Shown here piece after piece: positions 1 through 64,000 of a stretch of DNA of 64,000 bases. The number at the start of each line of letters is the position of its first letter. Within the stretch, counting starts at the first letter, position 1. The translations under genes were made by a program, and so were the position numbers. The DNA is taken from the NCBI GenBank assembly GCA_012520295.1, contig JAAYOP010000115.1:1-64000 (forward strand). Direction: 5' to 3'. This DNA comes from Clostridiales bacterium. Lineage in GTDB: Bacteria > Bacillota > Clostridia > Oscillospirales > Oscillospiraceae. Below the pieces are notes generated by a model. It was not told the origin of the DNA. It worked only from the letters and a program-made list of their open reading frames with translations, and did no database searches.

Positions 1-8
1 TCTTGCAT
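1..8 (-). CDS. Extreme 5' end of a minus-strand gene that leaves the window
   Basis: On the minus strand an AAGGAG motif (plus positions 14-18) sits about 5 nt before an ATG at position 8. A gene therefore probably starts here and runs off the left edge. Only two codons are visible, so no function can be given. An alternative ATG at position 12 is too close to the Shine-Dalgarno sequence. Confidence 0.35.
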
Positions 9-63
9 GCATCTCCTTGTTTTTATGTTGGTTTACAAACTCATCTTAACAGGTTTCGCATGC

Positions 64-99
64 AGGGGGAATAGGTTTTGCTATTCCTCCTTTATTTTT
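64..99 (+). terminator. Hairpin with T-tail
   Basis: AGGGGGAATAG (64-74) pairs with CTATTCCTCCT (81-91) with one G-T wobble, and TTTATTTTT follows on the plus strand. This resembles a rho-independent terminator read left to right. No plus-strand gene is visible to its left, so it could instead be a leader hairpin of the minus-strand gene at the edge. Confidence 0.4.
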
Positions 100-226
100 G
101 CCAATTATAATTTTACACTAAGGTCAAAACGAACCGGGCCACATATAATATAACAGCCTCTTATGAGGCGGGGTTTAACATATTTGACACATATGGGATT
201 TGTGAATTAATGGAGGAGCAGGCCAG

Positions 227-919
227 ATGAAAAGCAAGTCACCCATTTCCATAAAAGCTCTGGAAGAAAAAAGAAAGGAGCTTTGGAGAGACAGCGGAAA
301 AATTCTTCTGCAAGTGGATATAAGCTTTTTAAAACTTCACTGCAGCAAAGGTAAACCCGGATATGCGGGCGCGGCGCGTATAAACAGGTACTATCTTCAT
401 ATGAACAATCAGATAATCCGCTATTGCAAAAAGCGGCTGCTTCCCAGGGCAATAAAAGCATATAAGTCGACCGCTGAGAGAGGCGAAGCCTTCAGGGAGA
501 TAAGAGTATTTGCCAAATCACATCTTACATACAACGAAAACGGAATTTTGAGCATTTATACGGATATAACTGAGAATTCGAAATATGGCAGTATTACCAT
601 ACGTTTCGGAGACGTCTGGGACCTGAAAACCGGATGCCCCGTTCCCCTTTCCGCTTTTTTCCCCCATACAAGAAATTATAAGAAAAAAATCAAGGGCCTT
701 ATCATTTCCGAAGTAAGCAGACTCAGAGACAGAGGACTAGGTTCATACTTTGACAGGATTAAGAGAAACTGCTGTAAATATTTCTCATCGGATAATTTTT
801 ATTTGATCGATGATGGTCTTGTTGTATTCTATCAAATGTATACCATTGGACCAAAATCCGAAGGAGTGCCTTCCTTCACTTTGAAATGGAGTGAAAAAGG
901 TCCCTGTAAGCCTCAATGA
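227..919 (+). CDS. DUF3298-domain protein (RsiV C-terminal-like)
   Basis: A 230-residue protein with the DUF3298 signature in its C-terminal half: a DVWDLKTGCPVPLSAFF segment (family form FDLKTGK-x-LSLSDLF) at about residues 135-155, followed by helices and a FYLIDDGLVVFYQMYTIGP strand pattern. This domain occurs in the extracellular part of anti-sigma factor RsiV and in many exported Firmicutes proteins. Here there is no clear signal peptide or membrane segment, so it may be cytoplasmic. GGAGGAG lies 8-9 nt before the ATG, which supports the start. It stands alone before a new promoter at 923. The function is unknown; the family call rests on the motif alone. Confidence 0.7.
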   Translation: MKSKSPISIKALEEKRKELWRDSGKILLQVDISFLKLHCSKGKPGYAGAARINRYYLHMNNQIIRYCKKRLLPRAIKAYKSTAERGEAFREIRVFAKSHLTYNENGILSIYTDITENSKYGSITIRFGDVWDLKTGCPVPLSAFFPHTRNYKKKIKGLIISEVSRLRDRGLGSYFDRIKRNCCKYFSSDNFYLIDDGLVVFYQMYTIGPKSEGVPSFTLKWSEKGPCKPQ

Positions 920-922
920 ATG

Positions 923-951
923 TTGTAAAAATCGCCTTATTATGCTATAAT
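923..951 (+). promoter_or_regulatory. Sigma-A type promoter for the SGNH lipoprotein gene
   Basis: TTGTAA (923-928), a 17-nt spacer, then TATAAT (946-951) preceded by TGC (extended -10). It lies about 100 nt upstream of the next gene and just after the stop of the previous one. Confidence 0.6.
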
Positions 952-1050
952 CCAATAATCTAATTTATGCTTGGTTTCTTTTGCTCCACTTTATTTGGGG
1001 ACAAGCTTTTGCTTTATGTATTCCCGCAACGGGAAAGGAATGATAATGAA

Positions 1051-1956
1051 TTGAAAACTATGTTTAGACGAGGATTTATTCCGGCTATATTAATTATGCT
1101 GGCTCTTATAATGTTCAGCTCCTGCCTGCGCAAAGAAGGAGAACCCCAAGACACGGCATCCCCTTCCCCGTCCACAGCGGAAACTGCCGCGCCCACCTCA
1201 CCGCCCACAACGTCACCTCCTTCCGATCCCGTATCTGAAACGGAGAGCCCGGCCATACCTAAGACAGCGCCTCCGGAAACGCTGCCTCCGGAAACATTGC
1301 CTCCGGCAGAAACCCACCCCCCTTCCCATTCAGACGCAATTCTGACTGAGACAGAGGACATGGGCCAGGAGTATATTGATAAAATAATCTTCCTGGGCGA
1401 CTCGACTACCTATGGAATGAAATACTACGGTGTGCTCTCCGAAGGGAAAAATACCAAACAGGTCTGGACTCCGGCCAGCGGAACCCTGACACTTTCAAAC
1501 CAAAGCTTTGCTACAATTGTTTACCCTGTTACCGGTGAAGAAATCCCCATCAGGGATGCCGTAGCTCTTGAGAAGCCTGATATTATGGTTATAACCCTGG
1601 GGGTCAACGGTGTTTCCTTCATGGAAGAGGATTATTTTAAGTCAGAATATAAAATGCTTGTGGAGGATATCAAGGAGATAAGCCCCGATACAAAAATTAT
1701 TCTCCAGTCAATTTTTCCCGTCGCCTCAAATTACGAATATCAGAGAGATATAAATAATACCAAGATTATCAACGCCAACAGCTGGATACTCGATGTGGCT
1801 GAGGAGACTGGCGTAAAGTATCTGGACACGATTTCAATTCTCCTGGGTGAGGACGGATTTTTACCCCAGGAATACCACAATGGAGACGGCCTCCACCTTA
1901 ATGAAAGCAGCTTCAAGCTGGTGATTGACTATATAAGGACTCACGGCTACAAGTAA
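1051..1956 (+). CDS. SGNH/GDSL-family hydrolase lipoprotein
   Basis: A secreted, membrane-anchored esterase-type hydrolase. The N-terminus is a lipoprotein signal with lipobox FSSC. A Pro/Thr/Ser-rich spacer of about 70 residues rich in PPETLPP-like units follows, then an SGNH domain. Block I is FLGDSTTYG (nucleophile Ser), block III includes LGVNG (Asn), and block V is DGLHLN (Asp and His). The likely role is deacylation of a cell-envelope polysaccharide or peptidoglycan ester, which is inference. I prefer TTG at 1051 as start because GGGAAAGGA lies about 11 nt upstream; ATG at 1060 is the alternative. The longer reading from 967 adds residues that do not look coding. A DUF4358 lipoprotein gene follows at once, a common pairing in Clostridia. 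Confidence 0.8.
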   Translation: MKTMFRRGFIPAILIMLALIMFSSCLRKEGEPQDTASPSPSTAETAAPTSPPTTSPPSDPVSETESPAIPKTAPPETLPPETLPPAETHPPSHSDAILTETEDMGQEYIDKIIFLGDSTTYGMKYYGVLSEGKNTKQVWTPASGTLTLSNQSFATIVYPVTGEEIPIRDAVALEKPDIMVITLGVNGVSFMEEDYFKSEYKMLVEDIKEISPDTKIILQSIFPVASNYEYQRDINNTKIINANSWILDVAEETGVKYLDTISILLGEDGFLPQEYHNGDGLHLNESSFKLVIDYIRTHGYK

Positions 1957-1999
1957 CAGGTTTTACCTGCTCACTCAAAGCATGGAATGGAAGGTTAAT

Positions 2000-2632
2000 A
2001 TGAAAACTATAAGATTTATTATTCCGATTGTATTGTCAGCTTTGCTCCTTGCTTCATGCTCATCCAAAAACACAAATGTCAGGGATGACGTTGCTGTTTC
2101 CGATATAGCCGCGGCAGTGGACACCAGGCTTGAAGCCGAAAACTTTGCGTCCATGAATGAGAGCTATCTTAAAGGCGCCATGAAGCTGGACACCTCCCTT
2201 TTCAAGGAATATGAAGTGAAAATCAATGCCTTTGGCGCCAATATTGACGAGTACGGTATTTTCAAGGCTGCGGACAATACCGGAATCAAGGATGTGGAAA
2301 AAGCCGTGAGGGACTATCTTCAAATGAGACTTGATACCTGGATGGAAGAATATATGCCCGAAGAAAAGCCAAAACTGGAAGCCGCCGAGACTGTGACCAT
2401 GGGCTCATATGTTATGTATGCTATCCTATCAGAGGAAAATAAAGCTAATGTATTTGAAGAGTTTAAATCCATGCTGACCCCCCCCGGTAAAACAGACATC
2501 GTAAATCTGTATTGCGTCAAAAATGCCACCCGAAGGATTAGCAATTTTATCATTTTAAGGTATATTTTTCATCTTCCGGTTAAGAATATCATTGACAGGA
2601 GTCATTATTTTACCGGGAGGTTTTTATTTTGA
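2000..2632 (+). CDS. DUF4358-domain lipoprotein, C-terminus probably frameshifted
   Basis: Starts at ATG 2000 with GGAAGG 6 nt upstream. A signal peptide ends in lipobox LASC, then a DUF4358 domain spans about residues 30-160 (EKAVRDYLQMRLDTW, VTMGSYVMYAILSEE, FEEFKSML). DUF4358 proteins normally end just after the last motif. Here about 50 extra residues of non-coding character follow a run of eight C (2479-2486). One extra C would place a TAA stop immediately after this run. The natural gene therefore probably ends near 2491, and the tail would be read-through from a one-base deletion or sequence error. Function unknown; it is often found with SGNH hydrolases in envelope modification loci. 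Confidence 0.7.
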   Translation: MKTIRFIIPIVLSALLLASCSSKNTNVRDDVAVSDIAAAVDTRLEAENFASMNESYLKGAMKLDTSLFKEYEVKINAFGANIDEYGIFKAADNTGIKDVEKAVRDYLQMRLDTWMEEYMPEEKPKLEAAETVTMGSYVMYAILSEENKANVFEEFKSMLTPPGKTDIVNLYCVKNATRRISNFIILRYIFHLPVKNIIDRSHYFTGRFLF

Positions 2633-3639
2633 AAAGGAAAATCCTTTTTCGCATCTTCGTAGCGGTTTTGAGCATAACTCTGGCTGCGTCGCTGACGCCC
2701 GTAATCTGCGCTGTTCAGATTGAAAGCGTCAAGGTAACGGAAGAAGAGAATGCTCCAATGAATTACGCGCCCATCGCTGAAAATCTGAACTATACCACTT
2801 ATAAAGGCGTGTCCATAAACGGAAACTTCCAGGCAGTGGATCCCGAGGGAGACATGCTGGGATTCAGGGTGGTTACACCGCCCAGGAAAGGAACCCTGCA
2901 GATATCCGAAGGCAGCTTTGTCTATATCCCCGCGGAAGGTAAAAAAGGCAAGGATTCTTTCACATATGTAGCCATTGATACGGCCGGTAATATTTCGGCT
3001 GAGGCCAAGGTCAACATTTTGATAGAAAAGCAATCCACAAAAATAACTTATTCGGATATGACCGGCAACGGTTCTCACTACTCGGCACTTCGACTGGCTG
3101 AAAAAGGTATCTTTGTCGGAGAAAAAATAGGTGATGGTTATTTCTTCAATCCTGACAGAGCCGTAACCAGGGGTGAATTCCTCACCATGTGCATTTCCCT
3201 GGCTGGAATTGAGCCTCTTGAGGATATAACCAAGACCGGCTTTGCCGATGATGAGGAAATGCCTCTGTGGGTAAAGCCCTATGTCTCAACCGCGCTGATG
3301 TCCGGTCTTGTCAAGGGTTATGAAACCCCGACAGGCGCCATTGTTTTTGACGCGGCTTCTCCGATTACGAATGCCGAGGCCGCCGTGCTGCTGGATAATG
3401 TTTTGGGTATTTCGGATGTGCATGTGTCAATGGTATCCGTTGAGCCCGCAGTCCCCGCCTGGGCTTCACAGGCTGCCCTAAATCTTAGCGCCTGCAACAT
3501 CATAACACCAAATACAATCACCATGGAATCTGCTGGCACTTACCTGACCCGGGCGCAGGCGGCGAACATGCTGTCCCCCGCAATAGATTTCATTGAAGCT
3601 AAAAAGAGCAACTCCTCTCTTCTGAGCTGGGCCTGGTAG
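2629..3639 (+). CDS. Exported Ig-like/cadherin-like protein with SLH domains
   Basis: TTG start with GGGAGG 8 nt upstream. Signal peptide about residues 1-28. A cadherin/Ig-like domain follows (residues 45-130, with AVDPEGDMLGFRV and GKDSFTYVAIDTAGN, typical of repeats in bacterial adhesins). SLH motifs fill the rest: SHYSALRLAEKGIFVGEK, VTRGEFLTM, LWVKPYVSTALMSGLVKG, then a degenerate third. SLH domains bind pyruvylated secondary wall polymer, so this should be a wall-anchored surface protein. It is the last gene of an envelope group and a strong terminator follows. No enzymatic motif is seen. Confidence 0.8.
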   Translation: MKRKILFRIFVAVLSITLAASLTPVICAVQIESVKVTEEENAPMNYAPIAENLNYTTYKGVSINGNFQAVDPEGDMLGFRVVTPPRKGTLQISEGSFVYIPAEGKKGKDSFTYVAIDTAGNISAEAKVNILIEKQSTKITYSDMTGNGSHYSALRLAEKGIFVGEKIGDGYFFNPDRAVTRGEFLTMCISLAGIEPLEDITKTGFADDEEMPLWVKPYVSTALMSGLVKGYETPTGAIVFDAASPITNAEAAVLLDNVLGISDVHVSMVSVEPAVPAWASQAALNLSACNIITPNTITMESAGTYLTRAQAANMLSPAIDFIEAKKSNSSLLSWAW

Positions 3640-3653
3640 TATTCTCCCCCATT

Positions 3654-3706
3654 AAGAATAGCCCCGTCGGATATGGTTTTCCGCCGGGGCTATTCTTTAG
3701 TTTTTA
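3654..3706 (+). terminator. Rho-independent terminator
   Basis: AAGAATAGCCCCGTCGG (3654-3670) pairs with CCGCCGGGGCTATTCTT (3681-3697), followed by TAGTTTTTATT. It closes the envelope gene group. Confidence 0.85.
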
Positions 3707-3809
3707 TTATATAAAACTGATATTTCAATTGTTATCAAAGAATGATATAATAAATATAAACGAGGATATTTTAAACAGTGTATACAGAAACTTCAGGAGG
3801 CAATCAGTT

Positions 3810-6245
3810 ATGTATAAGCTTGATCCCATTACTCCCCGAGTTTCCGCAATGCGGGAAAAATACCGTAATACCAAGCCCGAGATATGCATAGCCCGCTACA
3901 AACTAATAACCGAGTTTTATATGCAGCATCCCGAGCTGGAGGGCATTTTAAAACGTGCGAAAAACTTCAAGCACATATGTGAAAACATACCCGTCCGCAT
4001 AGATGAGGGCGAGGTTATTGTGGGTGCCCAGTCCGGAAAATACCGGGCCACCGCCATATATCCAGAAAACTCTGCAATATGGATAAAAGAAGAGTTTGAG
4101 AGCGGACTGGTTTCTACAAGGGATGTAGACCCATACATAATTTCCGAAGAAGACAGGGCCTATGTGCTTGATACTATTGACTTCTGGCTAAAAGAGTGCC
4201 TTAGCGGCAAAATCATGAACTTTATGCCGGAATATCTCAAGGAGCATGGCATGAACGGAGTCACCATGTATGGCCTGTTCGGAGATAACGGACAGCAGTG
4301 CGGTTCACCTGTGGGGCATTTTTGCGCCGGTTTCGAAAAAGCCCTCCAGGTAGGCTTCGGTGCCATAAGAGACGAGGCTCTTGCCAAGATGAGAAAGCTG
4401 GAGGAAGACGGGATTTTCGGTCAGAGCATCGACAGTTACAATTTTTATCGTGCTGTTTCCATTGTATGCGATGGCATGATAACCCTGACAAAGCGTTATG
4501 CGAAGCTTGCCAAGGAAAAAGCGGCTGTCGAAAAAGACCCCCAGCGGAAAAAAGAACTTCTTGAAATGGCCGACACCCTTAATTGGTGTATGGAAAAGCC
4601 CGCCCGCAGCTTCCACGATGCCGTGCAAACCATATTTCTCTATCAGACCTGTATGTGCCTGGACGCGTGTATGCACGGCATAAGCTTCGGAAGGGTGGAC
4701 CAGTATCTGGGTAAGTACTATCAGGCGGATATTGCCGCAGGGCGCATAACTCACGAGCGTGCCCAGGAGATTCTCGACCTTTTCTACCTGAAGGTTGCGG
4801 AGATGAACAAGCTTTGGAGCTATGGAGCCACCAAGTCCGGCCCTGGCTACACCAGTGGCCAGCTTATGACTCTGGGCGGGGTGGACAAGGACGGAAATGA
4901 CGCCACAAACGCTGTTACATATATGATGCTCCAATCTGCCGGCCGCCTTGTACTGCACGACCCTCCCCAGGCTCTTCGCATCCACAAGAATACACCCGAT
5001 AAGCTATGGGAAGCGGCAATAGAAACAACGAAAATTGCCGGCGGCGTTCCCTCCTTTGAAAATGATGATGTTATCATTCCCGCCCTTATGTCCAGAGGGC
5101 TGTCCCTGGAGAGCGCCAGAAACTACTGCCTTATCGGCTGTGTGGAGCCCTCCGGCTGTGGTGACGAATGGCCTGCCTGCGGCGGCTCCGGCACGGAAAG
5201 CTATATGAACCTGGCAAACGCGGTCCTTCTTGCCATAAACGATGGATATTACAATGCTCCCTCTCTTGGCGGGAAAAATCCTCCCGTTCGTGGCGGTGTC
5301 CCCACAGGATACCTGTATGAAATGGAGACCTTTGACCAGGTTCTGGATGCCTTTAAAAAGCAGGTTGAGTTCTTCGTCAAGCTCCATGCCAGTTGCACAA
5401 ACGCATTTGAATACCTGGCAAGACAGATACTCCCCCTGCCCGTAGCCTCCTGTACCATAGACGGATGTATGGAGAAGGGTATGGATGTCATGTATGGAGG
5501 CGCCCGCTACAATTCAACAGGTATTTCCGGTGTTGGCATTGGAAATGTGGCAGACAGCCTGTATATGATAAAGCATCTGTGCTTTGATACAAAAAAATGC
5601 ACCACCAGAGAGCTGTATGATGCCCTTATTAATGACTGGAAGGGCTATGAGGAGCTGCAGAGGTATATTAAAAACCAGGCTCCAAGATACGGAAACGCCA
5701 TAGCCGAGGTGGATAAGTTTGCCGGATGGGCCGCAGGAATATTCGCTGATGCCTGCAATTCCTGCACAGGACCAAGGGGACGCTTTTCGGCAGGGCTCTA
5801 CCCTGTTACTACCAATGTCATATTCGGCCAGATGACCTCCGCCACGCCCGACGGGCGAAACTCAGGTACCCCCCTGGCCGACGGTATATCACCGGTCCAG
5901 CAGATGGATAGAAACGGCCCCACATCCGTACTCGTTTCGGTCTCCAACATTGATCAAAGCAAGTATCCCAACGGCACCCTGCTGAATATGAAATTCAGCC
6001 CCTCCTGCTTAAACGGTCAGGACGGGGTTGAGAAGCTGAAAAAGCTGATTCAGACGTATTTTGATATGGGTGGAATGGAGGTACAGATAAACGTCGTCTC
6101 CGCTGAGACCCTTAAGGATGCCCAGAAGAGACCGGAGCAGTACAAAAACCTGGTGGTTCGTGTTGCGGGTTTCTCCACGTATTTCGTGGAACTGCACGCG
6201 GACAGCCAAAACGACCTTATCAGCAGGACCGAGTTGGCTATTTAA
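3810..6245 (+). CDS. Glycyl radical enzyme, pyruvate formate-lyase 2 / dehydratase-like clade
   Basis: An oxygen-sensitive radical enzyme of 811 residues, full length for the family. AGGAGG at 3795-3800 fixes the start at ATG 3810; the longer reading from 3729 lacks a good site. The active-site loop is GCVEPSG, with thiyl Cys444 and the paired general-base Glu446 that is typical of C-C, C-N and C-O lyases or dehydratases. The C-terminal glycyl radical loop is VVRVAGFSTYFVEL with radical Gly787. The substrate cannot be assigned: the loop resembles the broad PFL2/dehydratase group (choline lyase, glycerol, propanediol or hydroxyproline dehydratases), but no specific substrate signature is recognised. 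A partner radical-SAM activating enzyme is required; none lies beside it or elsewhere in the window. It is transcribed alone and followed by a hairpin. Confidence 0.85.
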   Translation: MYKLDPITPRVSAMREKYRNTKPEICIARYKLITEFYMQHPELEGILKRAKNFKHICENIPVRIDEGEVIVGAQSGKYRATAIYPENSAIWIKEEFESGLVSTRDVDPYIISEEDRAYVLDTIDFWLKECLSGKIMNFMPEYLKEHGMNGVTMYGLFGDNGQQCGSPVGHFCAGFEKALQVGFGAIRDEALAKMRKLEEDGIFGQSIDSYNFYRAVSIVCDGMITLTKRYAKLAKEKAAVEKDPQRKKELLEMADTLNWCMEKPARSFHDAVQTIFLYQTCMCLDACMHGISFGRVDQYLGKYYQADIAAGRITHERAQEILDLFYLKVAEMNKLWSYGATKSGPGYTSGQLMTLGGVDKDGNDATNAVTYMMLQSAGRLVLHDPPQALRIHKNTPDKLWEAAIETTKIAGGVPSFENDDVIIPALMSRGLSLESARNYCLIGCVEPSGCGDEWPACGGSGTESYMNLANAVLLAINDGYYNAPSLGGKNPPVRGGVPTGYLYEMETFDQVLDAFKKQVEFFVKLHASCTNAFEYLARQILPLPVASCTIDGCMEKGMDVMYGGARYNSTGISGVGIGNVADSLYMIKHLCFDTKKCTTRELYDALINDWKGYEELQRYIKNQAPRYGNAIAEVDKFAGWAAGIFADACNSCTGPRGRFSAGLYPVTTNVIFGQMTSATPDGRNSGTPLADGISPVQQMDRNGPTSVLVSVSNIDQSKYPNGTLLNMKFSPSCLNGQDGVEKLKKLIQTYFDMGGMEVQINVVSAETLKDAQKRPEQYKNLVVRVAGFSTYFVELHADSQNDLISRTELAI

Positions 6246-6270
6246 AATTTAAGGCAACGATATAAAACTC

Positions 6271-6303
6271 AAAGGCTTCCGATAAACTGCTTCGGAAGCC
6301 TTT
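6271..6303. terminator. Hairpin between convergent genes
   Basis: AAAGGCTTCCG (6271-6281) pairs with CGGAAGCCTTT (6293-6303). The T-tails are weak on both sides. It probably ends both the glycyl radical enzyme transcript and the minus-strand racemase operon. Confidence 0.55.
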
Positions 6304-6327
6304 GTTATGCGTCTGCGGATTATTCCG

Positions 6328-6980
6328 TCATTTTTTGTTTTTTATTATTTCCAGCAGGGCTTCCATACTAAGCGCCGGAGTCGTCAGGACGGGGACCCGG
6401 AGATTTTCCAGAAACGGGAGCGCCCTGATTTGGGACATTTGAGACAGTACAATTGCATCGCACTCCTTCGCCAAGGCTTCGGCGCATTCGCAAACGAGCC
6501 TGTTGTGGGTCTCTGCATCCCCCCGGGCAAGAGCCTCAAACGCTCCCCCCGCCAGACGGATATCGGCCTTAGCCGTAGCTGGTTTTAAATTTTCAAGGAC
6601 GGCTTTTACGCTCCTTAGAGTGGGCTCGAAGGTTACCACAACACCGATTTTTCATATAGACTGGCAACCCTTTCAAATGCCGCCGTGTCGGCGGCAACCA
6701 GGGGAACCTGGGAAAAGCTTTGCAGCATATCTGAAAAAGGCGAAAAGATTGTGCAGGAAAGCAATATCCCGTCGGCGCCATATTCATTTGCGCTGTGAAT
6801 GTGCCCTGCCATGCGGCACAGGTTTGAGGGGGTTATCCTCCCCCCGCTTTCCTTTGCCATGAGGGACATGGATTCGTCCAGATAGTGAATTATCTCCACA
6901 TCGGGATAATGCCGGGCAGCCGTCTGCTCCACCGGCGCAAGAGAAACGCGGGTAGCGCTTATAACTGCAACCTTTGTCAT
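6328..6980 (-). pseudogene. Asp/Glu racemase-family gene with one-base frameshift
   Basis: Two consecutive minus-strand frames together make one aspartate/glutamate/hydantoin racemase-family protein of about 217 residues. The first part (6980 to 6633) has ISATRVSLAP at its N-terminus and GILLSCTIFSPF with the first catalytic-type Cys. The second part (to 6328) continues with VTFEPTLRSVKAVL and CDAIVLSQMSQIRALPFL, where the second catalytic Cys is replaced (LSQ). The frame breaks at an A5 run (plus T5, 6648-6652). One more A would give YEKIGVVVTFEPT and a seamless protein. Either the gene is recently broken or the sequence has a homopolymer error. The start overlaps the rqcH stop as ATGA, so it is the last cistron of metY-mrnC-rqcH. 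Confidence 0.75.
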
Positions 6981-8740
6981 AAAAACACTCCTCTATGCGA
7001 GCTCTGCAGGCTTTTAACCTGTTCTTCCTCCGGCGTTACAAACAGGGTCTTGTAGTTTGTATAAATCACCATGCCGGGCTTTGCCCTCGGGGGTTTTTTT
7101 ACATGCTTAACCTTCGTATAGTCCACAGGAACATTTTTTCCGTCTCTGGCCTTTGAAAAATACGCCGCCAGCATAGCCCCTTCCAAAAGGGTGTTATCAT
7201 CCGGTTCCCTTGAGCGGATGATAACATGGGAGCCGTGTATTTTTTGTGCATGTAGCCATATCTCTTCTTTACCCGCTATTTTCAGAGTGAGAGCATCATT
7301 TTGAAGGTTGTTTTTTCCCACAAGTATCTCCGTGCCCGAGGATGAGACAAACCGCATCGGAGGAGATTTTTGGGGCTTTGTCTTTTTGCTGTTCCTTTTC
7401 TCCTTCAAATATCCTGCCGACACAAGCTCCTGCCTTATCTCATCCAGATCCCTCTCACCGCCGGCTCTGGATATCTCTTCCAGGACGCTTTCAAGGTAAT
7501 CCAGCTCCATTTCGGCCGTTTTTATTTGCTCTTTCAAAATTGTTTCGGCGTTTTTTGCTTTACTATACAGCTTGTAATACCTTTCCGCATTCTGAGAAGG
7601 TCCTAGCTTTGGGTCCAGTTTAATTTCAATTTCCCTCTGATTTTCGGAATAAAAATTTACGGCCTTTAACACAGTCATGCCTCTTTGCATATTATGGAGA
7701 TTGGCCTTTATTATATCTCCCATCTGCCTGTATTTTTCCCTGTCATAGGTTGCCTTCAACTCCTCTTTCCTGATTGTAAGCTTCCTGGCTGTTCTGTCCC
7801 GCAAATTCTTTATGTTTTTCAGCAGACTCTGGCTTCGCTGCCTTGTTCTCTCCCGCTTTTCCCTGAGGGTATAATAGCTGTCCAAAAGCTCCGAAAAGCT
7901 GCCGTATCGTTCGGCTGTGACCGCTCCCTTATACTGCTTAACCGGCAAAAAGGTTATGTCAAAAAGCTCGTCTCCCTTTAAAAGCATGAATGGCTGCATT
8001 TTCCTGCCCAGGACAAACTCTTTAAAGGTAAAAAAAGCGGTGGCGATGTCCTGATTTTCGGATTCTGAAATCCTGATGTCCTCCCTTCCGGCCACACTGT
8101 GAGCTATCTCCCTGCAAATCAGCGGAGATAGTGCCGTAAAAGTGTTCAGAAGCCAGGACTCCAGCTTCATTTCCCGTGGTGTGTCCTCAAGGAGCAGGGC
8201 AAACTCTTCCTCTGTCACAGCAAAAGGCTCCAGCTTGTTCTGGGGCGGCGGGAGCCTGTAAAACATGCCCGGAAGTACCTGTCTTGCCTCGGACATTTCC
8301 GCGTCCACCTTGCGCAGGCAATCAATAATTCTGCCATCCCTGCCGCACAGTATGAGGTTTGAGCGCTTCCCTATCATCTCCACGATAATACGCTTGCAGC
8401 CTGATGTGCCGATTTCATCGGAAGCGGCAAACTCCAGCTCGATAACCCTTTCAAGATGGGGCTGGTTTATTCCCATTATTCTTGCTCCGGTCAAGTGCTT
8501 TCGCAAAAGCATGCAGAACATAGGCGGAGTCTGCGGGTTTTCACTGGGCAGCTCCGTCAAATGAACCCTGGCACTGCCGACTCCCGCTGACAGAAGGAGC
8601 CGGACAGATTTGCCAGGCTTTCTCAGGGCGAATATAAACACATCCTTTTCAGGTTGCGTTATCCTGTCTACACGCATATCACATATACTTAAACTCAGCT
8701 CCTCTGTCAGAGCTGAGAGCAAAATTGCGTCAAGTGGCAT
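6977..8740 (-). CDS. rqcH: NFACT-family ribosome quality-control factor RqcH (FbpA/Rqc2 homolog)
   Basis: A 587-residue protein with the full NFACT layout. NFACT-N begins MPLDAILLSALTEEL, with MFCMLLRKHLTGARI and the core IVEMIGKRSNLIL. Two HhH motifs follow, then a long coiled coil (about residues 280-420). The C-terminal NFACT-R domain contains WLHAQKIHGSHVIIRS, GAMLAAYFSKARDGKNVPVDYT and KHVKKPPRAKPGMV. RqcH binds obstructed 50S subunits and recruits tRNA-Ala to add C-terminal alanine tails that mark stalled chains for degradation; the older name reflects fibronectin binding. Start ATG with GGGGAAA upstream, 1-2 nt after mrnC. The same window encodes MutS2, described in Bacillus as a ribosome-collision splitter feeding this pathway. 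Confidence 0.9.
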   Translation of the reverse strand: MPLDAILLSALTEELSLSICDMRVDRITQPEKDVFIFALRKPGKSVRLLLSAGVGSARVHLTELPSENPQTPPMFCMLLRKHLTGARIMGINQPHLERVIELEFAASDEIGTSGCKRIIVEMIGKRSNLILCGRDGRIIDCLRKVDAEMSEARQVLPGMFYRLPPPQNKLEPFAVTEEEFALLLEDTPREMKLESWLLNTFTALSPLICREIAHSVAGREDIRISESENQDIATAFFTFKEFVLGRKMQPFMLLKGDELFDITFLPVKQYKGAVTAERYGSFSELLDSYYTLREKRERTRQRSQSLLKNIKNLRDRTARKLTIRKEELKATYDREKYRQMGDIIKANLHNMQRGMTVLKAVNFYSENQREIEIKLDPKLGPSQNAERYYKLYSKAKNAETILKEQIKTAEMELDYLESVLEEISRAGGERDLDEIRQELVSAGYLKEKRNSKKTKPQKSPPMRFVSSSGTEILVGKNNLQNDALTLKIAGKEEIWLHAQKIHGSHVIIRSREPDDNTLLEGAMLAAYFSKARDGKNVPVDYTKVKHVKKPPRAKPGMVIYTNYKTLFVTPEEEQVKSLQSSHRGVFL

Positions 8741-8741
8741 T

Positions 8742-9143
8742 TTATTTCCCCATCATAATTTCAAACAGATTGGCTATTCTTTCATTTTCGCCCTTAAGAT
8801 AGAGATATCCCATAAGAGCTTCCAGTCCGGTGGCGGAATGATATTCCGAAATATGGGCGTTTTTTGGTATTGAGTTGACCTTCGCATTACGCCCTCTTTT
8901 AAACACTCTCATTTCCTCATCGCTGAGAAAGCCAAGTATCTTTTTTGAAAATTCCGCCTGAGCGTGGGCGTTTACATAGCTCACTGCAGTCTTGTGCATA
9001 TTTTCTGATGTCAGCGCCTTGTTTTTGCATGCCCATGTCCGTATAAGCAGCTCAAAAACTGCGTCACCCACATGAGCAAGGGCAAGGCTGCTCATACTGT
9101 CAATTTCTTCGTCTGAAATATCTGGCCTGATTAAATCTGTCAT
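8742..9143 (-). CDS. mrnC: Mini-ribonuclease 3
   Basis: A 133-residue protein, the normal length for MrnC. It is a single RNase III catalytic domain without the dsRNA-binding domain. The signature helices ALAHVGDAVFELLIR (with catalytic Asp) and ATGLEALMGYLYLKG (with catalytic Glu) are both present, as is the basic segment FKRGRNAKVNSIPKNA. It matures 23S rRNA 5' and 3' ends on assembled 50S subunits. Its start overlaps the metY stop as ATGA and its end abuts rqcH, so the three are translationally coupled. In many Firmicutes mrnC lies by cysS; here it sits between a sulfur amino-acid gene and rqcH. Confidence 0.92.
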   Translation of the reverse strand: MTDLIRPDISDEEIDSMSSLALAHVGDAVFELLIRTWACKNKALTSENMHKTAVSYVNAHAQAEFSKKILGFLSDEEMRVFKRGRNAKVNSIPKNAHISEYHSATGLEALMGYLYLKGENERIANLFEIMMGK

Positions 9144-10420
9144 ATCCTCTCCAGTGCCTCCGCAATATCGGAGATTATATCCTCCGCGTCCTCAATACCC
9201 ACCGACAGTCTTATCATATCCTTGGTTACACCAGCGGCTATAAGCTCGGCTTCGCTCAGCTGTCTGTGGGTTGTTGCCGCGGGATGCAGAACACTGGTCC
9301 GCGCGTCTGCCACATGGGTGACTATGGCGGCCAGCCTGAGACCGGCCATGAATTTTTCCGCCGCCTCTATACCGCCCTTAAGGGAAAAGGTTACAACGCC
9401 GCAGGTCCCCTCCGGCATATACTTTTTGGCCAGATTATAATACTTGCTGCCCGGAAGGCCGCTGTAATTGACCTTTGAGACCTTTTCATGGTTGTTTAAA
9501 AACTCAGCCACAAGGCGGGCGTTTTCGCAGTGCTTTGGCATGCGCACATGCAGGCTCTCCAAACCGATATTGGTCAGAAAAGCGCTCATGGGTGACTGTA
9601 TTGCCCCCAGGTCACGCATAAGCTGAGCCGTGGCCTTTGTTATATAGGCACCCTCCAAACCGAATTTCTCCGTATATATTACACCATGATAGCTTTCGTC
9701 CGGCATGGTGAGTCCGGGGAATTTATCCGGGTATTCAGTCCAGTCAAATTTCCCGCTGTCAACTATGGCTCCTCCTATGGATGTGGCATGCCCGTCCATA
9801 TATTTTGATGTAGAATGGGTAACTATATCGGCCCCCCACTCAAAGGGTCTGCAGTTAATGGGCGTGGCAAAGGTATTGTCCACTATCAGGGGCACACCGT
9901 GCTCATGAGCGGCTTTTGCAAAGCGCTCAATGTCAAGTATCGTCAGAGACGGATTGGAAATGGTTTCCCCAAATACCGCCTTTGTGTTTGGCCTGAACGC
10001 CGCCTTTAGCGTATCATCATCACAGTCAGGGCTTACAAATGTAAACTCAATTCCCATCCTCTTCATTGTGACAGCAAACAGGTTATATGTGCCTCCGTAT
10101 ATTTCCGATGAACATACCACATGGTCCCCGCTGCCGCAAATATTGAAAACCGCTATAAAATTTGCCGCCTGTCCCGAGCCTGTGAGCATCGCTGCGGTGC
10201 CTCCCTCAAGGGCGCATATCTTCGCAGCCACATAATCACAGGTGGGATTTTGAATTCTTGAGTACAAATAGCCCTCTGATTCCAAATCAAAAAGCTTGCT
10301 CATTTTCCCGCTGCTGTCATACTTGAATGTTGTGCTGTGCACAATGGGTATTACCCTGGGCTCTCCGTTTTTTGGCGTGTAGCCTGCCTGCACGCATTTA
10401 GTATCCTTTTTATATTCCAT
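9140..10420 (-). CDS. metY: O-acetylhomoserine aminocarboxypropyltransferase (O-acetylhomoserine sulfhydrylase)
   Basis: PLP-dependent Cys/Met metabolism enzyme of 427 residues, making homocysteine from O-acetylhomoserine and sulfide. Key segments are YSRIQNPTCDYVAAKICALEGG, the SSEIYGGTYNLF ring-stacking Tyr region, VDNTFATP, and the PLP lysine in STSKYMDGHATSIGG. The internal insertion with ESYHGVIYTEKFG is typical of MetY rather than MetB/MetC, which are about 380-400 residues. The start is ATG 10420 with AAAGGTGG about 6 nt upstream; a GTG at 10429 lies inside that site. It is first in the metY-mrnC-rqcH-racemase operon. No SAM-I riboswitch was recognised in the 180-nt leader, which instead holds a repeat. 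Confidence 0.92.
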   Translation of the reverse strand: MEYKKDTKCVQAGYTPKNGEPRVIPIVHSTTFKYDSSGKMSKLFDLESEGYLYSRIQNPTCDYVAAKICALEGGTAAMLTGSGQAANFIAVFNICGSGDHVVCSSEIYGGTYNLFAVTMKRMGIEFTFVSPDCDDDTLKAAFRPNTKAVFGETISNPSLTILDIERFAKAAHEHGVPLIVDNTFATPINCRPFEWGADIVTHSTSKYMDGHATSIGGAIVDSGKFDWTEYPDKFPGLTMPDESYHGVIYTEKFGLEGAYITKATAQLMRDLGAIQSPMSAFLTNIGLESLHVRMPKHCENARLVAEFLNNHEKVSKVNYSGLPGSKYYNLAKKYMPEGTCGVVTFSLKGGIEAAEKFMAGLRLAAIVTHVADARTSVLHPAATTHRQLSEAELIAAGVTKDMIRLSVGIEDAEDIISDIAEALERI

Positions 10421-10476
10421 TCGTACCACCTTTAACGCGATTAATAACCGCTAGTTTCCTAGTTTTAATATATTAA

Positions 10477-10566
10477 TATAATGTCCGCTGAGCAAATGCG
10501 TTTTGCGAAACCCATTTATTAAAAGAACAAATTTGCTCGTTTCAGATACATTGATTAACTGCCTGA
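10477..10566. repeat. Intergenic repeat, copy A (upstream of metY)
   Basis: This segment matches the reverse complement of 57567-57626 over two blocks: TATAATGTCCnCTGAnCAAA... and CGTTTCAGATACATTGATT, ending in CCTGAA. Copy A carries about 31 extra nt between the blocks. It lies in the metY leader, so it could contribute sequence to that transcript. The rest of 10430-10612 is AT-rich with no other recognisable element. Confidence 0.7.
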
Positions 10567-10612
10567 ATGGATCTGGTTATACGCCGCAAATCCACTGTGC
10601 TGCATACGGGCA

Positions 10613-11908
10613 TTAATATAGGATAATGGATTCGTCCTTTTCGATTTTCTCGCCAATCACATCTCCCTCAACCGATATAGTGATATAATCGGCGTTGCCG
10701 GTGTCGATTATCGCGGCCGCGAGAGCCTTCATTGCCAGGGGGACATTGAGGGTCTCTCCCTCCACACTGAATTCGGAACTTAGATCCAGATAGCACACAC
10801 CATCCCTGGTGAATATCGAGTTGAGCCTTGTGCCCGCGGGAATTATTGAGAAATACCCGTATTTATTCTTTAGCGCAAGCATTGCCTCAACCGCGTTTTG
10901 CTCCATTGAGACAGTATAATTTGCTTTTACAATCACTGGAAGGGCCACAAGCTTATCCCTGTTAACAGCCATATACACGGTTAAAACCCTCTCTGTCATA
11001 TCGGGATTGTTCTGCCATACGATATCCATGTCTCTGGTCAGGGGCTCATATAAACTCATAAGATAATACTTGTCAATTTTTTCACCTTCAACAAGAATCT
11101 GCACCGCTTCTATCCCTGTTATTTCGGTGATTGAGTTTACAATTGAATATATCGCAACTCTTTCCCCTGCCGCGGTCTCAGGCCTGTTTAGCAAAAACTC
11201 CTTTGACAAATTAACTATACATATGTTTTTCTTAACCTCAATTGACAGTATTTTAGTTCCCTTTGGAAGGGTTTCTCTAAGGTTGTCATTTTGAGGCCCG
11301 CGTACCAATTCGTCAATTACATATTCCACAAGCTGTCTGTTTTGGCCTATTGTCAGCAGATGCTTCTCCTTTTCCAGGAAGCTGCTGGCCGTATCGGCAA
11401 AATAGAGCGTAAGCTGCTTTTCATATTCGGTTTCTTCATAATTGGGAAGTATAATGTCCTCGGCGGTCAGCTCGCTTTCAAAAAGCGCATCCTCCACATA
11501 GATAGAAACGGCGTTTATATCCTCAAACCGGCATAAGGTAAGGACAAGACAGGCGTTTGCGACGGTTCTCTCAACGGGGCTCATACTCCTGTAGCTTTGA
11601 CTTAGATTTACGGAAATGGTATCATCCTTCGGCTCATATGATAATATTTTCACATTATCAGGAAATGCCGAAATCATTACCTCCGAACCCGGGTTTTCCA
11701 TCAGCTTTGCCAGCGCAATGTGCAGCTTATCCCTATCGCCGGAAACCGGAACATCCAGACTGCCTATCAGCTCGCCTTTGTTCCGGTTTTCATTCGTATA
11801 AGCATAGTAAACCTGCAGGTATCCCGATTTGTCCTCAGCGTTCCTTTTTCCGCACGCGCCGAAAAGGATAATCAGCAGCAGGACAATAATTCCAAGGGCT
11901 CTTTTCAC
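10613..11908 (-). CDS. GerMN-domain lipoprotein (sporulation/germination type)
   Basis: A 431-residue exported lipoprotein with lipobox FGAC. It has repeated GerMN-type units, each with the pattern 'LxxALAKLMENP ... PKGTKILSIEVKKNICIVNLSKEF': about residues 30-150, 165-285 and 300-425. GerMN domains occur in the germination/sporulation lipoprotein GerM and in wall-associated proteins. GTG start overlapping the kinase stop (GTGA), with GGGGGAGA upstream, so it is translationally coupled to the two-component system. Bacillus GerM is needed in engulfment and cortex synthesis. In this context it may be a cell-wall stress target or partner of the kinase, which is inference from the operon only. 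Confidence 0.82.
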   Translation of the reverse strand: MKRALGIIVLLLIILFGACGKRNAEDKSGYLQVYYAYTNENRNKGELIGSLDVPVSGDRDKLHIALAKLMENPGSEVMISAFPDNVKILSYEPKDDTISVNLSQSYRSMSPVERTVANACLVLTLCRFEDINAVSIYVEDALFESELTAEDIILPNYEETEYEKQLTLYFADTASSFLEKEKHLLTIGQNRQLVEYVIDELVRGPQNDNLRETLPKGTKILSIEVKKNICIVNLSKEFLLNRPETAAGERVAIYSIVNSITEITGIEAVQILVEGEKIDKYYLMSLYEPLTRDMDIVWQNNPDMTERVLTVYMAVNRDKLVALPVIVKANYTVSMEQNAVEAMLALKNKYGYFSIIPAGTRLNSIFTRDGVCYLDLSSEFSVEGETLNVPLAMKALAAAIIDTGNADYITISVEGDVIGEKIEKDESIILY

Positions 11909-13326
11909 TGTACCATCTCCCCCGGTGACAACTTATAGAGCGGAAAATCAACCTTAAACCTGGTGCCCTCATGTTCTCTTTTGGAAACGTTCACACTTCC
12001 GTTGTGTTTTCTTACCATGTCATAGACAATGGAAAGGCCAAGCCCACTGCCTCCTATTTCACTGCTGCGCGCCTTGTCCACCCTGTAGAATCTGTCAAAG
12101 ATAAAGGGAAGCTCATCTTCCGGAATACCCACTCCCGTATCGTCTACAATCAGTCGCACTTTTTCTTCTTTTATAAAAAGAAGCACGGTAACCGAACCGT
12201 TTTCCCTGTTATACTTTATAGCGTTTTCAACCAAATTGAAAACCACCTGATAAATATCATCGGTGTTTGCCCATATTATGCAGCCCCCGGCAATCTTGGT
12301 TTCAAGGTTGACTCCCTTTTTCTCCGCCAGGGATTGAAGCAGCGTCTGAGCCTGCCTTACTACCTTCCCCATATCTATCGGCCCGTCATCGGTTTCGGCT
12401 TTGCTGTCTATCCGGGTCAGGTCCAGCAGCCTTTCGGTAATTCTGGTGAGCCTTTCCGCCTCTCTGCCGATATCATAAATAAACTCCCTGGCAGTCTCGT
12501 TATCTATGTTTTCATTTTGAACAATACTGTCTGTTAAAAGCCTGATTGCGGCAAGTGGTGTTTTCAGCTCATGGGAAGCGTCGGACACAAAGCGCTGTCT
12601 CATCTCCTCTGTTTTCTGCAGGCGCTTGACCAGGTTATTAAACTCACTGCCCAGCTCGGCAAGCTCATCCTTTCCATTTTCAGGCGCCCGGGAATCGTAT
12701 TTACCCTTTCTGACGTTTTTTATGGCTTTTAATATTTCTCTTATCCTGCCGGTTAAAATCCTGGAGATGACGAGGGCCAGTCCCACTGTTATAAAGAGGG
12801 CAAAAACCGATATCTTCATCAGGTCGCTCTGCAGGGCCAACACAAGCCTTGCCTGCTCGGTTTCATAGTCATATATGTAAACCGCGCCCACTACCGTATT
12901 TTTGTTCATTATGGGAACCGCAGATCTGCTGATGAGAGCACCGTTTGAATATCTGGAAAAAAAAACATCCTTGCCGGACAGGGCTGTTCCAATCTCGTGG
13001 AAAAGAGCATACTTGCCCGTATTCCCCTCATTGTCAAAGCTGTCGTATACTATTTTCATATTGGAATCAGTGATAACCAGCCTGGTCATTTTCATATCAT
13101 CCAAAAACTCCATAACCTTGGAGACCTCTTCCGGGTATAGTATCGTCCAGTCGGAGAGGGTTGATGATATAACCGACGTCTGGTTTTGCATGGATTCGTG
13201 CTTTGATTCAAACAGCATGTCCCTGAATCTGGCAATGGGATATGTGTTTATAAATATAAGAATGATAATAATTATGGCTATATAACTGGTGGCATATTTC
13301 AGCTGAACGCTGTATTTCAAATACAT
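11905..13326 (-). CDS. Membrane sensor histidine kinase, WalK/PhoR-like
   Basis: Two membrane segments flank an extracellular sensor of about 130 residues. A HAMP linker (SRILTGRIREILKAIKNVRKG) follows, then the HisKA H-box SDASHELKTPLAAIRLLTDS with phospho-His, then HATPase_c with N-box NLVENAIKYN, G1 DDTGVGIPEDELPFIFDRFYR and G2 GGSGLGLSIV. No PAS domain is visible, so it is simpler than Bacillus WalK. It pairs with the response regulator just upstream and is coupled to a GerMN lipoprotein. The start is uncertain: ATG 13326 (directly after AGGA), TTG 13320 with better spacing, or an overlapping TTG at 13359. Confidence 0.88.
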   Translation of the reverse strand: MYLKYSVQLKYATSYIAIIIIILIFINTYPIARFRDMLFESKHESMQNQTSVISSTLSDWTILYPEEVSKVMEFLDDMKMTRLVITDSNMKIVYDSFDNEGNTGKYALFHEIGTALSGKDVFFSRYSNGALISRSAVPIMNKNTVVGAVYIYDYETEQARLVLALQSDLMKISVFALFITVGLALVISRILTGRIREILKAIKNVRKGKYDSRAPENGKDELAELGSEFNNLVKRLQKTEEMRQRFVSDASHELKTPLAAIRLLTDSIVQNENIDNETAREFIYDIGREAERLTRITERLLDLTRIDSKAETDDGPIDMGKVVRQAQTLLQSLAEKKGVNLETKIAGGCIIWANTDDIYQVVFNLVENAIKYNRENGSVTVLLFIKEEKVRLIVDDTGVGIPEDELPFIFDRFYRVDKARSSEIGGSGLGLSIVYDMVRKHNGSVNVSKREHEGTRFKVDFPLYKLSPGEMVQ

Positions 13327-13336
13327 TCCTGACGGA

Positions 13337-14017
13337 TTAATCTTTGAAATAATAGCCAACTCCCCATTTTGTCATTATCTTTTCAGGTTCGGCGGGGACT
13401 ATTTCAAGCTTTTCTCTCAGCCTTCTGATGTGAACATCAACGGTCCGTATATCCCCCTGATACTCATATCCCCAGATTATCGAAAGCAGATTGTCCCTGC
13501 TGTATACCTTGCCCGGGTTTTTCATTAAAAGCTCTATAAGATCAAATTCTTTTGCCGTCAGCTCAACATTTTCCCCATTTTTTTGCGCTGTCCTTCGTTC
13601 CGTATCTATTTTTATATGACCGCTTGTTAAAACCGTCGAGCTGGCCTTTTGATCGCTGATGGCGGATCTGCGGAGCAGCACCCTTACTCTCGCCTTTAGT
13701 TCAAGAATATTAAAGGGCTTTGTTATATAGTCGTCCGCCCCGTATTCAAACCCTATAATCTTATCAGTATCCTCGCCCTTTGCCGTCAGCATGATAATCG
13801 GAACCTTTGAGAACTCCCTAATTCTCATACAGGCTTCCAGACCACTCAGCTTCGGCATCATAATGTCCATGATGATAAGGTCAATATCACCGTTTTTAGC
13901 TATCTCAACAGCCTCTTCACCGTCATAGGCAACATCAACCTTATATCCCTCGTTCTCAAGGTTAAATTTTATTCCCTTTACAAGCAGTTTTTCATCGTCT
14001 ACAACAAGTATTCTCAT
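13337..14017 (-). CDS. OmpR/PhoB-family response regulator
   Basis: A 226-residue regulator. The receiver has VVDDEKLL (acidic pocket), phospho-acceptor Asp in LIIMDIMMPKLSG, Thr in MLTAKGED and Lys in YITKPFN. A winged-helix DNA-binding domain follows, with LTAKEFDLIELLMKNPGKVYSRDNLLSIIWGYEYQGDIRTVDVHIRRLREKL-type content ending GVGYYFKD. AGGAGGAGC precedes the ATG. The sequence is typical of WalR/PhoP-type regulators controlling wall metabolism. It is first in the operon with the kinase and GerMN genes and about 27 nt downstream of the ComEA-like gene on the same strand. Confidence 0.9.
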   Translation of the reverse strand: MRILVVDDEKLLVKGIKFNLENEGYKVDVAYDGEEAVEIAKNGDIDLIIMDIMMPKLSGLEACMRIREFSKVPIIMLTAKGEDTDKIIGFEYGADDYITKPFNILELKARVRVLLRRSAISDQKASSTVLTSGHIKIDTERRTAQKNGENVELTAKEFDLIELLMKNPGKVYSRDNLLSIIWGYEYQGDIRTVDVHIRRLREKLEIVPAEPEKIMTKWGVGYYFKD

Positions 14018-14044
14018 TTTGCTCCTCCTGAATCCTTTCGATAG

Positions 14045-14419
14045 CTATCGTACCGTCATGTTATCTTTATTGCTTTCGTATACAGCCTTCCCGATCCCTT
14101 TTACATTCATAATCTCAAAGGTATGGCTAAAACCTCCGGTTTCTTCCCTGTATTCAATAATTCTCTCTGCAATAACAGGACCTACTCCCGTAAGCTCACA
14201 AAGCTCCGCCACAGTGGCAGTGTTTATATTAATCTTTTCTGCCGCCGGAACCGGACTTTCAGTAGTCATAATATGCTCGTTCGGAGACGGCGCCTTTTGG
14301 AGAGTTATATAAAAGCTGTCTTGTCGATAATGCCGTCCAAAATAGTAGCCGAGGATAAAAGCTGAGAATACAATGGTTAATCCAACTATAAAGAGCGGTC
14401 CCCTTTTTAGTTTCTGCAA
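14045..14419 (-). CDS. ComEA-like helix-hairpin-helix DNA-binding membrane protein
   Basis: A 124-residue protein with an N-terminal membrane anchor (residues 8-28) and a C-terminal ComEA HhH pair: INTATVAELCELTGVGPVIAERIIEYRE and FEIMNVKGIGKAVYE. ComEA binds transforming DNA outside the membrane. Here the SLBB part found in longer homologs is absent, leaving only anchor, linker and HhH. TTG start with GGGG 8-9 nt upstream. No comEB/comEC is adjacent, so competence is not implied; single ComEA-like genes are common in Clostridia. Confidence 0.82.
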   Translation of the reverse strand: MQKLKRGPLFIVGLTIVFSAFILGYYFGRHYRQDSFYITLQKAPSPNEHIMTTESPVPAAEKININTATVAELCELTGVGPVIAERIIEYREETGGFSHTFEIMNVKGIGKAVYESNKDNMTVR

Positions 14420-14591
14420 CTTTATAACCCCTTACATTTTTGATGCGGAACTAATATTGCAATTTTTCGCTTTATTTTGTTATAATTAAATTATATTCTT
14501 TTAAAAGCATTCGGGAAAATCTGGAATGTTTAATCGCGATCGAAGAAACTGTGCATACGGTACCATTATATGATATCTGATAATCAGGTTA

Positions 14592-14616
14592 ATAATACCT
14601 AATATGTAGGTATTAT
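14592..14616. promoter_or_regulatory. 10-bp dyad upstream of the D,D-carboxypeptidase gene
   Basis: ATAATACCTA (14592-14601), a 5-nt loop, then TAGGTATTAT (14607-14616), ending about 12 nt before the AGGAGAT ribosome site. It could be an operator or a leader hairpin. No T-tail follows, so it is unlikely to be a terminator. The rest of 14420-14638 is AT-rich. Confidence 0.4.
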
Positions 14617-14638
14617 ATCACAAATACAGGAGATTTCT

Positions 14639-16018
14639 ATGAAAAAAATAAATTTTCTATTTATATTGTCAATATTGTCGATATTCATTCTTTCAATAAA
14701 CGCCGAAGCTGTTGAACCTATTGATATTGACGCTAAAGCCGCCCTTCTTGTCCATGCTGACACCGGTGAAATCTTCTATTCAAAAAACATTTATGATCAG
14801 GTGTATCCTGCCAGCACCACAAAAATAATGACTGCCTTACTGGTACTGGAGGCCTGTGAACGGGGCGAGGTTTCGCTGACCGATATGGTTGAGGCATCAG
14901 ATACCTTTCAGGAGGGCCTCATTTGGGACGGCAGCACTCAAAACATACAGCCCGGAGAAATAATGAGTCTGGAGGACCTTTTATACTGCCTGATGGTTAC
15001 ATCAGCCAATGAAGCCTGCAATATTGTTGCCGAGCATGTGACCGGTGGGAGCATTTCCGATTTTGTGGAGCTTATGAACACCAGAGCTGCCCAGCTCGGC
15101 TGTACAGGTACGTCATTTACAAATACAAGCGGCATCCCCGACGAAAATCACTATACAACCGCATATGACGTATATCTGATTACCCGGGAGGCACTGAAAC
15201 ATCAGGAATTTTTAAAGCTATCCAATACTACATACAGAGAAGTTCCGGCAACGAATTTATCGGAGGCCAGGCATCTTAAGACAACAAACAGCCTTATTGT
15301 GCCTGACAGTGAAAAATACTACTATAAATACGCAAAGGGCATAAAAACCGGCAGTACAAATGCCGCCGGTTTTTGCCTTGTTTCCTCTGCCGAAAAAAAC
15401 GGTATAAAACTCATTTCCATAGTGCTGGGAGCCCGGGCTGAGGAGCAGGAGGATAAGTCATACCTTATAAAGAGCTTTACCGAAAGCAAAAGGCTCTTTG
15501 AGTGGTTTTATAATAACTACAGCTATAAGGACATTCTTGGAACCGACGACCTGATAAAGCAGATACCTGTTGAGCTGGGAGAGGATGCCGACAGCGTTGT
15601 AGTTCGCTCCAATGAAAGCTTAAGCCTGATTTTGCCCAACGAAGTGACTCCGGATGATTTTTCCCGAAACATCGTAATTTTCAGTGAGGAGGAAAACGCT
15701 CCTCCTCTGCAGGCTCCGATTTATGAAGGCCAGGTATTGGGCGAGATTAGCCTTACATATTTGGACAGAACCTACGGCCCCTTCCAGCTTGTAGCCAACA
15801 CCGATGTGGCTCTTTCCAAAATTGCCTTTATCAAAGCAAAAATATCAGAAACTCTCAGACAGCCAATTGCCAGAATAATCATAGTCGCCATCGTGCTTCT
15901 GATAGTGTTTTATATAATATTGATTATTCGCTATAATGCTATTCGGAAAAGGCGCAGGAAGGCTATGAACGACACTCGCAAATTCCAGCCGCGACCGATT
16001 GACAGGGATTTCCGTTAA
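14639..16018 (+). CDS. Serine-type D-Ala-D-Ala carboxypeptidase (DacF/PBP5 family)
   Basis: A 459-residue exported penicillin-binding protein (peptidase S11) that trims the terminal D-Ala of peptidoglycan stems. It has a signal peptide (1-24), SxxK motif ASTTKIMTAL (nucleophile Ser, base Lys), SxN motif TSANEACN, and KTG motif GIKTGSTNAAGFC. A C-terminal PBP5-C beta domain, one membrane helix (about 410-430) and a basic cytoplasmic tail follow. The tail beyond the helix is longer than in most DacF proteins, which end in an amphipathic anchor. CAGGAGA precedes the ATG. Monocistronic, with its own terminator. Confidence 0.9.
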   Translation: MKKINFLFILSILSIFILSINAEAVEPIDIDAKAALLVHADTGEIFYSKNIYDQVYPASTTKIMTALLVLEACERGEVSLTDMVEASDTFQEGLIWDGSTQNIQPGEIMSLEDLLYCLMVTSANEACNIVAEHVTGGSISDFVELMNTRAAQLGCTGTSFTNTSGIPDENHYTTAYDVYLITREALKHQEFLKLSNTTYREVPATNLSEARHLKTTNSLIVPDSEKYYYKYAKGIKTGSTNAAGFCLVSSAEKNGIKLISIVLGARAEEQEDKSYLIKSFTESKRLFEWFYNNYSYKDILGTDDLIKQIPVELGEDADSVVVRSNESLSLILPNEVTPDDFSRNIVIFSEEENAPPLQAPIYEGQVLGEISLTYLDRTYGPFQLVANTDVALSKIAFIKAKISETLRQPIARIIIVAIVLLIVFYIILIIRYNAIRKRRRKAMNDTRKFQPRPIDRDFR

Positions 16019-16039
16019 CAAAACACCATCTCAGTAAAG

Positions 16040-16073
16040 TTAAAGCAGGCTTTTCAGCCTGCTTTAATTATTG
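16040..16073. terminator. Bidirectional terminator
   Basis: TTAAAGCAGGC (16040-16050) pairs with GCCTGCTTTAA (16057-16067), between the convergent carboxypeptidase and EF-G-like genes. Confidence 0.75.
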
Positions 16074-16089
16074 TGCAACTTTTGTATGG

Positions 16090-18159
16090 TTACGCTTCTT
16101 CGTTGAGGGCCTTGGCTTCTTCAATTATCTTTGCCTGGATATTCGCCGGAGTCTCTTCATATCGTTCAAATGTCATTGTAAATGAGCCTCTGCCCTGGGT
16201 CATTGAGCGAAGGTCAATGGCATAAGAGCTCATCTCGGCCATTGGCACCTCAGCCTCAACCTCCTGGATACCGTCTCCCACCGGGTTCATACCCAGAACT
16301 CTGCCCCGCCTCTTATTCAGGTCTCCGATTATATCACCCATATAGTTGTCCGGAATATATACCTTCAGTAAGCCTATGGGTTCCAGAATGACCGGAGATG
16401 CCTGAGGCAGACCGTTTCTATATGCCAGGTTTGCCGCCAGCTTAAAGGCCATTTCCGAAGAGTCAACATCATGATATGAGCCATCTACCAGTGTTGCCTT
16501 CAGGTACACAACGGGATAGCCCGCAAGAACACCCTTCTGCATGCTCTCCCTCAATCCTTTTTCAACCGCAGGATGGTAGTTTTTCGGGACACTGCCTCCG
16601 AATATCTTTTCCTCGAAAATCAGATCCTCCTGATCACCAGGTTCAAATTCAATCCAAACGTCTCCGTATTGGCCATGTCCGCCGGACTGCTTTTTATGCC
16701 TGCCCTGAACCTTGACCTTTTTGCGGATTTTTTCCCTGTAGGCAACCCTTGCCGGGCTCAGCTCCACCTCTACGCCGAATTTATTCTTAAGCTTGGAACA
16801 CAGAACATCCAGATGGATATCGCCGGCTCCGGAAAGAATCAGCTGACGAGTTTCAACATTGTTTTCAAAGATAAAGGAAGGATCCTCTTCATTGAGTCTT
16901 GTAAGACCAGCCGATATTTTATCTTCCTGACCCTTCGTCTTCGGCGATATTGCCATAGTATAGCATGGTTGGTCGAACTTTATGCCGTCCAGCGTCACAG
17001 GATTCTTAGGATCACTCAAGGTATCTCCGGTTTTTGTATCACTCAGCTTTGAGACAGCTCCAATATCGCCACAGCAGATGGTTTTTACCTCGATGCTTTT
17101 CTTTCCCTGCATCACAAAGATATGGCCCATCTTTTCGTTGGAACCGGTTCTGCTGTTAACAAGCACCATGTCCGCGTCAAGCTTTCCGGAAAACACCTTA
17201 AAATACGAGAATTTTCCATATTGATCCGATTGGGTTTTGTATACCAGCAGGCTTGTGGAAGCGTCCTGAGAGGGCATAATCTCCACATCATTTCCTGATG
17301 CGTCCTTGCCTGTTTCAGGAAGGGCCTCGGCAGGAGAAGGCATAATGCTAACCACATTGTCAAGGAGAAGCTCCGTTCCATGTCCCGTAAATGCACTTCC
17401 GCACATTACCGGAACCAGAGAACGGGTTTTGAACCCTTCCTTTATTCCTCCGATAAGCTCTTCTTCGCTAAAGGGCTCCCCGGAAAAATACTTATCCATC
17501 AGCTCTTCCGATGTTTCAGCTACATTTTCTACCAGCACCGTATGCATTTCCTCAACGACAGACTCCATATCAGCCGGCAGCGGTATCTCAACAAGCTTGT
17601 TTTTATCCGTGGAATATGCCTGCTTGGTAATAAGGTCAACTACCCCCTCTACTTTGCCGTCCTTGTAGATGGGTATTGTCAAAGGACATACGATATGTCC
17701 GTATTTATCACGAAGCTCATTGTAGATGGCGGTAAAGTCGGCATTTTCCTCGTCAAGCTTGGAGATATAAAAGGCCACGGGAAGATTTCTTTCTTTTAAA
17801 ATAGCCCAGACTTTTTCTGTTCCGACAGCAACGCCTCCCTTTGCCGCACAGACAATGATGCCGGTATCGGCTACTCTTGTTGCCTGATGTACTTCACCGT
17901 AGAAATCGAAATAACCCGGAGTATCAATAATATTAATCTTTGTTCCCTTATGCTCGCAATGCATCATTGAGGCGGATATTGTTATCTTCCGCTTAATCTC
18001 TTCTGAGTCATAATCCCCGACGGTATTGCCGTCATTGGTTTTGCCGAGCCTGTCAATTACGCCCGTAATATACAGCATGCTTTCGGCCAGGCTGGTTTTT
18101 CCCGAACCGCCGTGCCCCAGCAGACAAATATTACGAATCTTTTCTGTGGTATAGGTCAT
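16090..18159 (-). CDS. EF-G-like translational GTPase (EF-G2 subfamily)
   Basis: A 689-residue translational GTPase with EF-G architecture: G domain with P-loop GHGGSGKTS, switch segment KRKITISASMM, DTPGYFDFYGEV, and SKLDEENADF in place of the usual NKMD. Domains II, III and IV (GGHGQYGDVWIEFEP, SVPKNYHPAVEKGL) and V (EPIGLLKVYIPDNYMGDIIGDLNKRRGRVLGM) follow. The altered GHGGSGKT/SKLD signatures are typical of the second EF-G-like class in Clostridia and Thermus rather than canonical FusA. This class is proposed to have weaker or specialised translocation roles. GGAGAGG precedes the ATG. It is monocistronic and not in a str operon. Confidence 0.88.
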   Translation of the reverse strand: MTYTTEKIRNICLLGHGGSGKTSLAESMLYITGVIDRLGKTNDGNTVGDYDSEEIKRKITISASMMHCEHKGTKINIIDTPGYFDFYGEVHQATRVADTGIIVCAAKGGVAVGTEKVWAILKERNLPVAFYISKLDEENADFTAIYNELRDKYGHIVCPLTIPIYKDGKVEGVVDLITKQAYSTDKNKLVEIPLPADMESVVEEMHTVLVENVAETSEELMDKYFSGEPFSEEELIGGIKEGFKTRSLVPVMCGSAFTGHGTELLLDNVVSIMPSPAEALPETGKDASGNDVEIMPSQDASTSLLVYKTQSDQYGKFSYFKVFSGKLDADMVLVNSRTGSNEKMGHIFVMQGKKSIEVKTICCGDIGAVSKLSDTKTGDTLSDPKNPVTLDGIKFDQPCYTMAISPKTKGQEDKISAGLTRLNEEDPSFIFENNVETRQLILSGAGDIHLDVLCSKLKNKFGVEVELSPARVAYREKIRKKVKVQGRHKKQSGGHGQYGDVWIEFEPGDQEDLIFEEKIFGGSVPKNYHPAVEKGLRESMQKGVLAGYPVVYLKATLVDGSYHDVDSSEMAFKLAANLAYRNGLPQASPVILEPIGLLKVYIPDNYMGDIIGDLNKRRGRVLGMNPVGDGIQEVEAEVPMAEMSSYAIDLRSMTQGRGSFTMTFERYEETPANIQAKIIEEAKALNEEA

Positions 18160-18355
18160 ATTTTTCCTCTCCTTGTTATTGCAAATCAGCTCACTGCATA
18201 TTCAGCTTAGCAATAATATTATTTAAAATTTAATCCCAGCAAAATGCTTGCCGGCACATATAATTACAGTTATTAATCAAATGAATATAATCCAGCTTAT
18301 CAATTCCATATGTTTAGAAATTATACACTAATCTTTATAAAAATACAACGACTTT

Positions 18356-20815
18356 TTAATGCCTTATTCCAGCGCCGTTGAGCAGTAAAACGGGAAGCAG
18401 CCAAAACAGCATAAATGTCAGGGTGTTGGCCGGGGTTCCCGAAGCGAAAGCGCCATTATAGCATATAAAAAACATAAGTAAAAGACCAACAATAGCGCCA
18501 ACAACCGATAAAACCACAGTTTTCCTGACCGTAGACATCAACTGCCGCCCGCTTCTTACTATCTCCACAAATTGGCCCAGCCCGTTTCTGCTCATAATGG
18601 CCGAAGGCTTTATATCCTGATTATCTGAATCTGAGGAAAGATAATATCTGGCTTCAAATGTGGGAAACTCAATTTCTTCAGTGGATATTTCAAATTTTGT
18701 TTTTACCATGGAAGGGGTGATGTTAAAATCCCTCACTGCAAACAAGGGCGTTATTTTAGAGTTAATAAGGGACACCAGAGCGTTTCTGACTGAATCCACG
18801 GGAGTATAATTTATGATAAAAACTCCGGAGAGCTCATTGTTTATTGCGATGAAAACCGCGCTTTTTATATCCAGAATGGTGCTCAGCCTTATCCCCATAA
18901 GGTTCATAAACGCCGCCGAGCCCACAAGCACCCTGTCTCCCTTTATATCTGCCCCTATACCGCCTCCTTCATAACAGGAAAACTCATCAACGCGATATAT
19001 ATTGCAGGCGTATTCCCTTAAAAGGTCTGAGAACAGCCCTGACAGTCCGGAGCCCGATGCAAGAATCATGCTGCCCGCGTAGGACACAACCTTATCCACC
19101 CTGTCATTTGAAAAAACCTTTATTCCGTTGAAAGACAGGGTGTTTTCCGGGAACAGATCGTTGTCCCTTACCACCATTCCTATGGCGTCGTCAATATCGC
19201 TTGCTCCGCTCCAGCCTGCGATAGCGGCTCCGCTTGCGGCAAGCCTTCTCGATATGAAGTTAAAGGGAAGATTAAATGCTATAAGAGATGAAAAAGAGGC
19301 CGATGCGGCCGTCATGGCGGCAAAAGAATGTATGAAATTCTGTGGCTGGTTTTTAAATACTGAGGATATCAGAGAAAATATGACGGAGGCTATTATAAGC
19401 ATCGGAGCCATTCTGTCGTATGCTCTTTCTGCATAGTCGCTTTCCGCACACTTGGAAATAAAGCCTTTTGTGACGCCGTATTTCTTTGTCAGGACAATAC
19501 CTTCATCAGTCTTTTCCCAGTCTGCGGATACTACAATCGGGAGTTTTAAGGAACGCAGGGTTATAAGGGTTTTTCTATATGCTGATTTGCTGAGTCTATA
19601 CCCCCACATTGCTAACAGCACCGAAAAGGCCGCTACCGCGCAGAAGGGTAAGCCTCTGCTGTCGTCCCCCGTTATTATAATAAACATGGCATCGGCAATG
19701 GAAGCCAGGCTTGCCAACGTAACCAGAGATTCCGCACCCGCCCTGGCCCGGAACATGTCAAACAGTCCCGTAACAAAAACATCGATTCCCAAAAAGAGAA
19801 CAACTATAAGTGTTGAGAGAAAGAAAAGGGAAAAGTATACGGGGTTATTTTGAAAAACCTCCGGAATGGAAAGATTATATTCCTGGGCAAAGGTAAAATA
19901 GGCCATTGCGGCGCAAATAATGAAAGCAAGCAGTGATCTGCGCCTAATGGATTTAATACCTGAGCCGTATAGTTTAAGGGCATCTTCTATGCTCAGCTCC
20001 GGCTCATCCTGCTCCTTATCAGCCGGCTCAACATCCTTTACCTTTTGCTGCTGGTCTTTTGTCTTTTTTCTTTCCTCAACTGCTTTTTGCCGCTGGGTCT
20101 CTAATTCAATAATCTCTTCAACCTCGCTGAGATTGTCTATTACAGAGGTTGGTCTTGCATATTTTCCAACTCCGAAGAACTCCTGCTCAATGTCGCTCAT
20201 CGACATATATGAAGCCTGAAGCCCTTCTTTCTTTTTCTGCTCTTCCAGCAGTCTGCGCTGTTTTTTCTCAAGGAGGGCCAGCTGTTCTTTTCTTTTTTCA
20301 AATTCCTTTTGCGATTTATAGTCGCTTTTTTTCAGCTTCTCGGCCCTCTGCTTTTTTGAGGCCTTAACAACCTCGCCCTTTCTTGGCCTGCTTACGGTAT
20401 CCTGCGCAGGCAACTGCTCCTCTTCGGAAGGTTTATCAGAAGATTCAAATTCCTTGTCTTCCCCTCTCTTTTTTCTGAATATTCTCCTTTTTTGGCGTTT
20501 ATTCTCCGTGTCTGCGGTGCCTGACTCATCTTCTCTGTTTTGACCTTCCGTTGCCTTTTGCTCTTCGACGTTGGCTATTTCCTCCGGCTCCGGGGCTTTG
20601 TCTTGTTCACTTTTCTCCCCGGTTTTATCATCAGACTCGAAGCCCCCGGTCATCTCCCTGAGGATTTTCTCGGCCTGTCTGTCCAGCTCTTCCTTAGAGA
20701 GCTTTTTTTCGCCCATTATATAGGCACTGCTCTTATAGTCGGCAAGTATGGATTCCAGAGTGTACTCCTCTGCAACTTCCGCTTCATGATTCAATTTTTC
20801 ACGGTCGTTGTCCAT
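18356..20815 (-). CDS. Degenerate P1B-type ATPase-like membrane protein with long charged N-terminus
   Basis: An 819-residue protein. Residues 1-290 are highly charged Glu/Lys/Arg sequence with coiled-coil character. About residue 290 onward follows the layout of a heavy-metal P-type ATPase: four early membrane helices (one with GAESLVTLASLASIADAMF), a remnant actuator region, a helix pair, then NLPFNFISRRLAASGAAIAG aligned to the post-metal-site segment. The catalytic motifs are gone. The CPC site region reads SASFSSL, the phosphorylation loop (about residue 548) reads VVRDNDLFPENT instead of VFDKTGTLTEG, and no TGE or GDGxND is present. A P-type N-domain-like patch remains (about 620-635: GADIKGDRVLVGSAAF). 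It ends with helices and LLLNGAGI. It therefore cannot pump by the usual cycle and may be a scaffold or sensor. GAGGG precedes the ATG; it sits 49 nt after rlmB. Confidence 0.75.
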   Translation of the reverse strand: MDNDREKLNHEAEVAEEYTLESILADYKSSAYIMGEKKLSKEELDRQAEKILREMTGGFESDDKTGEKSEQDKAPEPEEIANVEEQKATEGQNREDESGTADTENKRQKRRIFRKKRGEDKEFESSDKPSEEEQLPAQDTVSRPRKGEVVKASKKQRAEKLKKSDYKSQKEFEKRKEQLALLEKKQRRLLEEQKKKEGLQASYMSMSDIEQEFFGVGKYARPTSVIDNLSEVEEIIELETQRQKAVEERKKTKDQQQKVKDVEPADKEQDEPELSIEDALKLYGSGIKSIRRRSLLAFIICAAMAYFTFAQEYNLSIPEVFQNNPVYFSLFFLSTLIVVLFLGIDVFVTGLFDMFRARAGAESLVTLASLASIADAMFIIITGDDSRGLPFCAVAAFSVLLAMWGYRLSKSAYRKTLITLRSLKLPIVVSADWEKTDEGIVLTKKYGVTKGFISKCAESDYAERAYDRMAPMLIIASVIFSLISSVFKNQPQNFIHSFAAMTAASASFSSLIAFNLPFNFISRRLAASGAAIAGWSGASDIDDAIGMVVRDNDLFPENTLSFNGIKVFSNDRVDKVVSYAGSMILASGSGLSGLFSDLLREYACNIYRVDEFSCYEGGGIGADIKGDRVLVGSAAFMNLMGIRLSTILDIKSAVFIAINNELSGVFIINYTPVDSVRNALVSLINSKITPLFAVRDFNITPSMVKTKFEISTEEIEFPTFEARYYLSSDSDNQDIKPSAIMSRNGLGQFVEIVRSGRQLMSTVRKTVVLSVVGAIVGLLLMFFICYNGAFASGTPANTLTFMLFWLLPVLLLNGAGIRH

Positions 20816-20864
20816 ATTTAATCCCTCACAACATCAGAAAGCTGAAGCTGTTTATATATTTATC

Positions 20865-21623
20865 TTATTCGCTTCTTTGCCTGACAGCTTCATATATCAA
20901 AACGGCGGCTGCGGCTGATGCGTTTAAGGAGGACAGCCTCCCTTTCATAGGTATTGAGACCTTGAAATCACAGTTTTCCGCTACAAGCCGCCCCATCCCC
21001 TCGCCTTCGGAGCCAATTACAATCGCGGCGGCATCTTTAAAATCGGCATCCCAAAGCCGTGTTTCACCCTCTGCCGCCGCTCCAAAAATCCATATCCCGT
21101 GTTTTTTTAGTTCCTTTATCGCCGCGCTTATATTCGGCACCCTGGCAACCGGCATATGCTCCACCGCCCCGGCCGAGGTTTTTCTGACTATAGCCGTAAT
21201 ACCCGCGCTGCGGCGCTTTGGTATTATAATTCCATGGGCGCCCGCTGCCTCTCCTGTCCTTATTATCGCTCCCAGGTTATGGGGATCGGAAATTTCGTCA
21301 CATATTATTACAAGAGGTTTCTCCTTCTTAGCCTCCGCGGCTTTTATTATATCGTCAACACTGGAATATTCATGGACAGCTACTAATGCTATTACCCCCT
21401 GGTGGGCTTTGGTTTTGCTCATATAGTCCAGCTTCCGCCTGTCCACCTCTGAAATGACGGCTCCGGCAGCTCTGGCCTTCGAAGCGATATATTTCAGGTT
21501 CTTTCCAGCTTCTCCTTTGGCGATATAGACCTTGTCTATTGACCTTCCGGCTTTCAAAGCCTCCAACAAGGCGTTTTTACCTTCTATTTGCCCCTCTTCA
21601 GGCCTGTTTTTTTCATCGGACAC
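20865..21623 (-). CDS. rlmB: SpoU-family 23S rRNA 2'-O-methyltransferase (RlmB/TrmH type)
   Basis: About 252 residues. An N-terminal substrate-binding domain has GKNALLEALKAGRSIDKVYI and AHQGVIALV. The SPOUT trefoil-knot catalytic domain has motif 1 DPHNLGAIIRTGEAAGAHGII, motif 2 IVIGSEGEGM and motif 3 IPMKGRLSSLNASAAAAVLIYE. The family methylates G2251 of 23S rRNA in E. coli; the exact nucleotide here is inferred. GTG 21623 has 6-nt spacing to AGGTGA; an upstream TTG (21626) is the alternative. Probably co-transcribed with the membrane protein gene downstream. Confidence 0.88.
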   Translation of the reverse strand: MSDEKNRPEEGQIEGKNALLEALKAGRSIDKVYIAKGEAGKNLKYIASKARAAGAVISEVDRRKLDYMSKTKAHQGVIALVAVHEYSSVDDIIKAAEAKKEKPLVIICDEISDPHNLGAIIRTGEAAGAHGIIIPKRRSAGITAIVRKTSAGAVEHMPVARVPNISAAIKELKKHGIWIFGAAAEGETRLWDADFKDAAAIVIGSEGEGMGRLVAENCDFKVSIPMKGRLSSLNASAAAAVLIYEAVRQRSE

Positions 21624-21706
21624 CAAGCTTCACCTTTACTTATGTTATCGTTGAGGATATTTACCGGAACAGGTAAATATTAAAGCAGTCTCATAGAGTT
21701 TTGATT

Positions 21707-21755
21707 CCTTAATCCACGGTGTCCGTTCCTCGGTACCGGACACCGTGGATTAAGG
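21707..21755. repeat. REP-like 19-bp palindrome
   Basis: CCTTAATCCACGGTGTCCG (21707-21725) is perfectly complementary to 21737-21755, with an 11-nt loop; the stem can extend by ATT/AAT with one bulge. GGGAATGTCC directly adjoins it, a motif also in the palindrome at 51649-51720. No clear T-run follows on either strand. A second 9-bp hairpin (21657-21680, ATATTTACC/GGTAAATAT) lies next to it. Confidence 0.7.
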
Positions 21756-21769
21756 GAATGTCCCTGTTT

Positions 21770-22954
21770 CTATTTCATATATGACCTGAGTTTGTCCACC
21801 ATATCCGTGCGCTCCCAGGGCAGATCCACATCTGTTCTTCCAAAGTGCCCATAAGCGGCGGTCTGCCTGTAAATCGGTCTTTTCAGTCCCAGGTAGGAGA
21901 TTATTTTTGCAGGCCTCAAATCAAAGTTTTCAAGTATTATTTCCTTCAGTTTTTCATCGGAGTATATACCCGTTCCTTCGGTATTGACATGCACGGAAAC
22001 AGGGCGCGCGACTCCAATTGCGTAGGCAACTTCTATTTCGCATCTTTTGGACAGCCCGGCAGCCACCACATTTTTTGCCATGTAGCGTGCCATATATGCC
22101 GCACTTCTATCCTGCTTTGTTGGATCCTTTCCGGAAAAAGCTCCACCTCCATGTCTGGCATAGCCTCCATAGGTGTCGGCAATTATTTTTCTGCCCGTAA
22201 GTCCCGAATCGCCTACCGGTCCGCCTGTTACAAACCTTCCTGTGGGATTGACATATATTTTTGTATCCTTGTCTATCAGCTCATTTGGAACAACTTCCAA
22301 AATCACCTTCTGCACTATTTCTTTTCTTAAATCCTCAAGCCCTATATCCGGATCATGCTGGGTCGACAACACAATTGCTTCACACCGCAGTACCTCTTTA
22401 TTGGGTCCGTACTCTATGGAAACCTGGGCCTTCCCATCCGGTCTCACCCAGGGCAGAATTCCGGTTTTCCTTACCTCAGCCAGTCTCCAGGTTAGCTTGT
22501 GGGCCATTGAGATAGGAGCAGGCATAAGCTCCGGTGTTTCGTCGCACGCGAAGCCAAACATTATGCCCTGATCTCCGGCACCGATTAAATCATATGGGTC
22601 CTTGCCGTCACTTTTATATTCATAGGATTCATTTACACCCATGGCAATATCGGAACTCTGCTCGTCTATCGTTGTTAAAACCGAGCATGTCCTGTAATCG
22701 AAGCCATATTCCGGCTTTGTATAGCCGATTTCCTCAACGGTTTTTCTGACAACTGACGGTATATCAACATAACAATCGGCACTTATTTCTCCCATTACGA
22801 GAACAAGTCCGGTTGTTGTAATACATTCGCAGGCAACTCTTGCATCTGGATCCAGTGAAATAAAATTATCCAGAATGGCGTCCGATATCTGGTCGCACAT
22901 TTTGTCCGGATGACCCTCTGTCACAGATTCGGATGTGAAAACTCTGTTAGTCAT
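21770..22954 (-). CDS. metK: S-adenosylmethionine synthetase
   Basis: A 394-residue cytosolic enzyme making SAM from methionine and ATP. Signatures are [24 protein letters not shown] at the N-terminus, [12 protein letters not shown] (ATP-binding hexapeptide GAGDQG), and [23 protein letters not shown] (P-loop-like, with K and D ligands). Length and ends match MetK. GGAGG lies 7 nt before the ATG. Functionally it is downstream of metY in the methionine route, although the genes are 11 kb apart. A REP-like palindrome follows its stop. No SAM riboswitch was recognised upstream. Confidence 0.95.
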
Positions 22955-23155
22955 CTGTAGTCCTCCAATAAAAACACTGTATTAAAAAGCAAATTTCTGT
23001 CTAACCAAGTATATCATATGTTTTATACAACTTAAAGTATATTTTTCCCTTGTGTTGTTTACAAATGATTTGTAGACATTTCTGTAATTATAGTGTAGAC
23101 TTGGATTAATATCAATCATTTAGGTGACTTTAAGCTGCTTCATGGAGGTTTCCTG

Positions 23156-24010
23156 TTGAAAACTATTAACCGTGCTATTGACCGCTTTTGTTATAGGCAT
23201 CCCAACTTCGGCATCCCCAATCTGATGCTTTATATTATAATCGGAAATGTGATAGTTTTCCTGTTTTCCATGATGGATACAACAGGTCTTTTCCTTCAAT
23301 ATCTTCTGTTCTCACCTGACAAAATACTGAGCGGTCAGGTATGGAGGCTAATTACCTTTGTTTTTATTCCACCCTCCAGAAACCTGCTATATCTTGCCCT
23401 GTTCCTGTACTTCTATTATTTTATCGGCAGCACCCTGGAACGGCAGTGGGGTGCTGGCAGATTCACCATTTATTATTTTTCTGGCATCCTTCTCACTGTC
23501 ATATACGGATTTGTTGTCGGGCTTCTGACAAACTCACTTAGCATGATATCCCTGAGTGCCGACTATATAAACCTTTCCTTGTTCTTTGCTTACGCCACAC
23601 TCTTTCCAGACAACAGGGTTCTTTTATTTTTCATCATTCCCATAAAAATAAAGTGGCTGGCTCTGTTAAACGCTGCCTTTTTCATACTCCAGATTATTAT
23701 TACCCCGTTCCCCCTGTCCCTTTTGCCTATCATGGCAGTGCTAAACTATCTTGTCTACTGCGGCGACACGCTGCTTTCATACGTGGGCGTCTATAAAAAC
23801 AGGTTCTCGCCCCGCAGGATAAACTTTAAAATGGCAGTCAAAAACAGCAAAGCCGGCTCTTCCGGCAAAGCATATACACGCAAATGCGCCGTATGCGGAA
23901 AAACCGATACAGATTATCCTAACCTGGAATTTCGCTTTTGCTCCAGATGCGAGGGCTATCATTGCTTCTGCATTGACCATATAAATTCACATGTGCATTT
24001 TAAAGAATAG
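23156..24010 (+). CDS. Rhomboid-fold membrane protein (apparent pseudoprotease) with C-terminal zinc ribbon
   Basis: A 284-residue polytopic protein with about six helices and rhomboid-type landmarks: PDKILSGQVWRLITFVFIPPS, then YYFIGSTLERQWGAGRFTIYYFSG. The catalytic GxSG in helix 4 and the helix-6 His are missing (the region reads LSADYINLSLFFAYATLFPD), so it is probably inactive, like derlins and iRhoms. The cytoplasmic tail (about 235-284) has a treble-clef-like Cys/His set: CAVCGK, FCSRCEGYHCFCIDHINSHVH. The start is TTG with GGAGG 7 nt upstream. A terminator follows. The role is unknown; substrate binding or quality control is possible by analogy. Confidence 0.75.
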   Translation: MKTINRAIDRFCYRHPNFGIPNLMLYIIIGNVIVFLFSMMDTTGLFLQYLLFSPDKILSGQVWRLITFVFIPPSRNLLYLALFLYFYYFIGSTLERQWGAGRFTIYYFSGILLTVIYGFVVGLLTNSLSMISLSADYINLSLFFAYATLFPDNRVLLFFIIPIKIKWLALLNAAFFILQIIITPFPLSLLPIMAVLNYLVYCGDTLLSYVGVYKNRFSPRRINFKMAVKNSKAGSSGKAYTRKCAVCGKTDTDYPNLEFRFCSRCEGYHCFCIDHINSHVHFKE

Positions 24011-24032
24011 TGAAAACCTATAAGATGATTCG

Positions 24033-24066
24033 GCGGGCCGCATGGGGTTATGCGGCCCGCTTTTAA
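24033..24066 (+). terminator. Rho-independent terminator
   Basis: GCGGGCCGCAT (24033-24043) pairs with ATGCGGCCCGC (24050-24060), followed by TTTTAAT. It lies between convergent genes. Confidence 0.85.
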
Positions 24067-24076
24067 TATATGGTTT

Positions 24077-25660
24077 TTATGATTTAAATTCCTCTAGCAG
24101 TGCTCTTATCTTGCCGGCAAGCTTAAGAAGCTCCTTGTTTGCCATATCCCTGCTCTTTTCTATGGCGGACATAAGCTCGTTCCCCGCTGCCATCAGGCTT
24201 ATATATGCCTGGGAGCCCTTTACCTTCTTTTTGGGTACCGGTATGCCGTATTTCACCACATGCCCGGTAATGAGATTATATGACTGTTCCAAATCCGGTA
24301 CCTCAGCCGGATAGCCCAGCTGTCTGAGGGATGCAGCAAACTTCTCGCTTGCCTCGGCCTCCCCGTGAACGACAAAAATCTGCCTGGGCTTTGAACCAAT
24401 CTCTTTAACCCATCTGATAAGCCCGTTTTTGTCGGCATGGGATGACAGGCCTTTCAGTCTTACTATCTCGGCATTTACGGCAATCTCCTCACCAAACAGC
24501 CTGACCTTTTTAGCACCGTCCAGTATCAATCTTCCCAGTGTGCCCTGGGCCTGAAAGCCCACAAATACCACCGTGCACTCTTTTCGCCAGAGATTGTGCT
24601 TCAGATGATGTCTTATTCTTCCGGCTTCACACATTCCGCTGGCGGATATAATGACTTTCGGGGTCATATCTTCGTTGAGGGCTTTTGATTCCTCGGTTGT
24701 CTTTGATATTTTCAGGCCGTCAAACCTGAACATGGATTCACCGTTCATTATTATTCTTTTTGCTTCTTCATCTATGTAACCTTTGAGATTCCCGGAATAT
24801 ATGCTTGTTGCCTCACTGGCCAAAGGGCTGTCCACATACACTTCAAAATCGGGGTATGTTGTAACCAAGCCTTCCTGCTTTATTTCTCTAATATAATAAA
24901 GCAGTTCCTGAGTCCTGCCTACGGCAAAGGAAGGGAAAACAGCATTCCCGCCCCTCTTAAATGTCCTGTTGAGGATTTCCGCCAGTTCCTTCGTATATCT
25001 CTTATATGGCTCGTGCTCCCTGTCTCCATAGGTGCTCTCCATAACCACATAATCGGCCTGCCGGATGTACTGGGGATCCCGGATTATCGGGTGGTTGTAG
25101 TTTCCGATATCCCCGGAAAAAACGATTTTCCTGGTTTCTTCGTCCTCTTCCAGCCACAGTTCAACGGACGCAGAGCCCAGCAGATGACCTGCATCGGTAA
25201 AGCGGAGCTTTATTCCTTGAAAGGGCTCCATCACATCGCCGTAATCCATGACAACAATCTGCTCTACAATCCCCTCGGCATCTGCAATGGTGTATAAGGG
25301 CTCCACTATATCCCTTCCGGCTCTTTTACCCTTCTGATTTTTCCATCGGGCCTCCATCTCCTGTATGTAAGCGCTGTCGCGCAGCATAATTGAAAGCAGC
25401 TCCGCTGTCAGTCTGGTAGCATAAACCGCTCCCTTAAAGCCCAGCTTTTTAAGGAGCGGCAACCTGCCCGAATGGTCAATATGTGCATGGGTTACAACTA
25501 CAAAGTCTGTTTCCGCGGGGTCAAAGGGCAGCTCATCGTTTCCCACGTCGTCTCTACCCTGCTTTAAACCACAGTCAACTATTATTTTTTTCCCATTGAC
25601 CTCCAGCCCAAAGCAGCTTCCGGTAACCATTTTGGTACCGCCATAAAAAGTCAGTTTCAT
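24077..25660 (-). CDS. Metallo-beta-lactamase/beta-CASP RNase-like protein
   Basis: A 527-residue nuclease-type hydrolase. The metallo-beta-lactamase core has THAHIDHSGRLP (motif 2), DAGHLLGSAS (motif 3) and FSGDIGN (motif 4). The beta-CASP cap has FPSFAVGRTQELLYYI and ASGMCEAGRIRHHLK, and the RMMBL segment has the LSSHADKNGLIRWV and VHGEAEASEKFA signatures. These are the features of the CPSF73/Ysh1-like RNase group found in bacteria and archaea. Likely an RNA endo- or exonuclease; specificity unknown. A C-terminal extension of about 55 residues with helical character is unusual. ATG 25660 has GGAGG 5 nt upstream; the upstream in-frame ATG overlaps that site. Confidence 0.87.
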   Translation of the reverse strand: MKLTFYGGTKMVTGSCFGLEVNGKKIIVDCGLKQGRDDVGNDELPFDPAETDFVVVTHAHIDHSGRLPLLKKLGFKGAVYATRLTAELLSIMLRDSAYIQEMEARWKNQKGKRAGRDIVEPLYTIADAEGIVEQIVVMDYGDVMEPFQGIKLRFTDAGHLLGSASVELWLEEDEETRKIVFSGDIGNYNHPIIRDPQYIRQADYVVMESTYGDREHEPYKRYTKELAEILNRTFKRGGNAVFPSFAVGRTQELLYYIREIKQEGLVTTYPDFEVYVDSPLASEATSIYSGNLKGYIDEEAKRIIMNGESMFRFDGLKISKTTEESKALNEDMTPKVIISASGMCEAGRIRHHLKHNLWRKECTVVFVGFQAQGTLGRLILDGAKKVRLFGEEIAVNAEIVRLKGLSSHADKNGLIRWVKEIGSKPRQIFVVHGEAEASEKFAASLRQLGYPAEVPDLEQSYNLITGHVVKYGIPVPKKKVKGSQAYISLMAAGNELMSAIEKSRDMANKELLKLAGKIRALLEEFKS

Positions 25661-25701
25661 TTCTGCCTCCATTTACAGTCTCAATCTATATTTATCCAGA
25701 G

Positions 25702-26790
25702 CTATAGAGGAAGCCCGGCATTTTTTATCAGTCTGTAGGTAACCGTGCTTATTTCAGCCCTTAGAGCGGTGCCCTTTGGATCGAACACTCCTCCGGGCTT
25801 TCCCGTTATTATGCCGGCTCTCTGGGCAAGACTGACTGCCTCAACGGCGTAAGCTTCTATCTGTGCCTGGTCTGCAAACTCTTCACCTTCATTTATGCTG
25901 GGAAGGGTCACATCGGCATAATCGGCATATCTCATAATAAGCACCGCCATTTGCTCTCTGGTTATATTGTTGCCCGGGCCGAATTTTCCGTTTCCGTAGC
26001 CTGTAACAATCCCATTTTGCGATGCCCAGGATATGTATGGACCATACCAGCTGTCTGGTTCCACATCGGAAAACTCTATACCTGTATACTGTGATATATC
26101 AACCCCGGCAAGCCGTCCGAGAATTGTTACAAATGCTGCTCGCGTTACCGTACTTCCCGGCGCAAAAACCGAGTCCCCAACGCCGTTTACTATCCCATTT
26201 TCGGCAAGGAAGGTTATGTATTCATTGGCCCAATGATTGCTCGGAACATCAATAAACTGTAGATTCGGTGGTATTTCTCCGACTTCTTCATGTAAATAAT
26301 AGCCGTCCACTAAACCTCTGGACTCTGAGTACATTCTAACCAGCGCAGATGTCCCCTCAGCGGCAAAATACCTGTGTTTTGGAGACAGGATTGTGCCTGA
26401 GTCTACGGGCCTGCCCAGAGTTGTGTCTATAACCTCTCCGCTGTTTATTACTATGTTTGCCGAGCCGGAGGTAAGAACAAAGGATGTGAACTGATCCATT
26501 TCCAGAAAACCGCCTTTTGAAAAGGTCAGCTCACCAAACCCACCAGAAAAGTCAAACTTTTCGGAGCCTGTATCAAAAAGAGTTTCCAATCTGGCCCTAT
26601 ACTCGTTGCTTATTTTTTTCAGCTCCATATCCAGCCTGTTCTCCGCCTGCACAAGTACAGAGGGCATGAATATATCCCTTATGTATGAGAGAGATACGAG
26701 AGGGTCCCCTGCCCCGCCGCCGGCGGCCAAAGCAAAGCCTGCGCACAGTAAAAGGGAAATAATCAGCAATAGAGCAATAAGCTTTTTCAA
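25702..26790 (-). CDS. Exported protein with three SLH domains
   Basis: A 362-residue surface protein. Signal peptide 1-23, then a unique region of about 155 residues with a helical N-terminal part and beta-rich stretch. Three SLH repeats follow: FIDVPSNHWANEYITFLAENGIVNG, FSDVEPDSWYGPYISWASQNGIVTG, and FADQAQIEAYAVEAVSLAQRAGIITG, with TRAAFVTILGRL and TREQMAVLIMRYA between them. These anchor it to secondary wall polysaccharide. TTG start with GGAGG 5 nt upstream. The unique region has no motif I recognise. It sits downstream of an orphan sensor module on the same strand. Confidence 0.85.
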   Translation of the reverse strand: MKKLIALLLIISLLLCAGFALAAGGGAGDPLVSLSYIRDIFMPSVLVQAENRLDMELKKISNEYRARLETLFDTGSEKFDFSGGFGELTFSKGGFLEMDQFTSFVLTSGSANIVINSGEVIDTTLGRPVDSGTILSPKHRYFAAEGTSALVRMYSESRGLVDGYYLHEEVGEIPPNLQFIDVPSNHWANEYITFLAENGIVNGVGDSVFAPGSTVTRAAFVTILGRLAGVDISQYTGIEFSDVEPDSWYGPYISWASQNGIVTGYGNGKFGPGNNITREQMAVLIMRYADYADVTLPSINEGEEFADQAQIEAYAVEAVSLAQRAGIITGKPGGVFDPKGTALRAEISTVTYRLIKNAGLPL

Positions 26791-26919
26791 GTTAAACCTC
26801 CAGCGTTTTGGCTAAATTTTCAAACGCCTTTAAGCATATTAATATCTTCGACATATTGTGTCATATTATAGCATCCGGCGGCCACCATTTCAACCAAATG
26901 TTCAAGTTATAGCATATAA

Positions 26920-27987
26920 TTATTTATCCACAGACAGTTTTGAAGCCTTCAGTTTTTTCATAATTAATGCCCACAATAAAATAGCGAAACAAACAGCAAA
27001 ACAGGCGGTAATAACGTATATGAAGACCAGAGAAGCCATGGCAGCCCGCAGCGGCTCTACACTCATGACTGTAACAAGGTACAGGTCATCTTCTCCGGTT
27101 CGTGGATTAAAAAGCTGACGATATTTGGCATCAACACTCTTGTCAAGCTCCAGACTTCCAAAAACCAAATCCCGGTCATTGACAATATTATAATCAATTA
27201 TTTTGTCGATGAGTTCGCAAAGACTTTTATATTTGAAGGCATTACCGTATTTACCTCCATCTGTTTTGTAATTGTAGATAAAGCCCAGATTTTGATACGC
27301 AGTTGTCAATGTAACTGTCTGTGTATCCTCCGGCACATCAGTATAGTCCGTAATCAGCGTATGCCATTTTTGGCTCTCCGGCGTGTTTTCGGCATCCATA
27401 TACAAACCTTCGATTCTCTGCACAGTCATATATGTACCGTCCATGGTTCCTGTAAAACGCAGCTTTTTATACTGCTTCCAGGCATTAACACTCATAAGCT
27501 TATCCATTGTCGCCGCGCTTTCCCGGTTCCTCGCCAACTCATCCAGCGGAACTACAGCAAAACCAAGCTTGCTTCCGTCCTCACTAAAATACTGAAAATA
27601 AATACAATTGCATCTGCGTCCGATAATATTGCCCTCCCTGTCACATATGGCAGCGGCATATTGAAGGTCAAGGCTCTCAGCCTTTGGGGCAATCAGCCAC
27701 CCAGGACGTCCCCTGTTCATTTGCGTATCAATGCTCGGCTTTGTTCTCAATTTGTTATACAAATGAAACTCAAAACTACCAGGTTCATCGATATCTACAG
27801 TTTGATTCATAATTAGGTGTGTGTTTTTATAGATATATTCACTGGCATTCTCCATGGCAATATAGGCGCCGTCCCTGATGCTGTAAGCCGTGGATACTGT
27901 GGCGAAAACCATACTAATCAGCCACGTCAATAAAACAGCGCATAAAATCACGGCAAGGAATATACCGGATATTTTTCTGTGATTCAT
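26920..27987 (-). CDS. Two-helix membrane protein with large extracellular sensor-like domain, no output domain
   Basis: A 355-residue protein: membrane helix about 8-32, an extracellular region of about 280 residues, a second helix about 318-342, then only about 12 cytoplasmic residues. This is the N-terminal half of a typical sensor kinase or chemoreceptor, but HAMP, HisKA and ATPase parts are absent. The gene ends 129 nt before the next one, with no continuation in other frames. The extracellular part includes FQYFSEDGSKLGFAVVPLDELARNRES and is not a family I can name. GGAGG lies 6 nt before the ATG, and a good sigma-A promoter lies at 28070-28098. It may be a decoy or co-receptor, or a truncated kinase. 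Confidence 0.6.
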   Translation of the reverse strand: MNHRKISGIFLAVILCAVLLTWLISMVFATVSTAYSIRDGAYIAMENASEYIYKNTHLIMNQTVDIDEPGSFEFHLYNKLRTKPSIDTQMNRGRPGWLIAPKAESLDLQYAAAICDREGNIIGRRCNCIYFQYFSEDGSKLGFAVVPLDELARNRESAATMDKLMSVNAWKQYKKLRFTGTMDGTYMTVQRIEGLYMDAENTPESQKWHTLITDYTDVPEDTQTVTLTTAYQNLGFIYNYKTDGGKYGNAFKYKSLCELIDKIIDYNIVNDRDLVFGSLELDKSVDAKYRQLFNPRTGEDDLYLVTVMSVEPLRAAMASLVFIYVITACFAVCFAILLWALIMKKLKASKLSVDK

Positions 27988-28069
27988 TTCATTCCTCCAG
28001 TCTCTAAGTTGTTTTCAGGATTAACATAATCACATGGCGGCGAAAAAGTACAACAGCTACTCCGCGACT

Positions 28070-28098
28070 ATTATACCACGGATATGTAATTTTTGTAA
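28070..28098 (-). promoter_or_regulatory. Sigma-A type promoter (leftward)
   Basis: Read on the minus strand: TTACAA, a 17-nt spacer, TATAAT. It drives the sensor-like gene starting at 27987. It lies back to back with the rightward promoter at 28102. The rest of 27988-28295 shows nothing else certain. Confidence 0.65.
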
Positions 28099-28101
28099 CA
28101 A

Positions 28102-28129
28102 TTGAAATATTCTTTCAAATGCTTATAAT
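28102..28129 (+). promoter_or_regulatory. Sigma-A type promoter (rightward)
   Basis: TTGAAA (28102-28107), a 16-nt spacer, TATAAT (28124-28129). About 160 nt of untranslated leader precedes the P-loop gene at 28296. Confidence 0.55.
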
Positions 28130-28295
28130 TCATGTCCTTTTCCGTAGCAATGGCACCTGTTCATGCATAGAAATGACTAAGCATATATCAGGCTGCTTAT
28201 GCGCTTATCTTTGTCCTGCAGAAATATTTTAACTCTCGATTTAAGCGCAATAACCAAAGCAACAGAAATAAAGCTAATATGAAAGGATATTTCCC

Positions 28296-29384
28296 ATGAA
28301 CAGTTGTAAGCAATATTTTCTCGGTTCAAATTCCTGCACCGGCTTCTACTCTCTGTTTGAGAGCTTCACGGCGGAAGACTCAGTTGACAATTTATATATA
28401 ATCAAGGGCGGACCGGGGTGCGGAAAATCCAGCTTTATGCGCTCCATTGCCTCCGCCCTCAAGGATGAAGGTTTGGATGTTGAATATATTTTATGTACCG
28501 GTGACATCAATTCCCTTGATGGAATATATATACCGGCGCTGAAGACAGCGTATTTGGACGGGACCGCCCCCCATGTGCTGGAACCCAGATACGCCGGCAT
28601 ACGTGAAGCCTATGTTAATATGGGCATATTCTATGACCCGGCGACTATCGCTCCGCAGTTTGAGGAGATAAAAGGATATACGGATTTATATAAAGAATAT
28701 TATGAAAAAGCATATAACTGTCTTGAGGCAGCCGAGAAGTTTCAAAAGGGTATATATGATAAACTTTTTACGGAAAAAACCTTTTCTACAATAGCGCGCA
28801 GAACTCAGGGCATAATCACCAGAGAGCTGAAAAAAACAGGCCGTCCCAGGGGCAAGGCAAAATATCGGTTCATCAGCGCCATATGCTCAGAAGGATATAT
28901 TTGCCGGTATGATACCGCATCCTCCTACTGTAAAAATCTCTACGTAATTGACAATGATTTCGGATTGGCTCCCCATCTTATAAATCCCGTATATCAGGCT
29001 GCTCTATCAAGGGGCTATGATGTTATTATATGCCCCTCACCCTTTATCCCGACAGTCACCGAGCATATACTTATCCCCGAGTTGTCCCTGGGCTTTGTAA
29101 GTTCCAGTAAAGCCGCTCCCTTTACTGCCCGGCAGTATAAGCATATCAGGCTCGACAGTCTGATTGACAGGGACGCCCTCCGAATAAACAGGAGATATTA
29201 CAGGTCCCAGACGGCTCTCAGAAATGCCCTTATGGAAAAAGCGTATGAGTACTTAAAAAACGCAAACTCAATCCATGAGGAAATTGAAAGGATATATAAT
29301 CCCGGCGTGGATTTTGCCGGAGTATACACACTGGCTGAAGCGCATATCAAATCCCTGCTGGCTATGAATAAGACTACCGGATAA
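28296..29384 (+). CDS. P-loop ATPase of the PRK06851 type
   Basis: A 362-residue protein with a Walker A IIKGGPGCGKSSFMRSIA near residue 40, followed by GLDVEYILCTGDINSLDGIYIPALKTAYLDGTAPH, the conserved stretch of the PRK06851 family seen mostly in spore-forming Firmicutes. A central helical region and a second alpha/beta lobe (YVIDNDFGLAPHLINPVYQAALSRGYDVIICPSPF) follow. The biochemical role of the family is unknown to me. AAAGGA precedes the ATG. Its stop overlaps the stop of the convergent hydrolase by about 11 nt, so no terminator separates them. Confidence 0.75.
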   Translation: MNSCKQYFLGSNSCTGFYSLFESFTAEDSVDNLYIIKGGPGCGKSSFMRSIASALKDEGLDVEYILCTGDINSLDGIYIPALKTAYLDGTAPHVLEPRYAGIREAYVNMGIFYDPATIAPQFEEIKGYTDLYKEYYEKAYNCLEAAEKFQKGIYDKLFTEKTFSTIARRTQGIITRELKKTGRPRGKAKYRFISAICSEGYICRYDTASSYCKNLYVIDNDFGLAPHLINPVYQAALSRGYDVIICPSPFIPTVTEHILIPELSLGFVSSSKAAPFTARQYKHIRLDSLIDRDALRINRRYYRSQTALRNALMEKAYEYLKNANSIHEEIERIYNPGVDFAGVYTLAEAHIKSLLAMNKTTG

Positions 29385-30336
29385 AGTCAAATATCTCGTT
29401 CCAGTATCTTTCAGGCTCCCATGACGCGGACATGGCATGGCCTGCCCCCTCGATTATCAGAAGCCTTTTATCACACTCCGCCGCCATATACAGCTCAAAA
29501 GCCATATCCACAGGGACCACATCATCCCTGCTTCCATGAACAAATAATATTGGTGTTCTGCTGGCCTTAACCATTTTCACGGCTGAAGCGTCCTTCCAGC
29601 TATATCCCAGTTTTCTGACAGACCAGATGTTTCCCCCGTGCAGTAAAGGAAATACGGGAAAATCATAGAGCCGTTTGAGCTGGTATTCCAATATGTCCCA
29701 AACGGTGGTATATCCACAGTCTGCGATAATTGCCGAAACATTTTCAGGCAGTCTCTCCCCTGAAGCCATCATCACTGCCGAAGCACCCATTGAGATACCA
29801 TGCAATACAATGTCTGCCTCAGGGTTTTCCGCTAAAATTAAATCTGTCCATTTGAGTATGTCCATTCTGTCAAGCCAGCCCATACCTACAATATTGCCCT
29901 GACTGTCACCATGGGCGCGAAGGTCGGGCATCAGGATACTGTAGCCCTTTTCATAATATTTTCGGGCATATTCCTGCATATACTCTTTACCCGTAGAATA
30001 CCCATGGACCAACACTGCCCACTTATCTTCATCTCTTCTATACACCAGAGCCGAGAGCCTGAACCCCTCATCGGTATATACTGCTGTTTCCTCCGCTATA
30101 GCCGGCTCAAACCATATGGCGGGCTTTCCCTCATCAGAGACAACTTCGTGATTTGACATGGTGAGGGTATAATCAGAAATCAAGCCTTTTTTTCCTATTA
30201 TATGTGAGATTTTGCTGAGTGAAATCGCGGTACAGACCAAAAACAGCATCAGCAACGATATTGCAAGCAACATGAAGGTCTTAATAAGGGTCTTTATTTT
30301 TCTGCGGCTTCCCCCGGCCCTGTATCTGCCCCTCAT
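29374..30336 (-). CDS. Membrane-anchored alpha/beta hydrolase
   Basis: A 320-residue protein with one N-terminal membrane helix (about 15-37). An alpha/beta-hydrolase core follows: oxyanion segment VLVHGYSTG, DLRAHGDS, nucleophile elbow HGISMGAS, catalytic Asp in VHGSRDDVVPVD and His in GAGHAMS. This matches the YqkD/BAAT-like subgroup of extracytoplasmic serine hydrolases; the substrate is unknown. AAGGAG lies 8 nt before the ATG. A small transporter gene is 28 nt upstream on the same strand, so the two are probably co-transcribed. Confidence 0.85.
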   Translation of the reverse strand: MRGRYRAGGSRRKIKTLIKTFMLLAISLLMLFLVCTAISLSKISHIIGKKGLISDYTLTMSNHEVVSDEGKPAIWFEPAIAEETAVYTDEGFRLSALVYRRDEDKWAVLVHGYSTGKEYMQEYARKYYEKGYSILMPDLRAHGDSQGNIVGMGWLDRMDILKWTDLILAENPEADIVLHGISMGASAVMMASGERLPENVSAIIADCGYTTVWDILEYQLKRLYDFPVFPLLHGGNIWSVRKLGYSWKDASAVKMVKASRTPILFVHGSRDDVVPVDMAFELYMAAECDKRLLIIEGAGHAMSASWEPERYWNEIFDFIR

Positions 30337-30364
30337 AGGTTTATCTCCTTAGGTCTTTCAGCTA

Positions 30365-30796
30365 TTATTTTTTTATTTTAAACAGAATAATTCCAGACAC
30401 CATTAATATAAGTCCCACGTACTTTTGCCATCCGAAGGGAACTTTTTCGCAATTGAACAGGCCTGTCGCATCAATTATTGCCGCAACCAGAAGCTGTGAT
30501 ACAAGGATAATTGAAATTGAAATTGTCGGGCTCAGATTTTTTATACCCAGCATGACTGTTATTGTTATAACCAGCCCCAGGACCCCTCCGAACATATATG
30601 CCTTATCGGTCTGCCACAGCATTCCATATCCGTTTTTGCCCATTATCAGCACCGCAGTCAGAGATAGCAAAAATGCCGTGCCCTGGACAAACAGGTTTGC
30701 CTCAAACAGACCGATTTTTTCTCCGAGACGCGTGTTCATTACCCCCTGAACACTCATAGCCATACCGGCTATTATGCTGAATATTATTCCGAGCAT
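30365..30796 (-). CDS. DMT-superfamily small transporter (YdcZ/DUF606)
   Basis: A 143-residue protein with five predicted helices, typical of the DUF606/YdcZ half-size EamA-like transporters: IAGMAMSVQGVMNTRLGEKIG near the N-terminus and GLFNCEKVPFGWQKYVGLILMVSGIILF at the end. Members usually dimerise or occur in pairs; here there is a single copy. AAGGAGAG precedes the ATG. Substrate unknown. Confidence 0.8.
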   Translation of the reverse strand: MLGIIFSIIAGMAMSVQGVMNTRLGEKIGLFEANLFVQGTAFLLSLTAVLIMGKNGYGMLWQTDKAYMFGGVLGLVITITVMLGIKNLSPTISISIILVSQLLVAAIIDATGLFNCEKVPFGWQKYVGLILMVSGIILFKIKK

Positions 30797-30872
30797 TATT
30801 TCTCTCCTTTTAGTCTATCAAATACCCTATTATCATTAACAGTAATTACATAAAAATACCATTACATGATAA

Positions 30873-30915
30873 ATAAGCAGAAATCCTCACGCTGTCCCAT
30901 GGGATTTCTGCTTAT
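30873..30915 (-). terminator. Terminator downstream of mntP
   Basis: ATAAGCAGAAATCC (30873-30886) pairs perfectly with 30902-30915 (14 bp), followed on the minus strand by an AT-rich TTTATC tract. It lies after the mntP stop. Confidence 0.65.
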
Positions 30916-30941
30916 GATTCTCTTATCTGTTTACTTTAAAT

Positions 30942-31508
30942 CTAAATAATCCCCAAATGCTCCAAAAGTATTTTTGTTCCTATGGCAATTAAAATAACTC
31001 CACCGGCTATCTCTGCTTTTGATCTGAAACCTTTTCCGCATTTACAGCCCAGCAAAACGCCAGCAAAGGAGATTACAAAAGTCACAGCCCCGATAATAAG
31101 GGCTGCGGTCAGGATGGGTGTTTTCAGGAAAGCTAAGGTGACCCCCACCGCCAGTGCATCTATACTGGTGGCAACCGCCAGGAAAAACATGTTTTTCATA
31201 TCCAGCCTGTCCCCGTTGCACTCCTCGCCATTATTACCTTTGATAACATCCACGATCATTTTCCCGCCTAAAAAGCTGAGGAGTATAAAGGCAAACCAGT
31301 GGTCATAATCCAAAATGTATCTCTCAAACTGTTTTCCGAACAGCCAACCCAAAACCGGCATCAATGCCTGAAATCCTCCGAAAAAAGCCGCGACTATAAG
31401 CGCATTTACAAAGATTATCTTTCTCATGGACAGTCCTTTGCTGATTGAGGCGGCAAAGGCATCCATGGCAAGTGAAACTGATATTAAAAAAATCTCCGGT
31501 AACCCCAT
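30942..31508 (-). CDS. mntP: Manganese efflux pump MntP
   Basis: A 188-residue, six-helix membrane protein that exports Mn2+. It has the two family repeats: SVSLAMDAFAASISKGL near the N-terminus and LAVATSIDALAVGVTLAFL in the second half, each with an Asp in the membrane, and a cytoplasmic loop between. The start is ATG 31508 with GGAAGG 10 nt upstream. The only upstream space (58 nt to the TetR stop) is too small for a yybP-ykoY Mn riboswitch, so regulation differs from many mntP genes. Confidence 0.88.
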   Translation of the reverse strand: MGLPEIFLISVSLAMDAFAASISKGLSMRKIIFVNALIVAAFFGGFQALMPVLGWLFGKQFERYILDYDHWFAFILLSFLGGKMIVDVIKGNNGEECNGDRLDMKNMFFLAVATSIDALAVGVTLAFLKTPILTAALIIGAVTFVISFAGVLLGCKCGKGFRSKAEIAGGVILIAIGTKILLEHLGII

Positions 31509-31566
31509 TACTGCATGTCCTTCCAATAATTGTTTAAGTTTGCTGTTTAGCCCTGGCAGCCAATGC

Positions 31567-32223
31567 TCATTTTTTATTTAGGTTTTCCAGCATGCCCATA
31601 CCCTGGGTTATAAACTGCTTGGTCAAATCCGCCAATTTTCCCGGCGTTTCCTTCTGCTCGTTCAAAAGCCAGTAGCGTAAAATCCCCACACAGCCCGAAA
31701 CTATAAACTGATAAAACATCTCCGGTACTCTTCTTTCCTTAATATTAAACATCCTCATCCAGCTTTCCACACAGTCGTCAAGCCCAATGTTCAGAAGACT
31801 CTGAATAAATTCCTGGTTGGCATTCTGTGTGAGCAGTACCGTGCAAAAATCCTGGTTCATAGCCAGATAGTCAAACAGCTCCAGGAAAATTGGGAGCATG
31901 TTCTCGGGGTCACCGATGGAGCCGGCCTCGGCTATTTTTTCAATAAACGCCATTATTTCTTCTTGCATTTCATTTTGGATTTTTTCAAACAAATCAAATA
32001 CATCCATATAATGCAAATAAAACGTTCCCCTGTTTATATCGGCTGCGGCACAAAGCTCTTTGACGGTAATCTCATTGAGCTTTTTTTTCATCAGAAGCTT
32101 GAGCAGCTCAGTTCTAAGGGCCTTTCTCGTCTTCCTTACCCTTCGATCCAGCTTAACGGGGCGGACATGTTTTTCATTATGGCCTGTTTGTAACCTGTTG
32201 CCACTGCTTTTTTTGTCGTTCAT
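31567..32223 (-). CDS. TetR/AcrR-family transcriptional regulator
   Basis: A 218-residue repressor with an N-terminal helix-turn-helix: LRTELLKLLMKKKLNEITVKELCAAADINRGTFYLHYMDVFDLFEKI, followed by an all-helical ligand domain. The TetR_C form with FCTVLLTQNANQEF and a C-terminal YQFIVSGCVGILRYWLLN matches the YfiR/TetR_C_7 type. It is divergent from the MMPL transporter gene and its likely target is that promoter. AGGATG lies 8 nt before the ATG. Confidence 0.88.
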   Translation of the reverse strand: MNDKKSSGNRLQTGHNEKHVRPVKLDRRVRKTRKALRTELLKLLMKKKLNEITVKELCAAADINRGTFYLHYMDVFDLFEKIQNEMQEEIMAFIEKIAEAGSIGDPENMLPIFLELFDYLAMNQDFCTVLLTQNANQEFIQSLLNIGLDDCVESWMRMFNIKERRVPEMFYQFIVSGCVGILRYWLLNEQKETPGKLADLTKQFITQGMGMLENLNKK

Positions 32224-32276
32224 AAAAAGTTCATCCTTTAATTAGACACTGTAATCTCATATGTTTAGTATTCAAC

Positions 32277-32295
32277 AATCAGGGCTTTTCTGATT
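32277..32295. promoter_or_regulatory. Possible TetR operator
   Basis: AATCAG, a 7-nt spacer, CTGATT in the 146-nt gap between the divergent TetR and MMPL genes. The dyad is short and could be chance; it is proposed only from position. Confidence 0.25.
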
Positions 32296-32390
32296 ATTGC
32301 AACATCCTGCCAAGGTATATTACAATAATAACGTACAATAATCAACACAAGCACCAATAAATATTATATTTGGACATAGGGATTTCTAAT

Positions 32391-34454
32391 ATGACAAGGA
32401 TAATCGATACTCTTTTAAAACATAAAAAAACAGTCATATATGTATTTCTGGTCGCCACTGTTATCACATTGCTGCTGTGGCCCGGAGTAGGGGTTAACTT
32501 TGACTTGGTTGAATATCTGCCAAAAAACGCTCCTTCAACCAAGGCTCTAAATGTTTTGCTGGATCAGTTTAAATCAGATATTCCCGGTCTCAGGCTATAT
32601 GTTCCCAATATATCCGTCACCGAGGCTGGAGAGCTTAAGAAAAAGCTGATGGAGGCGGATTGCGTTGACGAGGTTTTATGGCTCGGCGATTTGATTAACA
32701 TTAAAGAGCCCCTGGAAATGGCAGATGCCAATCTGGTAAACGAGTGGTACAGGGATGGGGGCGCGCTGTTCATGCTGGCCGTTAATGACGATTTAAAGGA
32801 AGCAGACACGATAAAGGAGCTTCGCTCCATAGCTGGCGATAATGCCGCTTTAGCCGGCGATGTTGCCGACCGGGCGGCGGCTCAGGAAGCGGTTACAAGG
32901 GAAGTAACCCGTATAATGGCCATAGCCATTCCAATTATACTGATTATACTTCTACTTACAACAAATTATTGGCTGTCCCCAGTTCTTTTCGCAATTGTTA
33001 TAATCGTTTCGATAATTCTAAACATGGGTACGAATATAATATTCGGAAGAATAAGCTTTCTTAGCCAGACCATAGCACCCATACTTCAGCTGGCAGTATC
33101 CATGGATTACTCCATATTTCTGCTCAACTCCTTTGACCGCTATAAGGCCGCAGGCCATGAGGCAAAAAACGCCATGGCCCTGGCCGTCAAGGAAACAGCG
33201 ACAACGATTATTTCCAGTGCTGCCACAACCTTTGCCGGTTTTATTGTGCTCTGCCTGATGAAATTCGGTATCGGGCCGGATTTGGGTTTTGTTTTGGCCA
33301 AGGGTATAGGGTTCAGCATGGTAACCACCCTGTTTCTTTTGCCGACAGCCGCCCTTGCCATGAACAGGGCCCTGGAAAGAACTGCCCACAGGCGGCTTTT
33401 GCCATCCTTCAAAGGTTTCGGAAGATTTGTCAGCAGAATTAAGCTCCCCATACTGATATTTGTTCTGATTATCATACTGCCATGTTACCTGGCCCAGCGC
33501 AGCAACAGCTTCACCTATGGCACTACGGGTGTGGGCGATGGCAGCCGATACGGCGAGGACGCGCTCCTGGTGGAAGAGAAATTCGGCACAGCATCCCAGC
33601 TGATTCTTCTTGTGCCCCGGGGAGAGATAAATAAGGAAATCCTCCTGACGGACAGACTGGAAAAACTGGAGAGAGTTCGCTCCGTTATGTCCTATGTAAG
33701 CACCGTCGGAGCTGAGATACCCATAGAATTCCTGTCAGATAGCCAGCTTTCTCAATTCTTGAGCGAGGATTACAGCAGGTTCATTATTTCCGTTTCCACT
33801 CCCTCGGAGGGGGAAGAAGCCTTCAGGCTGGTTCGTGAAATCAGGGAGCAGGCAGGCAGTCTCTACGGGGACAACTATCATTTTTGCGGTGTCTCCGCCA
33901 ATAATCTGGATATAAAAGAGACTGTGGAAGCGGATAATCTTATCGTTTCAACTGCCGCAATAGTCGCTGTCGGAATAATACTGCTTATCACATTCCGCTC
34001 CCTCTCTCTTCCGCTGATACTGCTTGTGACAATCGAAGCCGCCATTTGGATAAACCTGTCATCCCCCTATTTCTTTTCCGACAATCCTATGCACTATATA
34101 GCCTATCTTATTGTAAATACAGTCCAATTGGGTGCCACCATAGACTACGCTATTCTTTTTACGGAGCACTATCTGGCCAACAGAGCCACTCTGGATAAAA
34201 AAGATTCCGTAATAAAATCGGTTTCGGAGACGACGCCCTCAATCCTGGTATCGGCCCTTATTCTGACCCTGGCGGGCATTTCTCTGAATATAGTATCTTC
34301 AAACTATATAGTGGCCGAATTCGGCACCGTCCTGTCACGAGGCGCTGTATTCTCCGCCCTTCTTGTGCTCACGCTGCTTCCCTCGCTCCTTGTGATATTT
34401 GATAGTATCATAAAAAAGACCACTTCAAGGAAAAAACTAGGAGGCCAAAAATGA
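32391..34454 (+). CDS. MMPL/RND-family membrane transporter
   Basis: About 687 residues with two repeats of one helix, an extracellular loop domain and five helices, the MMPL layout. Helix features include ILQLAVSMDYSIFLLNSFDRYKA (proton-relay Asp-Tyr) and its counterpart TVQLGATIDYAILFTEHYLAN. The family exports lipids, peptides or drugs in Gram-positive bacteria. A start at ATG 32391 is preferred over the upstream TTG. Its stop overlaps the next ATG as ATGA, coupling it to a coiled-coil exported partner. Likely repressed by the divergent TetR protein. Confidence 0.88.
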   Translation: MTRIIDTLLKHKKTVIYVFLVATVITLLLWPGVGVNFDLVEYLPKNAPSTKALNVLLDQFKSDIPGLRLYVPNISVTEAGELKKKLMEADCVDEVLWLGDLINIKEPLEMADANLVNEWYRDGGALFMLAVNDDLKEADTIKELRSIAGDNAALAGDVADRAAAQEAVTREVTRIMAIAIPIILIILLLTTNYWLSPVLFAIVIIVSIILNMGTNIIFGRISFLSQTIAPILQLAVSMDYSIFLLNSFDRYKAAGHEAKNAMALAVKETATTIISSAATTFAGFIVLCLMKFGIGPDLGFVLAKGIGFSMVTTLFLLPTAALAMNRALERTAHRRLLPSFKGFGRFVSRIKLPILIFVLIIILPCYLAQRSNSFTYGTTGVGDGSRYGEDALLVEEKFGTASQLILLVPRGEINKEILLTDRLEKLERVRSVMSYVSTVGAEIPIEFLSDSQLSQFLSEDYSRFIISVSTPSEGEEAFRLVREIREQAGSLYGDNYHFCGVSANNLDIKETVEADNLIVSTAAIVAVGIILLITFRSLSLPLILLVTIEAAIWINLSSPYFFSDNPMHYIAYLIVNTVQLGATIDYAILFTEHYLANRATLDKKDSVIKSVSETTPSILVSALILTLAGISLNIVSSNYIVAEFGTVLSRGAVFSALLVLTLLPSLLVIFDSIIKKTTSRKKLGGQK

Positions 34455-36052
34455 AGTTAAAAGAGATTATATATATTATTACAATTGCCGTTATCTGCTC
34501 TATGCTGGTTCTTCCTGCCTTTGCCAATGAAGAGGTTATGAAGGATGAAACGGTTTATGCCAATCTCTCAAACAGCGGAGAGGCGCTGGGAGTATACGTG
34601 GTAAACGCATTTGAGCTGGGCAAAGACTCTGTCATAACCGATTATGGTGACTATGAAAAGATTATAAACCTGACAAACAGCGAAAAACTTGTCCCGGAAA
34701 ATGGCAAAATAAGCATACGGGCCAAAAAGGGTGTGTTCCACTATCAGGGTAATCCTAAGACGTATGAGCTCCCCTGGAGCTTTACCTTTTCTTATATCCT
34801 TGATGGAGAAGAGGTGTCCCCTTCCCGGCTGGCAGGTAAATCCGGAAAACTGGAAATAGCCATTGACGTGAGGGGAAACGAAAATGCCCATCCTGTCTTC
34901 CATGAAAATTACACGGTTCAAATAAATGTGCCGCTGGATAGCCAGACATGCGCTCAAATATACGCCCCGGGGGCAACCATAAGCACAACGGGCAGTAAAA
35001 AGCAGCTCACCTATACAGTTCTGCCGGGTTCTGAAAAGGAATTCAGGTTTTCAGCCAATGTGACAAACTTTGAAATGGAGCCCATCACAATTGCCTGCAT
35101 TCGAAGTGAAGTCAATCTGGATGTGGACTCCTTTGATATTTCTGACTTCACAGGTGACCTTTACAAGCTGGAAGAGGGTATCACCCAGCTTGATGACGGT
35201 ATAAACGAAATAAAACAAACCATCGGTGACCTGAGCGGCGGATTTATGGAGTATTCCGCCGGAATCACAGAATTCGGCGACGGAATAAGCTCCCTGTATG
35301 ACGGCGCCTCTTCACTGTCCTCGGGAGTCTCGGAGCTGCAGGCCGGCCTTTCCGAGCTCTCTGGGAAAGGCGCGGATTTGGTATACGGAGCAAAAGCCAT
35401 GCTTGATTTTACATTTGACACTGCCAACTCCTCCCTTTCCCAGGTGTTTGAATCCTTTGGCATTGAAGCTCCCCAGCTGACACCAGAGACCTACGCCAGT
35501 GTAATCGACGGTGTGATTGCCGCCTATCCTCAGGCTGGGGGGGAGCTGGAAGTGCTCAAAACACAGCTTGAAGCGGCAGTCGGGTTTTATAACGGTGTTG
35601 TCGAGTACACCCAGGGAGTAAGCACAATTCACCAGGGAGCGGAAGCCCTGGGCCAGGGAGCCGTTATGCTAAAAGACGGGCTTTATGAGCTGAGCAGTTC
35701 CATTACTTCCATTACGAGTGGCGCTGGTGAGCTCAGCCTGGGCATGTATGCCCTGAGGGGCGGTTTTGAAGAGCTTGTGGCAGGAAGCGGCAGACTCAGA
35801 GCGGAGACCGGCGGCATTGAGGAGAAGGCAAAGGCTCAAATAGCTTTGTTCGTGGATGACATGACACAGAAGTATTCAGGGGAATTTAAGCCGGTATCCT
35901 TTGTCTCCGATAAAAACTCCAATATCAGAGCCGTGCAGTTTGTCTTTAAAACTCAGGGTATAGAAACGGAAAAGGCCGAAGCTGAAGCTCCGGTCGCAGC
36001 AGAGAAGCTCAACCTTTGGCAGCGGATTTTAAAGCTCTTCGGTATAAAATAG
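34451..36052 (+). CDS. Exported YhgE/Pip-type repeat protein, partner of the MMPL transporter
   Basis: A 533-residue protein with a signal peptide (1-25) and a beta-rich N-terminal domain (about 30-220). A long helical region (230-430) follows, built of x-x-G heptad-like units such as LEEGITQLDDGINEI, LYDGASSLSSGVSEL and IHQGAEALGQGAVML. The repeats resemble the X-X-G tape-measure-like segments of YhgE/Pip proteins, but the usual multi-helix membrane domain at the C-terminus is missing. It ends with KLNLWQRILKLFGIK, a short amphipathic tail. It may bridge the transporter to the cell wall, which is inference from co-translation (4-nt overlap). Confidence 0.75.
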   Translation: MKLKEIIYIITIAVICSMLVLPAFANEEVMKDETVYANLSNSGEALGVYVVNAFELGKDSVITDYGDYEKIINLTNSEKLVPENGKISIRAKKGVFHYQGNPKTYELPWSFTFSYILDGEEVSPSRLAGKSGKLEIAIDVRGNENAHPVFHENYTVQINVPLDSQTCAQIYAPGATISTTGSKKQLTYTVLPGSEKEFRFSANVTNFEMEPITIACIRSEVNLDVDSFDISDFTGDLYKLEEGITQLDDGINEIKQTIGDLSGGFMEYSAGITEFGDGISSLYDGASSLSSGVSELQAGLSELSGKGADLVYGAKAMLDFTFDTANSSLSQVFESFGIEAPQLTPETYASVIDGVIAAYPQAGGELEVLKTQLEAAVGFYNGVVEYTQGVSTIHQGAEALGQGAVMLKDGLYELSSSITSITSGAGELSLGMYALRGGFEELVAGSGRLRAETGGIEEKAKAQIALFVDDMTQKYSGEFKPVSFVSDKNSNIRAVQFVFKTQGIETEKAEAEAPVAAEKLNLWQRILKLFGIK

Positions 36053-36172
36053 CAAAAGACGCTTGCTCAATAAGCTCAAGAGCCTCCGAGGATATCATTT
36101 TTCTGATAGCTTTTTAACCCTATTCGATTTCTCTATATCCCTTTCAATATGCCGGCTGACTGTTTCAAGGAC

Positions 36173-36280
36173 AAAAAAAGCTGCCCCAAAACGGCGATTT
36201 AGGAGCGGTTAGTTACCAATAACCTCAAATGCTCTGCCCACATATGAGACTGGTTTATCGCCCGCCGTTTTGTGACAGCT
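36173..36280 (-). terminator. spo0A terminator with long-loop stem
   Basis: On the minus strand, AGCTG plus CAAAACGGCG (36280-36263) pair with CGCCGTTTTG plus CAGCT (36196-36179), followed by seven T (plus A7, 36173-36179). The loop is about 66 nt. It lies in the gap between convergent genes (36053-36310); nothing else is seen there. Confidence 0.6.
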
Positions 36281-36310
36281 AACGGTGAAGAATTTCGATT
36301 TTATTGATGG

Positions 36311-37093
36311 TTAAATATATTCTTTCAACTGCAACTGCAATCTGTCTGATATGAGCGCGATGAATTCGGAGTTGGTCGGCTTTCCTTTTATATTTGATAC
36401 TGTATATCCGAAATATTTCTGCAGCACTTCCAAATCGCCCCTGTCCCATGCCACCTCAATGGCATGCCGAATGGCTCTTTCAACTCTGGATGCGGTGGTG
36501 TTGAATTTTTTTGCCACCTGGGGATAAAGAGCCTTTGTAACCGCATTTATCATTTCCATATCATTTACAGTTCGAATTATAGCGTCCCTCAGGTATTGAT
36601 ATCCCTTTATATGCGCAGGAACGCCGATCTCATGTATAACATCGGTAACCATGTTTTCAATTCTCTGCTCCAGCTTCTGGGCCTTGGTATCATTTATAAA
36701 TGTTCCCTGTTGCCTCTTGAGCTGCGCAACCTGCCGCACTTTTATAAATAAATCATGCAAATCGCAAGGCTTTGAAATAAAATATCTTGCCCCAAGCATG
36801 GCCGCGTCAGCCACTACATGGTCATTCATAAAGGATGATATAATTATGACCGCCGGCTTATACCCGTCTGAATCTCCTATGGCTCTGAGTACTCCCAAGC
36901 CGTCCAGCCTGGGCAGCACAAGCTCGGCTATAAGTACATCGGGCTTTAGTTCGGCTATCATTTTCATTACTTCAGAACCATCGCCGGTAACACCGACGAC
37001 CTCAATCCGGTCTTCATTTTTTGCCCTTTCAAGCAAGAGCGTTCTGAATTCTTCCCCGGGATCCGCTACGATAATTCTCACCGTGTTTTCCAA
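36311..37093 (-). CDS. spo0A: Sporulation master regulator Spo0A with non-canonical receiver
   Basis: A 260-residue regulator with a full Spo0A effector domain: [44 protein letters not shown] (recognition helix) and [19 protein letters not shown] 37093 with GGAGGAG 6 nt upstream sets the start. The receiver is unusual. The phospho-acceptor position reads [12 protein letters not shown], so Glu57 (GAG) replaces the Asp of LxLDIxMPHLDG. The acidic pair ADD reads ADP, leaving one acid. The conserved Ser (ISSF) and Lys (SKP) remain. Glu can mimic phospho-Asp, so this Spo0A may be constitutively or differently activated. The spoIVB-spo0A order is the canonical locus, so it is not an obvious paralog. 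Confidence 0.92.
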
Positions 37094-37144
37094 ATTAACT
37101 CCTCCGTTTTTTCGAAATGTCATACACTTCAATATTCCACCTAC

Positions 37145-37203
37145 GGTAAACTTATTATTGTTACAGCAATTATGACAACCTTAATAATTGCTGTCGCTTT
37201 ACC
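37145..37203. promoter_or_regulatory. Dyad in the spo0A leader
   Basis: ACAGCAATTAT (37163-37173) pairs with ATAATTGCTGT (37184-37194), and outer GGTAAA (37145-37150) pairs with TTTACC (37198-37203). It lies 50-110 nt upstream of the spo0A TTG. It could be an operator or a leader hairpin. No confident sigma-H or 0A-box site was identified by eye. Confidence 0.4.
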
Positions 37204-37296
37204 CGAATGTGTTGTAAATAAATTACCATATATTTACACGAATTGCAAGAGGTTTGTGGAAAATTTTAGTAAATTTTACTCTATTCCAGATATAGA

Positions 37297-37347
37297 GATA
37301 TTATAACAGCCGCCACCTTGTCTACCGGTGACGGCTGTTATAATATC
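37297..37347 (-). terminator. spoIVB terminator
   Basis: GATATTATAACAGCCG (37297-37312) pairs perfectly with 37332-37347 (16 bp). It lies 27 nt after the spoIVB stop. The T-rich part lies within the stem. It separates spoIVB from spo0A. Confidence 0.7.
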
Positions 37348-37373
37348 CTGCGCAAATAACGCTCAAAAGCGGG

Positions 37374-38489
37374 CTATGCGGCTTTGTTTTTCCTGTCACA
37401 GCAAGCGTCCAGCATATTCTCTATGGATATGCCATATCCTCTTGTGGGGTCGTTTATAAACACATGAGTGACCGCCCCTATCAGCTTTCCGTTCTGTATA
37501 ATGGGACTGCCGCTCATTCCCTGAACGATTCCTCCCGTTGCCTCAATAAGCCTGTCATCTCTGACAGTAATCATCATATCCCTGGCACTGGCTTCATTTG
37601 GGGGGTATATCCTGGAAATTTCTATTTTATACTCCTCCACCTCAGTGCCGCTGATATTTGATAATATGGTCGCATCCCCCGTCTTAATCTCAGAACGCCT
37701 TGCCACCGGAATCGGCTTTCCTTGATTGAGTTTTGCCGTTTTGTCAAAGGTCCCGAATATACCGTAGTTGGTGTTGGCATGAAGCTCTCCTATGCTGCAG
37801 AGCATATCAAAATCGCCCTTCAGCTCGCCTGGTTTTCCGGCAGTTCCCTTTTTGACGGACATGATATTGGATTTCATAATACAGCCTCTTCTGAGGGGAA
37901 GCATTGTTCCTGTGTCTATATCGTTTACACTGTGGCCAAGAGCGCCGAAGGTTTCGTTTTCAGGGTCATAAAAGGTTATTGTTCCTATTCCGGTTATGCC
38001 GTCCCTCAGCCATATTCCCAGCTCCGGTTTGCCATTCTGGTTTATAACCGGTTTTAAAGATAACTGACGCTCCTTACCGTCACGCAGTACCCGAAGGGTT
38101 ATCTCTTTTTCGGCGTATTTTTCCATGGCTTCCCTGAAGTCTTCCATCGATTTTATTTTTTTGGAATTAAGCTGGGTTATAATATCCCCCGCCCGTATAC
38201 CGGCCTGGGCCGCCGGCGCGGACTTGACCTCACCGTTATTTACATCGCTGAGCCCTACCACAATCACCCCGTCCGATTCCATTTTTATACCCACCGTATT
38301 CCCCATCGGTATTAAAAAATATTCCTTATCTGATTTTGCCGTTGCGGCAGAAATATTCTCTGTGCCCGGGAACCAAGCTACAGCGGCGGGCATATCTATG
38401 CCCGGCATAACAGGAATATATGAAAACAAAAAAATCAATACTATTACTGTTATTTGCTTAAAAGTTCTTTTTTTTATTTTTCCCTCCAT
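37374..38489 (-). CDS. spoIVB: SpoIVB serine peptidase
   Basis: A 371-residue protein of peptidase family S55, made in the forespore to trigger pro-sigma-K processing. It has an N-terminal signal/anchor helix (12-30), then a PDZ domain (about 85-160: SAPAAQAGIRAGDIITQLN and ITLRVLRDGKE). In the catalytic domain His lies in FGALGHSVND, Asp in the DIDTG segment and Ser in GIVQGMSGSPIIQNGKLIGAVTH. Length is slightly shorter than the Bacillus enzyme. AAGGAGAA precedes the ATG. Spo0A follows downstream, the conserved Firmicutes order, and the split M14 peptidase lies divergently upstream. Confidence 0.95.
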   Translation of the reverse strand: MEGKIKKRTFKQITVIVLIFLFSYIPVMPGIDMPAAVAWFPGTENISAATAKSDKEYFLIPMGNTVGIKMESDGVIVVGLSDVNNGEVKSAPAAQAGIRAGDIITQLNSKKIKSMEDFREAMEKYAEKEITLRVLRDGKERQLSLKPVINQNGKPELGIWLRDGITGIGTITFYDPENETFGALGHSVNDIDTGTMLPLRRGCIMKSNIMSVKKGTAGKPGELKGDFDMLCSIGELHANTNYGIFGTFDKTAKLNQGKPIPVARRSEIKTGDATILSNISGTEVEEYKIEISRIYPPNEASARDMMITVRDDRLIEATGGIVQGMSGSPIIQNGKLIGAVTHVFINDPTRGYGISIENMLDACCDRKNKAA

Positions 38490-38704
38490 ATCGGCTTTCT
38501 CCTTTGAGAATTAAAAGCAATCATACAAATAATCGCAAGGATGTTTTTTCGATTCAACCACTATTAATATGCCGCTACACTGCTAAAAAACGCAGCTTAT
38601 TCTATGACAATAAACTGTAGTTTTGGATTACCTGTATTTTATCAAGCTTTATTATTGCGGCTTATGCAGGGATGCAAGACTTTTCTTTTCCTCAAAAACC
38701 ATGA

Positions 38705-38730
38705 ACAACAAAAAAATATTTTCATAAAAT
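38705..38730 (+). promoter_or_regulatory. Sigma-K-like promoter match upstream of the M14 peptidase
   Basis: AC (38705-38706), a 16-nt spacer, then CATAAAAT (38723-38730) fits the mother-cell sigma-K pattern AC-n16/17-CATAnnnTA except for the last base. The inferred transcript start lies about 35 nt before ATG 38772. The motif is short, so chance is possible. Nothing else is recognised in 38490-38771. Confidence 0.35.
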
Positions 38731-38771
38731 GGAGTATTCAAAAGCCGCTATGCGGAGGATTGGAGGACAGT

Positions 38772-39530
38772 ATGAAAACTCTACGGCTTGGCTCGGAAGG
38801 GCCGCAGGTTGAGATGCTTCAGCTGGCTCTTACCAGGGCGGGATTTCCGCCGGCAGGTGGAATCGACGGTGACTTCGGGTCGGGTACATACAATGCCCTC
38901 AGAAGCTTCCAAACAAGAAACTCTCTGGCTTCTGACGGCATCGCGGGACAACGGACATGGTCAAGACTCACTCCGTGGCTTACGGGTTATATCACAAGAA
39001 CTGTCGTTCCCGGCGATACCTTTTACGGTCTTGCCGCCAGGTACAATACCACAATAAGGGCGATTGCCGCGGCTAATCCCAGCGCGGACCCGGGCAATCT
39101 GAGGCCCGGTACCAGACTCATCATCCCCCTTGCCTTTCCCGTTGTACCGACAAACATCAGCTATACATCTACCCTGATGGATTTTTTAATCAGAGGCCTC
39201 AGGGCAAGATATCCCTTCATAAAGACAGGCAGTATAGGAAACAGTGTGTTGGGAAAGCCGATATATAACATCGATATCGGTACCGGAGAAAACCAGGTTT
39301 TCTATAACGGTGCCCACCACTCCGATGAATGGATTACCTCCGTATTGCTTATGAAATTCCTGGAAAATTACGCCTTGGCCCTTTCGCTGGGCGGAACAAT
39401 TTTTGAGTATGAGGCCTCTCGGCTATATAACGGTACAGTGCTCAGTATAGTACCTATGGTAAATCCAGACGGGTCTGGATTTCATTTGCATAAAAAACTC
39501 AGGAGCCGCTATGTCATGCGGCTCCTGTAA
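38772..39530 (+). CDS. 5' part of a PG-binding/LysM/M14 endopeptidase gene, interrupted at codon 234
   Basis: GGAGGA precedes ATG 38772. Residues 1-62 are a PG_binding_1 domain (LRLGSEGPQVEMLQLAL, IDGDFGSGTYNALRSFQ). Residues 75-120 are LysM (VVPGDTFYGLAARYNTTIRAIAAANP). From 125 an M14 peptidase starts, with zinc ligands His183 and Glu186 (GAHHSDEWIT). The match is to gamma-D-glutamyl-L-diamino acid endopeptidase I of sporulating bacilli. The homology stops at VPMVNPDG (residues 227-234), and 18 unrelated residues follow before a stop. The third zinc ligand and catalytic Glu are encoded 3.9 kb away at 43335-43913. As it stands this fragment cannot be active; fusion would give a 426-residue enzyme. 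Confidence 0.88.
   Translation: MKTLRLGSEGPQVEMLQLALTRAGFPPAGGIDGDFGSGTYNALRSFQTRNSLASDGIAGQRTWSRLTPWLTGYITRTVVPGDTFYGLAARYNTTIRAIAAANPSADPGNLRPGTRLIIPLAFPVVPTNISYTSTLMDFLIRGLRARYPFIKTGSIGNSVLGKPIYNIDIGTGENQVFYNGAHHSDEWITSVLLMKFLENYALALSLGGTIFEYEASRLYNGTVLSIVPMVNPDGSGFHLHKKLRSRYVMRLL
39462..39481 (+). other. attL-like left junction of the intervening element
   Basis: AATCCAGA-CGGG-TCTGGATT. The 8-nt arm AATCCAGA and GGG recur at the right junction (43323). Here the junction forms a perfect 8-bp dyad around CGGG, whose centre GG (39471-39472) is the likely crossover dinucleotide. Confidence 0.75.
39489..39527 (-). terminator. Terminator of the dehydrogenase operon
   Basis: CAGGAGCCGC (39500-39509) pairs with GCGGCTCCTG (39518-39527). 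On the minus strand AGTTTTTTATG follows. It lies between the SDR stop and the left junction, insulating the cargo from the peptidase. Confidence 0.8.
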
Positions 39531-39547
39531 ATATGAAAATCTTTTAT

Positions 39548-40333
39548 TTAAATAGTCGCAGCAAAGCCGCCGTCCACCTTTATATCCGCGCCGTTCAGAT
39601 AATCAGAAGCCCGGGAGGCAAGAAACACCGCGATGCCCATTAAGTCGGCCGGATGCCCCCAGCGACCACAGGATATCCTGTCATTTATCTTGTTATAAAA
39701 CACCGGGTCCTCGCTAACAGCAAGGTTTACATCCGTTTTAAAAAAGCCGGGGCATATGGCGTTTGTCTGGATATTATATTTCCCCAACTCATTTGCGAAG
39801 GTTCTGGTTATCCCTATTATGCCGTGCTTTGCAGTGACATAGGAAGGACACTTTCTGTCTGAGGTATAGGAAAGAGCTGAGCCTATATTTATTATTTTCC
39901 CGCTTTTTTGCCGGATCATAACCTTTGACGCTTCCTTACTCAAATAGTAAACGGATTTCAGGTTAAGCTCAATAACCTTTGAAAACTCCTCATCGGGAAA
40001 GTTCTCAAAGTCTTCAAAATAGTTCATTGCGGCGTTATTAACCAGAATGTCGATTCTTCCATATCTTTTCACACATTCATCAACGACCCGGGTTATGTCC
40101 TCACGTATGCTCAAATCAGCTTTCAAAAACTCTATCCTGCGACCTTCTCCCTCAACAATACTCTTTACGGTGGCAGTATTGTCTGAAAAATGCGGGATAA
40201 AAAGATCCGCACCCGCTTTCGCGAAAGCCGTTGCATATCCCAGGCCCAGGTTTCTGGTAGCCCCCGTTACAATGGCTACTTTTCCCTTCAGGCTGAACCA
40301 ATCCAGGGAAAAATCTCTGATATCCAAACCCAT
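39548..40333 (-). CDS. Short-chain dehydrogenase/reductase (gluconate 5-dehydrogenase-like)
   Basis: A 261-residue classical SDR. It has the cofactor motif TGATRNLGLG, NNAAMN, and the catalytic Ser in NIGSALSYTS with Tyr-Lys in SYVTAKHG, ending with NGADIKVDGG. The sequence fits the group with gluconate 5-dehydrogenase and 2-deoxy-gluconate dehydrogenase; the substrate is inferred. TTGGAGG lies 4-5 nt before ATG 40333. It lies downstream of a zinc-dependent dehydrogenase on the same strand. The pair recalls IdnD/IdnO, which interconvert idonate, 5-ketogluconate and gluconate. It lies inside the recombinase-bearing element as cargo. Confidence 0.85.
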   Translation of the reverse strand: MGLDIRDFSLDWFSLKGKVAIVTGATRNLGLGYATAFAKAGADLFIPHFSDNTATVKSIVEGEGRRIEFLKADLSIREDITRVVDECVKRYGRIDILVNNAAMNYFEDFENFPDEEFSKVIELNLKSVYYLSKEASKVMIRQKSGKIINIGSALSYTSDRKCPSYVTAKHGIIGITRTFANELGKYNIQTNAICPGFFKTDVNLAVSEDPVFYNKINDRISCGRWGHPADLMGIAVFLASRASDYLNGADIKVDGGFAATI

Positions 40334-40422
40334 AATCCTCCAACGGCATAACAACTGTCATGCCGCGCCGCCTTTCACCGGCATGCGGCAGCCGTATTTT
40401 ATAAATTATAAAACCTTTTACA

Positions 40423-41481
40423 TTATTCTCCGGGAAAATCGTTGCATTTAATAAGTACCTTCGGATGCATTGCTGATATATGAGCCTCAAAGGCTTCCTG
40501 AGCTCTGTCCATTGAATAAACCGCAGCTGTGAAATCCTCCAGCTTCATTCTGGGCATTATCTGCATTGCCCTTGGATAGGCATAGGGAGCCACATACATC
40601 CCGGTTATCGTTATCTCCTTTGAGAAGAAGGCATTATAGAGATTGAGGGGCATTTCATACTCATTCGGGTACATGGCCGCATATATGAGCTTTCCGCCTC
40701 TGGCGGTAATCTCCGGCAGAGCTTCAACGGCATGGATGGAGCCTGAGCATTCAATCACCACGTCATAACCTCGATTACCGGTAATCCTCATTGCCTCCTC
40801 TACAACGCTCTGGGACTGGGGGGCAATAACATTTTCGGCCCCGTATTTCAATGCAAGCTCTCTTCTGGCAGCAACAGGCTCAATCAGAGTTAGATATGTG
40901 GCGCCCATCATTTTTATCCCCTGTAAAACCAGCAGTCCTATAGGCCCGCCTCCGCATATGGCAACCCTCTGGCCCAGCTTCATTTCCACCTTGTCCATGC
41001 ACCGGACCGCTATGGAGACAGGCTCCAACAGACAACCCTCCTTGAGGCTTACATTGTCGGGCAGTTTATATACCTGGGATTCATGCCAGACAATATATTC
41101 GCTCATTCCCAGGTTTTTTGCTTCTCCGGCACTCTCGCAAAACTGCTGTTGGCCGTTCTGGCAGTAGTAGCAGGTCCCGCAAAACCTCAGAAAATTGCCC
41201 GCGACCCGGTCACCCACCTTTAAACCTTTCTGAGTTGCCTTGCTGCCCAGCTCAACAATAACTCCCGACAGCTCATGTCCAAGGCCGAAAGGGGGTTCCC
41301 AGCCGAATATGCCCTCTACCAGGTGTGGGTCAGAGCCGCATATGGAGCAGTAGGCAACCTTTATCCTCACATCCTCATCGCCCAGTGGCTGCATAGGGAC
41401 ATCCAGGACTTCTATCCTGCCCCTTTTTTCCTCATCCGGGTCCTTAAGGCTTCCGATTTTAACAACCGACACTGATTTCAT
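40423..41481 (-). CDS. Zinc-dependent medium-chain (polyol/threonine-type) dehydrogenase
   Basis: A 352-residue MDR. Catalytic zinc ligands are Cys in SICGSDPH and His-Glu in GHELSG. The structural zinc lobe has CGTCYYCQNGQQQFC. The NAD-binding Rossmann motif is ICGGGPIGLLVLQ, followed by an acidic residue (LIEPVAARRELA) that suggests NAD preference. It resembles sorbitol, idonate and threonine dehydrogenases; the exact substrate is unclear. It is the first of two cargo dehydrogenases in the intervening element and is followed by the SDR gene 89 nt on. Confidence 0.85.
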   Translation of the reverse strand: MKSVSVVKIGSLKDPDEEKRGRIEVLDVPMQPLGDEDVRIKVAYCSICGSDPHLVEGIFGWEPPFGLGHELSGVIVELGSKATQKGLKVGDRVAGNFLRFCGTCYYCQNGQQQFCESAGEAKNLGMSEYIVWHESQVYKLPDNVSLKEGCLLEPVSIAVRCMDKVEMKLGQRVAICGGGPIGLLVLQGIKMMGATYLTLIEPVAARRELALKYGAENVIAPQSQSVVEEAMRITGNRGYDVVIECSGSIHAVEALPEITARGGKLIYAAMYPNEYEMPLNLYNAFFSKEITITGMYVAPYAYPRAMQIMPRMKLEDFTAAVYSMDRAQEAFEAHISAMHPKVLIKCNDFPGE

Positions 41482-41595
41482 ATGTTTATACGCCCTCCAT
41501 TTTATTTTTAAGCCGTTTTATTCCGGCGACGCGCATCCAACTGCTCAGAATCTTTAATAGTATTTTATCATTATATTGAATAATTGCAACGGATT

Positions 41596-43143
41596 TCAGC
41601 AGCTAGGGTTTCCGTGGGCTTCAGATTTATTCGGAGCCGGCTCCATGAATTTAAAACGGATTTCAATTGACTTGTCATTGCCGATATATATTCCCTCAAC
41701 AAACCATATGAGAGCAGCTCTGTCAGGGGACTTCATATCCGCTGCCTTTATGAGCAGCTCTCTGAGCTCATTTCTGTTTGCTGCCAGGTTTGAGCTGTCC
41801 TCAAGGCGCTCCAGCTCGCACTCAAGCCTTCTTTGCTCATCCTGGGCCTGCCCATTCAGAGCTTCATAGTCGGCATACGATAATTTTTCACATACAAGGT
41901 CTGTGTAGAGCCTATATTTTACCCTGGCTATATCGCCGATCCTTCTTTTTAACTCTTTAATCCTTTTATTGCTTGAAGCATCAGGTCTGCAGGTCTGGCT
42001 TATAATCTTATCTATTTCACTGCCGGAAATCCTGCCCTTGAACAGCCTTTGGAGCCCTTCGAACACCGCCTCCTCAACCGCATCCTCCCTGATACAGTGC
42101 GAGGAGCAGGGGGCCGGCATATCTCCGACCTTTTTTCTTGACAAGCTGCAAATCAGGTATCTTCTTCCCTCCCCGTCCCTTTGGAATGTCATCTTGCTTC
42201 CACAGCTACCGCAGAATACAAGCCCCGTCAGAATATGTCCCTCTTTTTTTCTCTGCCTGCGGGACTTAACGGCCAGCAGCTCACCAGCTTTCTCAAAATC
42301 CTCCTGGGATATTATCGGCTCATGGGTATCTCGAACGGTTATCCACTGCTTCGGCGGCAGGATTATCTGCTTGTTGAGCTTTACACCAAGTTTCCTGCTC
42401 CTGTTCTGGGTAAGGTGGCCTGCGTAAGTGGGGTTTGTCAATATGCGCTTTATCATGGCTGCGTTCCAAATACCCTGGTTTTTTTGCCTGGAGGATATTC
42501 TGCCCGAGTACTGGGAAGGTGTCATAATCCTCTCCTCTGTCAGCCTGGCAGCTATATCTGAAACGGAGCAGCCGGACAGAAAGAGCCCGAATATCCTCCT
42601 GACAACGGGTGCCGTTTCCTCATTGACTATCAGCTTTCCTTTTATATCCGGATGCTTTTTATAGCCATAGGGAGCAAAGCTGCCGATAAACTCCCCGGCC
42701 AGTTTCTTATGAGTAAATACCGCCTTTACCTTGTCGGATATATCACGGGGATAAAAATCATTGAACACATACATAAAGGGAGCTGTTTTCTCCAACCCTC
42801 TGCCGGTGTCCACATTGTCATTTACAGCGATATACCTGATGTTTTTGCTTGGGAAATATTTTTCAATATACTCGCCCGTGCCTATGTAGTCCCTTCCCAG
42901 CCTTGAAAGGTCCTTTGTTATGACTATATCCAGCCTTCCCGCCTCTATGTCCCGCAGCATACGCTTGAAACCAGGACGATTGAAGTTGGTTCCGCTATAC
43001 CCATCGTCCGAGTATATGTCATACACCCAAAACCCCTGTTCTGCAGCATAGGAGAGCAAAAACTCCTTCTGATTTTCAATGCTCTGAGAGCCGTCACCAT
43101 CCTCTCTGGATATTCTCAAATACAGGGCCGCTCTGGCTCTCAT
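41596..43143 (-). CDS. Large serine recombinase (resolvase/Recombinase/zinc-ribbon)
   Basis: A 515-residue site-specific recombinase. The resolvase domain has YLRISREDGDGSQSIENQ, with nucleophile Ser12, then DDGYSGTNFNRPGFKRML and VITKDLSRLGRDYIGTGEYIE. The Recombinase domain (about 160-280) has PYGYKK and WNAAMIKRILTNPTYAGHL. The zinc ribbon has FCGSCGSKM and later Cys. A coiled coil and C-terminal DNA-binding tail follow (SPDRAALIWFVEGIYIG). This domain order matches SpoIVCA-type and phage integrases. The N-terminus faces the right junction about 180 nt away, a typical distance to an attachment site. It is presumed to integrate and excise the 3861-bp element. A coupled small ORF precedes it. 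Confidence 0.93.
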   Translation of the reverse strand: MRARAALYLRISREDGDGSQSIENQKEFLLSYAAEQGFWVYDIYSDDGYSGTNFNRPGFKRMLRDIEAGRLDIVITKDLSRLGRDYIGTGEYIEKYFPSKNIRYIAVNDNVDTGRGLEKTAPFMYVFNDFYPRDISDKVKAVFTHKKLAGEFIGSFAPYGYKKHPDIKGKLIVNEETAPVVRRIFGLFLSGCSVSDIAARLTEERIMTPSQYSGRISSRQKNQGIWNAAMIKRILTNPTYAGHLTQNRSRKLGVKLNKQIILPPKQWITVRDTHEPIISQEDFEKAGELLAVKSRRQRKKEGHILTGLVFCGSCGSKMTFQRDGEGRRYLICSLSRKKVGDMPAPCSSHCIREDAVEEAVFEGLQRLFKGRISGSEIDKIISQTCRPDASSNKRIKELKRRIGDIARVKYRLYTDLVCEKLSYADYEALNGQAQDEQRRLECELERLEDSSNLAANRNELRELLIKAADMKSPDRAALIWFVEGIYIGNDKSIEIRFKFMEPAPNKSEAHGNPSC

Positions 43144-43247
43144 AAGTGCATATACCTCTTTATTGCCGACTTTAAAAACTCGGCAAGTAATTCTTTGATG
43201 CTTTTATTCCCGGTAAATACATATATAACCCTATACCCGCGTTTCAT
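43140..43247 (-). CDS. 35-residue ORF translationally coupled to the recombinase
   Basis: ATG 43247 has AAAGGGG about 8 nt upstream on the minus strand, a strong ribosome site. The product begins [13 protein letters not shown] and continues with a basic amphipathic helix (about residues 15-34, with [16 protein letters not shown]). Its stop overlaps the recombinase start as ATGA. The coupling and good ribosome site argue it is translated. It could be a recombination directionality factor, a regulator, or only a leader peptide ensuring recombinase translation. No family recognised. Confidence 0.55.
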
Positions 43248-43322
43248 GGATCAATCCCCTTTCCAAAGCATTGCATACTTCTGAATAAACATATGAAGTA
43301 CCGCCGTATTTTATCCGGGTTT

Positions 43323-43342
43323 AATCCAGAGGGGGTAGATTT
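43323..43342 (+). other. attR-like right junction of the intervening element
   Basis: AATCCAGA-GGGG-GTAGATTT. It shares AATCCAGA and GGG with the left junction and is in the same reading phase (AAT is a codon at both sites). The outer side continues the peptidase gene (V-D-L-V-T-G). Confidence 0.75.
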
Positions 43343-43913
43343 AGTGACGGGTGAGATTGAGGCCGGCAGTCCTCTGTATAACAGAGCCCAGGCCATGAAC
43401 TATCCCCAGGTGCCCTTTCCACAGGGCTGGAGAGCAAATATTAACGGCGTGGACCTGAATTTGCAATATCCGGCAGGCTGGGACAGGGCAAGGGAGATAA
43501 AATTTGCCGCCGGCTTCACAGAGCCGGGCCCCAGGGATTATGTGGGGCCTTATCCCCTGTCGGAGCCGGAGAGCCGTGGGGTTTATGATTTTACCCGAAG
43601 CCGTGATTTTAATATGATTTTAGCCTATCATACTCAGGGTCAGGTTATTTTCTGGCGGTACCAGAACTATATGCCCCCCAATTCCCTCGCCATCGGCAGG
43701 AGACTGTCGGAGCTGAGCGGTTACAGCTTGGAAACAACTCCGGAGTACTCCGCTTTCGCAGGTTATAAGGATTGGTTCATTCAGGAATATAACCGCCCCG
43801 GATATACCATAGAGGCGGGTCTGGGTGTCAATCCCCTGCCCCTCAGCCAGTTTGACAGCATATACAGAGATAATATCGGGATACTCACATATTCCCTGCT
43901 GGCTACCAGATAA
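43335..43913 (+). CDS. 3' part of the interrupted M14 endopeptidase gene
   Basis: The frame (open from 43293) encodes the missing C-terminal half of the peptidase split at 39472. It begins [11 protein letters not shown] directly after NPEG and continues with [19 protein letters not shown]. The third zinc ligand His is in [12 protein letters not shown], and the catalytic Glu is in [17 protein letters not shown]. There is no ribosome site suited to independent translation, and a start at 43293 would give only element-derived residues before the junction. Joined to 38772-39471 it gives 426 residues, normal for this family. It therefore appears to be kept intact for use after excision. Confidence 0.88.
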
Positions 43914-43980
43914 AATCATCTGTTCCGCCCTAAATCCCGACAACGCGAGAAAACCATGTTTTTACCATTAAAAATAAAAA

Positions 43981-44019
43981 AACATGGCCGCCGGAATGCA
44001 GCCATGTTCTTTATTTTAA
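43981..44019. terminator. Bidirectional terminator
   Basis: AACATGGC (43981-43988) pairs with GCCATGTT (44001-44008), with A-rich sequence before and CTTTATTTTAA after. It lies between the convergent peptidase part and the HPr gene. Confidence 0.7.
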
Positions 44020-44030
44020 CTTATATGTCT

Positions 44031-44294
44031 TTATTCGGCAAAGTTCGTAGCGCACAGCTCCACCAATGTATCAACTGCCTCTTTTTCGTCAGGCCCTTCT
44101 CCTATTATTGTGAACTCCATTCCCTTTGTAATCCCCAGTGACAAAACACCCAAAAGGCTTTTCGCATTTACCCTCCGCTCATCCTTTTCAATCCAAATGT
44201 TGCTTTCAAATTCATTAGCCTTTTGAATGAAAAAGGTTGCCGGCCTGGCGTGGAGTCCCTCTTCATTATCGATATACGCCGGTTTTATATACAC
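44031..44294 (-). CDS. ptsH: HPr-family phosphocarrier protein
   Basis: An 87-residue HPr. It has EGLHARPATFFIQKAN with the phosphorylated His, and RVNAKSLLGVLSLGI with the regulatory Ser target of HPr kinase. GTG 44294 with GGGAG 8 nt upstream is preferred; a TTG six codons earlier overlaps that site. Both phosphosites are present, so it can act in sugar transport and in CcpA-type catabolite control, unlike Crh, which lacks the His. No ptsI is adjacent. Confidence 0.88.
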   Translation of the reverse strand: MYIKPAYIDNEEGLHARPATFFIQKANEFESNIWIEKDERRVNAKSLLGVLSLGITKGMEFTIIGEGPDEKEAVDTLVELCATNFAE

Positions 44295-44426
44295 TGAAAC
44301 ACTCCCTTTCAAGCGTAGTGGTTATTGTTATCTTATGCCAACCATACTTTATCAAAATTAGCCCATATCGTCAATAGGAAAGACACCGCCGTACCATACT
44401 GTTTTTGACAGGTATGAGGACCTGTA

Positions 44427-46793
44427 TCATTGCTTAAACTCCACAATTGTTACGCCGGCTTCTCCTTCCCCGTATCTTCCCAGTCTGAAGTTTTTGATAT
44501 TTTTGTTTTTTCTGAGAGCTTTCTGAACGGCGTTGCGCAGAACACCGGTGCCCTTTCCGTGAATAATTGTGACCGTGTTGAGATTGGCCAGCATGGCATT
44601 GTCCAGAAAACGCTCCATCACTGTAACGGCTTCCTCGGAATTCATTCCTCTCAAATCAACTTCCGGACTGGCTTGAAGGCTTCTCAGCTTTGCTTCCGAA
44701 CGCTCAATATACTTTTGCGTATCGCTTTTAACACCCTCTATTAACCGGACTTCGTCTTCCCTGGCGGTTATTTTCAAAATTCCCGCCTGTAATGTCAGAA
44801 GCCCGTCGCTGCCGATGGATATTATTTCAGCTCTTGTGCCGATTTTTCTGAGCTCTACGGTATCTCCTTCCTTCAACGGTCTTGAGGGAGACTCATCGGG
44901 CAAAGCTTCCTCCTGGGATATGCCGGCGTCATAAGTATTAAGCTTTCTCATCAATTCGGCCCTTGCCTCATTGACCCGCCTTATGTCCTCCTGTTCCGCC
45001 GCTTCCTTTTGCATCCGGGACAGCTCTTTAAAAACCTCCTCCGCGGTCCTTCTGGCATTTTGGATAATCTGCTCAGCCTCTCTCTTCGCAATTCTTTCAG
45101 CCTTTTCCTTCCTCTCCTCCAAATGCTTTCTTATTTCCTCGGATTTCCTTTTGTCCTCTTCAGCTTCAAGGAAAAGCCGCCTTGCCTTCAGCTGATCTGC
45201 CTCCATTTCCTTTCTTTGCTTTTGGAGCAGGGCAAGGACTTCCTCGAAGTCCGCGCTGCCACTGTCCAGCCGCTTTCTCGCGTCCTCTATAATGCTCTCG
45301 CTGAGGCCAAGCCGCCTGGATATTTCAAAGGCGTTGGATTTTCCCGGTATCCCCATGAGGAGCCTGTATGTGGGTCTCAGGGTTTCCACATCAAATTCGC
45401 AGGAGGCATTGAGAACCCCTTTCGCACTTGTGGCATATATTTTAAGCTCTGCATAGTGGGTAGTTGCCGCCACCATAGCTCCTTTGTTTCTGGCGTGTTC
45501 AATAATAGATATGGCCAGCGCAGCGCCCTCCACCGGATCGGTGCCTGCGCCAATCTCGTCAAAGAGCAAAAGGGTGTTCGCTCCGGCCTCCTCAAGTATT
45601 CCCACTATGTTTTTCATATGGGATGAAAATGTGGAAAGGGATTGCTCTATGCTCTGCTCGTCACCTATATCCGCAAGAATTTTTTCAAATATGGGAACGC
45701 TGCTCCCGTGATCAGCCGGTATGTGAAGACCGCAAAGAGTCATTGCACACAGTAAGCCGAGAGTTTTAAGGCTCACGGTCTTTCCGCCTGTATTTGGGCC
45801 GGTAATGATAAGACATTCATATCCGTCTCCGATGGATATATCAATTGGTACCACCTCGGAAACTGGGAGCAGGGGGTGCCTGGCCCGCCTCAAAATCACC
45901 TTCGTATCCTCCGCCAACTCCGGCTCGGTGCATTTGAGTTTGTAGGACAGCTTTGCCTTGGCAAAAATAACGTCCAGTTCGGTTAAAAGGGAAAAATTGA
46001 GTTTAATATCCTCGGCAAAAGAGGCTGCCTCCGAAGAGAGCTCCGCCAAAATTCGCTCTATCTCCTTTTTTTCTTTTGCCTGCAGTTCCTTTATCTCATT
46101 GTTTGCCTCGACTACCTGCATAGGCTCTATGAAAAGCGTGGCGCCGCTGGCGGAAATATCGTGCACAAGTCCCGGTATCGCTCCCTTATGCTCTGCTCTG
46201 ACGGGAATCACATGCCTGTCAGCCCGCATGGTTATAATGGGTTCCTGCAGAGCTTTCTGATATGAGGAGGAGGTAATAAACTTCTGCAGGATATCACGAA
46301 CCTTTGCTCCGGCCACTCTGATGAGCCTTCTTATGTTCGCAAGCTCCGCGCTGGCAGAATCGGCAATTTCATCCTCCACCGGGATTGAGTTTGTTATTTT
46401 TTCCTCCAGGTATTTGTTGGGGTGCAGGGATGTAAAATACCTTTCAAGGAGCTTCCCGTCATAATCGGCGTAATATGACCTGAGTTGCCTGGCTGATTTG
46501 AGTACCTGAGCTATGCGCAGGAGTTCTTTTGTGTTCAGTATTCCCCCCAGCTTTGCCCTGTTCAGAGACGCCTCCACATCCATAATCCCTGAAAAAGGAG
46601 GCGAGCCTTTCAGCGCTATTAATTCTTTTGCCTCACTTGTCTCTCCAAGCCTGGTCTCCACCTGAAAACGGTCATTGGAGGGCAGAAGCTCCATTGCCCT
46701 TTCTTTGGCATATTCCCCCACAGCCTCCCCGGCCAGCATTTTCAGCACCGATGAGAGCTCCAGGGTTTTTAATGACTTTTTATATAATTCCAT
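44427..46793 (-). CDS. mutS2: MutS2 ATPase/Smr endonuclease
   Basis: 788 residues, usual for MutS2. Core and lever domains lead to the ATPase (Walker A TGPNTGGKTVSLKTLGLL, Walker B LLLFDEIGAGTDPVEGAAL, TTHYAELK). A long coiled coil follows (about 520-620), then a KOW-like segment. The C-terminal Smr domain has VDLRGMNSEEAVTVMERFLD and IIHGKGTGVLRNAVQKALRK. The family suppresses recombination and in Bacillus splits collided ribosomes, feeding RqcH quality control; rqcH is also in this window. ATG 46793 has AGGTGA 8 nt upstream. It follows recO closely and may be in the same transcript. Confidence 0.94.
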   Translation of the reverse strand: MELYKKSLKTLELSSVLKMLAGEAVGEYAKERAMELLPSNDRFQVETRLGETSEAKELIALKGSPPFSGIMDVEASLNRAKLGGILNTKELLRIAQVLKSARQLRSYYADYDGKLLERYFTSLHPNKYLEEKITNSIPVEDEIADSASAELANIRRLIRVAGAKVRDILQKFITSSSYQKALQEPIITMRADRHVIPVRAEHKGAIPGLVHDISASGATLFIEPMQVVEANNEIKELQAKEKKEIERILAELSSEAASFAEDIKLNFSLLTELDVIFAKAKLSYKLKCTEPELAEDTKVILRRARHPLLPVSEVVPIDISIGDGYECLIITGPNTGGKTVSLKTLGLLCAMTLCGLHIPADHGSSVPIFEKILADIGDEQSIEQSLSTFSSHMKNIVGILEEAGANTLLLFDEIGAGTDPVEGAALAISIIEHARNKGAMVAATTHYAELKIYATSAKGVLNASCEFDVETLRPTYRLLMGIPGKSNAFEISRRLGLSESIIEDARKRLDSGSADFEEVLALLQKQRKEMEADQLKARRLFLEAEEDKRKSEEIRKHLEERKEKAERIAKREAEQIIQNARRTAEEVFKELSRMQKEAAEQEDIRRVNEARAELMRKLNTYDAGISQEEALPDESPSRPLKEGDTVELRKIGTRAEIISIGSDGLLTLQAGILKITAREDEVRLIEGVKSDTQKYIERSEAKLRSLQASPEVDLRGMNSEEAVTVMERFLDNAMLANLNTVTIIHGKGTGVLRNAVQKALRKNKNIKNFRLGRYGEGEAGVTIVEFKQ

Positions 46794-46847
46794 CTTTATA
46801 ATCACCTGTGGGATTGGGATACAAAGCCCTTGAATAAAAAATATGTA

Positions 46848-47606
46848 TCACTGCTCAATCCCTCCTGCTATTTTTTTATAAAACTCGAGTATTCTGAAGC
46901 TCCTTTCAAGCTGTACCTCCACATATTGCTCTGTGGCTGCAGACAATCTTTTCAGGGCTTCTTCCTTTAGTGTAAAGGAAAAATATCTTTCGTTGTCAGC
47001 TTTTGTGATAAAGCGCATTGCAGCCAGAGACGACAGGCATAGCTCAATTCCCATACGTCCGCTTTCGGTAGCGCATTCAGAGCATATCAGCCCTCCGCCA
47101 TAAGCATCCAGCATGGGCACGGGCATCTCCTTTTGGCCGCACTGGACACAGGAATCCAGCATTGGCGCATAGCCGGCAAGACACATCAGGCGCAACTCAA
47201 AAGCCGCCTTTACCAGCGTGTCGACTTTTTTGCCCTGGCTGAGTGTATACAGGCTGTTTAGCCCCAGGCGCAGAATATCAATATTCGGATTATCCTCATC
47301 GGATACGGTTTCAAGGAGCTGGGCAACGTATTGTCCTAATGTAAACCTGCCCAGATCATTGCGCAGGCCTTCAAAAAGCTCAATTGAACTGCCCTCATTT
47401 AAATACCAGCGGCCACCTCTCCCAAAAAGCGTGAACTCAGAGAAAGCCAGCAGCTGGGCAGCTGCGGCAATTTTACTGCCTTTGCGCCTGGCACCCCTGG
47501 CTGATATAGTGAGTTTTCCATCGCTTTCGGTCAGAACCGTCAGTATTTTGCTGCTGTCTCTGTAGCTGACCTCTCTGAGTACAAGCCCCCTTGTGGTTTT
47601 ATACAT
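46848..47606 (-). CDS. recO: DNA repair protein RecO
   Basis: A 252-residue RecFOR-pathway mediator. The OB-fold N-terminus has TTRGLVLREVSYRDSSKILTVLTESDGKLTISARGARR, then a helical domain. A four-Cys zinc motif is present (CVQCGQ and LICSECA). RecO anneals ssDNA and loads RecA. AGGAGA precedes the ATG, 8 nt after era. The order era-recO is conserved in Firmicutes. Confidence 0.93.
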   Translation of the reverse strand: MYKTTRGLVLREVSYRDSSKILTVLTESDGKLTISARGARRKGSKIAAAAQLLAFSEFTLFGRGGRWYLNEGSSIELFEGLRNDLGRFTLGQYVAQLLETVSDEDNPNIDILRLGLNSLYTLSQGKKVDTLVKAAFELRLMCLAGYAPMLDSCVQCGQKEMPVPMLDAYGGGLICSECATESGRMGIELCLSSLAAMRFITKADNERYFSFTLKEEALKRLSAATEQYVEVQLERSFRILEFYKKIAGGIEQ

Positions 47607-47614
47607 TAAATCTC

Positions 47615-48508
47615 CTACCCGTAATACCCGAAGTTTTTAAGCATTCCGCTTTTATCACGCCAGTTTTCCCTGACCTTTACCCAGGTCTGCAAAAACACCT
47701 TGGTGCCCATAAACCTCTCTATGTCTTTTCTCGCCAGCTCACCGATTTTTTTAATCATGGTCCCATTTTTGCCTATAATAATCCTCTTATGACTTTGCTT
47801 TTCACAGAAAATTGTCACATCAATATCAATGATTTCATTGTCCTGGCGCTCTGAAAACCTTGTAACCTCTACGGCCGTACCGTGGGGGATCTCATGCTCC
47901 AGGCAAATAAGCAGCTTTTCTCTGACCATTTCGGCAACTATCTGCCTTTCCGGCTGATCGGTTATCATGTCCTCCGGAAAAAGGGCAGGTCCCTCGATTG
48001 CGTATGAGTCCAGTATATCCAAAAGCTGCTCCACCCCGTCACCTGACAGGGCGGAAATGGGAATAATATGCTCAAAAGCATGATGCTTTGAATAGGTTTC
48101 AATTATACCCAGAAGCTCCGACTTTTCCGTGGTGTCGATTTTATTGATAATTAAAACAGAGGGCAGGCCGCTTTTTTTAATATGCTCAATCAGATGCTCC
48201 TCGGGCCCCCCTATATTGTTATAAGGCTCAACCATCAATACAATGGCATCAACGCCGGCCATACTTTCCCTCACGGTGTTTACCATATAGCGGCCAAGAA
48301 GGGAACGGGGTTTATGAAATCCTGGCGTGTCCACGAAAACAAGCTGGGTGTCCCCCCTGTTTAATATGGCGTAAATCCTCTTTCTTGTGGTCTGGGGCTT
48401 GTTTGTGACAATGGATACCTTCTCCCCTACAAACCTGTTTACCAGAGTTGATTTTCCCACATTCGGCCTTCCCGTAATTGCTATTATTGCCGATTTGTTT
48501 ATCTCCAT
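47615..48508 (-). CDS. era: GTPase Era
   Basis: A 297-residue ribosome-assembly GTPase that checks 16S rRNA 3' end maturation. G1 is GRPNVGKSTLVN, switch TTRKRI, G3 DTPGFHKPR, G4 NKID and G5 ISALSGDG. The C-terminal KH domain has IIGKNGTMIKKIGELARKDIE. ATG 48508 with AAGGT upstream is preferred over an earlier ATG. It is in the cluster ybeY-era-recO; the usual dgkA and cdd genes between ybeY and era are absent. Confidence 0.94.
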   Translation of the reverse strand: MEINKSAIIAITGRPNVGKSTLVNRFVGEKVSIVTNKPQTTRKRIYAILNRGDTQLVFVDTPGFHKPRSLLGRYMVNTVRESMAGVDAIVLMVEPYNNIGGPEEHLIEHIKKSGLPSVLIINKIDTTEKSELLGIIETYSKHHAFEHIIPISALSGDGVEQLLDILDSYAIEGPALFPEDMITDQPERQIVAEMVREKLLICLEHEIPHGTAVEVTRFSERQDNEIIDIDVTIFCEKQSHKRIIIGKNGTMIKKIGELARKDIERFMGTKVFLQTWVKVRENWRDKSGMLKNFGYYG

Positions 48509-48528
48509 AATGACTACCTTCATTCTTT

Positions 48529-49032
48529 TTAGTCTATTGAGCCCAAGCCAAGGCTTTTCATAATCTCCTTTTCCCGGGCTCGCATAATTCTCTTGTCGCT
48601 GCCTTCATCAATATGGTCATAACCGAGAAGATGCAGCACACTGTGCACAGCCAGATAGACCGCCTCACGTTTTTGGCTGTGCCCGTATTCCCTGGCCTGG
48701 CTGGATACCCTTTCAAGGGAAATAACCATATCACCCAGAGGCAATCTGCCTGTCTGAGGGTCCGTGGCCCCGTCCGCGGGGTCAAAGGCTCCGGGCACAA
48801 ACCCGAACATGGGAAAGGACAGGACATCTGTGGGTTTGTCCACCTTGCGCATATCCCTGTTAACAGCCCTTATACCCTCATCATCAGTCAAAAGAACGTT
48901 GATCTCACAGGGTACATTAACATTCTCGGCTTTAAGGGCACAGATTATTGCCCGGCGCAATAGGTTTCTGATAAAGAATGCAGGCCTTGAGCCCACACCC
49001 TTCTCGCGCCTGATAAGCACATAGTGTTTCAT
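48529..49032 (-). CDS. ybeY: Endoribonuclease YbeY
   Basis: A 167-residue metal-dependent RNase in 16S rRNA maturation. The zinc motif HSVLHLLGYDH is complete, and VNRDMRKVDKPTDVLSFPMF and GDMVISLE are conserved. Its ATG overlaps the phoH stop by one base. The first 30 residues are slightly longer than usual, so a later start is possible, but no better ribosome site is seen. Confidence 0.93.
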   Translation of the reverse strand: MKHYVLIRREKGVGSRPAFFIRNLLRRAIICALKAENVNVPCEINVLLTDDEGIRAVNRDMRKVDKPTDVLSFPMFGFVPGAFDPADGATDPQTGRLPLGDMVISLERVSSQAREYGHSQKREAVYLAVHSVLHLLGYDHIDEGSDKRIMRAREKEIMKSLGLGSID

Positions 49033-50039
49033 CAGTTTCTTTTATGCCTTTCCAACGGCCTGCGTCCTCTGGCCAGCTCAGGCCTTGTCTTTTCATATTT
49101 CTCATACGCGGCTATTATTTTCTGCACTAAAACGTGCCTTACCACGTCGGCCCCTGTCAGAGTGCATATGCCTATACCCTCAATATCCTTGAGTACCTTG
49201 AGTACTTCCTTTAGTCCGCTAATCTTATCTCCGGGCAGGTCTATCTGGGTTATATCCCCTGTTATTACCGCTTTTGAGTTAAAACCAAGCCTTGTCAAAA
49301 ACATCTTCATCTGCTCTCTTGAGGTGTTCTGCGCTTCATCCAGGATTATGAAGGAATCGTCCAGGGTTCTTCCCCGCATATAGGCCAGGGGCGCCACCTC
49401 GATATTTCCCCGCTCAAGATATTTCGCATAGGTATCCGGTCCCAACATATCAAACAGGGCATCATAGAGAGGCCTGAGATACGGGTCCACCTTGTTTTGC
49501 ATGTCTCCGGGTAAGAAGCCCAGTTTTTCACCCGCTTCAACTGCCGGCCTGGTCAGAATTATCCTGTTTACCTGCTTTGCCCTGAAGGCTGTTACCGCGC
49601 ATGCCACAGCCAAATAGGTTTTTCCTGTCCCGGCTGGTCCCACCCCAAGGGTGATGGTGTTATTTGTAATGGAATCTATATACTTTTTCTGGCCAAGGGT
49701 TTTTGCCTTTATCGGCCTTCCCTTTGCCGTTATGCACACCACATCCTCCGCCAGCTCCACAATCTCGTCCGACTTGCCATCCATGGCCAGCTTTATGATA
49801 TATCGTACACTCTGAGAGGTTATGCTCTCACCCTTGGAGGCCAGTGTCAGCAGTCCTTCTATCGCTTTTTCGGCATAATAAACCTTTTCGGCATCCTCAC
49901 CGGTTATTTTCAGCTCCGAATCCCTGTCAAGCACCTTCACGTCCAATTCGGATTCTATTATACGGAGGTTTTCGTCAAAGGAGCCAAATACATTGATAAT
50001 ATGCTCCATCCTGTCTACACTGATACTTTTTTCTACCAT
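49032..50039 (-). CDS. phoH: PhoH-family P-loop ATPase
   Basis: A 335-residue protein with an N-terminal KH-like region and a PhoH ATPase: TLGVGPAGTGKTYLAVACAV (Walker A), ILTRPAVEAGEKLGFLPGD, and FIILDEAQNTSREQMKMFLTRLG (Walker B). Found with ybeY in most bacteria and linked to RNA metabolism. The start is unclear. ATG 50039 gives the family length. An in-frame ATG at 50069 directly follows AAAGGA, and a GCCTGAA/TTCAGGC hairpin lies between the two. It is in the operon yqfC-yqfD-phoH-ybeY-era-recO. Confidence 0.92.
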   Translation of the reverse strand: MVEKSISVDRMEHIINVFGSFDENLRIIESELDVKVLDRDSELKITGEDAEKVYYAEKAIEGLLTLASKGESITSQSVRYIIKLAMDGKSDEIVELAEDVVCITAKGRPIKAKTLGQKKYIDSITNNTITLGVGPAGTGKTYLAVACAVTAFRAKQVNRIILTRPAVEAGEKLGFLPGDMQNKVDPYLRPLYDALFDMLGPDTYAKYLERGNIEVAPLAYMRGRTLDDSFIILDEAQNTSREQMKMFLTRLGFNSKAVITGDITQIDLPGDKISGLKEVLKVLKDIEGIGICTLTGADVVRHVLVQKIIAAYEKYEKTRPELARGRRPLERHKRN

Positions 50040-50094
50040 ATGTTTTGCTGCCTGAAAAAATTCAGGCATTCCTTTCTTTTAAAATTAGTATCAT

Positions 50095-51279
50095 TTAAGA
50101 AGTCGGGATCTGAAGAGGAGAAACCACTCCTATTTGCTCCAGGCATTCCGCGCTTAACGTGAGGGTGAAAATACCGTTTTCTTTGGTTACCTCATATCTT
50201 GTCATTCTCAGCTCACCATCCGCTATTATTTCATTAAGCCTGGCCAGCAGCCTTTTTTTAAGAGCAGCTTCCGCATAAGCGGCATCAGTCATACACGGAA
50301 TCTCCTCGTATTCCCTGTAAACGGATTTTTCAACACTTACAGGTAAAAGGAAGCCACCAATCTTCATTCTCTGTGTAGTAGTAATTTTATCATAGTTTAC
50401 CATTGAAATTCCAGCATTAAAATACAGATTCAATCTTATATTGCCTATAATTAAGGATTTTTTTTCGATATTTTTGCCCGTATATCTTTTGGCGGTATAC
50501 TCCAACGGCATGCTTGCGGATATTTCATACCAGGTCCTGGCATATACATCACCCATGGCATGGACATGTCTTGTGCCGGAGCTCCTGCTGTCCAGAGCAC
50601 CGGTAATAATCGTCTGGCCCAAAACAACCGTATCTCCCGCTTCCACAAGAGCCTTGCCCATATACACATTCATCTTCTCTATTATTCCGGTTTTACCCGA
50701 CCGCACCTCCGAAGGCAGGCCTTCATCTATTATTTCCGGCCTGTCGATTCTCTCTCTGACGATAACCCGCGCTCTGCAGCCGCTGACATTTACAGTAAGC
50801 CAGGACAGCTTGTTTATATCACTGAGAACAAGGCTTCTTGTAATCTCCTGGTCTATCCCCATGCCGAATGTGCCAATTCCCACACCGGCCTCCTCCAATG
50901 CCGCCAATATTTCACCCTTTGATATGGTTTCGTTGCCGGAAACCTCCAGCTCCCATATAAAAAAAGACAGGTAAAATGCCGCTGCAACACATATTATCGG
51001 AGCGAAGAACAGCACATATCTTTTTTTGAATCTCCGCAGGAAAAAAGGAATGCCGGATTTTGAGATGAGTGTAACCTCAAATCCCGCGCTCCTGCACAGG
51101 GCTTCGGCAGCGGGATATTTCATTCCGTTAATGGTCAGCTCAATGGTATTTTCCGACAATTTTTTCAGTTTCCCGAATTTAATATCTTCCTCGGTTAATC
51201 TGTTCAATGCTCTTTCGGGCTTCCGGCCAGTTATTCTGATTCTCACGATACCTGTTATTATGCTGAAACCTTTTTGCAT
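50095..51279 (-). CDS. yqfD: Sporulation protein YqfD
   Basis: A 394-residue membrane protein required at the engulfment stage. The N-terminal domain has VRIRITGRKPERALNRL. One membrane helix lies at about 85-105. YqfD hallmarks follow: LEVSGNETISKGEILAALEEAGV, then VNVSGCRARVIVRERIDRPEI and GKTGIIEKMNVYMGKALVEAGDTVVLGQ. ATG 51279 has GGAAGG 6 nt upstream. It lies 22 nt after yqfC. Usually under sigma-E control in Bacillus; no promoter could be assigned here. Confidence 0.92.
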   Translation of the reverse strand: MQKGFSIITGIVRIRITGRKPERALNRLTEEDIKFGKLKKLSENTIELTINGMKYPAAEALCRSAGFEVTLISKSGIPFFLRRFKKRYVLFFAPIICVAAAFYLSFFIWELEVSGNETISKGEILAALEEAGVGIGTFGMGIDQEITRSLVLSDINKLSWLTVNVSGCRARVIVRERIDRPEIIDEGLPSEVRSGKTGIIEKMNVYMGKALVEAGDTVVLGQTIITGALDSRSSGTRHVHAMGDVYARTWYEISASMPLEYTAKRYTGKNIEKKSLIIGNIRLNLYFNAGISMVNYDKITTTQRMKIGGFLLPVSVEKSVYREYEEIPCMTDAAYAEAALKKRLLARLNEIIADGELRMTRYEVTKENGIFTLTLSAECLEQIGVVSPLQIPTS

Positions 51280-51301
51280 TTTAACCTTCCATTCCACAAG
51301 A

Positions 51302-51559
51302 TCAATAAATAAACTCTATCTTAAAGATTTCCCCTGATATAATCAGCAGATCCGCCGTCATTGCCCGTATGTCAAGGCTGCTGCCGCTGATTTTTATTAC
51401 AGCCTTTCCCCCCGAGACTTCGACGAGCTCCTCACTGTAGGTTAAAAGTCCCTTATGGTTTTCAATTCTTATCCTTCCAAGGCCTGATATCTCCAGACTC
51501 GGCAAGCCGCCAATCGCCTCTCCAGGCAGGTCAAATATATCGGCTGCTTTTTTTGCCAA
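51302..51559 (-). CDS. yqfC: Sporulation protein YqfC (YabP family)
   Basis: An 85-residue protein of the YabP/YqfC family: LPSLEISGLGRIRIENHKGLLTYSEELVEVSGG and LDIRAMTADLLIISGEIFKIEF. It works with YqfD in sporulation. The start appears to be TTG 51559 preceded by A-rich sequence with a weak ribosome site. It is the first gene of the yqfC-recO cluster. A long palindrome lies about 90 nt upstream. Confidence 0.88.
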   Translation of the reverse strand: MAKKAADIFDLPGEAIGGLPSLEISGLGRIRIENHKGLLTYSEELVEVSGGKAVIKISGSSLDIRAMTADLLIISGEIFKIEFIY

Positions 51560-51648
51560 TTTTTTTTTTAGGTATCACAAAACGACCTTCCTTCCATATA
51601 ATCTGTCATCATCCTCAGCCCAGGATAAAGCTGTCGTCCTCTAATTTG

Positions 51649-51720
51649 TATGCGGGAATGTCCTGTAAATTGCACGTCCTATGTATCATGGACTTGCAAT
51701 TTACAGGACATTCCCGCATA
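51649..51720. repeat. REP-like 26-bp perfect palindrome
   Basis: The arm 51649-51674 (starting TATGCGGGAATGTCC) is perfectly complementary to 51695-51720, and an inner GTCC/GGAC extends the stem after one mismatch. The GGGAATGTCC core is shared with sequence beside the palindrome at 21707. It sits between divergent yqfC and ylbJ, where a protein-coding role is excluded and transcription of both genes must start around it. Confidence 0.8.
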
Positions 51721-51758
51721 TACTTCAAAAACGGCCAAATAAAAGGGATGAGGATTAT

Positions 51759-52955
51759 ATGGAGCTGAAAATTGGAAAAGTAATAACCCGGCGGCGAATA
51801 TATGACACTATAATATGCCTCGCTCTCCTATCTGTTGTTACTGCCCTTGTCCTGTATCCGGAGGAAGCGGTGCAGGCGGGCGGCGACGGCGTCAGCCTCT
51901 GTCTGAATACAATCATCCCCTCCCTGTTTCCATTTTTCGTCATATCCTCCCTGGTGGTAGAGCTGGGCATTGCCGCCCGCCTGGGCCGCCTTATTGAGCC
52001 TCTTATGACAAAAGTATTTAATGTAAACGGAGCCTGTTCGGCAGCATTTGTGTTGGGCTTTATCGGGGGATACCCGGTGGGCGCAAAAACGGCGATTTCT
52101 CTGTATGAGAAGGGTCAGTGCAGCAAATCCGAGGCCGAAAGACTTCTCAGCTTCTGCAATAATTCCGGCCCTGCTTTTATCCTGGGTGTAGTGGGGGCAG
52201 GGGTGTTTTCAAACAGCTTTGCGGGTCTGCTCCTCTATCTTGCTCATAGCGTGGCCTCTGTTATAATAGGCATATTGTTTCGAAATTGGGGCAGGGATGA
52301 CTCTGCAAAGCATGAATTTAAAAGAAGCAGGATAAAAAGAGTTAGCTTTTCAACCGCCTTTACCGTATCGGTCAGAAATTCATTTCAATCCACCCTGAGC
52401 ATATGCGGCTTTGTCATTTTCTTTACGGTTTTTATCAGGCTTCTTTTCCTGTCCGGCGTCATCCCCTTTCTCGCTTCCGCAATAGGTGGAATATTCCACC
52501 CTCTGGGCATGGATGAGGCCTTTGCAGAAAAACTGCTCACCGGGTTTATAGAAATATCCTCCGGCGTGTGGACTTTACAGGACGCGGCGCCTCATATAAA
52601 TTCCAACATCGCCATGGCGGCCTTTATGCTGGGCTGGGCGGGCCTCTCGGTGCATTGCCAGGCCCTTTCCTTTTTATGCGACAGCGGACTGTCAGCCAAA
52701 ACATATATCATGGGTAAGTTTCTCCATGGCATAATCTCAGCAGGTCTGGTCTATATGGTCTACAGGCTGTTTTTGCTGGACGCGCCTGTTTCTTCCTATC
52801 TTGCCGAGCAGGTAACGGGCATGGCAAACTTCGGTTTTTCCAGATCTCTCGTTCTTTCTGCCGGCTGTTCCTTGCTCCTTTTGGTATGCCTGCTTCTTAT
52901 TTCATATGCAATTCCTGCAAAAAATAGTGGAAATGAAGTGAAAAAAGGACTATAA
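51759..52955 (+). CDS. ylbJ: Sporulation integral membrane protein YlbJ
   Basis: A 398-residue membrane protein with Gate-type (nucleoside recognition) domains: LNTIIPSLFPFFVISSLVVELGI, FVLGFIGGYPVGAKTAISLYEKGQCSKSEAERLLSFCNNSGPAFILG, and MAAFMLGWAGLSVHCQALSFL. YlbJ is needed for spore cortex and heat resistance and is sigma-E dependent in Bacillus. ATG 51759 with GGGATGAGGA upstream is the start; the longer frame to 51681 reads through the palindrome. It is divergent from yqfC. Confidence 0.92.
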   Translation: MELKIGKVITRRRIYDTIICLALLSVVTALVLYPEEAVQAGGDGVSLCLNTIIPSLFPFFVISSLVVELGIAARLGRLIEPLMTKVFNVNGACSAAFVLGFIGGYPVGAKTAISLYEKGQCSKSEAERLLSFCNNSGPAFILGVVGAGVFSNSFAGLLLYLAHSVASVIIGILFRNWGRDDSAKHEFKRSRIKRVSFSTAFTVSVRNSFQSTLSICGFVIFFTVFIRLLFLSGVIPFLASAIGGIFHPLGMDEAFAEKLLTGFIEISSGVWTLQDAAPHINSNIAMAAFMLGWAGLSVHCQALSFLCDSGLSAKTYIMGKFLHGIISAGLVYMVYRLFLLDAPVSSYLAEQVTGMANFGFSRSLVLSAGCSLLLLVCLLLISYAIPAKNSGNEVKKGL

Positions 52956-52999
52956 TAAGTGATAATGATTTGAAACTTTCGAAAGGGTATTTATTTAAT

Positions 53000-53209
53000 A
53001 TGCTGTTCAGAAAGAAAATCGAGCCAAGCTGTTCATATTGCAAGCGGGGAACAACAATTGACGAGGAGACAATAATATGCATAAAAAGGGGCATAAGCGC
53101 TCCTTGGGAGAGCTGCAAAAAATTTGTTTACGACCCCCTCAAGCGCGTCCCTGCCGCTCCCCAAAGGCTGCTAACCCGGGGAATTAAGGAAGAAGACTTT
53201 GCCCTGTAG
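53000..53209 (+). CDS. Small Cys-rich protein (conserved in Clostridia)
   Basis: A 69-residue protein: MLFRKKIEPSCSYCKRG at the start, then ICIKRG, a lone Cys in PWESCKKF, and YDPLKRVPA. The spacing C-x2-C...C...C suggests one zinc site. I recognise the pattern from Clostridia but know no function. AAAGGG lies about 11 nt before ATG 53000; an upstream TTG (52970) is less likely. It follows ylbJ by 44 nt. Confidence 0.65.
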   Translation: MLFRKKIEPSCSYCKRGTTIDEETIICIKRGISAPWESCKKFVYDPLKRVPAAPQRLLTRGIKEEDFAL

Positions 53210-53313
53210 AAATATCTCATACCTAATCCACAACGCGGCTTAACTGCAACAGCTAACAGCCAATTTGTAAATCGTCATATTGGCTGAGTACTTTTTGAGA
53301 AACGGAGTGCTCT

Positions 53314-53970
53314 GTGAAAATACATCCTCTGACTATTATATGCGGCCATTATGGCACGGGAAAGACAAACCTCTCGCTTAATTTGGCCGTAGATACGGTA
53401 AAGACCGGCGTACCTGTCACCCTGGTGGACCTGGATATAGTAAATCCATATTTTCGCTCCTCAGACTATTCCCGACTGCTGGAAGAACACAATATCAAAC
53501 TGATAGCTCCCGGCTCGGCCGGCACCACATTGGACGTGCCCGCCCTATCGGCTGAAATTTATTCTGTTTTTGAAAGAGAAGGAAATGTGATATTTGATGT
53601 GGGCGGAGATGGTGTGGGCGCGACAGTCCTGGGCAGATTTTCATCTAAATTCATTGCGCACGGATATGAAATGCTATACGTTATAAATCATTACAGACCT
53701 CTGGCCTCCCAGGCTGAGGATACCGCGGCGCTTCTGGCGGAAATCGAAGCCACCTCCCGTCTCAGGGCCACAGGCATTGTAAACAACTCTCATCTTATGA
53801 AGGACACTACCTGCCAAACCATAATAGACTCCCTGGAATACGCCGATGAAACCGCAGACAGGCTGGGTATTCCGATTAAAATGACCACTGTGCCAAAAGG
53901 CTTAAACGGCATTTCGAATATACCGGATTTATATCCGATTTCAATATATGTCCGCACCCCGTGGGACTGA
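53314..53970 (+). CDS. ParA/MinD-like P-loop ATPase
   Basis: A 218-residue nucleotide-binding protein: Walker A IICGHYGTGKTNLSLNLAV, switch VDLDIVNPYFRSSDY, Walker B-like VIFDVGGDGVGATVLGRFS and VINHYRPLA. It lacks the usual deviant-Walker KGGxxK, so it is outside classical ParA. GTG start with ACGGAG upstream. It ends about 56 nt before a ferredoxin-type subunit of a 2-oxoacid:ferredoxin oxidoreductase, and is likely co-transcribed. An assembly or maturation role for that complex is possible, on position only. Confidence 0.78.
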   Translation: MKIHPLTIICGHYGTGKTNLSLNLAVDTVKTGVPVTLVDLDIVNPYFRSSDYSRLLEEHNIKLIAPGSAGTTLDVPALSAEIYSVFEREGNVIFDVGGDGVGATVLGRFSSKFIAHGYEMLYVINHYRPLASQAEDTAALLAEIEATSRLRATGIVNNSHLMKDTTCQTIIDSLEYADETADRLGIPIKMTTVPKGLNGISNIPDLYPISIYVRTPWD

Positions 53971-54026
53971 TGTTCAAACGGCAAAATTCACCTGAACTGC
54001 ATAAGAAACGAAAGGAAATGACATTA

Positions 54027-54233
54027 ATGGCAAAAATCACTGTTGATGAAAAGTATTGCAAAGGCTGCGAGCTCTGCATCGCGGCATGTCCAAAAGAGCT
54101 TATAGCTTTATCCCAGGAAAGGATTACGGAAAAAGGTTATCATCCGGCTGAGCTTACCCGTCCGGAGGAGTGCACTGGCTGCGGCTCCTGCGCCGTAATG
54201 TGCCCGGATGTCGCGATAACAGTTGAACGATAG
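54027..54233 (+). CDS. Ferredoxin-like delta subunit of 2-oxoacid:ferredoxin oxidoreductase
   Basis: A 68-residue protein with two [4Fe-4S] motifs: CKGCELCIAACP and CTGCGSCAVMCP. This is the KorD/VorD electron-transfer subunit passing electrons from the TPP site to ferredoxin. ATG 54027 or ATG 54018 could be used; AAAGGA precedes both. First of four oxidoreductase genes in the order delta, alpha, beta, gamma. Confidence 0.9.
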   Translation: MAKITVDEKYCKGCELCIAACPKELIALSQERITEKGYHPAELTRPEECTGCGSCAVMCPDVAITVER

Positions 54234-54259
54234 ACAAGCATGTAGAAAGGAAGTTACAT

Positions 54260-55321
54260 ATGGCGGAAAAAGTATTGATGAAAGGCAATGAAGCTCTGGC
54301 GGAGGCTGCCATCTGCGCAGGCTGCAGGCACTTTTTCGGATATCCGATAACGCCTCAGACAGAGCTTGCTGCCTATATGGCAAAAAAAATGCCTAAGATC
54401 GGGGGTACATATCTTCAGGCGGAATCTGAGCTGGCTGCAATTAACATGGTGCTGGGGGCTTCCGCGGCGGGTGTCAGGGCAATGACCTCCTCCAGTTCTC
54501 CGGGCATAAGTCTTAAAACCGAGGGAATATCCTATTTGGCCGGCTGCGATTTGCCCGCTCTCATCATAAACGTACAGCGGGGCGGCCCCGGACTGGGCGG
54601 CATTCAGCCCTCCCAGTCGGACTACTGGCAGGCAACCAAAGCAACGGGACACGGCGATTTTCAGATTCTGGTATTCGCCCCCTCCACGATTCAGGAAATG
54701 GTTGACCTGGTTTTCCTGGCTTTTGATCTGGGTGACAAATATCGCATGCCCGCAATGATATTGCTGGACGGCATGCTGGGTCAGATGATGGAGCCGGTGG
54801 TTCTTCCGGAAGCCGGAAAGACAGTGGTACCGGACAGGCCCTGGGCAGCGGACGGACATAAAAACAAGCGTCCCCACAATATTATAAACTCCCTTTATCT
54901 GGACCCTCTGAAGCTGGAGCAGACAAATATAGAACGGTTCAAAAGATATGAGAAGATTAAGGGAACAGAGCAGCGATGTGAAGAACTTCATACGGAAGAT
55001 GCGGATATCATCATAGTCGCATACGGCGCCTCCTCCCGCGTGTGCAGAAATGCAGTTGCGGCTGCAAGAGCCCAGGGGATAAAGGCCGGCATGATAAGGC
55101 CGATTACTCTGTGGCCCTTCCCTGTGGATACCATCCAAAAAAGGCTGGTAAGTGCAAAGGCCTTTCTCACTGTGGAGATGAGCATGGGGCAGATGGTGGA
55201 CGATGTACGCCTGGCGGTAAATGGCGCAAAGCCTGTTCATTTCTTTGGCCGCACCGGTGGTATTATCCCCTCGCCGCCCGAGGTTCTTGAGCAGATTGAG
55301 TTAATTAACGGAGGTATTTGA
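54260..55321 (+). CDS. 2-oxoacid:ferredoxin oxidoreductase alpha subunit (VorB/KorA-like)
   Basis: A 353-residue pyrimidine-binding and domain II subunit. KVLMKGNEALAEAAICAGCRHFFGYPITPQTELAAY has the substrate-contact YPITPQ. AESELAAINMVLGASAAGVRAMTSSSSPGISLKTEGISYLAG follows, then NVQRGGPGLG. The KVLMKGNEA start is typical of the 3-methyl-2-oxobutanoate (branched-chain) type annotated VorB, but 2-oxoglutarate types are close, so the substrate is not fixed. AGAAAGGAAG precedes the ATG. Confidence 0.9.
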   Translation: MAEKVLMKGNEALAEAAICAGCRHFFGYPITPQTELAAYMAKKMPKIGGTYLQAESELAAINMVLGASAAGVRAMTSSSSPGISLKTEGISYLAGCDLPALIINVQRGGPGLGGIQPSQSDYWQATKATGHGDFQILVFAPSTIQEMVDLVFLAFDLGDKYRMPAMILLDGMLGQMMEPVVLPEAGKTVVPDRPWAADGHKNKRPHNIINSLYLDPLKLEQTNIERFKRYEKIKGTEQRCEELHTEDADIIIVAYGASSRVCRNAVAAARAQGIKAGMIRPITLWPFPVDTIQKRLVSAKAFLTVEMSMGQMVDDVRLAVNGAKPVHFFGRTGGIIPSPPEVLEQIELINGGI

Positions 55322-55323
55322 GC

Positions 55324-56079
55324 ATGGCAATTGTATATAAAAGACCCCACGCTCTGACAGATGAGGTTTTTCACTACTGTCCCGGCTGCACACACGGAAT
55401 AATTCACCGCCTTATTGCCGAGACAATTGATGAACTGGAAATAGAGGGCTGCACCGTGGGTATCGCTCCCGTGGGATGCGCCGTCAGAGCCTATGATTTT
55501 TTCAGCTGCGACATGGTGCAGGCCGCCCATGGCCGTGCCCCCGCCGTAGCCACCGGACTTAAGCGCGCCAGACCTGAAAATATAATTTTCACATACCAGG
55601 GCGATGGCGACCTGGCAGCCATAGGAATGGCCGAAACCGTTCACGCCGCCACCAGAGGCGAGAACATTACGGTTATATTTGTCAACAATGCCATCTACGG
55701 CATGACGGGGGGACAGATGGCACCCACAAGCCTTCCGGGTCAGGTCACACAGACAACCCCCTATGGGAGAGACACAAACAGCGCCGGATATCCTATAAGG
55801 GTCTGCGAGCTTCTGTCCACTTTGGACGGCGTGGCGCTGGCCCAGCGAGTAACCGTTGACTCTGTCAGGAATGTCAGAATTGCGAAAAAGGCAATTAAAA
55901 AGGCCTTTGAAAACCAGATAAAGGGCCTGGGATTCAGCATTGTGGAGGTTGTTTCCTCCTGTCCTACAAATTGGGGGATGGCCCCCAATGACGCCCTAAA
56001 ATGGCTACAGGATAACATGCTCCCCTACTATCCCCTTGGAGTATACAAGGATATCAGTGAAGGGGGCGAGAATAAATGA
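55324..56079 (+). CDS. 2-oxoacid:ferredoxin oxidoreductase beta subunit (TPP-binding)
   Basis: A 251-residue TPP subunit: HYCPGCTHGIIHRLIAE, VGIAPVGCAVRAYDFFSCDMVQAAHGRAPAVATGLKRA, and the TPP-Mg motif QGDGDLAAIGMAE through NNAIYGMTGGQMAPTSLPGQ. Cys residues are fewer than in PFOR, fitting the VOR/KOR type, whose clusters are on the delta subunit. ATG 55324 has GGAGG 9 nt upstream and lies 2 nt after the alpha stop. Confidence 0.92.
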   Translation: MAIVYKRPHALTDEVFHYCPGCTHGIIHRLIAETIDELEIEGCTVGIAPVGCAVRAYDFFSCDMVQAAHGRAPAVATGLKRARPENIIFTYQGDGDLAAIGMAETVHAATRGENITVIFVNNAIYGMTGGQMAPTSLPGQVTQTTPYGRDTNSAGYPIRVCELLSTLDGVALAQRVTVDSVRNVRIAKKAIKKAFENQIKGLGFSIVEVVSSCPTNWGMAPNDALKWLQDNMLPYYPLGVYKDISEGGENK

Positions 56080-56615
56080 GACCGGATCTTAATCTCCTGC
56101 TTGCCGGCTTTGGCGGACAAGGGCTTCTTTTCGGCGGAAAGGTTGTTGCATACTGCGGCCTGATTGAAAACCGCGAAATATCGTGGCTGCCCTCCTACGG
56201 TCCGGAAATGCGCGGCGGCACCGCAAACTGCAGCGTCTGTATCAGTGATGAGCCTATCGGCTCCCCCTTGGTCTTATCTCCAAACGCTCTGATAGTAATG
56301 AACCTTCCTTCTCTCGAAAAATTCATAGATACAGTTGAAGCGGGAGGCTCGGTTTTTATCGACAGCTCCATGATCAGCAAAAGGGTTGACCGAAAGGATA
56401 TAAACGTCTTCTATATCCCGGCAACGAAGCTCGCCGAAGAAAACGATTTGAAGGGTCTTGCAAATATGGTGCTTGTAGGAAAGCTCTGCAAAGAGCTGGG
56501 CTTTTGCTCAAAGGAAACGCTTTTCGCCGCTATGGAGAAATCCGTACCTCCTTCAAAAGCCGAGCTCCTGGAGAAAAACAAAAAAGCTCTTCAAATCGGC
56601 ATCGATTATTTATAA
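56076..56615 (+). CDS. 2-oxoacid:ferredoxin oxidoreductase gamma subunit
   Basis: A 179-residue gamma (POR) domain: [49 protein letters not shown] and [28 protein letters not shown]. It completes the four-part enzyme. Its ATG overlaps the beta stop by 4 nt, and an SDR gene follows 30 nt later, possibly in the same transcript. Confidence 0.92.
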
Positions 56616-56645
56616 TATTAATAACAAGTAAAGGAGAAGATTATT

Positions 56646-57437
56646 ATGGTCATCACCTCTATGGAAAACGCCTTTTCACTAAAGGGAAAAAACGCGATCA
56701 TAACCGGCGGAAACAAGGGCATAGGCTATGGAATATCACTGGCTTTTGCCCAGCAGGGCGCAAACATTGCCATCATGGCAAGAGATGAGTCTACCGGCAA
56801 GAAGGTCGTAGACGAGCTGACGGAGAAATATGGCGGCAAATATCTTTTTTATAAGCTGGACATTTCCAGTATGGAAAACTGCAAAACCGCCGTTGAAAAG
56901 GCAATTGGGGATTTCGGCAATATTGATATCCTTGTGAACAATGCCGGCATCGGCCCTACCGGAAATGTTCTGGATATGGACGAGAATATGACCGACTGGT
57001 TCAAATGCATCGATATTGACCTCAACGGCGCAGTCCGCATGACATATCATGTGGGCAAGCATATGAGAGATTTCGGCAAGGGCGGCAGAATTATTAATAT
57101 ATCCTCAAATGCCGGAGAGGTCTGCAGTAAATCCGTTAATATGGCAGCCTACTGCACGGCAAAGGCCGCTATGAATATGTTTACCAAGGGTATGGCCTGT
57201 GAGCTTGCCCGCTTCGGCATCCGCGTAAACGCAATCGCTCCGGGCTTTACATATTCAAATCTACTGGCTGATATGCCCGACTTTGCGCTGGAAGGTCTTA
57301 AAAAAAGCATTCCCGTTGGCCGCCTGGGTCAGCCCATTGAAATCGGCGCACTGGCCACATATCTGGCCAGCGACGCTTCCGACAATATGACAGGCGCGGT
57401 TCTCACAATCGACGGAGGACATTCGCTGGCCATATAG
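56646..57437 (+). CDS. Short-chain dehydrogenase/reductase
   Basis: A 263-residue classical SDR: TGGNKGIGYGIS cofactor motif, NNAGIGPTGN, Ser in NISSNAGEVCS and Tyr-Lys in AYCTAKAAMN, ending in GAVLTIDGGHSLA. The group includes FabG and gluconate 5-dehydrogenases; no specific substrate is assigned. AAGGAGAA precedes the ATG. Co-transcription with the ferredoxin oxidoreductase suggests a link to acyl or branched-chain metabolism, which is inference. It is not a close copy of the SDR in the mobile element. Confidence 0.85.
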   Translation: MVITSMENAFSLKGKNAIITGGNKGIGYGISLAFAQQGANIAIMARDESTGKKVVDELTEKYGGKYLFYKLDISSMENCKTAVEKAIGDFGNIDILVNNAGIGPTGNVLDMDENMTDWFKCIDIDLNGAVRMTYHVGKHMRDFGKGGRIINISSNAGEVCSKSVNMAAYCTAKAAMNMFTKGMACELARFGIRVNAIAPGFTYSNLLADMPDFALEGLKKSIPVGRLGQPIEIGALATYLASDASDNMTGAVLTIDGGHSLAI

Positions 57438-57510
57438 TTGCTGGTTGTCAGTTATTAGATGCCGGTATTATTAAGTCAGGCTACTGGTATAATGCGATAA
57501 TTTAATGCCT

Positions 57511-57626
57511 GCTGAACAATTCAAAAACCCAACAATAGAAATACTTTGACAGGGTTTTTGAATTGTTCAGGTAGTCAATCAATGTATCTGAAACGGGCAA
57601 AACACATTTGTTCAGTGGACATTATA
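57511..57626. repeat. Intergenic repeat, copy B, with 19-bp hairpin
   Basis: CTGAACAATTCAAAAACCC (57511-57529) pairs with its perfect complement at 57551-57569, then the block homologous to copy A (10477-10566, opposite orientation) runs to 57626. It sits between convergent genes. The rest of 57438-57710 holds a terminator and nothing else recognised. Confidence 0.7.
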
Positions 57627-57659
57627 TAAATCTGTATGACTGGGATATTTAATAACCGT

Positions 57660-57696
57660 GTAAAAGGGGCGCCCGCCGGATGGCAGGACGCCCCTT
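57660..57696 (-). terminator. Terminator of the CofE-like gene
   Basis: AAGGGGCG (57664-57671) pairs with CGCCCCTT (57689-57696). On the minus strand TTTT follows the stem. Confidence 0.75.
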
Positions 57697-57710
57697 AAAT
57701 AATATATATT

Positions 57711-58901
57711 TTATTCCGAGGCATAATTTTGAAAATATCCTTTAATAAGGACAACCGGGGTTCCCCTGTCTCCGCTTCCGCTGGTCAGGTCGCTCAGGCT
57801 GCCCAGAAGGTCGGTGAGTCTGCGCGGCGTTGTGCCTTCCGCCTGCATGTTTCCTACCAGGCTGGTTTTTTTCTCATCCTTCTGTCTGATTTTCTCGCGT
57901 ATGGCCTTGTTTAGTTCCTCGCCTTGCAGATGCCTGAACTCGTTGTCTGCAAAATACTTCATCTTAAGCTCGTTTGCAGTGCCCCCAAGCCCCTTGGTAT
58001 ACGCAGGAGATATAACAGGGTCGGCCAGCTCCCATATTCCGCATACAGGGTCCTTGAAGCCGCCGTCACCATATATCATAACCTCCACATGCTTTTTGAA
58101 CCGGTCCGCTATGGCGTCCTGCAGATTGAGTACAAATGTATTGCAGTCTCTGGGAAACAGCTTGACTGTATCCTCATCGGCTTTATTTGAGCCCAGAAGG
58201 CCAAACTCTTCATTGTATCCGCTTCCGTCTATGCTCTCTGTGAGGATTTCATCCAGGCGATACAGCTTTTTTGCCCCTGCTTTTTTCAACAGCTTTTGAG
58301 TGCGAAATCTGGTGTGTATGTCGCAGACCAATACATTCTCCGTGAGGCTCAATATATATCCCGGGTCGTTTGAAAAAACAATCTCAATATTATTGTTTAT
58401 TGATTTATAATACTCAATATAATCAACGCCTGTGTATTTATGGACAGTTTTGTCTCCGAAAATTCTTCTGAAGTCCGCTTCATCAAAGCTGTCCCTATAT
58501 GGATCTATCCCACTTTCGTCCAAATCGTCCAGGCTTATCAGTGAGTTGCCCACCTCATCTGATGGATATGAAAGCTGAACATAAAGCTTCTCACAGGCCA
58601 TGGAGATACCTTTGAGCAGGACAGCAAACCTGTTTCGGCTGAGAATGGGAAAAACAATACCTATATCCTTCCCGCCCAGCTTGTTTTTTACATCCTTAGC
58701 TATATGTGTAGTGGTAGCATAATTTCCCTGGGTTCTCGCAAGTACCGCTTCGGTAACGGATATTATATCTCCGTCATCTATGGAAAAGCCCTCTCCTTTG
58801 GCCGCATTTTCCAAGCTGTCGCATATTTTTGCAACCAAATCATCTCCCTGTCTGAATATCGGACAGATTATTCCTCTGCTGGTTACTCCGGTATATCTCA
58901 T
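57711..58901 (-). CDS. F420-0:gamma-glutamyl ligase-family (CofE-like) protein
   Basis: A 396-residue protein of the F420_ligase family. MRYTGVTSRGIICPIFRQGDDL starts the domain; DGDIISVTEAVLARTQGN is the conserved early motif, and VMIYGDGGFKDPVCGIWELADPVISPAYTKGLGGT is a later one. It is much longer than archaeal CofE (about 250 residues). No other F420 genes are visible, and Clostridia generally lack F420, so it probably adds glutamate to another acceptor or has another role. ATG 58901 with AAAGGG upstream. Monocistronic with its own terminator. Confidence 0.78.
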   Translation of the reverse strand: MRYTGVTSRGIICPIFRQGDDLVAKICDSLENAAKGEGFSIDDGDIISVTEAVLARTQGNYATTTHIAKDVKNKLGGKDIGIVFPILSRNRFAVLLKGISMACEKLYVQLSYPSDEVGNSLISLDDLDESGIDPYRDSFDEADFRRIFGDKTVHKYTGVDYIEYYKSINNNIEIVFSNDPGYILSLTENVLVCDIHTRFRTQKLLKKAGAKKLYRLDEILTESIDGSGYNEEFGLLGSNKADEDTVKLFPRDCNTFVLNLQDAIADRFKKHVEVMIYGDGGFKDPVCGIWELADPVISPAYTKGLGGTANELKMKYFADNEFRHLQGEELNKAIREKIRQKDEKKTSLVGNMQAEGTTPRRLTDLLGSLSDLTSGSGDRGTPVVLIKGYFQNYASE

Positions 58902-58986
58902 TTCACGGCGCCCTTTCAATTTATCTTCCTGTACCCGCGTAAAAGTATAGCACAGGCCATGTTATTAATCAATAAAACATTAAAAG

Positions 58987-59379
58987 TCATGTTTTTGATT
59001 CAAAACGCTCGCCGCATTTGGGACAGGTTATATATATCCTGCCCTTTCCCTTTGGTACTCTGAGAGTTTTTTTGCAGCCCGGACAACCGAAGAATTTATA
59101 TGTTTTTTTGTTCTGCAGTCTGAGCTTTTCCCTGTATAAAAAGTTTTTCAACCTGTGCCATATTCTTAAAAACACAGCATTTTCACGGCTTCTGGCCTGA
59201 ATGTTTTTAGAAAACATCCGGAAGACAGAAATTAACACTAATATTAATACAAGAAAGTTTATAACTGTGGAACGGAAAAACGACCCAATCAGGATTAAAA
59301 CCATACCGACTAGCAGAATGGCCAAGTTGAGCTGGTCGGCCCCGTTTCGCCCCATCATAACCCGCTTTAGCCAGTTCAT
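58987..59379 (-). CDS. Small membrane protein with C-terminal zinc ribbon
   Basis: A 130-residue protein: two close membrane helices (about 17-55), a basic linker, then a zinc ribbon GCPGCKKTLRVPKGKGRIYITCPKCGERF at the C-terminus. The ribbon resembles those of MJ0042/transcription-type zinc ribbons. GGAGG lies about 6 nt before the ATG. It lies 85 nt upstream of the CofE-like gene on the same strand. Function unknown. Confidence 0.7.
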   Translation of the reverse strand: MNWLKRVMMGRNGADQLNLAILLVGMVLILIGSFFRSTVINFLVLILVLISVFRMFSKNIQARSRENAVFLRIWHRLKNFLYREKLRLQNKKTYKFFGCPGCKKTLRVPKGKGRIYITCPKCGERFESKT

Positions 59380-59715
59380 TAAAGGTCCTCCAAAATATTA
59401 ACTGCTTATGTTTATTATATAGTATTTCGCACTCTATGCAATACGACAATTCGAAATTTTCTGTAAATTTTCCCTTGACTACCAATACAGTTTAATGACT
59501 TCTACTGAAGCTATGCGCTTTTGTGGAAGCCACTTTTATATACCGGGAACATGACTTGTCCGAACAATTACCGGTTGTAAGTCCGGTTTAGGTATGTTTA
59601 ATGTAAACATGAAGAAAAACAGAGCCAAAGTGAGCACCAATGATACAATGGCTCTGTTTTCGTCCTATGCTTTAATTATCCTCGATATCATACATGGTCG
59701 GGGATACGGCTGGCA
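59380..59715. other. Intergenic region with a 7-bp dyad and terminator
   Basis: This 336-nt gap holds a terminator (59616-59660) and a short dyad ATGTTTA-n3-TAAACAT (59594-59610). No ORF with a ribosome site was seen. The AT-rich part near 59400-59480 probably carries the promoter of the zinc-ribbon gene, but no clear -35/-10 pair was fixed. Confidence 0.5.
59616..59660 (-). terminator. Terminator of the DUF4349 gene
   Basis: AAAACAGAGCCA (59616-59627) pairs with TGGCTCTGTTTT (59649-59660). On the minus strand the stem ends in TTTTTCTTC. Confidence 0.75.
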
Positions 59716-59716
59716 G

Positions 59717-60715
59717 TTATGATTTTGGATTGTCTGGCTTGTTTTGCTCTGTTTCCATATTATTTCCCGGCATATTTTCGGATTTTCTTTTCTTAACTTT
59801 TTTTCTAATCGCAATAACTATAATTAGCACAACAGCAACAAGCACAAGTACGGGAAGGGCCGCTATTATGAACACCAGCGCCTCCTTAAGGAAGCCGATC
59901 AACCCTCTGAGGGATTTTCTGAGAGCATCGACAATCTCCTCCCCCAGTGTTCTTGGAATAGCAATCTCCGGCGAGAGCTCCTTTACCTCATATATGCTTA
60001 AGTTTATTGTGGAATAGTCCACCTGATGCTGCCAATTGTTCAGCTGACTTGTCACCGATTCGATATTGTATCTGACCTCTGAAAGACGAGATTCGATAGT
60101 AATCATATCGGCAACCGTCTCTGCTTTTTCAAGCATCTCCAGAAGACGGTTCTCTTCTATTTTATATGTTTTTAAGCGGGATTCTGTATCAATGAACTGG
60201 CTTGTTATGTTTTGAGCCGAGGTGCTGTAACTGGATACATTACCTAGAGTGTCAAGCTCATCTGTCATTAATCCCAGGGATTCCTTGGGAACTCTTATAA
60301 CAAAGCTGGCCCTCCTGTATGAGCTTGAACCGTAATGATATGTGCTGTAGTCATTGCCTGTTACCGATGAGGATTCGATAAACGCATTATACTTTTCTAT
60401 CAGCTTATCGATGTCTTCCAGTGTTTCTTCAAATTTCAGTGTCTCTATCGTGACGTTTACATGGTATATTATCTTCTCACTGCTGTTTACGATATTTACC
60501 GAAGTCGAAATAATCTGACTGCCCCCGGGCCTTCCCACTTCATCAACTGAGTAACCATAGCCGGAATCATATTCACCATAGCCCCCGTTGAACTGCATAT
60601 CGGGCGGCGCCTCTTCTGATATGCTGAAATCCGTTTTAAGTCCGCTTGATGAAGCACAGCCTGTAAAAATAAGTACAATGATAAGCAGAGCAGCAAATAT
60701 AATCTTCTTTTTCAT
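59717..60715 (-). CDS. DUF4349-domain lipoprotein
   Basis: A 332-residue lipoprotein with lipobox FTGC. The DUF4349 domain has IIYHVNVTIETLKFEETLEDIDKLIEKYNAFIESSSVTG, RASFVIRVPKESLGLMTDEL, the coiled-coil region SQFIDTESRLKTYKIEENRLLEMLEKAETVADMITIESRLSEVRYNIE, and YSTINLSIYEV. A membrane helix near residue 285-310 and a basic tail follow. Function unknown; the family is widespread on cell surfaces. ATG 60715 is preceded by GGAGG about 12 nt upstream. Confidence 0.85.
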   Translation of the reverse strand: MKKKIIFAALLIIVLIFTGCASSSGLKTDFSISEEAPPDMQFNGGYGEYDSGYGYSVDEVGRPGGSQIISTSVNIVNSSEKIIYHVNVTIETLKFEETLEDIDKLIEKYNAFIESSSVTGNDYSTYHYGSSSYRRASFVIRVPKESLGLMTDELDTLGNVSSYSTSAQNITSQFIDTESRLKTYKIEENRLLEMLEKAETVADMITIESRLSEVRYNIESVTSQLNNWQHQVDYSTINLSIYEVKELSPEIAIPRTLGEEIVDALRKSLRGLIGFLKEALVFIIAALPVLVLVAVVLIIVIAIRKKVKKRKSENMPGNNMETEQNKPDNPKS

Positions 60716-60793
60716 TGCCTGCACCGTCCTCCCATATTAATAACTGTTTGACGATAGCGCCGGTACGAATGTTCCAATGCTGCGGAGAGCACA

Positions 60794-60837
60794 ATTATAA
60801 ACCCTCCCTTTTGTTTTTAACAGCGGGAGGGTTTATA
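60794..60837 (-). terminator. fba terminator
   Basis: TTATAAACCCTCCC (60794-60807) pairs with GGGAGGGTTTATAA (60824-60837), just after the fba stop. Confidence 0.75.
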
Positions 60838-60842
60838 ATCTG

Positions 60843-61778
60843 CTATAGTTTACCTGCGCAGCCGAGAACATTGATCAGCTTGTGCTTTACAAGCTCTTTG
60901 ATATTGTCTCTGGCCGGGCCAAGATATTTGCGGGGGTCAAAATCTTCGGGTCTTTCATTGAGATAGCTTCTTATAGAAGCGGTCATAGCCAGCCTCAGGT
61001 CCGTGTCTATATTTATTTTGCAGACTGCCATGGAGGCGGCTTTTCTCAGCATATCTTCCGGAACTCCGATGGCATCGGGCATTTTGCCGCCGTTTTTGTT
61101 TATCATTTCAACATATTCGGGCATTACCGAGGAAGCTCCATGCAGAACTATCGGGAAGCCGGGCAGGCGTCTTGCCACCTCTTCCAGAATATCAAACCTC
61201 AGCTGGGGTTTATGGCCGGGTTTAAACTTATATGCGCCGTGGCTTGTTCCAATGGCGATGGCAAGAGAATCTACTCCCGTTGCTTCAACAAACTCCTCCA
61301 CCTGGTCGGGATTTGTATATGAAGATTCCTCATCGGATACATTTATGTCGTCCTCTATACCCGCCAGCCTTCCCAGCTCTCCTTCAACCGTCACTCCCCG
61401 GTCGTGGGCATATTCAACCACTTGGCGAGTAAGATTAATATTCTCCTCAAAGGGATATTTTGAACCGTCAATCATTACGGATGTAAACCCGCCGTCTATG
61501 CAGGTTTTGCATATTTCAAACGACTCTCCGTGATCCAGATGAACGCATATGGGAAGACCGGTATCTGCTTCGGCAGCCTCTATGAGCTTCATAAGATAAA
61601 CATGCTTTGCATATTTTCTGGCGCCTGCCGAAACCTGAAGTATCAGTGGTGAACGTGTTTCGGCGGCAGCTTCCGTAATACCCTGGATTATTTCCATGTT
61701 ATTTACATTAAACGCGCCGATCGCATATCCTCCCTCATATGCTTTTTTAAGCATTTCTCTGGATGTTACTATAGGCAT
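60843..61778 (-). CDS. fba: Class II fructose-bisphosphate aldolase
   Basis: A 311-residue zinc aldolase cleaving fructose 1,6-bisphosphate. Segments are GAFNVNNMEIIQGI, VHLDHGESFE (catalytic Asp and zinc His), SVMIDGS, VEGELGRLAG, DSLAIAIGTSHGAYKF (zinc His), VLHGASSV (zinc His) and KINIDTDLRLA. ATG 61778 has GGAGGAGG upstream. It is divergent from the phosphofructokinase gene, so two successive glycolysis steps share one intergenic region (61785-62063). Confidence 0.93.
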   Translation of the reverse strand: MPIVTSREMLKKAYEGGYAIGAFNVNNMEIIQGITEAAAETRSPLILQVSAGARKYAKHVYLMKLIEAAEADTGLPICVHLDHGESFEICKTCIDGGFTSVMIDGSKYPFEENINLTRQVVEYAHDRGVTVEGELGRLAGIEDDINVSDEESSYTNPDQVEEFVEATGVDSLAIAIGTSHGAYKFKPGHKPQLRFDILEEVARRLPGFPIVLHGASSVMPEYVEMINKNGGKMPDAIGVPEDMLRKAASMAVCKINIDTDLRLAMTASIRSYLNERPEDFDPRKYLGPARDNIKELVKHKLINVLGCAGKL

Positions 61779-61965
61779 AATCAACGTCCTCCTCCGGCGA
61801 AATTTTTGTGTTTATCATTTTTCACCGGCTAAATGATAAACAGTATAAAACACAGATTTCCTGCGGTATAATAATTTCATTGGTCCTGCTGGATACTCGC
61901 AGAATTTACCCAAATTATTTTAACACAACACAGCATAAAATAAAAGCTAAATATTGCCTTGAACA

Positions 61966-61994
61966 TTTAAAACCCGTCATTACTATGCTATAAT
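61966..61994 (+). promoter_or_regulatory. Extended -10 promoter for pfp
   Basis: TTTAAA (61966-61971), a 17-nt spacer, TATAAT (61989-61994) preceded by TGC. It lies 70 nt upstream of the phosphofructokinase start. The -35 is weak; the extended -10 compensates. Confidence 0.55.
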
Positions 61995-62063
61995 ATAAAA
62001 AAGCTACAGGATTTATGCAGCAAAAGGATATTAAGAAACAAAATTCATAAAGGAGAACCGAAA

Positions 62064-63308
62064 ATGAGTACACTGAAAGGCGCTTGTATAATCGGACAGT
62101 CAGGCGGCCCCACCGCGGTTATAAACGCTAGTGTTTACGGTGCCGTGAAAACCGCTCTTGAGAGCTCCGATATAACAAGTGTTCTGGGAGCCGCCCATGG
62201 TATTAAGGGTGTCTTGGACGATGTGCTGTATGATATGGGAAAAGAGGATCCGGAAGAGCTCCGGCTTCTTCTCAATACCCCCTCCAGCGCCCTGGGCTCA
62301 TGCCGCTACAAGTTGAAGGATCCGGATGAGGATGAAAGTGAATATGTCAGAATCCTTGAGGTTTTTAAAAAGTATAATGTCCGCTACTTCTTTTATAACG
62401 GCGGAAACGATTCAATGGATACCTGCAGCAAAATAAGCCGCTTCATGGCCAAAAAAGGCTATGAATGCCGTGTAATGGGCATACCGAAAACAATCGACAA
62501 TGACCTTGCAAATACTGACCATTGTCCTGGCTTCGGCAGCGCGGCTAAATATATTGCCACCTCCCTGATGGAGATATACAAGGATTCGGTAGTATACGAC
62601 ATAGGTACCATTACAGTCGTGGAAACTATGGGCCGCCATGCAGGCTGGCTGGCGGGAAGCGCCGGGCTTGCCTCCTGGTTTGGCTGCGGACCCGACCTTA
62701 TTTATTTGCCGGAGAGGGTCTTTGATATAGACAAATTCCTTTCCAACGTGAAAGAGCTATATGATAAAAACGGTAAGGTTTTGGTTGTTGCCTCCGAAGG
62801 CATCAAGGATGCTGAGGGTGTTTTCATTTCTGAGTACGGTTCAAAGGGCAAAGGCTATGTGGATTCCTTTGGACACACCCAGCTGGGAGGACTGGCTGCA
62901 ATACTGGCCAATATCATAAAGGAAAAAACAGGGGCCAAAGTCCGGGGGATTGAGCTAAGCCTCCTTCAAAGATGCGCCGCCCATATAGCCTCCCAGACGG
63001 ATATCAACGAGGCTTTTCTTGCCGGCGAAACTGCCGTCACCGCCGCTCTATCCGGTCAAACAGGCAAGATGGTCGCCTTTGAGAGGGAGACCATAAACGG
63101 TGAGTACAAATGCAAAACAAAGCTTATTCCTCTTGAGGATGTGGCAAATATCGAAAAAAAGGTTCCCCTCGACTGGATAAATCCCGAAGGAAACGGCGTC
63201 ACAAATGAATTCATCGACTATGTGCTGCCCCTAATCCAGGGCGAACCTGACAGAAGGCTGGAAAACTCCCTGCCCCGTTTTGCCAAACTGAAAAAAATAA
63301 AAGTTTAA
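62064..63308 (+). CDS. pfp: 6-phosphofructokinase, probably PPi-dependent
   Basis: A 414-residue phosphofructokinase: IIGQSGGPTAVINAS, AAHGIKGVL, YNGGNDSMDTC, GIPKTIDNDLANTDHCPGFG, and ETMGRHAGWLAGSAGLAS. ATP enzymes have GGDGS; the replacement of the second Gly by Asp (GGNDS) marks PPi use in this family. The length fits the longer PPi group. It makes fructose 1,6-bisphosphate reversibly from PPi. AAGGAGAA precedes the ATG, and a terminator follows. Confidence 0.88.
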   Translation: MSTLKGACIIGQSGGPTAVINASVYGAVKTALESSDITSVLGAAHGIKGVLDDVLYDMGKEDPEELRLLLNTPSSALGSCRYKLKDPDEDESEYVRILEVFKKYNVRYFFYNGGNDSMDTCSKISRFMAKKGYECRVMGIPKTIDNDLANTDHCPGFGSAAKYIATSLMEIYKDSVVYDIGTITVVETMGRHAGWLAGSAGLASWFGCGPDLIYLPERVFDIDKFLSNVKELYDKNGKVLVVASEGIKDAEGVFISEYGSKGKGYVDSFGHTQLGGLAAILANIIKEKTGAKVRGIELSLLQRCAAHIASQTDINEAFLAGETAVTAALSGQTGKMVAFERETINGEYKCKTKLIPLEDVANIEKKVPLDWINPEGNGVTNEFIDYVLPLIQGEPDRRLENSLPRFAKLKKIKV

Positions 63309-63320
63309 CTCAAAGTATAA

Positions 63321-63363
63321 AAAACCGACTTGAAGGCCCGTCCGGCATTCTGGTCGGTTTTAC
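63321..63363. terminator. pfp terminator
   Basis: AAAACCGAC (63321-63329) pairs with GTCGGTTTT (63353-63361), between convergent genes. Confidence 0.75.
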
Positions 63364-63437
63364 TTTTCAACGCAAAAACTACGGGCATGCCCAGTAAGCA
63401 CCCCAGCAGAGCCCGCAGCATTGTTATTCTTTTATGT

Positions 63438-63941
63438 TCAAAGTTCCAAGTCAAGATCCATACCGTCGCCTTTTGAAGAGCCTGAGGACAAAAGGGCTCT
63501 GAACTTGGCCCTGGACTGGCGAACTTCCTCAAGGGCTTCAGCGATAGCTGCCTCAGTTCTCCTCATGGCATCGTCAGCATAGTCGCTGGCAGCCTTTTTC
63601 AGCTCCGCCGCCTTTGTCTCGGCCGCCGACAAGATGTCGTTTGCCTTGGCCCTGGCGTTTTTAACTATTACCTGCTCATCCACAAGGCGCCTTGCCTGCT
63701 CCTCAGCCACTTTTTTAATGGTATCCGCTTCTTTTTTCGCATTGGCGATAAACTCCGCCCTGGCGCTTACAAGCTTTTTTGCCTCCGATAACTCATTGGG
63801 AAGCTCAGCCTTTATCTCGTCAAGCAGATCAAGAACCTTGTCGCGCTCAACTACACATTTCTCCGCGCCCAAAGGAAGGCCCCATGCATCGGATATCATA
63901 TTATAAAGGATATCTATGACTTCATATACTCCACTTGACAT
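63438..63941 (-). CDS. Coiled-coil protein (V-type ATPase subunit H-like annotation)
   Basis: A 167-residue protein: a short N-terminal domain (YEVIDILYNMISDAWGLPLGAEKCVVERDKVLDLLDEI), then a continuous Ala/Glu/Lys helix of about 95 residues and a short acidic tail. Similar Clostridia proteins are labelled ATPase or DivIVA-like. No enzyme motif is present. AGGAGGT lies about 9 nt before the ATG, right after the end of the previous gene, so the two are probably co-transcribed. Confidence 0.65.
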   Translation of the reverse strand: MSSGVYEVIDILYNMISDAWGLPLGAEKCVVERDKVLDLLDEIKAELPNELSEAKKLVSARAEFIANAKKEADTIKKVAEEQARRLVDEQVIVKNARAKANDILSAAETKAAELKKAASDYADDAMRRTEAAIAEALEEVRQSRAKFRALLSSGSSKGDGMDLDLEL

Positions 63942-63942
63942 C

Positions 63943-64000
63943 CTATTTTACCTCCTGTCCCATTCTCATCTTTTGTGCAATCTCATCTATCAGCTCACTG
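63943..64000 (-). CDS. C-terminal end of a gene that leaves the window
   Basis: The last 18 codons, ending QKMRMGQEVK and TAG. The ending resembles the C-terminal helix of CoaD (phosphopantetheine adenylyltransferase), which precedes a coiled-coil gene like 63438-63941 in Clostridia. The fragment is too short to be sure. Confidence 0.35.
   Translation of the reverse strand, partial: SELIDEIAQKMRMGQEVK

Follow-up and report, generated by a model that had tools for sequence, protein, structure and literature searches.

Results

A pseudo-P1B-ATPase gene lies next to rlmB

The window that we analysed, 64,000 nucleotides of a contig from an Oscillospiraceae genome, carries on its minus strand an intact open reading frame of 819 amino acids (18356..20815), which starts with an ATG at 20815, ends with a stop codon at 18356 and has no internal stops; it fills the interval that the initial annotation had described. 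The plus-strand reading of the same interval was rejected, having 24 stops. We use the name X for this pseudo-P1B-ATPase, which is encoded by a single-copy gene in its genome.

The protein begins with a cytosolic tail (residues 1-285, 19961..20815; this and all following features are on the minus strand) that is charged, free of cysteine and, judged by pLDDT and sequence, mostly predicted to be disordered. AlphaFold pLDDT values fall below 50 at residues 1-18, 30-36 and 57-165, and two long charged helices are modelled at residues 157-204 (20204..20347) and 225-260 (20036..20143). A short linear motif, YTLESILADYK, was recognized in an N-terminal alignment at residues 18-28 (20732..20764). The tail leads into residues 287-818. 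AlphaFold models this part as eight transmembrane (TM) helices arranged as in P1B pumps, with M4 separated from M5 by a headpiece, which bears out the earlier claim that the helix order follows that of heavy-metal P-type ATPases. The helices are MA (residues 287-312, 19880..19957), a kinked MB (325-355, 19751..19843), M1 (361-382, 19670..19735), M2 (392-422, 19550..19642), M3 (461-488, 19352..19435), M4 (491-528, 19232..19345), M5 (746-786, 18458..18580) and M6 (795-818, 18362..18433), and M4 is broken at residues 506-511 as it is in real P1B pumps. By alignment and model, what is left of the A domain lies between M2 and M3 (residues 423-460, 19436..19549) as two strands with no TGE loop. The headpiece includes an N-domain-like region, recognized by profile, Foldseek and alignment (residues 557-670, 18806..19147), followed by the second half of the P domain, which is shortened (671-742, 18590..18805).

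Immediately upstream of X, at a distance of 49 nt, is rlmB, encoding a 23S rRNA 2'-O-methyltransferase (20865..21626), and downstream is a gene for an EF-G-like translation GTPase (16090..18159). The best NCBIfam score of this GTPase was to NF009381. Among 104 non-redundant loci that encode X, 92 have rlmB as the next gene upstream, on the same strand; the remaining 12 either have too little upstream sequence or have rlmB present with an ORF-boundary artefact. The EF-G-like GTPase follows X in 54 of the 104 loci, mainly near the window's own family. From this synteny, X is probably co-expressed with rlmB. Such a layout speaks for X being expressed together with translation genes and is no proof of a shared function; the association with rlmB may be historical.

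X is related to copper-transporting P1B ATPases

As a single sequence, X reached no Pfam family, and its family as a whole has no Pfam or NCBIfam model that covers it at cut-off. Matches to ATPase-IB_hvy of NCBIfam (E=8e-4) and to the ATP-binding domain of CopB (E=0.05) lay at the edge of detection, and weak, scattered Pfam matches to Pox_A11, DUF2207_C and Claudin were set aside as low-complexity noise. When a 22-sequence alignment of the X core was compared by hhalign with real P1B pumps of the same genus, the two matched with a probability of 97.5% (E=5.1e-12) over 441 columns, versus 0.1% in a control comparison with P2-type ATPases. Eight of the 22 members reached the NCBIfam CopA model individually, the best at 5e-7. 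An order-wide profile built from 37 sequences scored intact CopA proteins at up to 178 bits and P1B-2 pumps, such as CadA and ZntA, at 58-85 bits, and found nothing among P2 ATPases; the CopA matches fell into two blocks with the A domain between them.

The predicted structure points the same way. The AlphaFold model of the core (pLDDT 87.5, pTM 0.81) was searched against the PDB with Foldseek, and the top eight matches were all copper P1B pumps, among them 4bbj (7.7e-18), 3rfu (2.1e-14) and ATP7B. The initial annotation had named an unrelated fold as one result that would overturn its view of X as an inactive P1B ATPase; the predicted fold is that of a P1B ATPase, and both the hhalign match and the structural matches support that view. 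Taken together, the profile comparisons and the model show X to be a P1B ATPase by descent and predicted fold, and the profile scores and fold ranking indicate that its ancestor was most probably a CopA-like copper pump (P1B-1). A phylogenetic tree, by contrast, sets X apart from both P1B groups, as a single clade with a very long branch; its nearest intact relatives are ordinary CopA pumps, themselves a very long branch away. Intact P1B pumps are also encoded in the genome that carries X.

The catalytic and metal-binding motifs of X are lost

P-type ATPases are a textbook family whose defining feature is a phosphorylated aspartate. Alignments confirm that DKTGT, CPC, TGE and GDGxND are all absent from X, the sites being substituted, reduced or deleted. 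At the DKTGT position, X reads RDNDLFP (R550-D551-N-D553-L-F-P556, 19148..19168), and Thr, Lys or Arg occupies the position of the catalytic Asp in every one of the 19 main-clade sequences. The main clade does conserve D551 and D553. In distant families of X, this DxD-like pair shifts by one residue and half of the sequences have an Asp at the original catalytic site; the Lys, Thr and Gly of the motif are gone. TGE has disappeared with most of the A domain, of which a remnant of about 38 residues is left, and the GDGxND segment has been deleted from the P domain in every member examined, the most distant families included. The Asp of the TGD equivalent (V694-R695-D696, 18728..18736) is kept in 35 of 37 sequences of the family. 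These losses at DKTGT, TGE and GDGxND mean that, as far as can be read from sequence, autophosphorylation by the P-type mechanism looks impossible.

The initial annotation had listed SASFSSL among the segments found in place of the missing motifs. That segment spans the metal site, and the alignment refines the register: CPCALGLATP of catalytic pumps aligns with FSSLIAFNLP of X, so that F508-S509-S510 (19286..19294) takes the place of CPC. Neither X nor its relatives have a CPC, only P517 is widely kept from this site, and no conserved set of Cys, Met or His residues replaces it in the family. With phosphorylation by ATP and metal binding at the CPC site both lost, the sequence and predicted structure indicate that X does not pump.

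N-terminal CxxC metal-binding domains are common, though not universal, in P1B metal transporters. The charged N terminus of X had been called unlike such domains, and the sequence agrees: the approximately 285 residues that precede the first TM helix at about residue 287 contain no Cys, and hence no CxxC metal-binding domain.

The alignment also bears on the N-domain-like patch reported earlier. The SEHP motif of the N domain is lost, VGx is kept, and the Gly of GxG is mostly kept (G619 in 36 of 37 sequences), lying in X within GGGIGA (residues 617-622, 18950..18967), the equivalent of the nucleotide-site GxG of P1B pumps. The N-domain-like region and the start of the P domain are the best-conserved part of the protein, with a mean entropy in the main clade of 1.5 bits for the headpiece versus about 2.1 bits for the TM helices.

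X is conserved throughout a bacterial order

A single-sequence search found an open homologue in 188 of the 201 genomes of the window's own bacterial family and in 128 of the 130 that are near complete. Given this many open homologues and the 441-column alignment to P1B pumps, the features described above are well beyond chance. At the level of the order, a broad X profile matched all 295 genomes sampled. In seven of these the best match was merely an ordinary pump, and in one of the seven (G224) the contig ends inside the gene; X is thus present in 288 or 289 of the 295. In the other apparent absences, X and a recognizable rlmB orthologue were both missing, which may reflect either an assembly gap or joint loss. 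The weakest-scoring of the other matches were checked and lacked the catalytic motifs. The relatives, which include the named isolate Sporobacter termitidis, are consistent with the sampled order being the Oscillospirales of GTDB. A class-level search of 393 genomes gave matches outside the order; the eight examined all proved to be intact CopA proteins that retain DKTGT, CPC and GDGxND, and they were rejected as members of the X family. The motifs had already been lost at the base of the order.

The dN/dS values of measurable pairs were 0.03-0.17 for the core and 0.07-0.29 for the tail. One copy, at L093:3165-5561 in genome G220, is broken into two frames by a single TGA, possibly a sequencing error or a recent loss. 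The initial annotation had allowed that close homologues with intact motifs might expose X as a decayed copy. No intact close homologue was found; all members examined lack the motifs, their frames are open and they are under purifying selection. X is not a decayed copy, and its core is under strong purifying selection. Its near-universal presence in the order, at the same gene position, suggests that it probably has a job other than pumping.

A motif in the tail of X recurs in LspA and in a second damaged pump

Across the family, the N-terminal motif takes the form [FY]SLE(S/D)ILAE(Y/F)K, and several members carry two copies. The motif peptide of X is YTLESILAEYKGS; in an 18-sequence N-terminal alignment, residues L20, E21, I23, L24 and K28 of the protein encoded in the window are invariant. 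We scanned 41 family genomes with a DNA pattern and 1.29 Mb of loci at the protein level, the window's own genome being covered by the DNA pattern only. Outside X, matches beyond chance came from just two protein families in this material: the signal peptidase LspA and a second pseudo-P1B protein. In nine related genomes, LspA (identified by TIGR00077) has a long, low-complexity, disordered C-terminal extension with the motif at its extreme C terminus, as in the example ending in ...EFSLEDILAEFR. The loci that encode motif-tailed LspA (signal peptidase II) are L186, L190, L193, L196, L202, L204, L206, L210 and L247. Most genomes of the order have LspA without this tail. Nor is the motif always needed in X, since one genus (L101, L135 and L136) encodes the X core beside rlmB with neither the charged tail nor the motif. 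An apparent short form of X that lacks the N terminus (L070 and L073) was rejected, being due to a contig end.

The second pseudo-P1B protein is a damaged P1B ATPase of 629 amino acids (L257:2035-3924, minus strand, genome G020) that begins with an X-type motif, has NKTGT for DKTGT and has lost GDGxND; a class II aldolase gene adjoins it. Two further P1B-2-like proteins have damaged motifs. One, in the window's own genome (L109:161-2107, minus strand), has SED for TGD and GNGIGNG for GDGxND, and the other (L111:1450-3204, minus strand) has EKTG and IGDAAKD. The genes for these two are each downstream of one that encodes a product with a DHHW motif. Like X, all three are P1B ATPases with damaged catalytic motifs from the same order, and the 629-residue protein shares the N-terminal motif of X; unlike X, they group together within P1B-2 in the tree and do not adjoin rlmB. 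Their origin is therefore independent of that of X, and pumps have been inactivated at least twice in this order.

Discussion

By descent and fold, X belongs to the P1B family, and in four motifs it departs from the functional pumps; it is best classed as an old pseudoenzyme lineage of these ATPases. It shares with CopA and other P1B-1 proteins (4bbj, 3rfu, 7r0g; ATP7B, 7si6) the fold, the order of the eight TM helices, the break in M4, the GxG and VGx of the N domain and the strands of the P domain. It differs from them in having no DKTGT, CPC, TGE, SEHP or GDGxND, in its short A domain and shortened P domain, and in carrying a charged tail where CopA has CxxC metal-binding domains. With CadA and ZntA (P1B-2) it has the superfamily and fold in common, the motifs again being lost, and its profile is closer to CopA than to these.

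What X does instead can be proposed with about even confidence: it would be an ancient functional pseudoenzyme that serves as a membrane scaffold or sensor, with the tail motif recruiting a putative cytosolic partner. The pattern of conservation, with the headpiece best conserved, the helices less so and the flexible tail ending in a conserved tip, is what suggests this. X would keep its eight-helix membrane domain and N/P headpiece without pumping, the cytosolic headpiece would bind a ligand or protein partner, and the flexible tail would display its docking peptide and so draw the putative partner to the membrane. LspA, in some relatives, and the second dead pump seem to recruit that putative partner as well. 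We infer that X acts at the membrane, and likewise its partner, its ligand and any link to translation. Pseudoenzyme scaffolds such as the pseudoprotease iRhoms are dead membrane enzymes kept as binding or trafficking platforms; their fold is unrelated to that of X, and the analogy extends only to the possible mode of action.

Other functions can be imagined for a pump that does not pump. X might be a passive channel or carrier for an ion or small molecule, gated by a ligand of the headpiece rather than by phosphorylation. The eight helices and the M4 break are all kept, and P517 in M4 is largely retained; against this, it is the TM helices that are less conserved, and the CPC site has no Cys, Met or His set in its stead, and we regard such transport as unlikely. 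It is more doubtful still that X regulates an active P1B pump, for example as the dead half of a heterodimer: intact pumps are available in the same genome, but X adjoins rlmB and no pump gene. We are equally skeptical of residual HAD-type chemistry, a phosphatase or phosphotransferase using D551-x-D553 and D696. Within the main clade the Asp pair is conserved, and D696 is kept nearly throughout, but the Mg2+-binding motif IV (GDGxND) is deleted and the pair is out of register by one residue in the distant families. The initial annotation had suggested looking for conservation in spore formers, and SpoIVA is found in most genomes of the order, where X is likewise widespread. The family proved not to be specific to spore formers, however: X is retained by 17 of the 18 sampled genomes that lack SpoIVA (five from one genus), which, with neighbours that are translation genes, makes a sporulation role very improbable. 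That X is a functionless relic, as the loss of every catalytic motif and the one broken copy might suggest, is refuted by its open frames across the order, the low dN/dS of its core and its fixed gene position.

Building on the reading of X as a scaffold or sensor, we put forward more tentatively that a copper pump became, across the whole order, an obligatory membrane scaffold without catalytic activity, and that X, some LspA proteins and the second dead pump share a docking peptide for a putative cytosolic hub. We found no description of such a dead-pump family in the non-subscription literature searched; nothing relevant emerged on inactive P-type ATPases, FUPA families, rlmB/fusA operons or LspA tails. 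Near-universal and under selection in one major gut-bacterial order, this family of full-length dead pumps presents a clear case of the passage from transporter to pseudoenzyme, and the motif common to X and LspA offers a direct experimental handle on a putative system that links membrane and cytosol.
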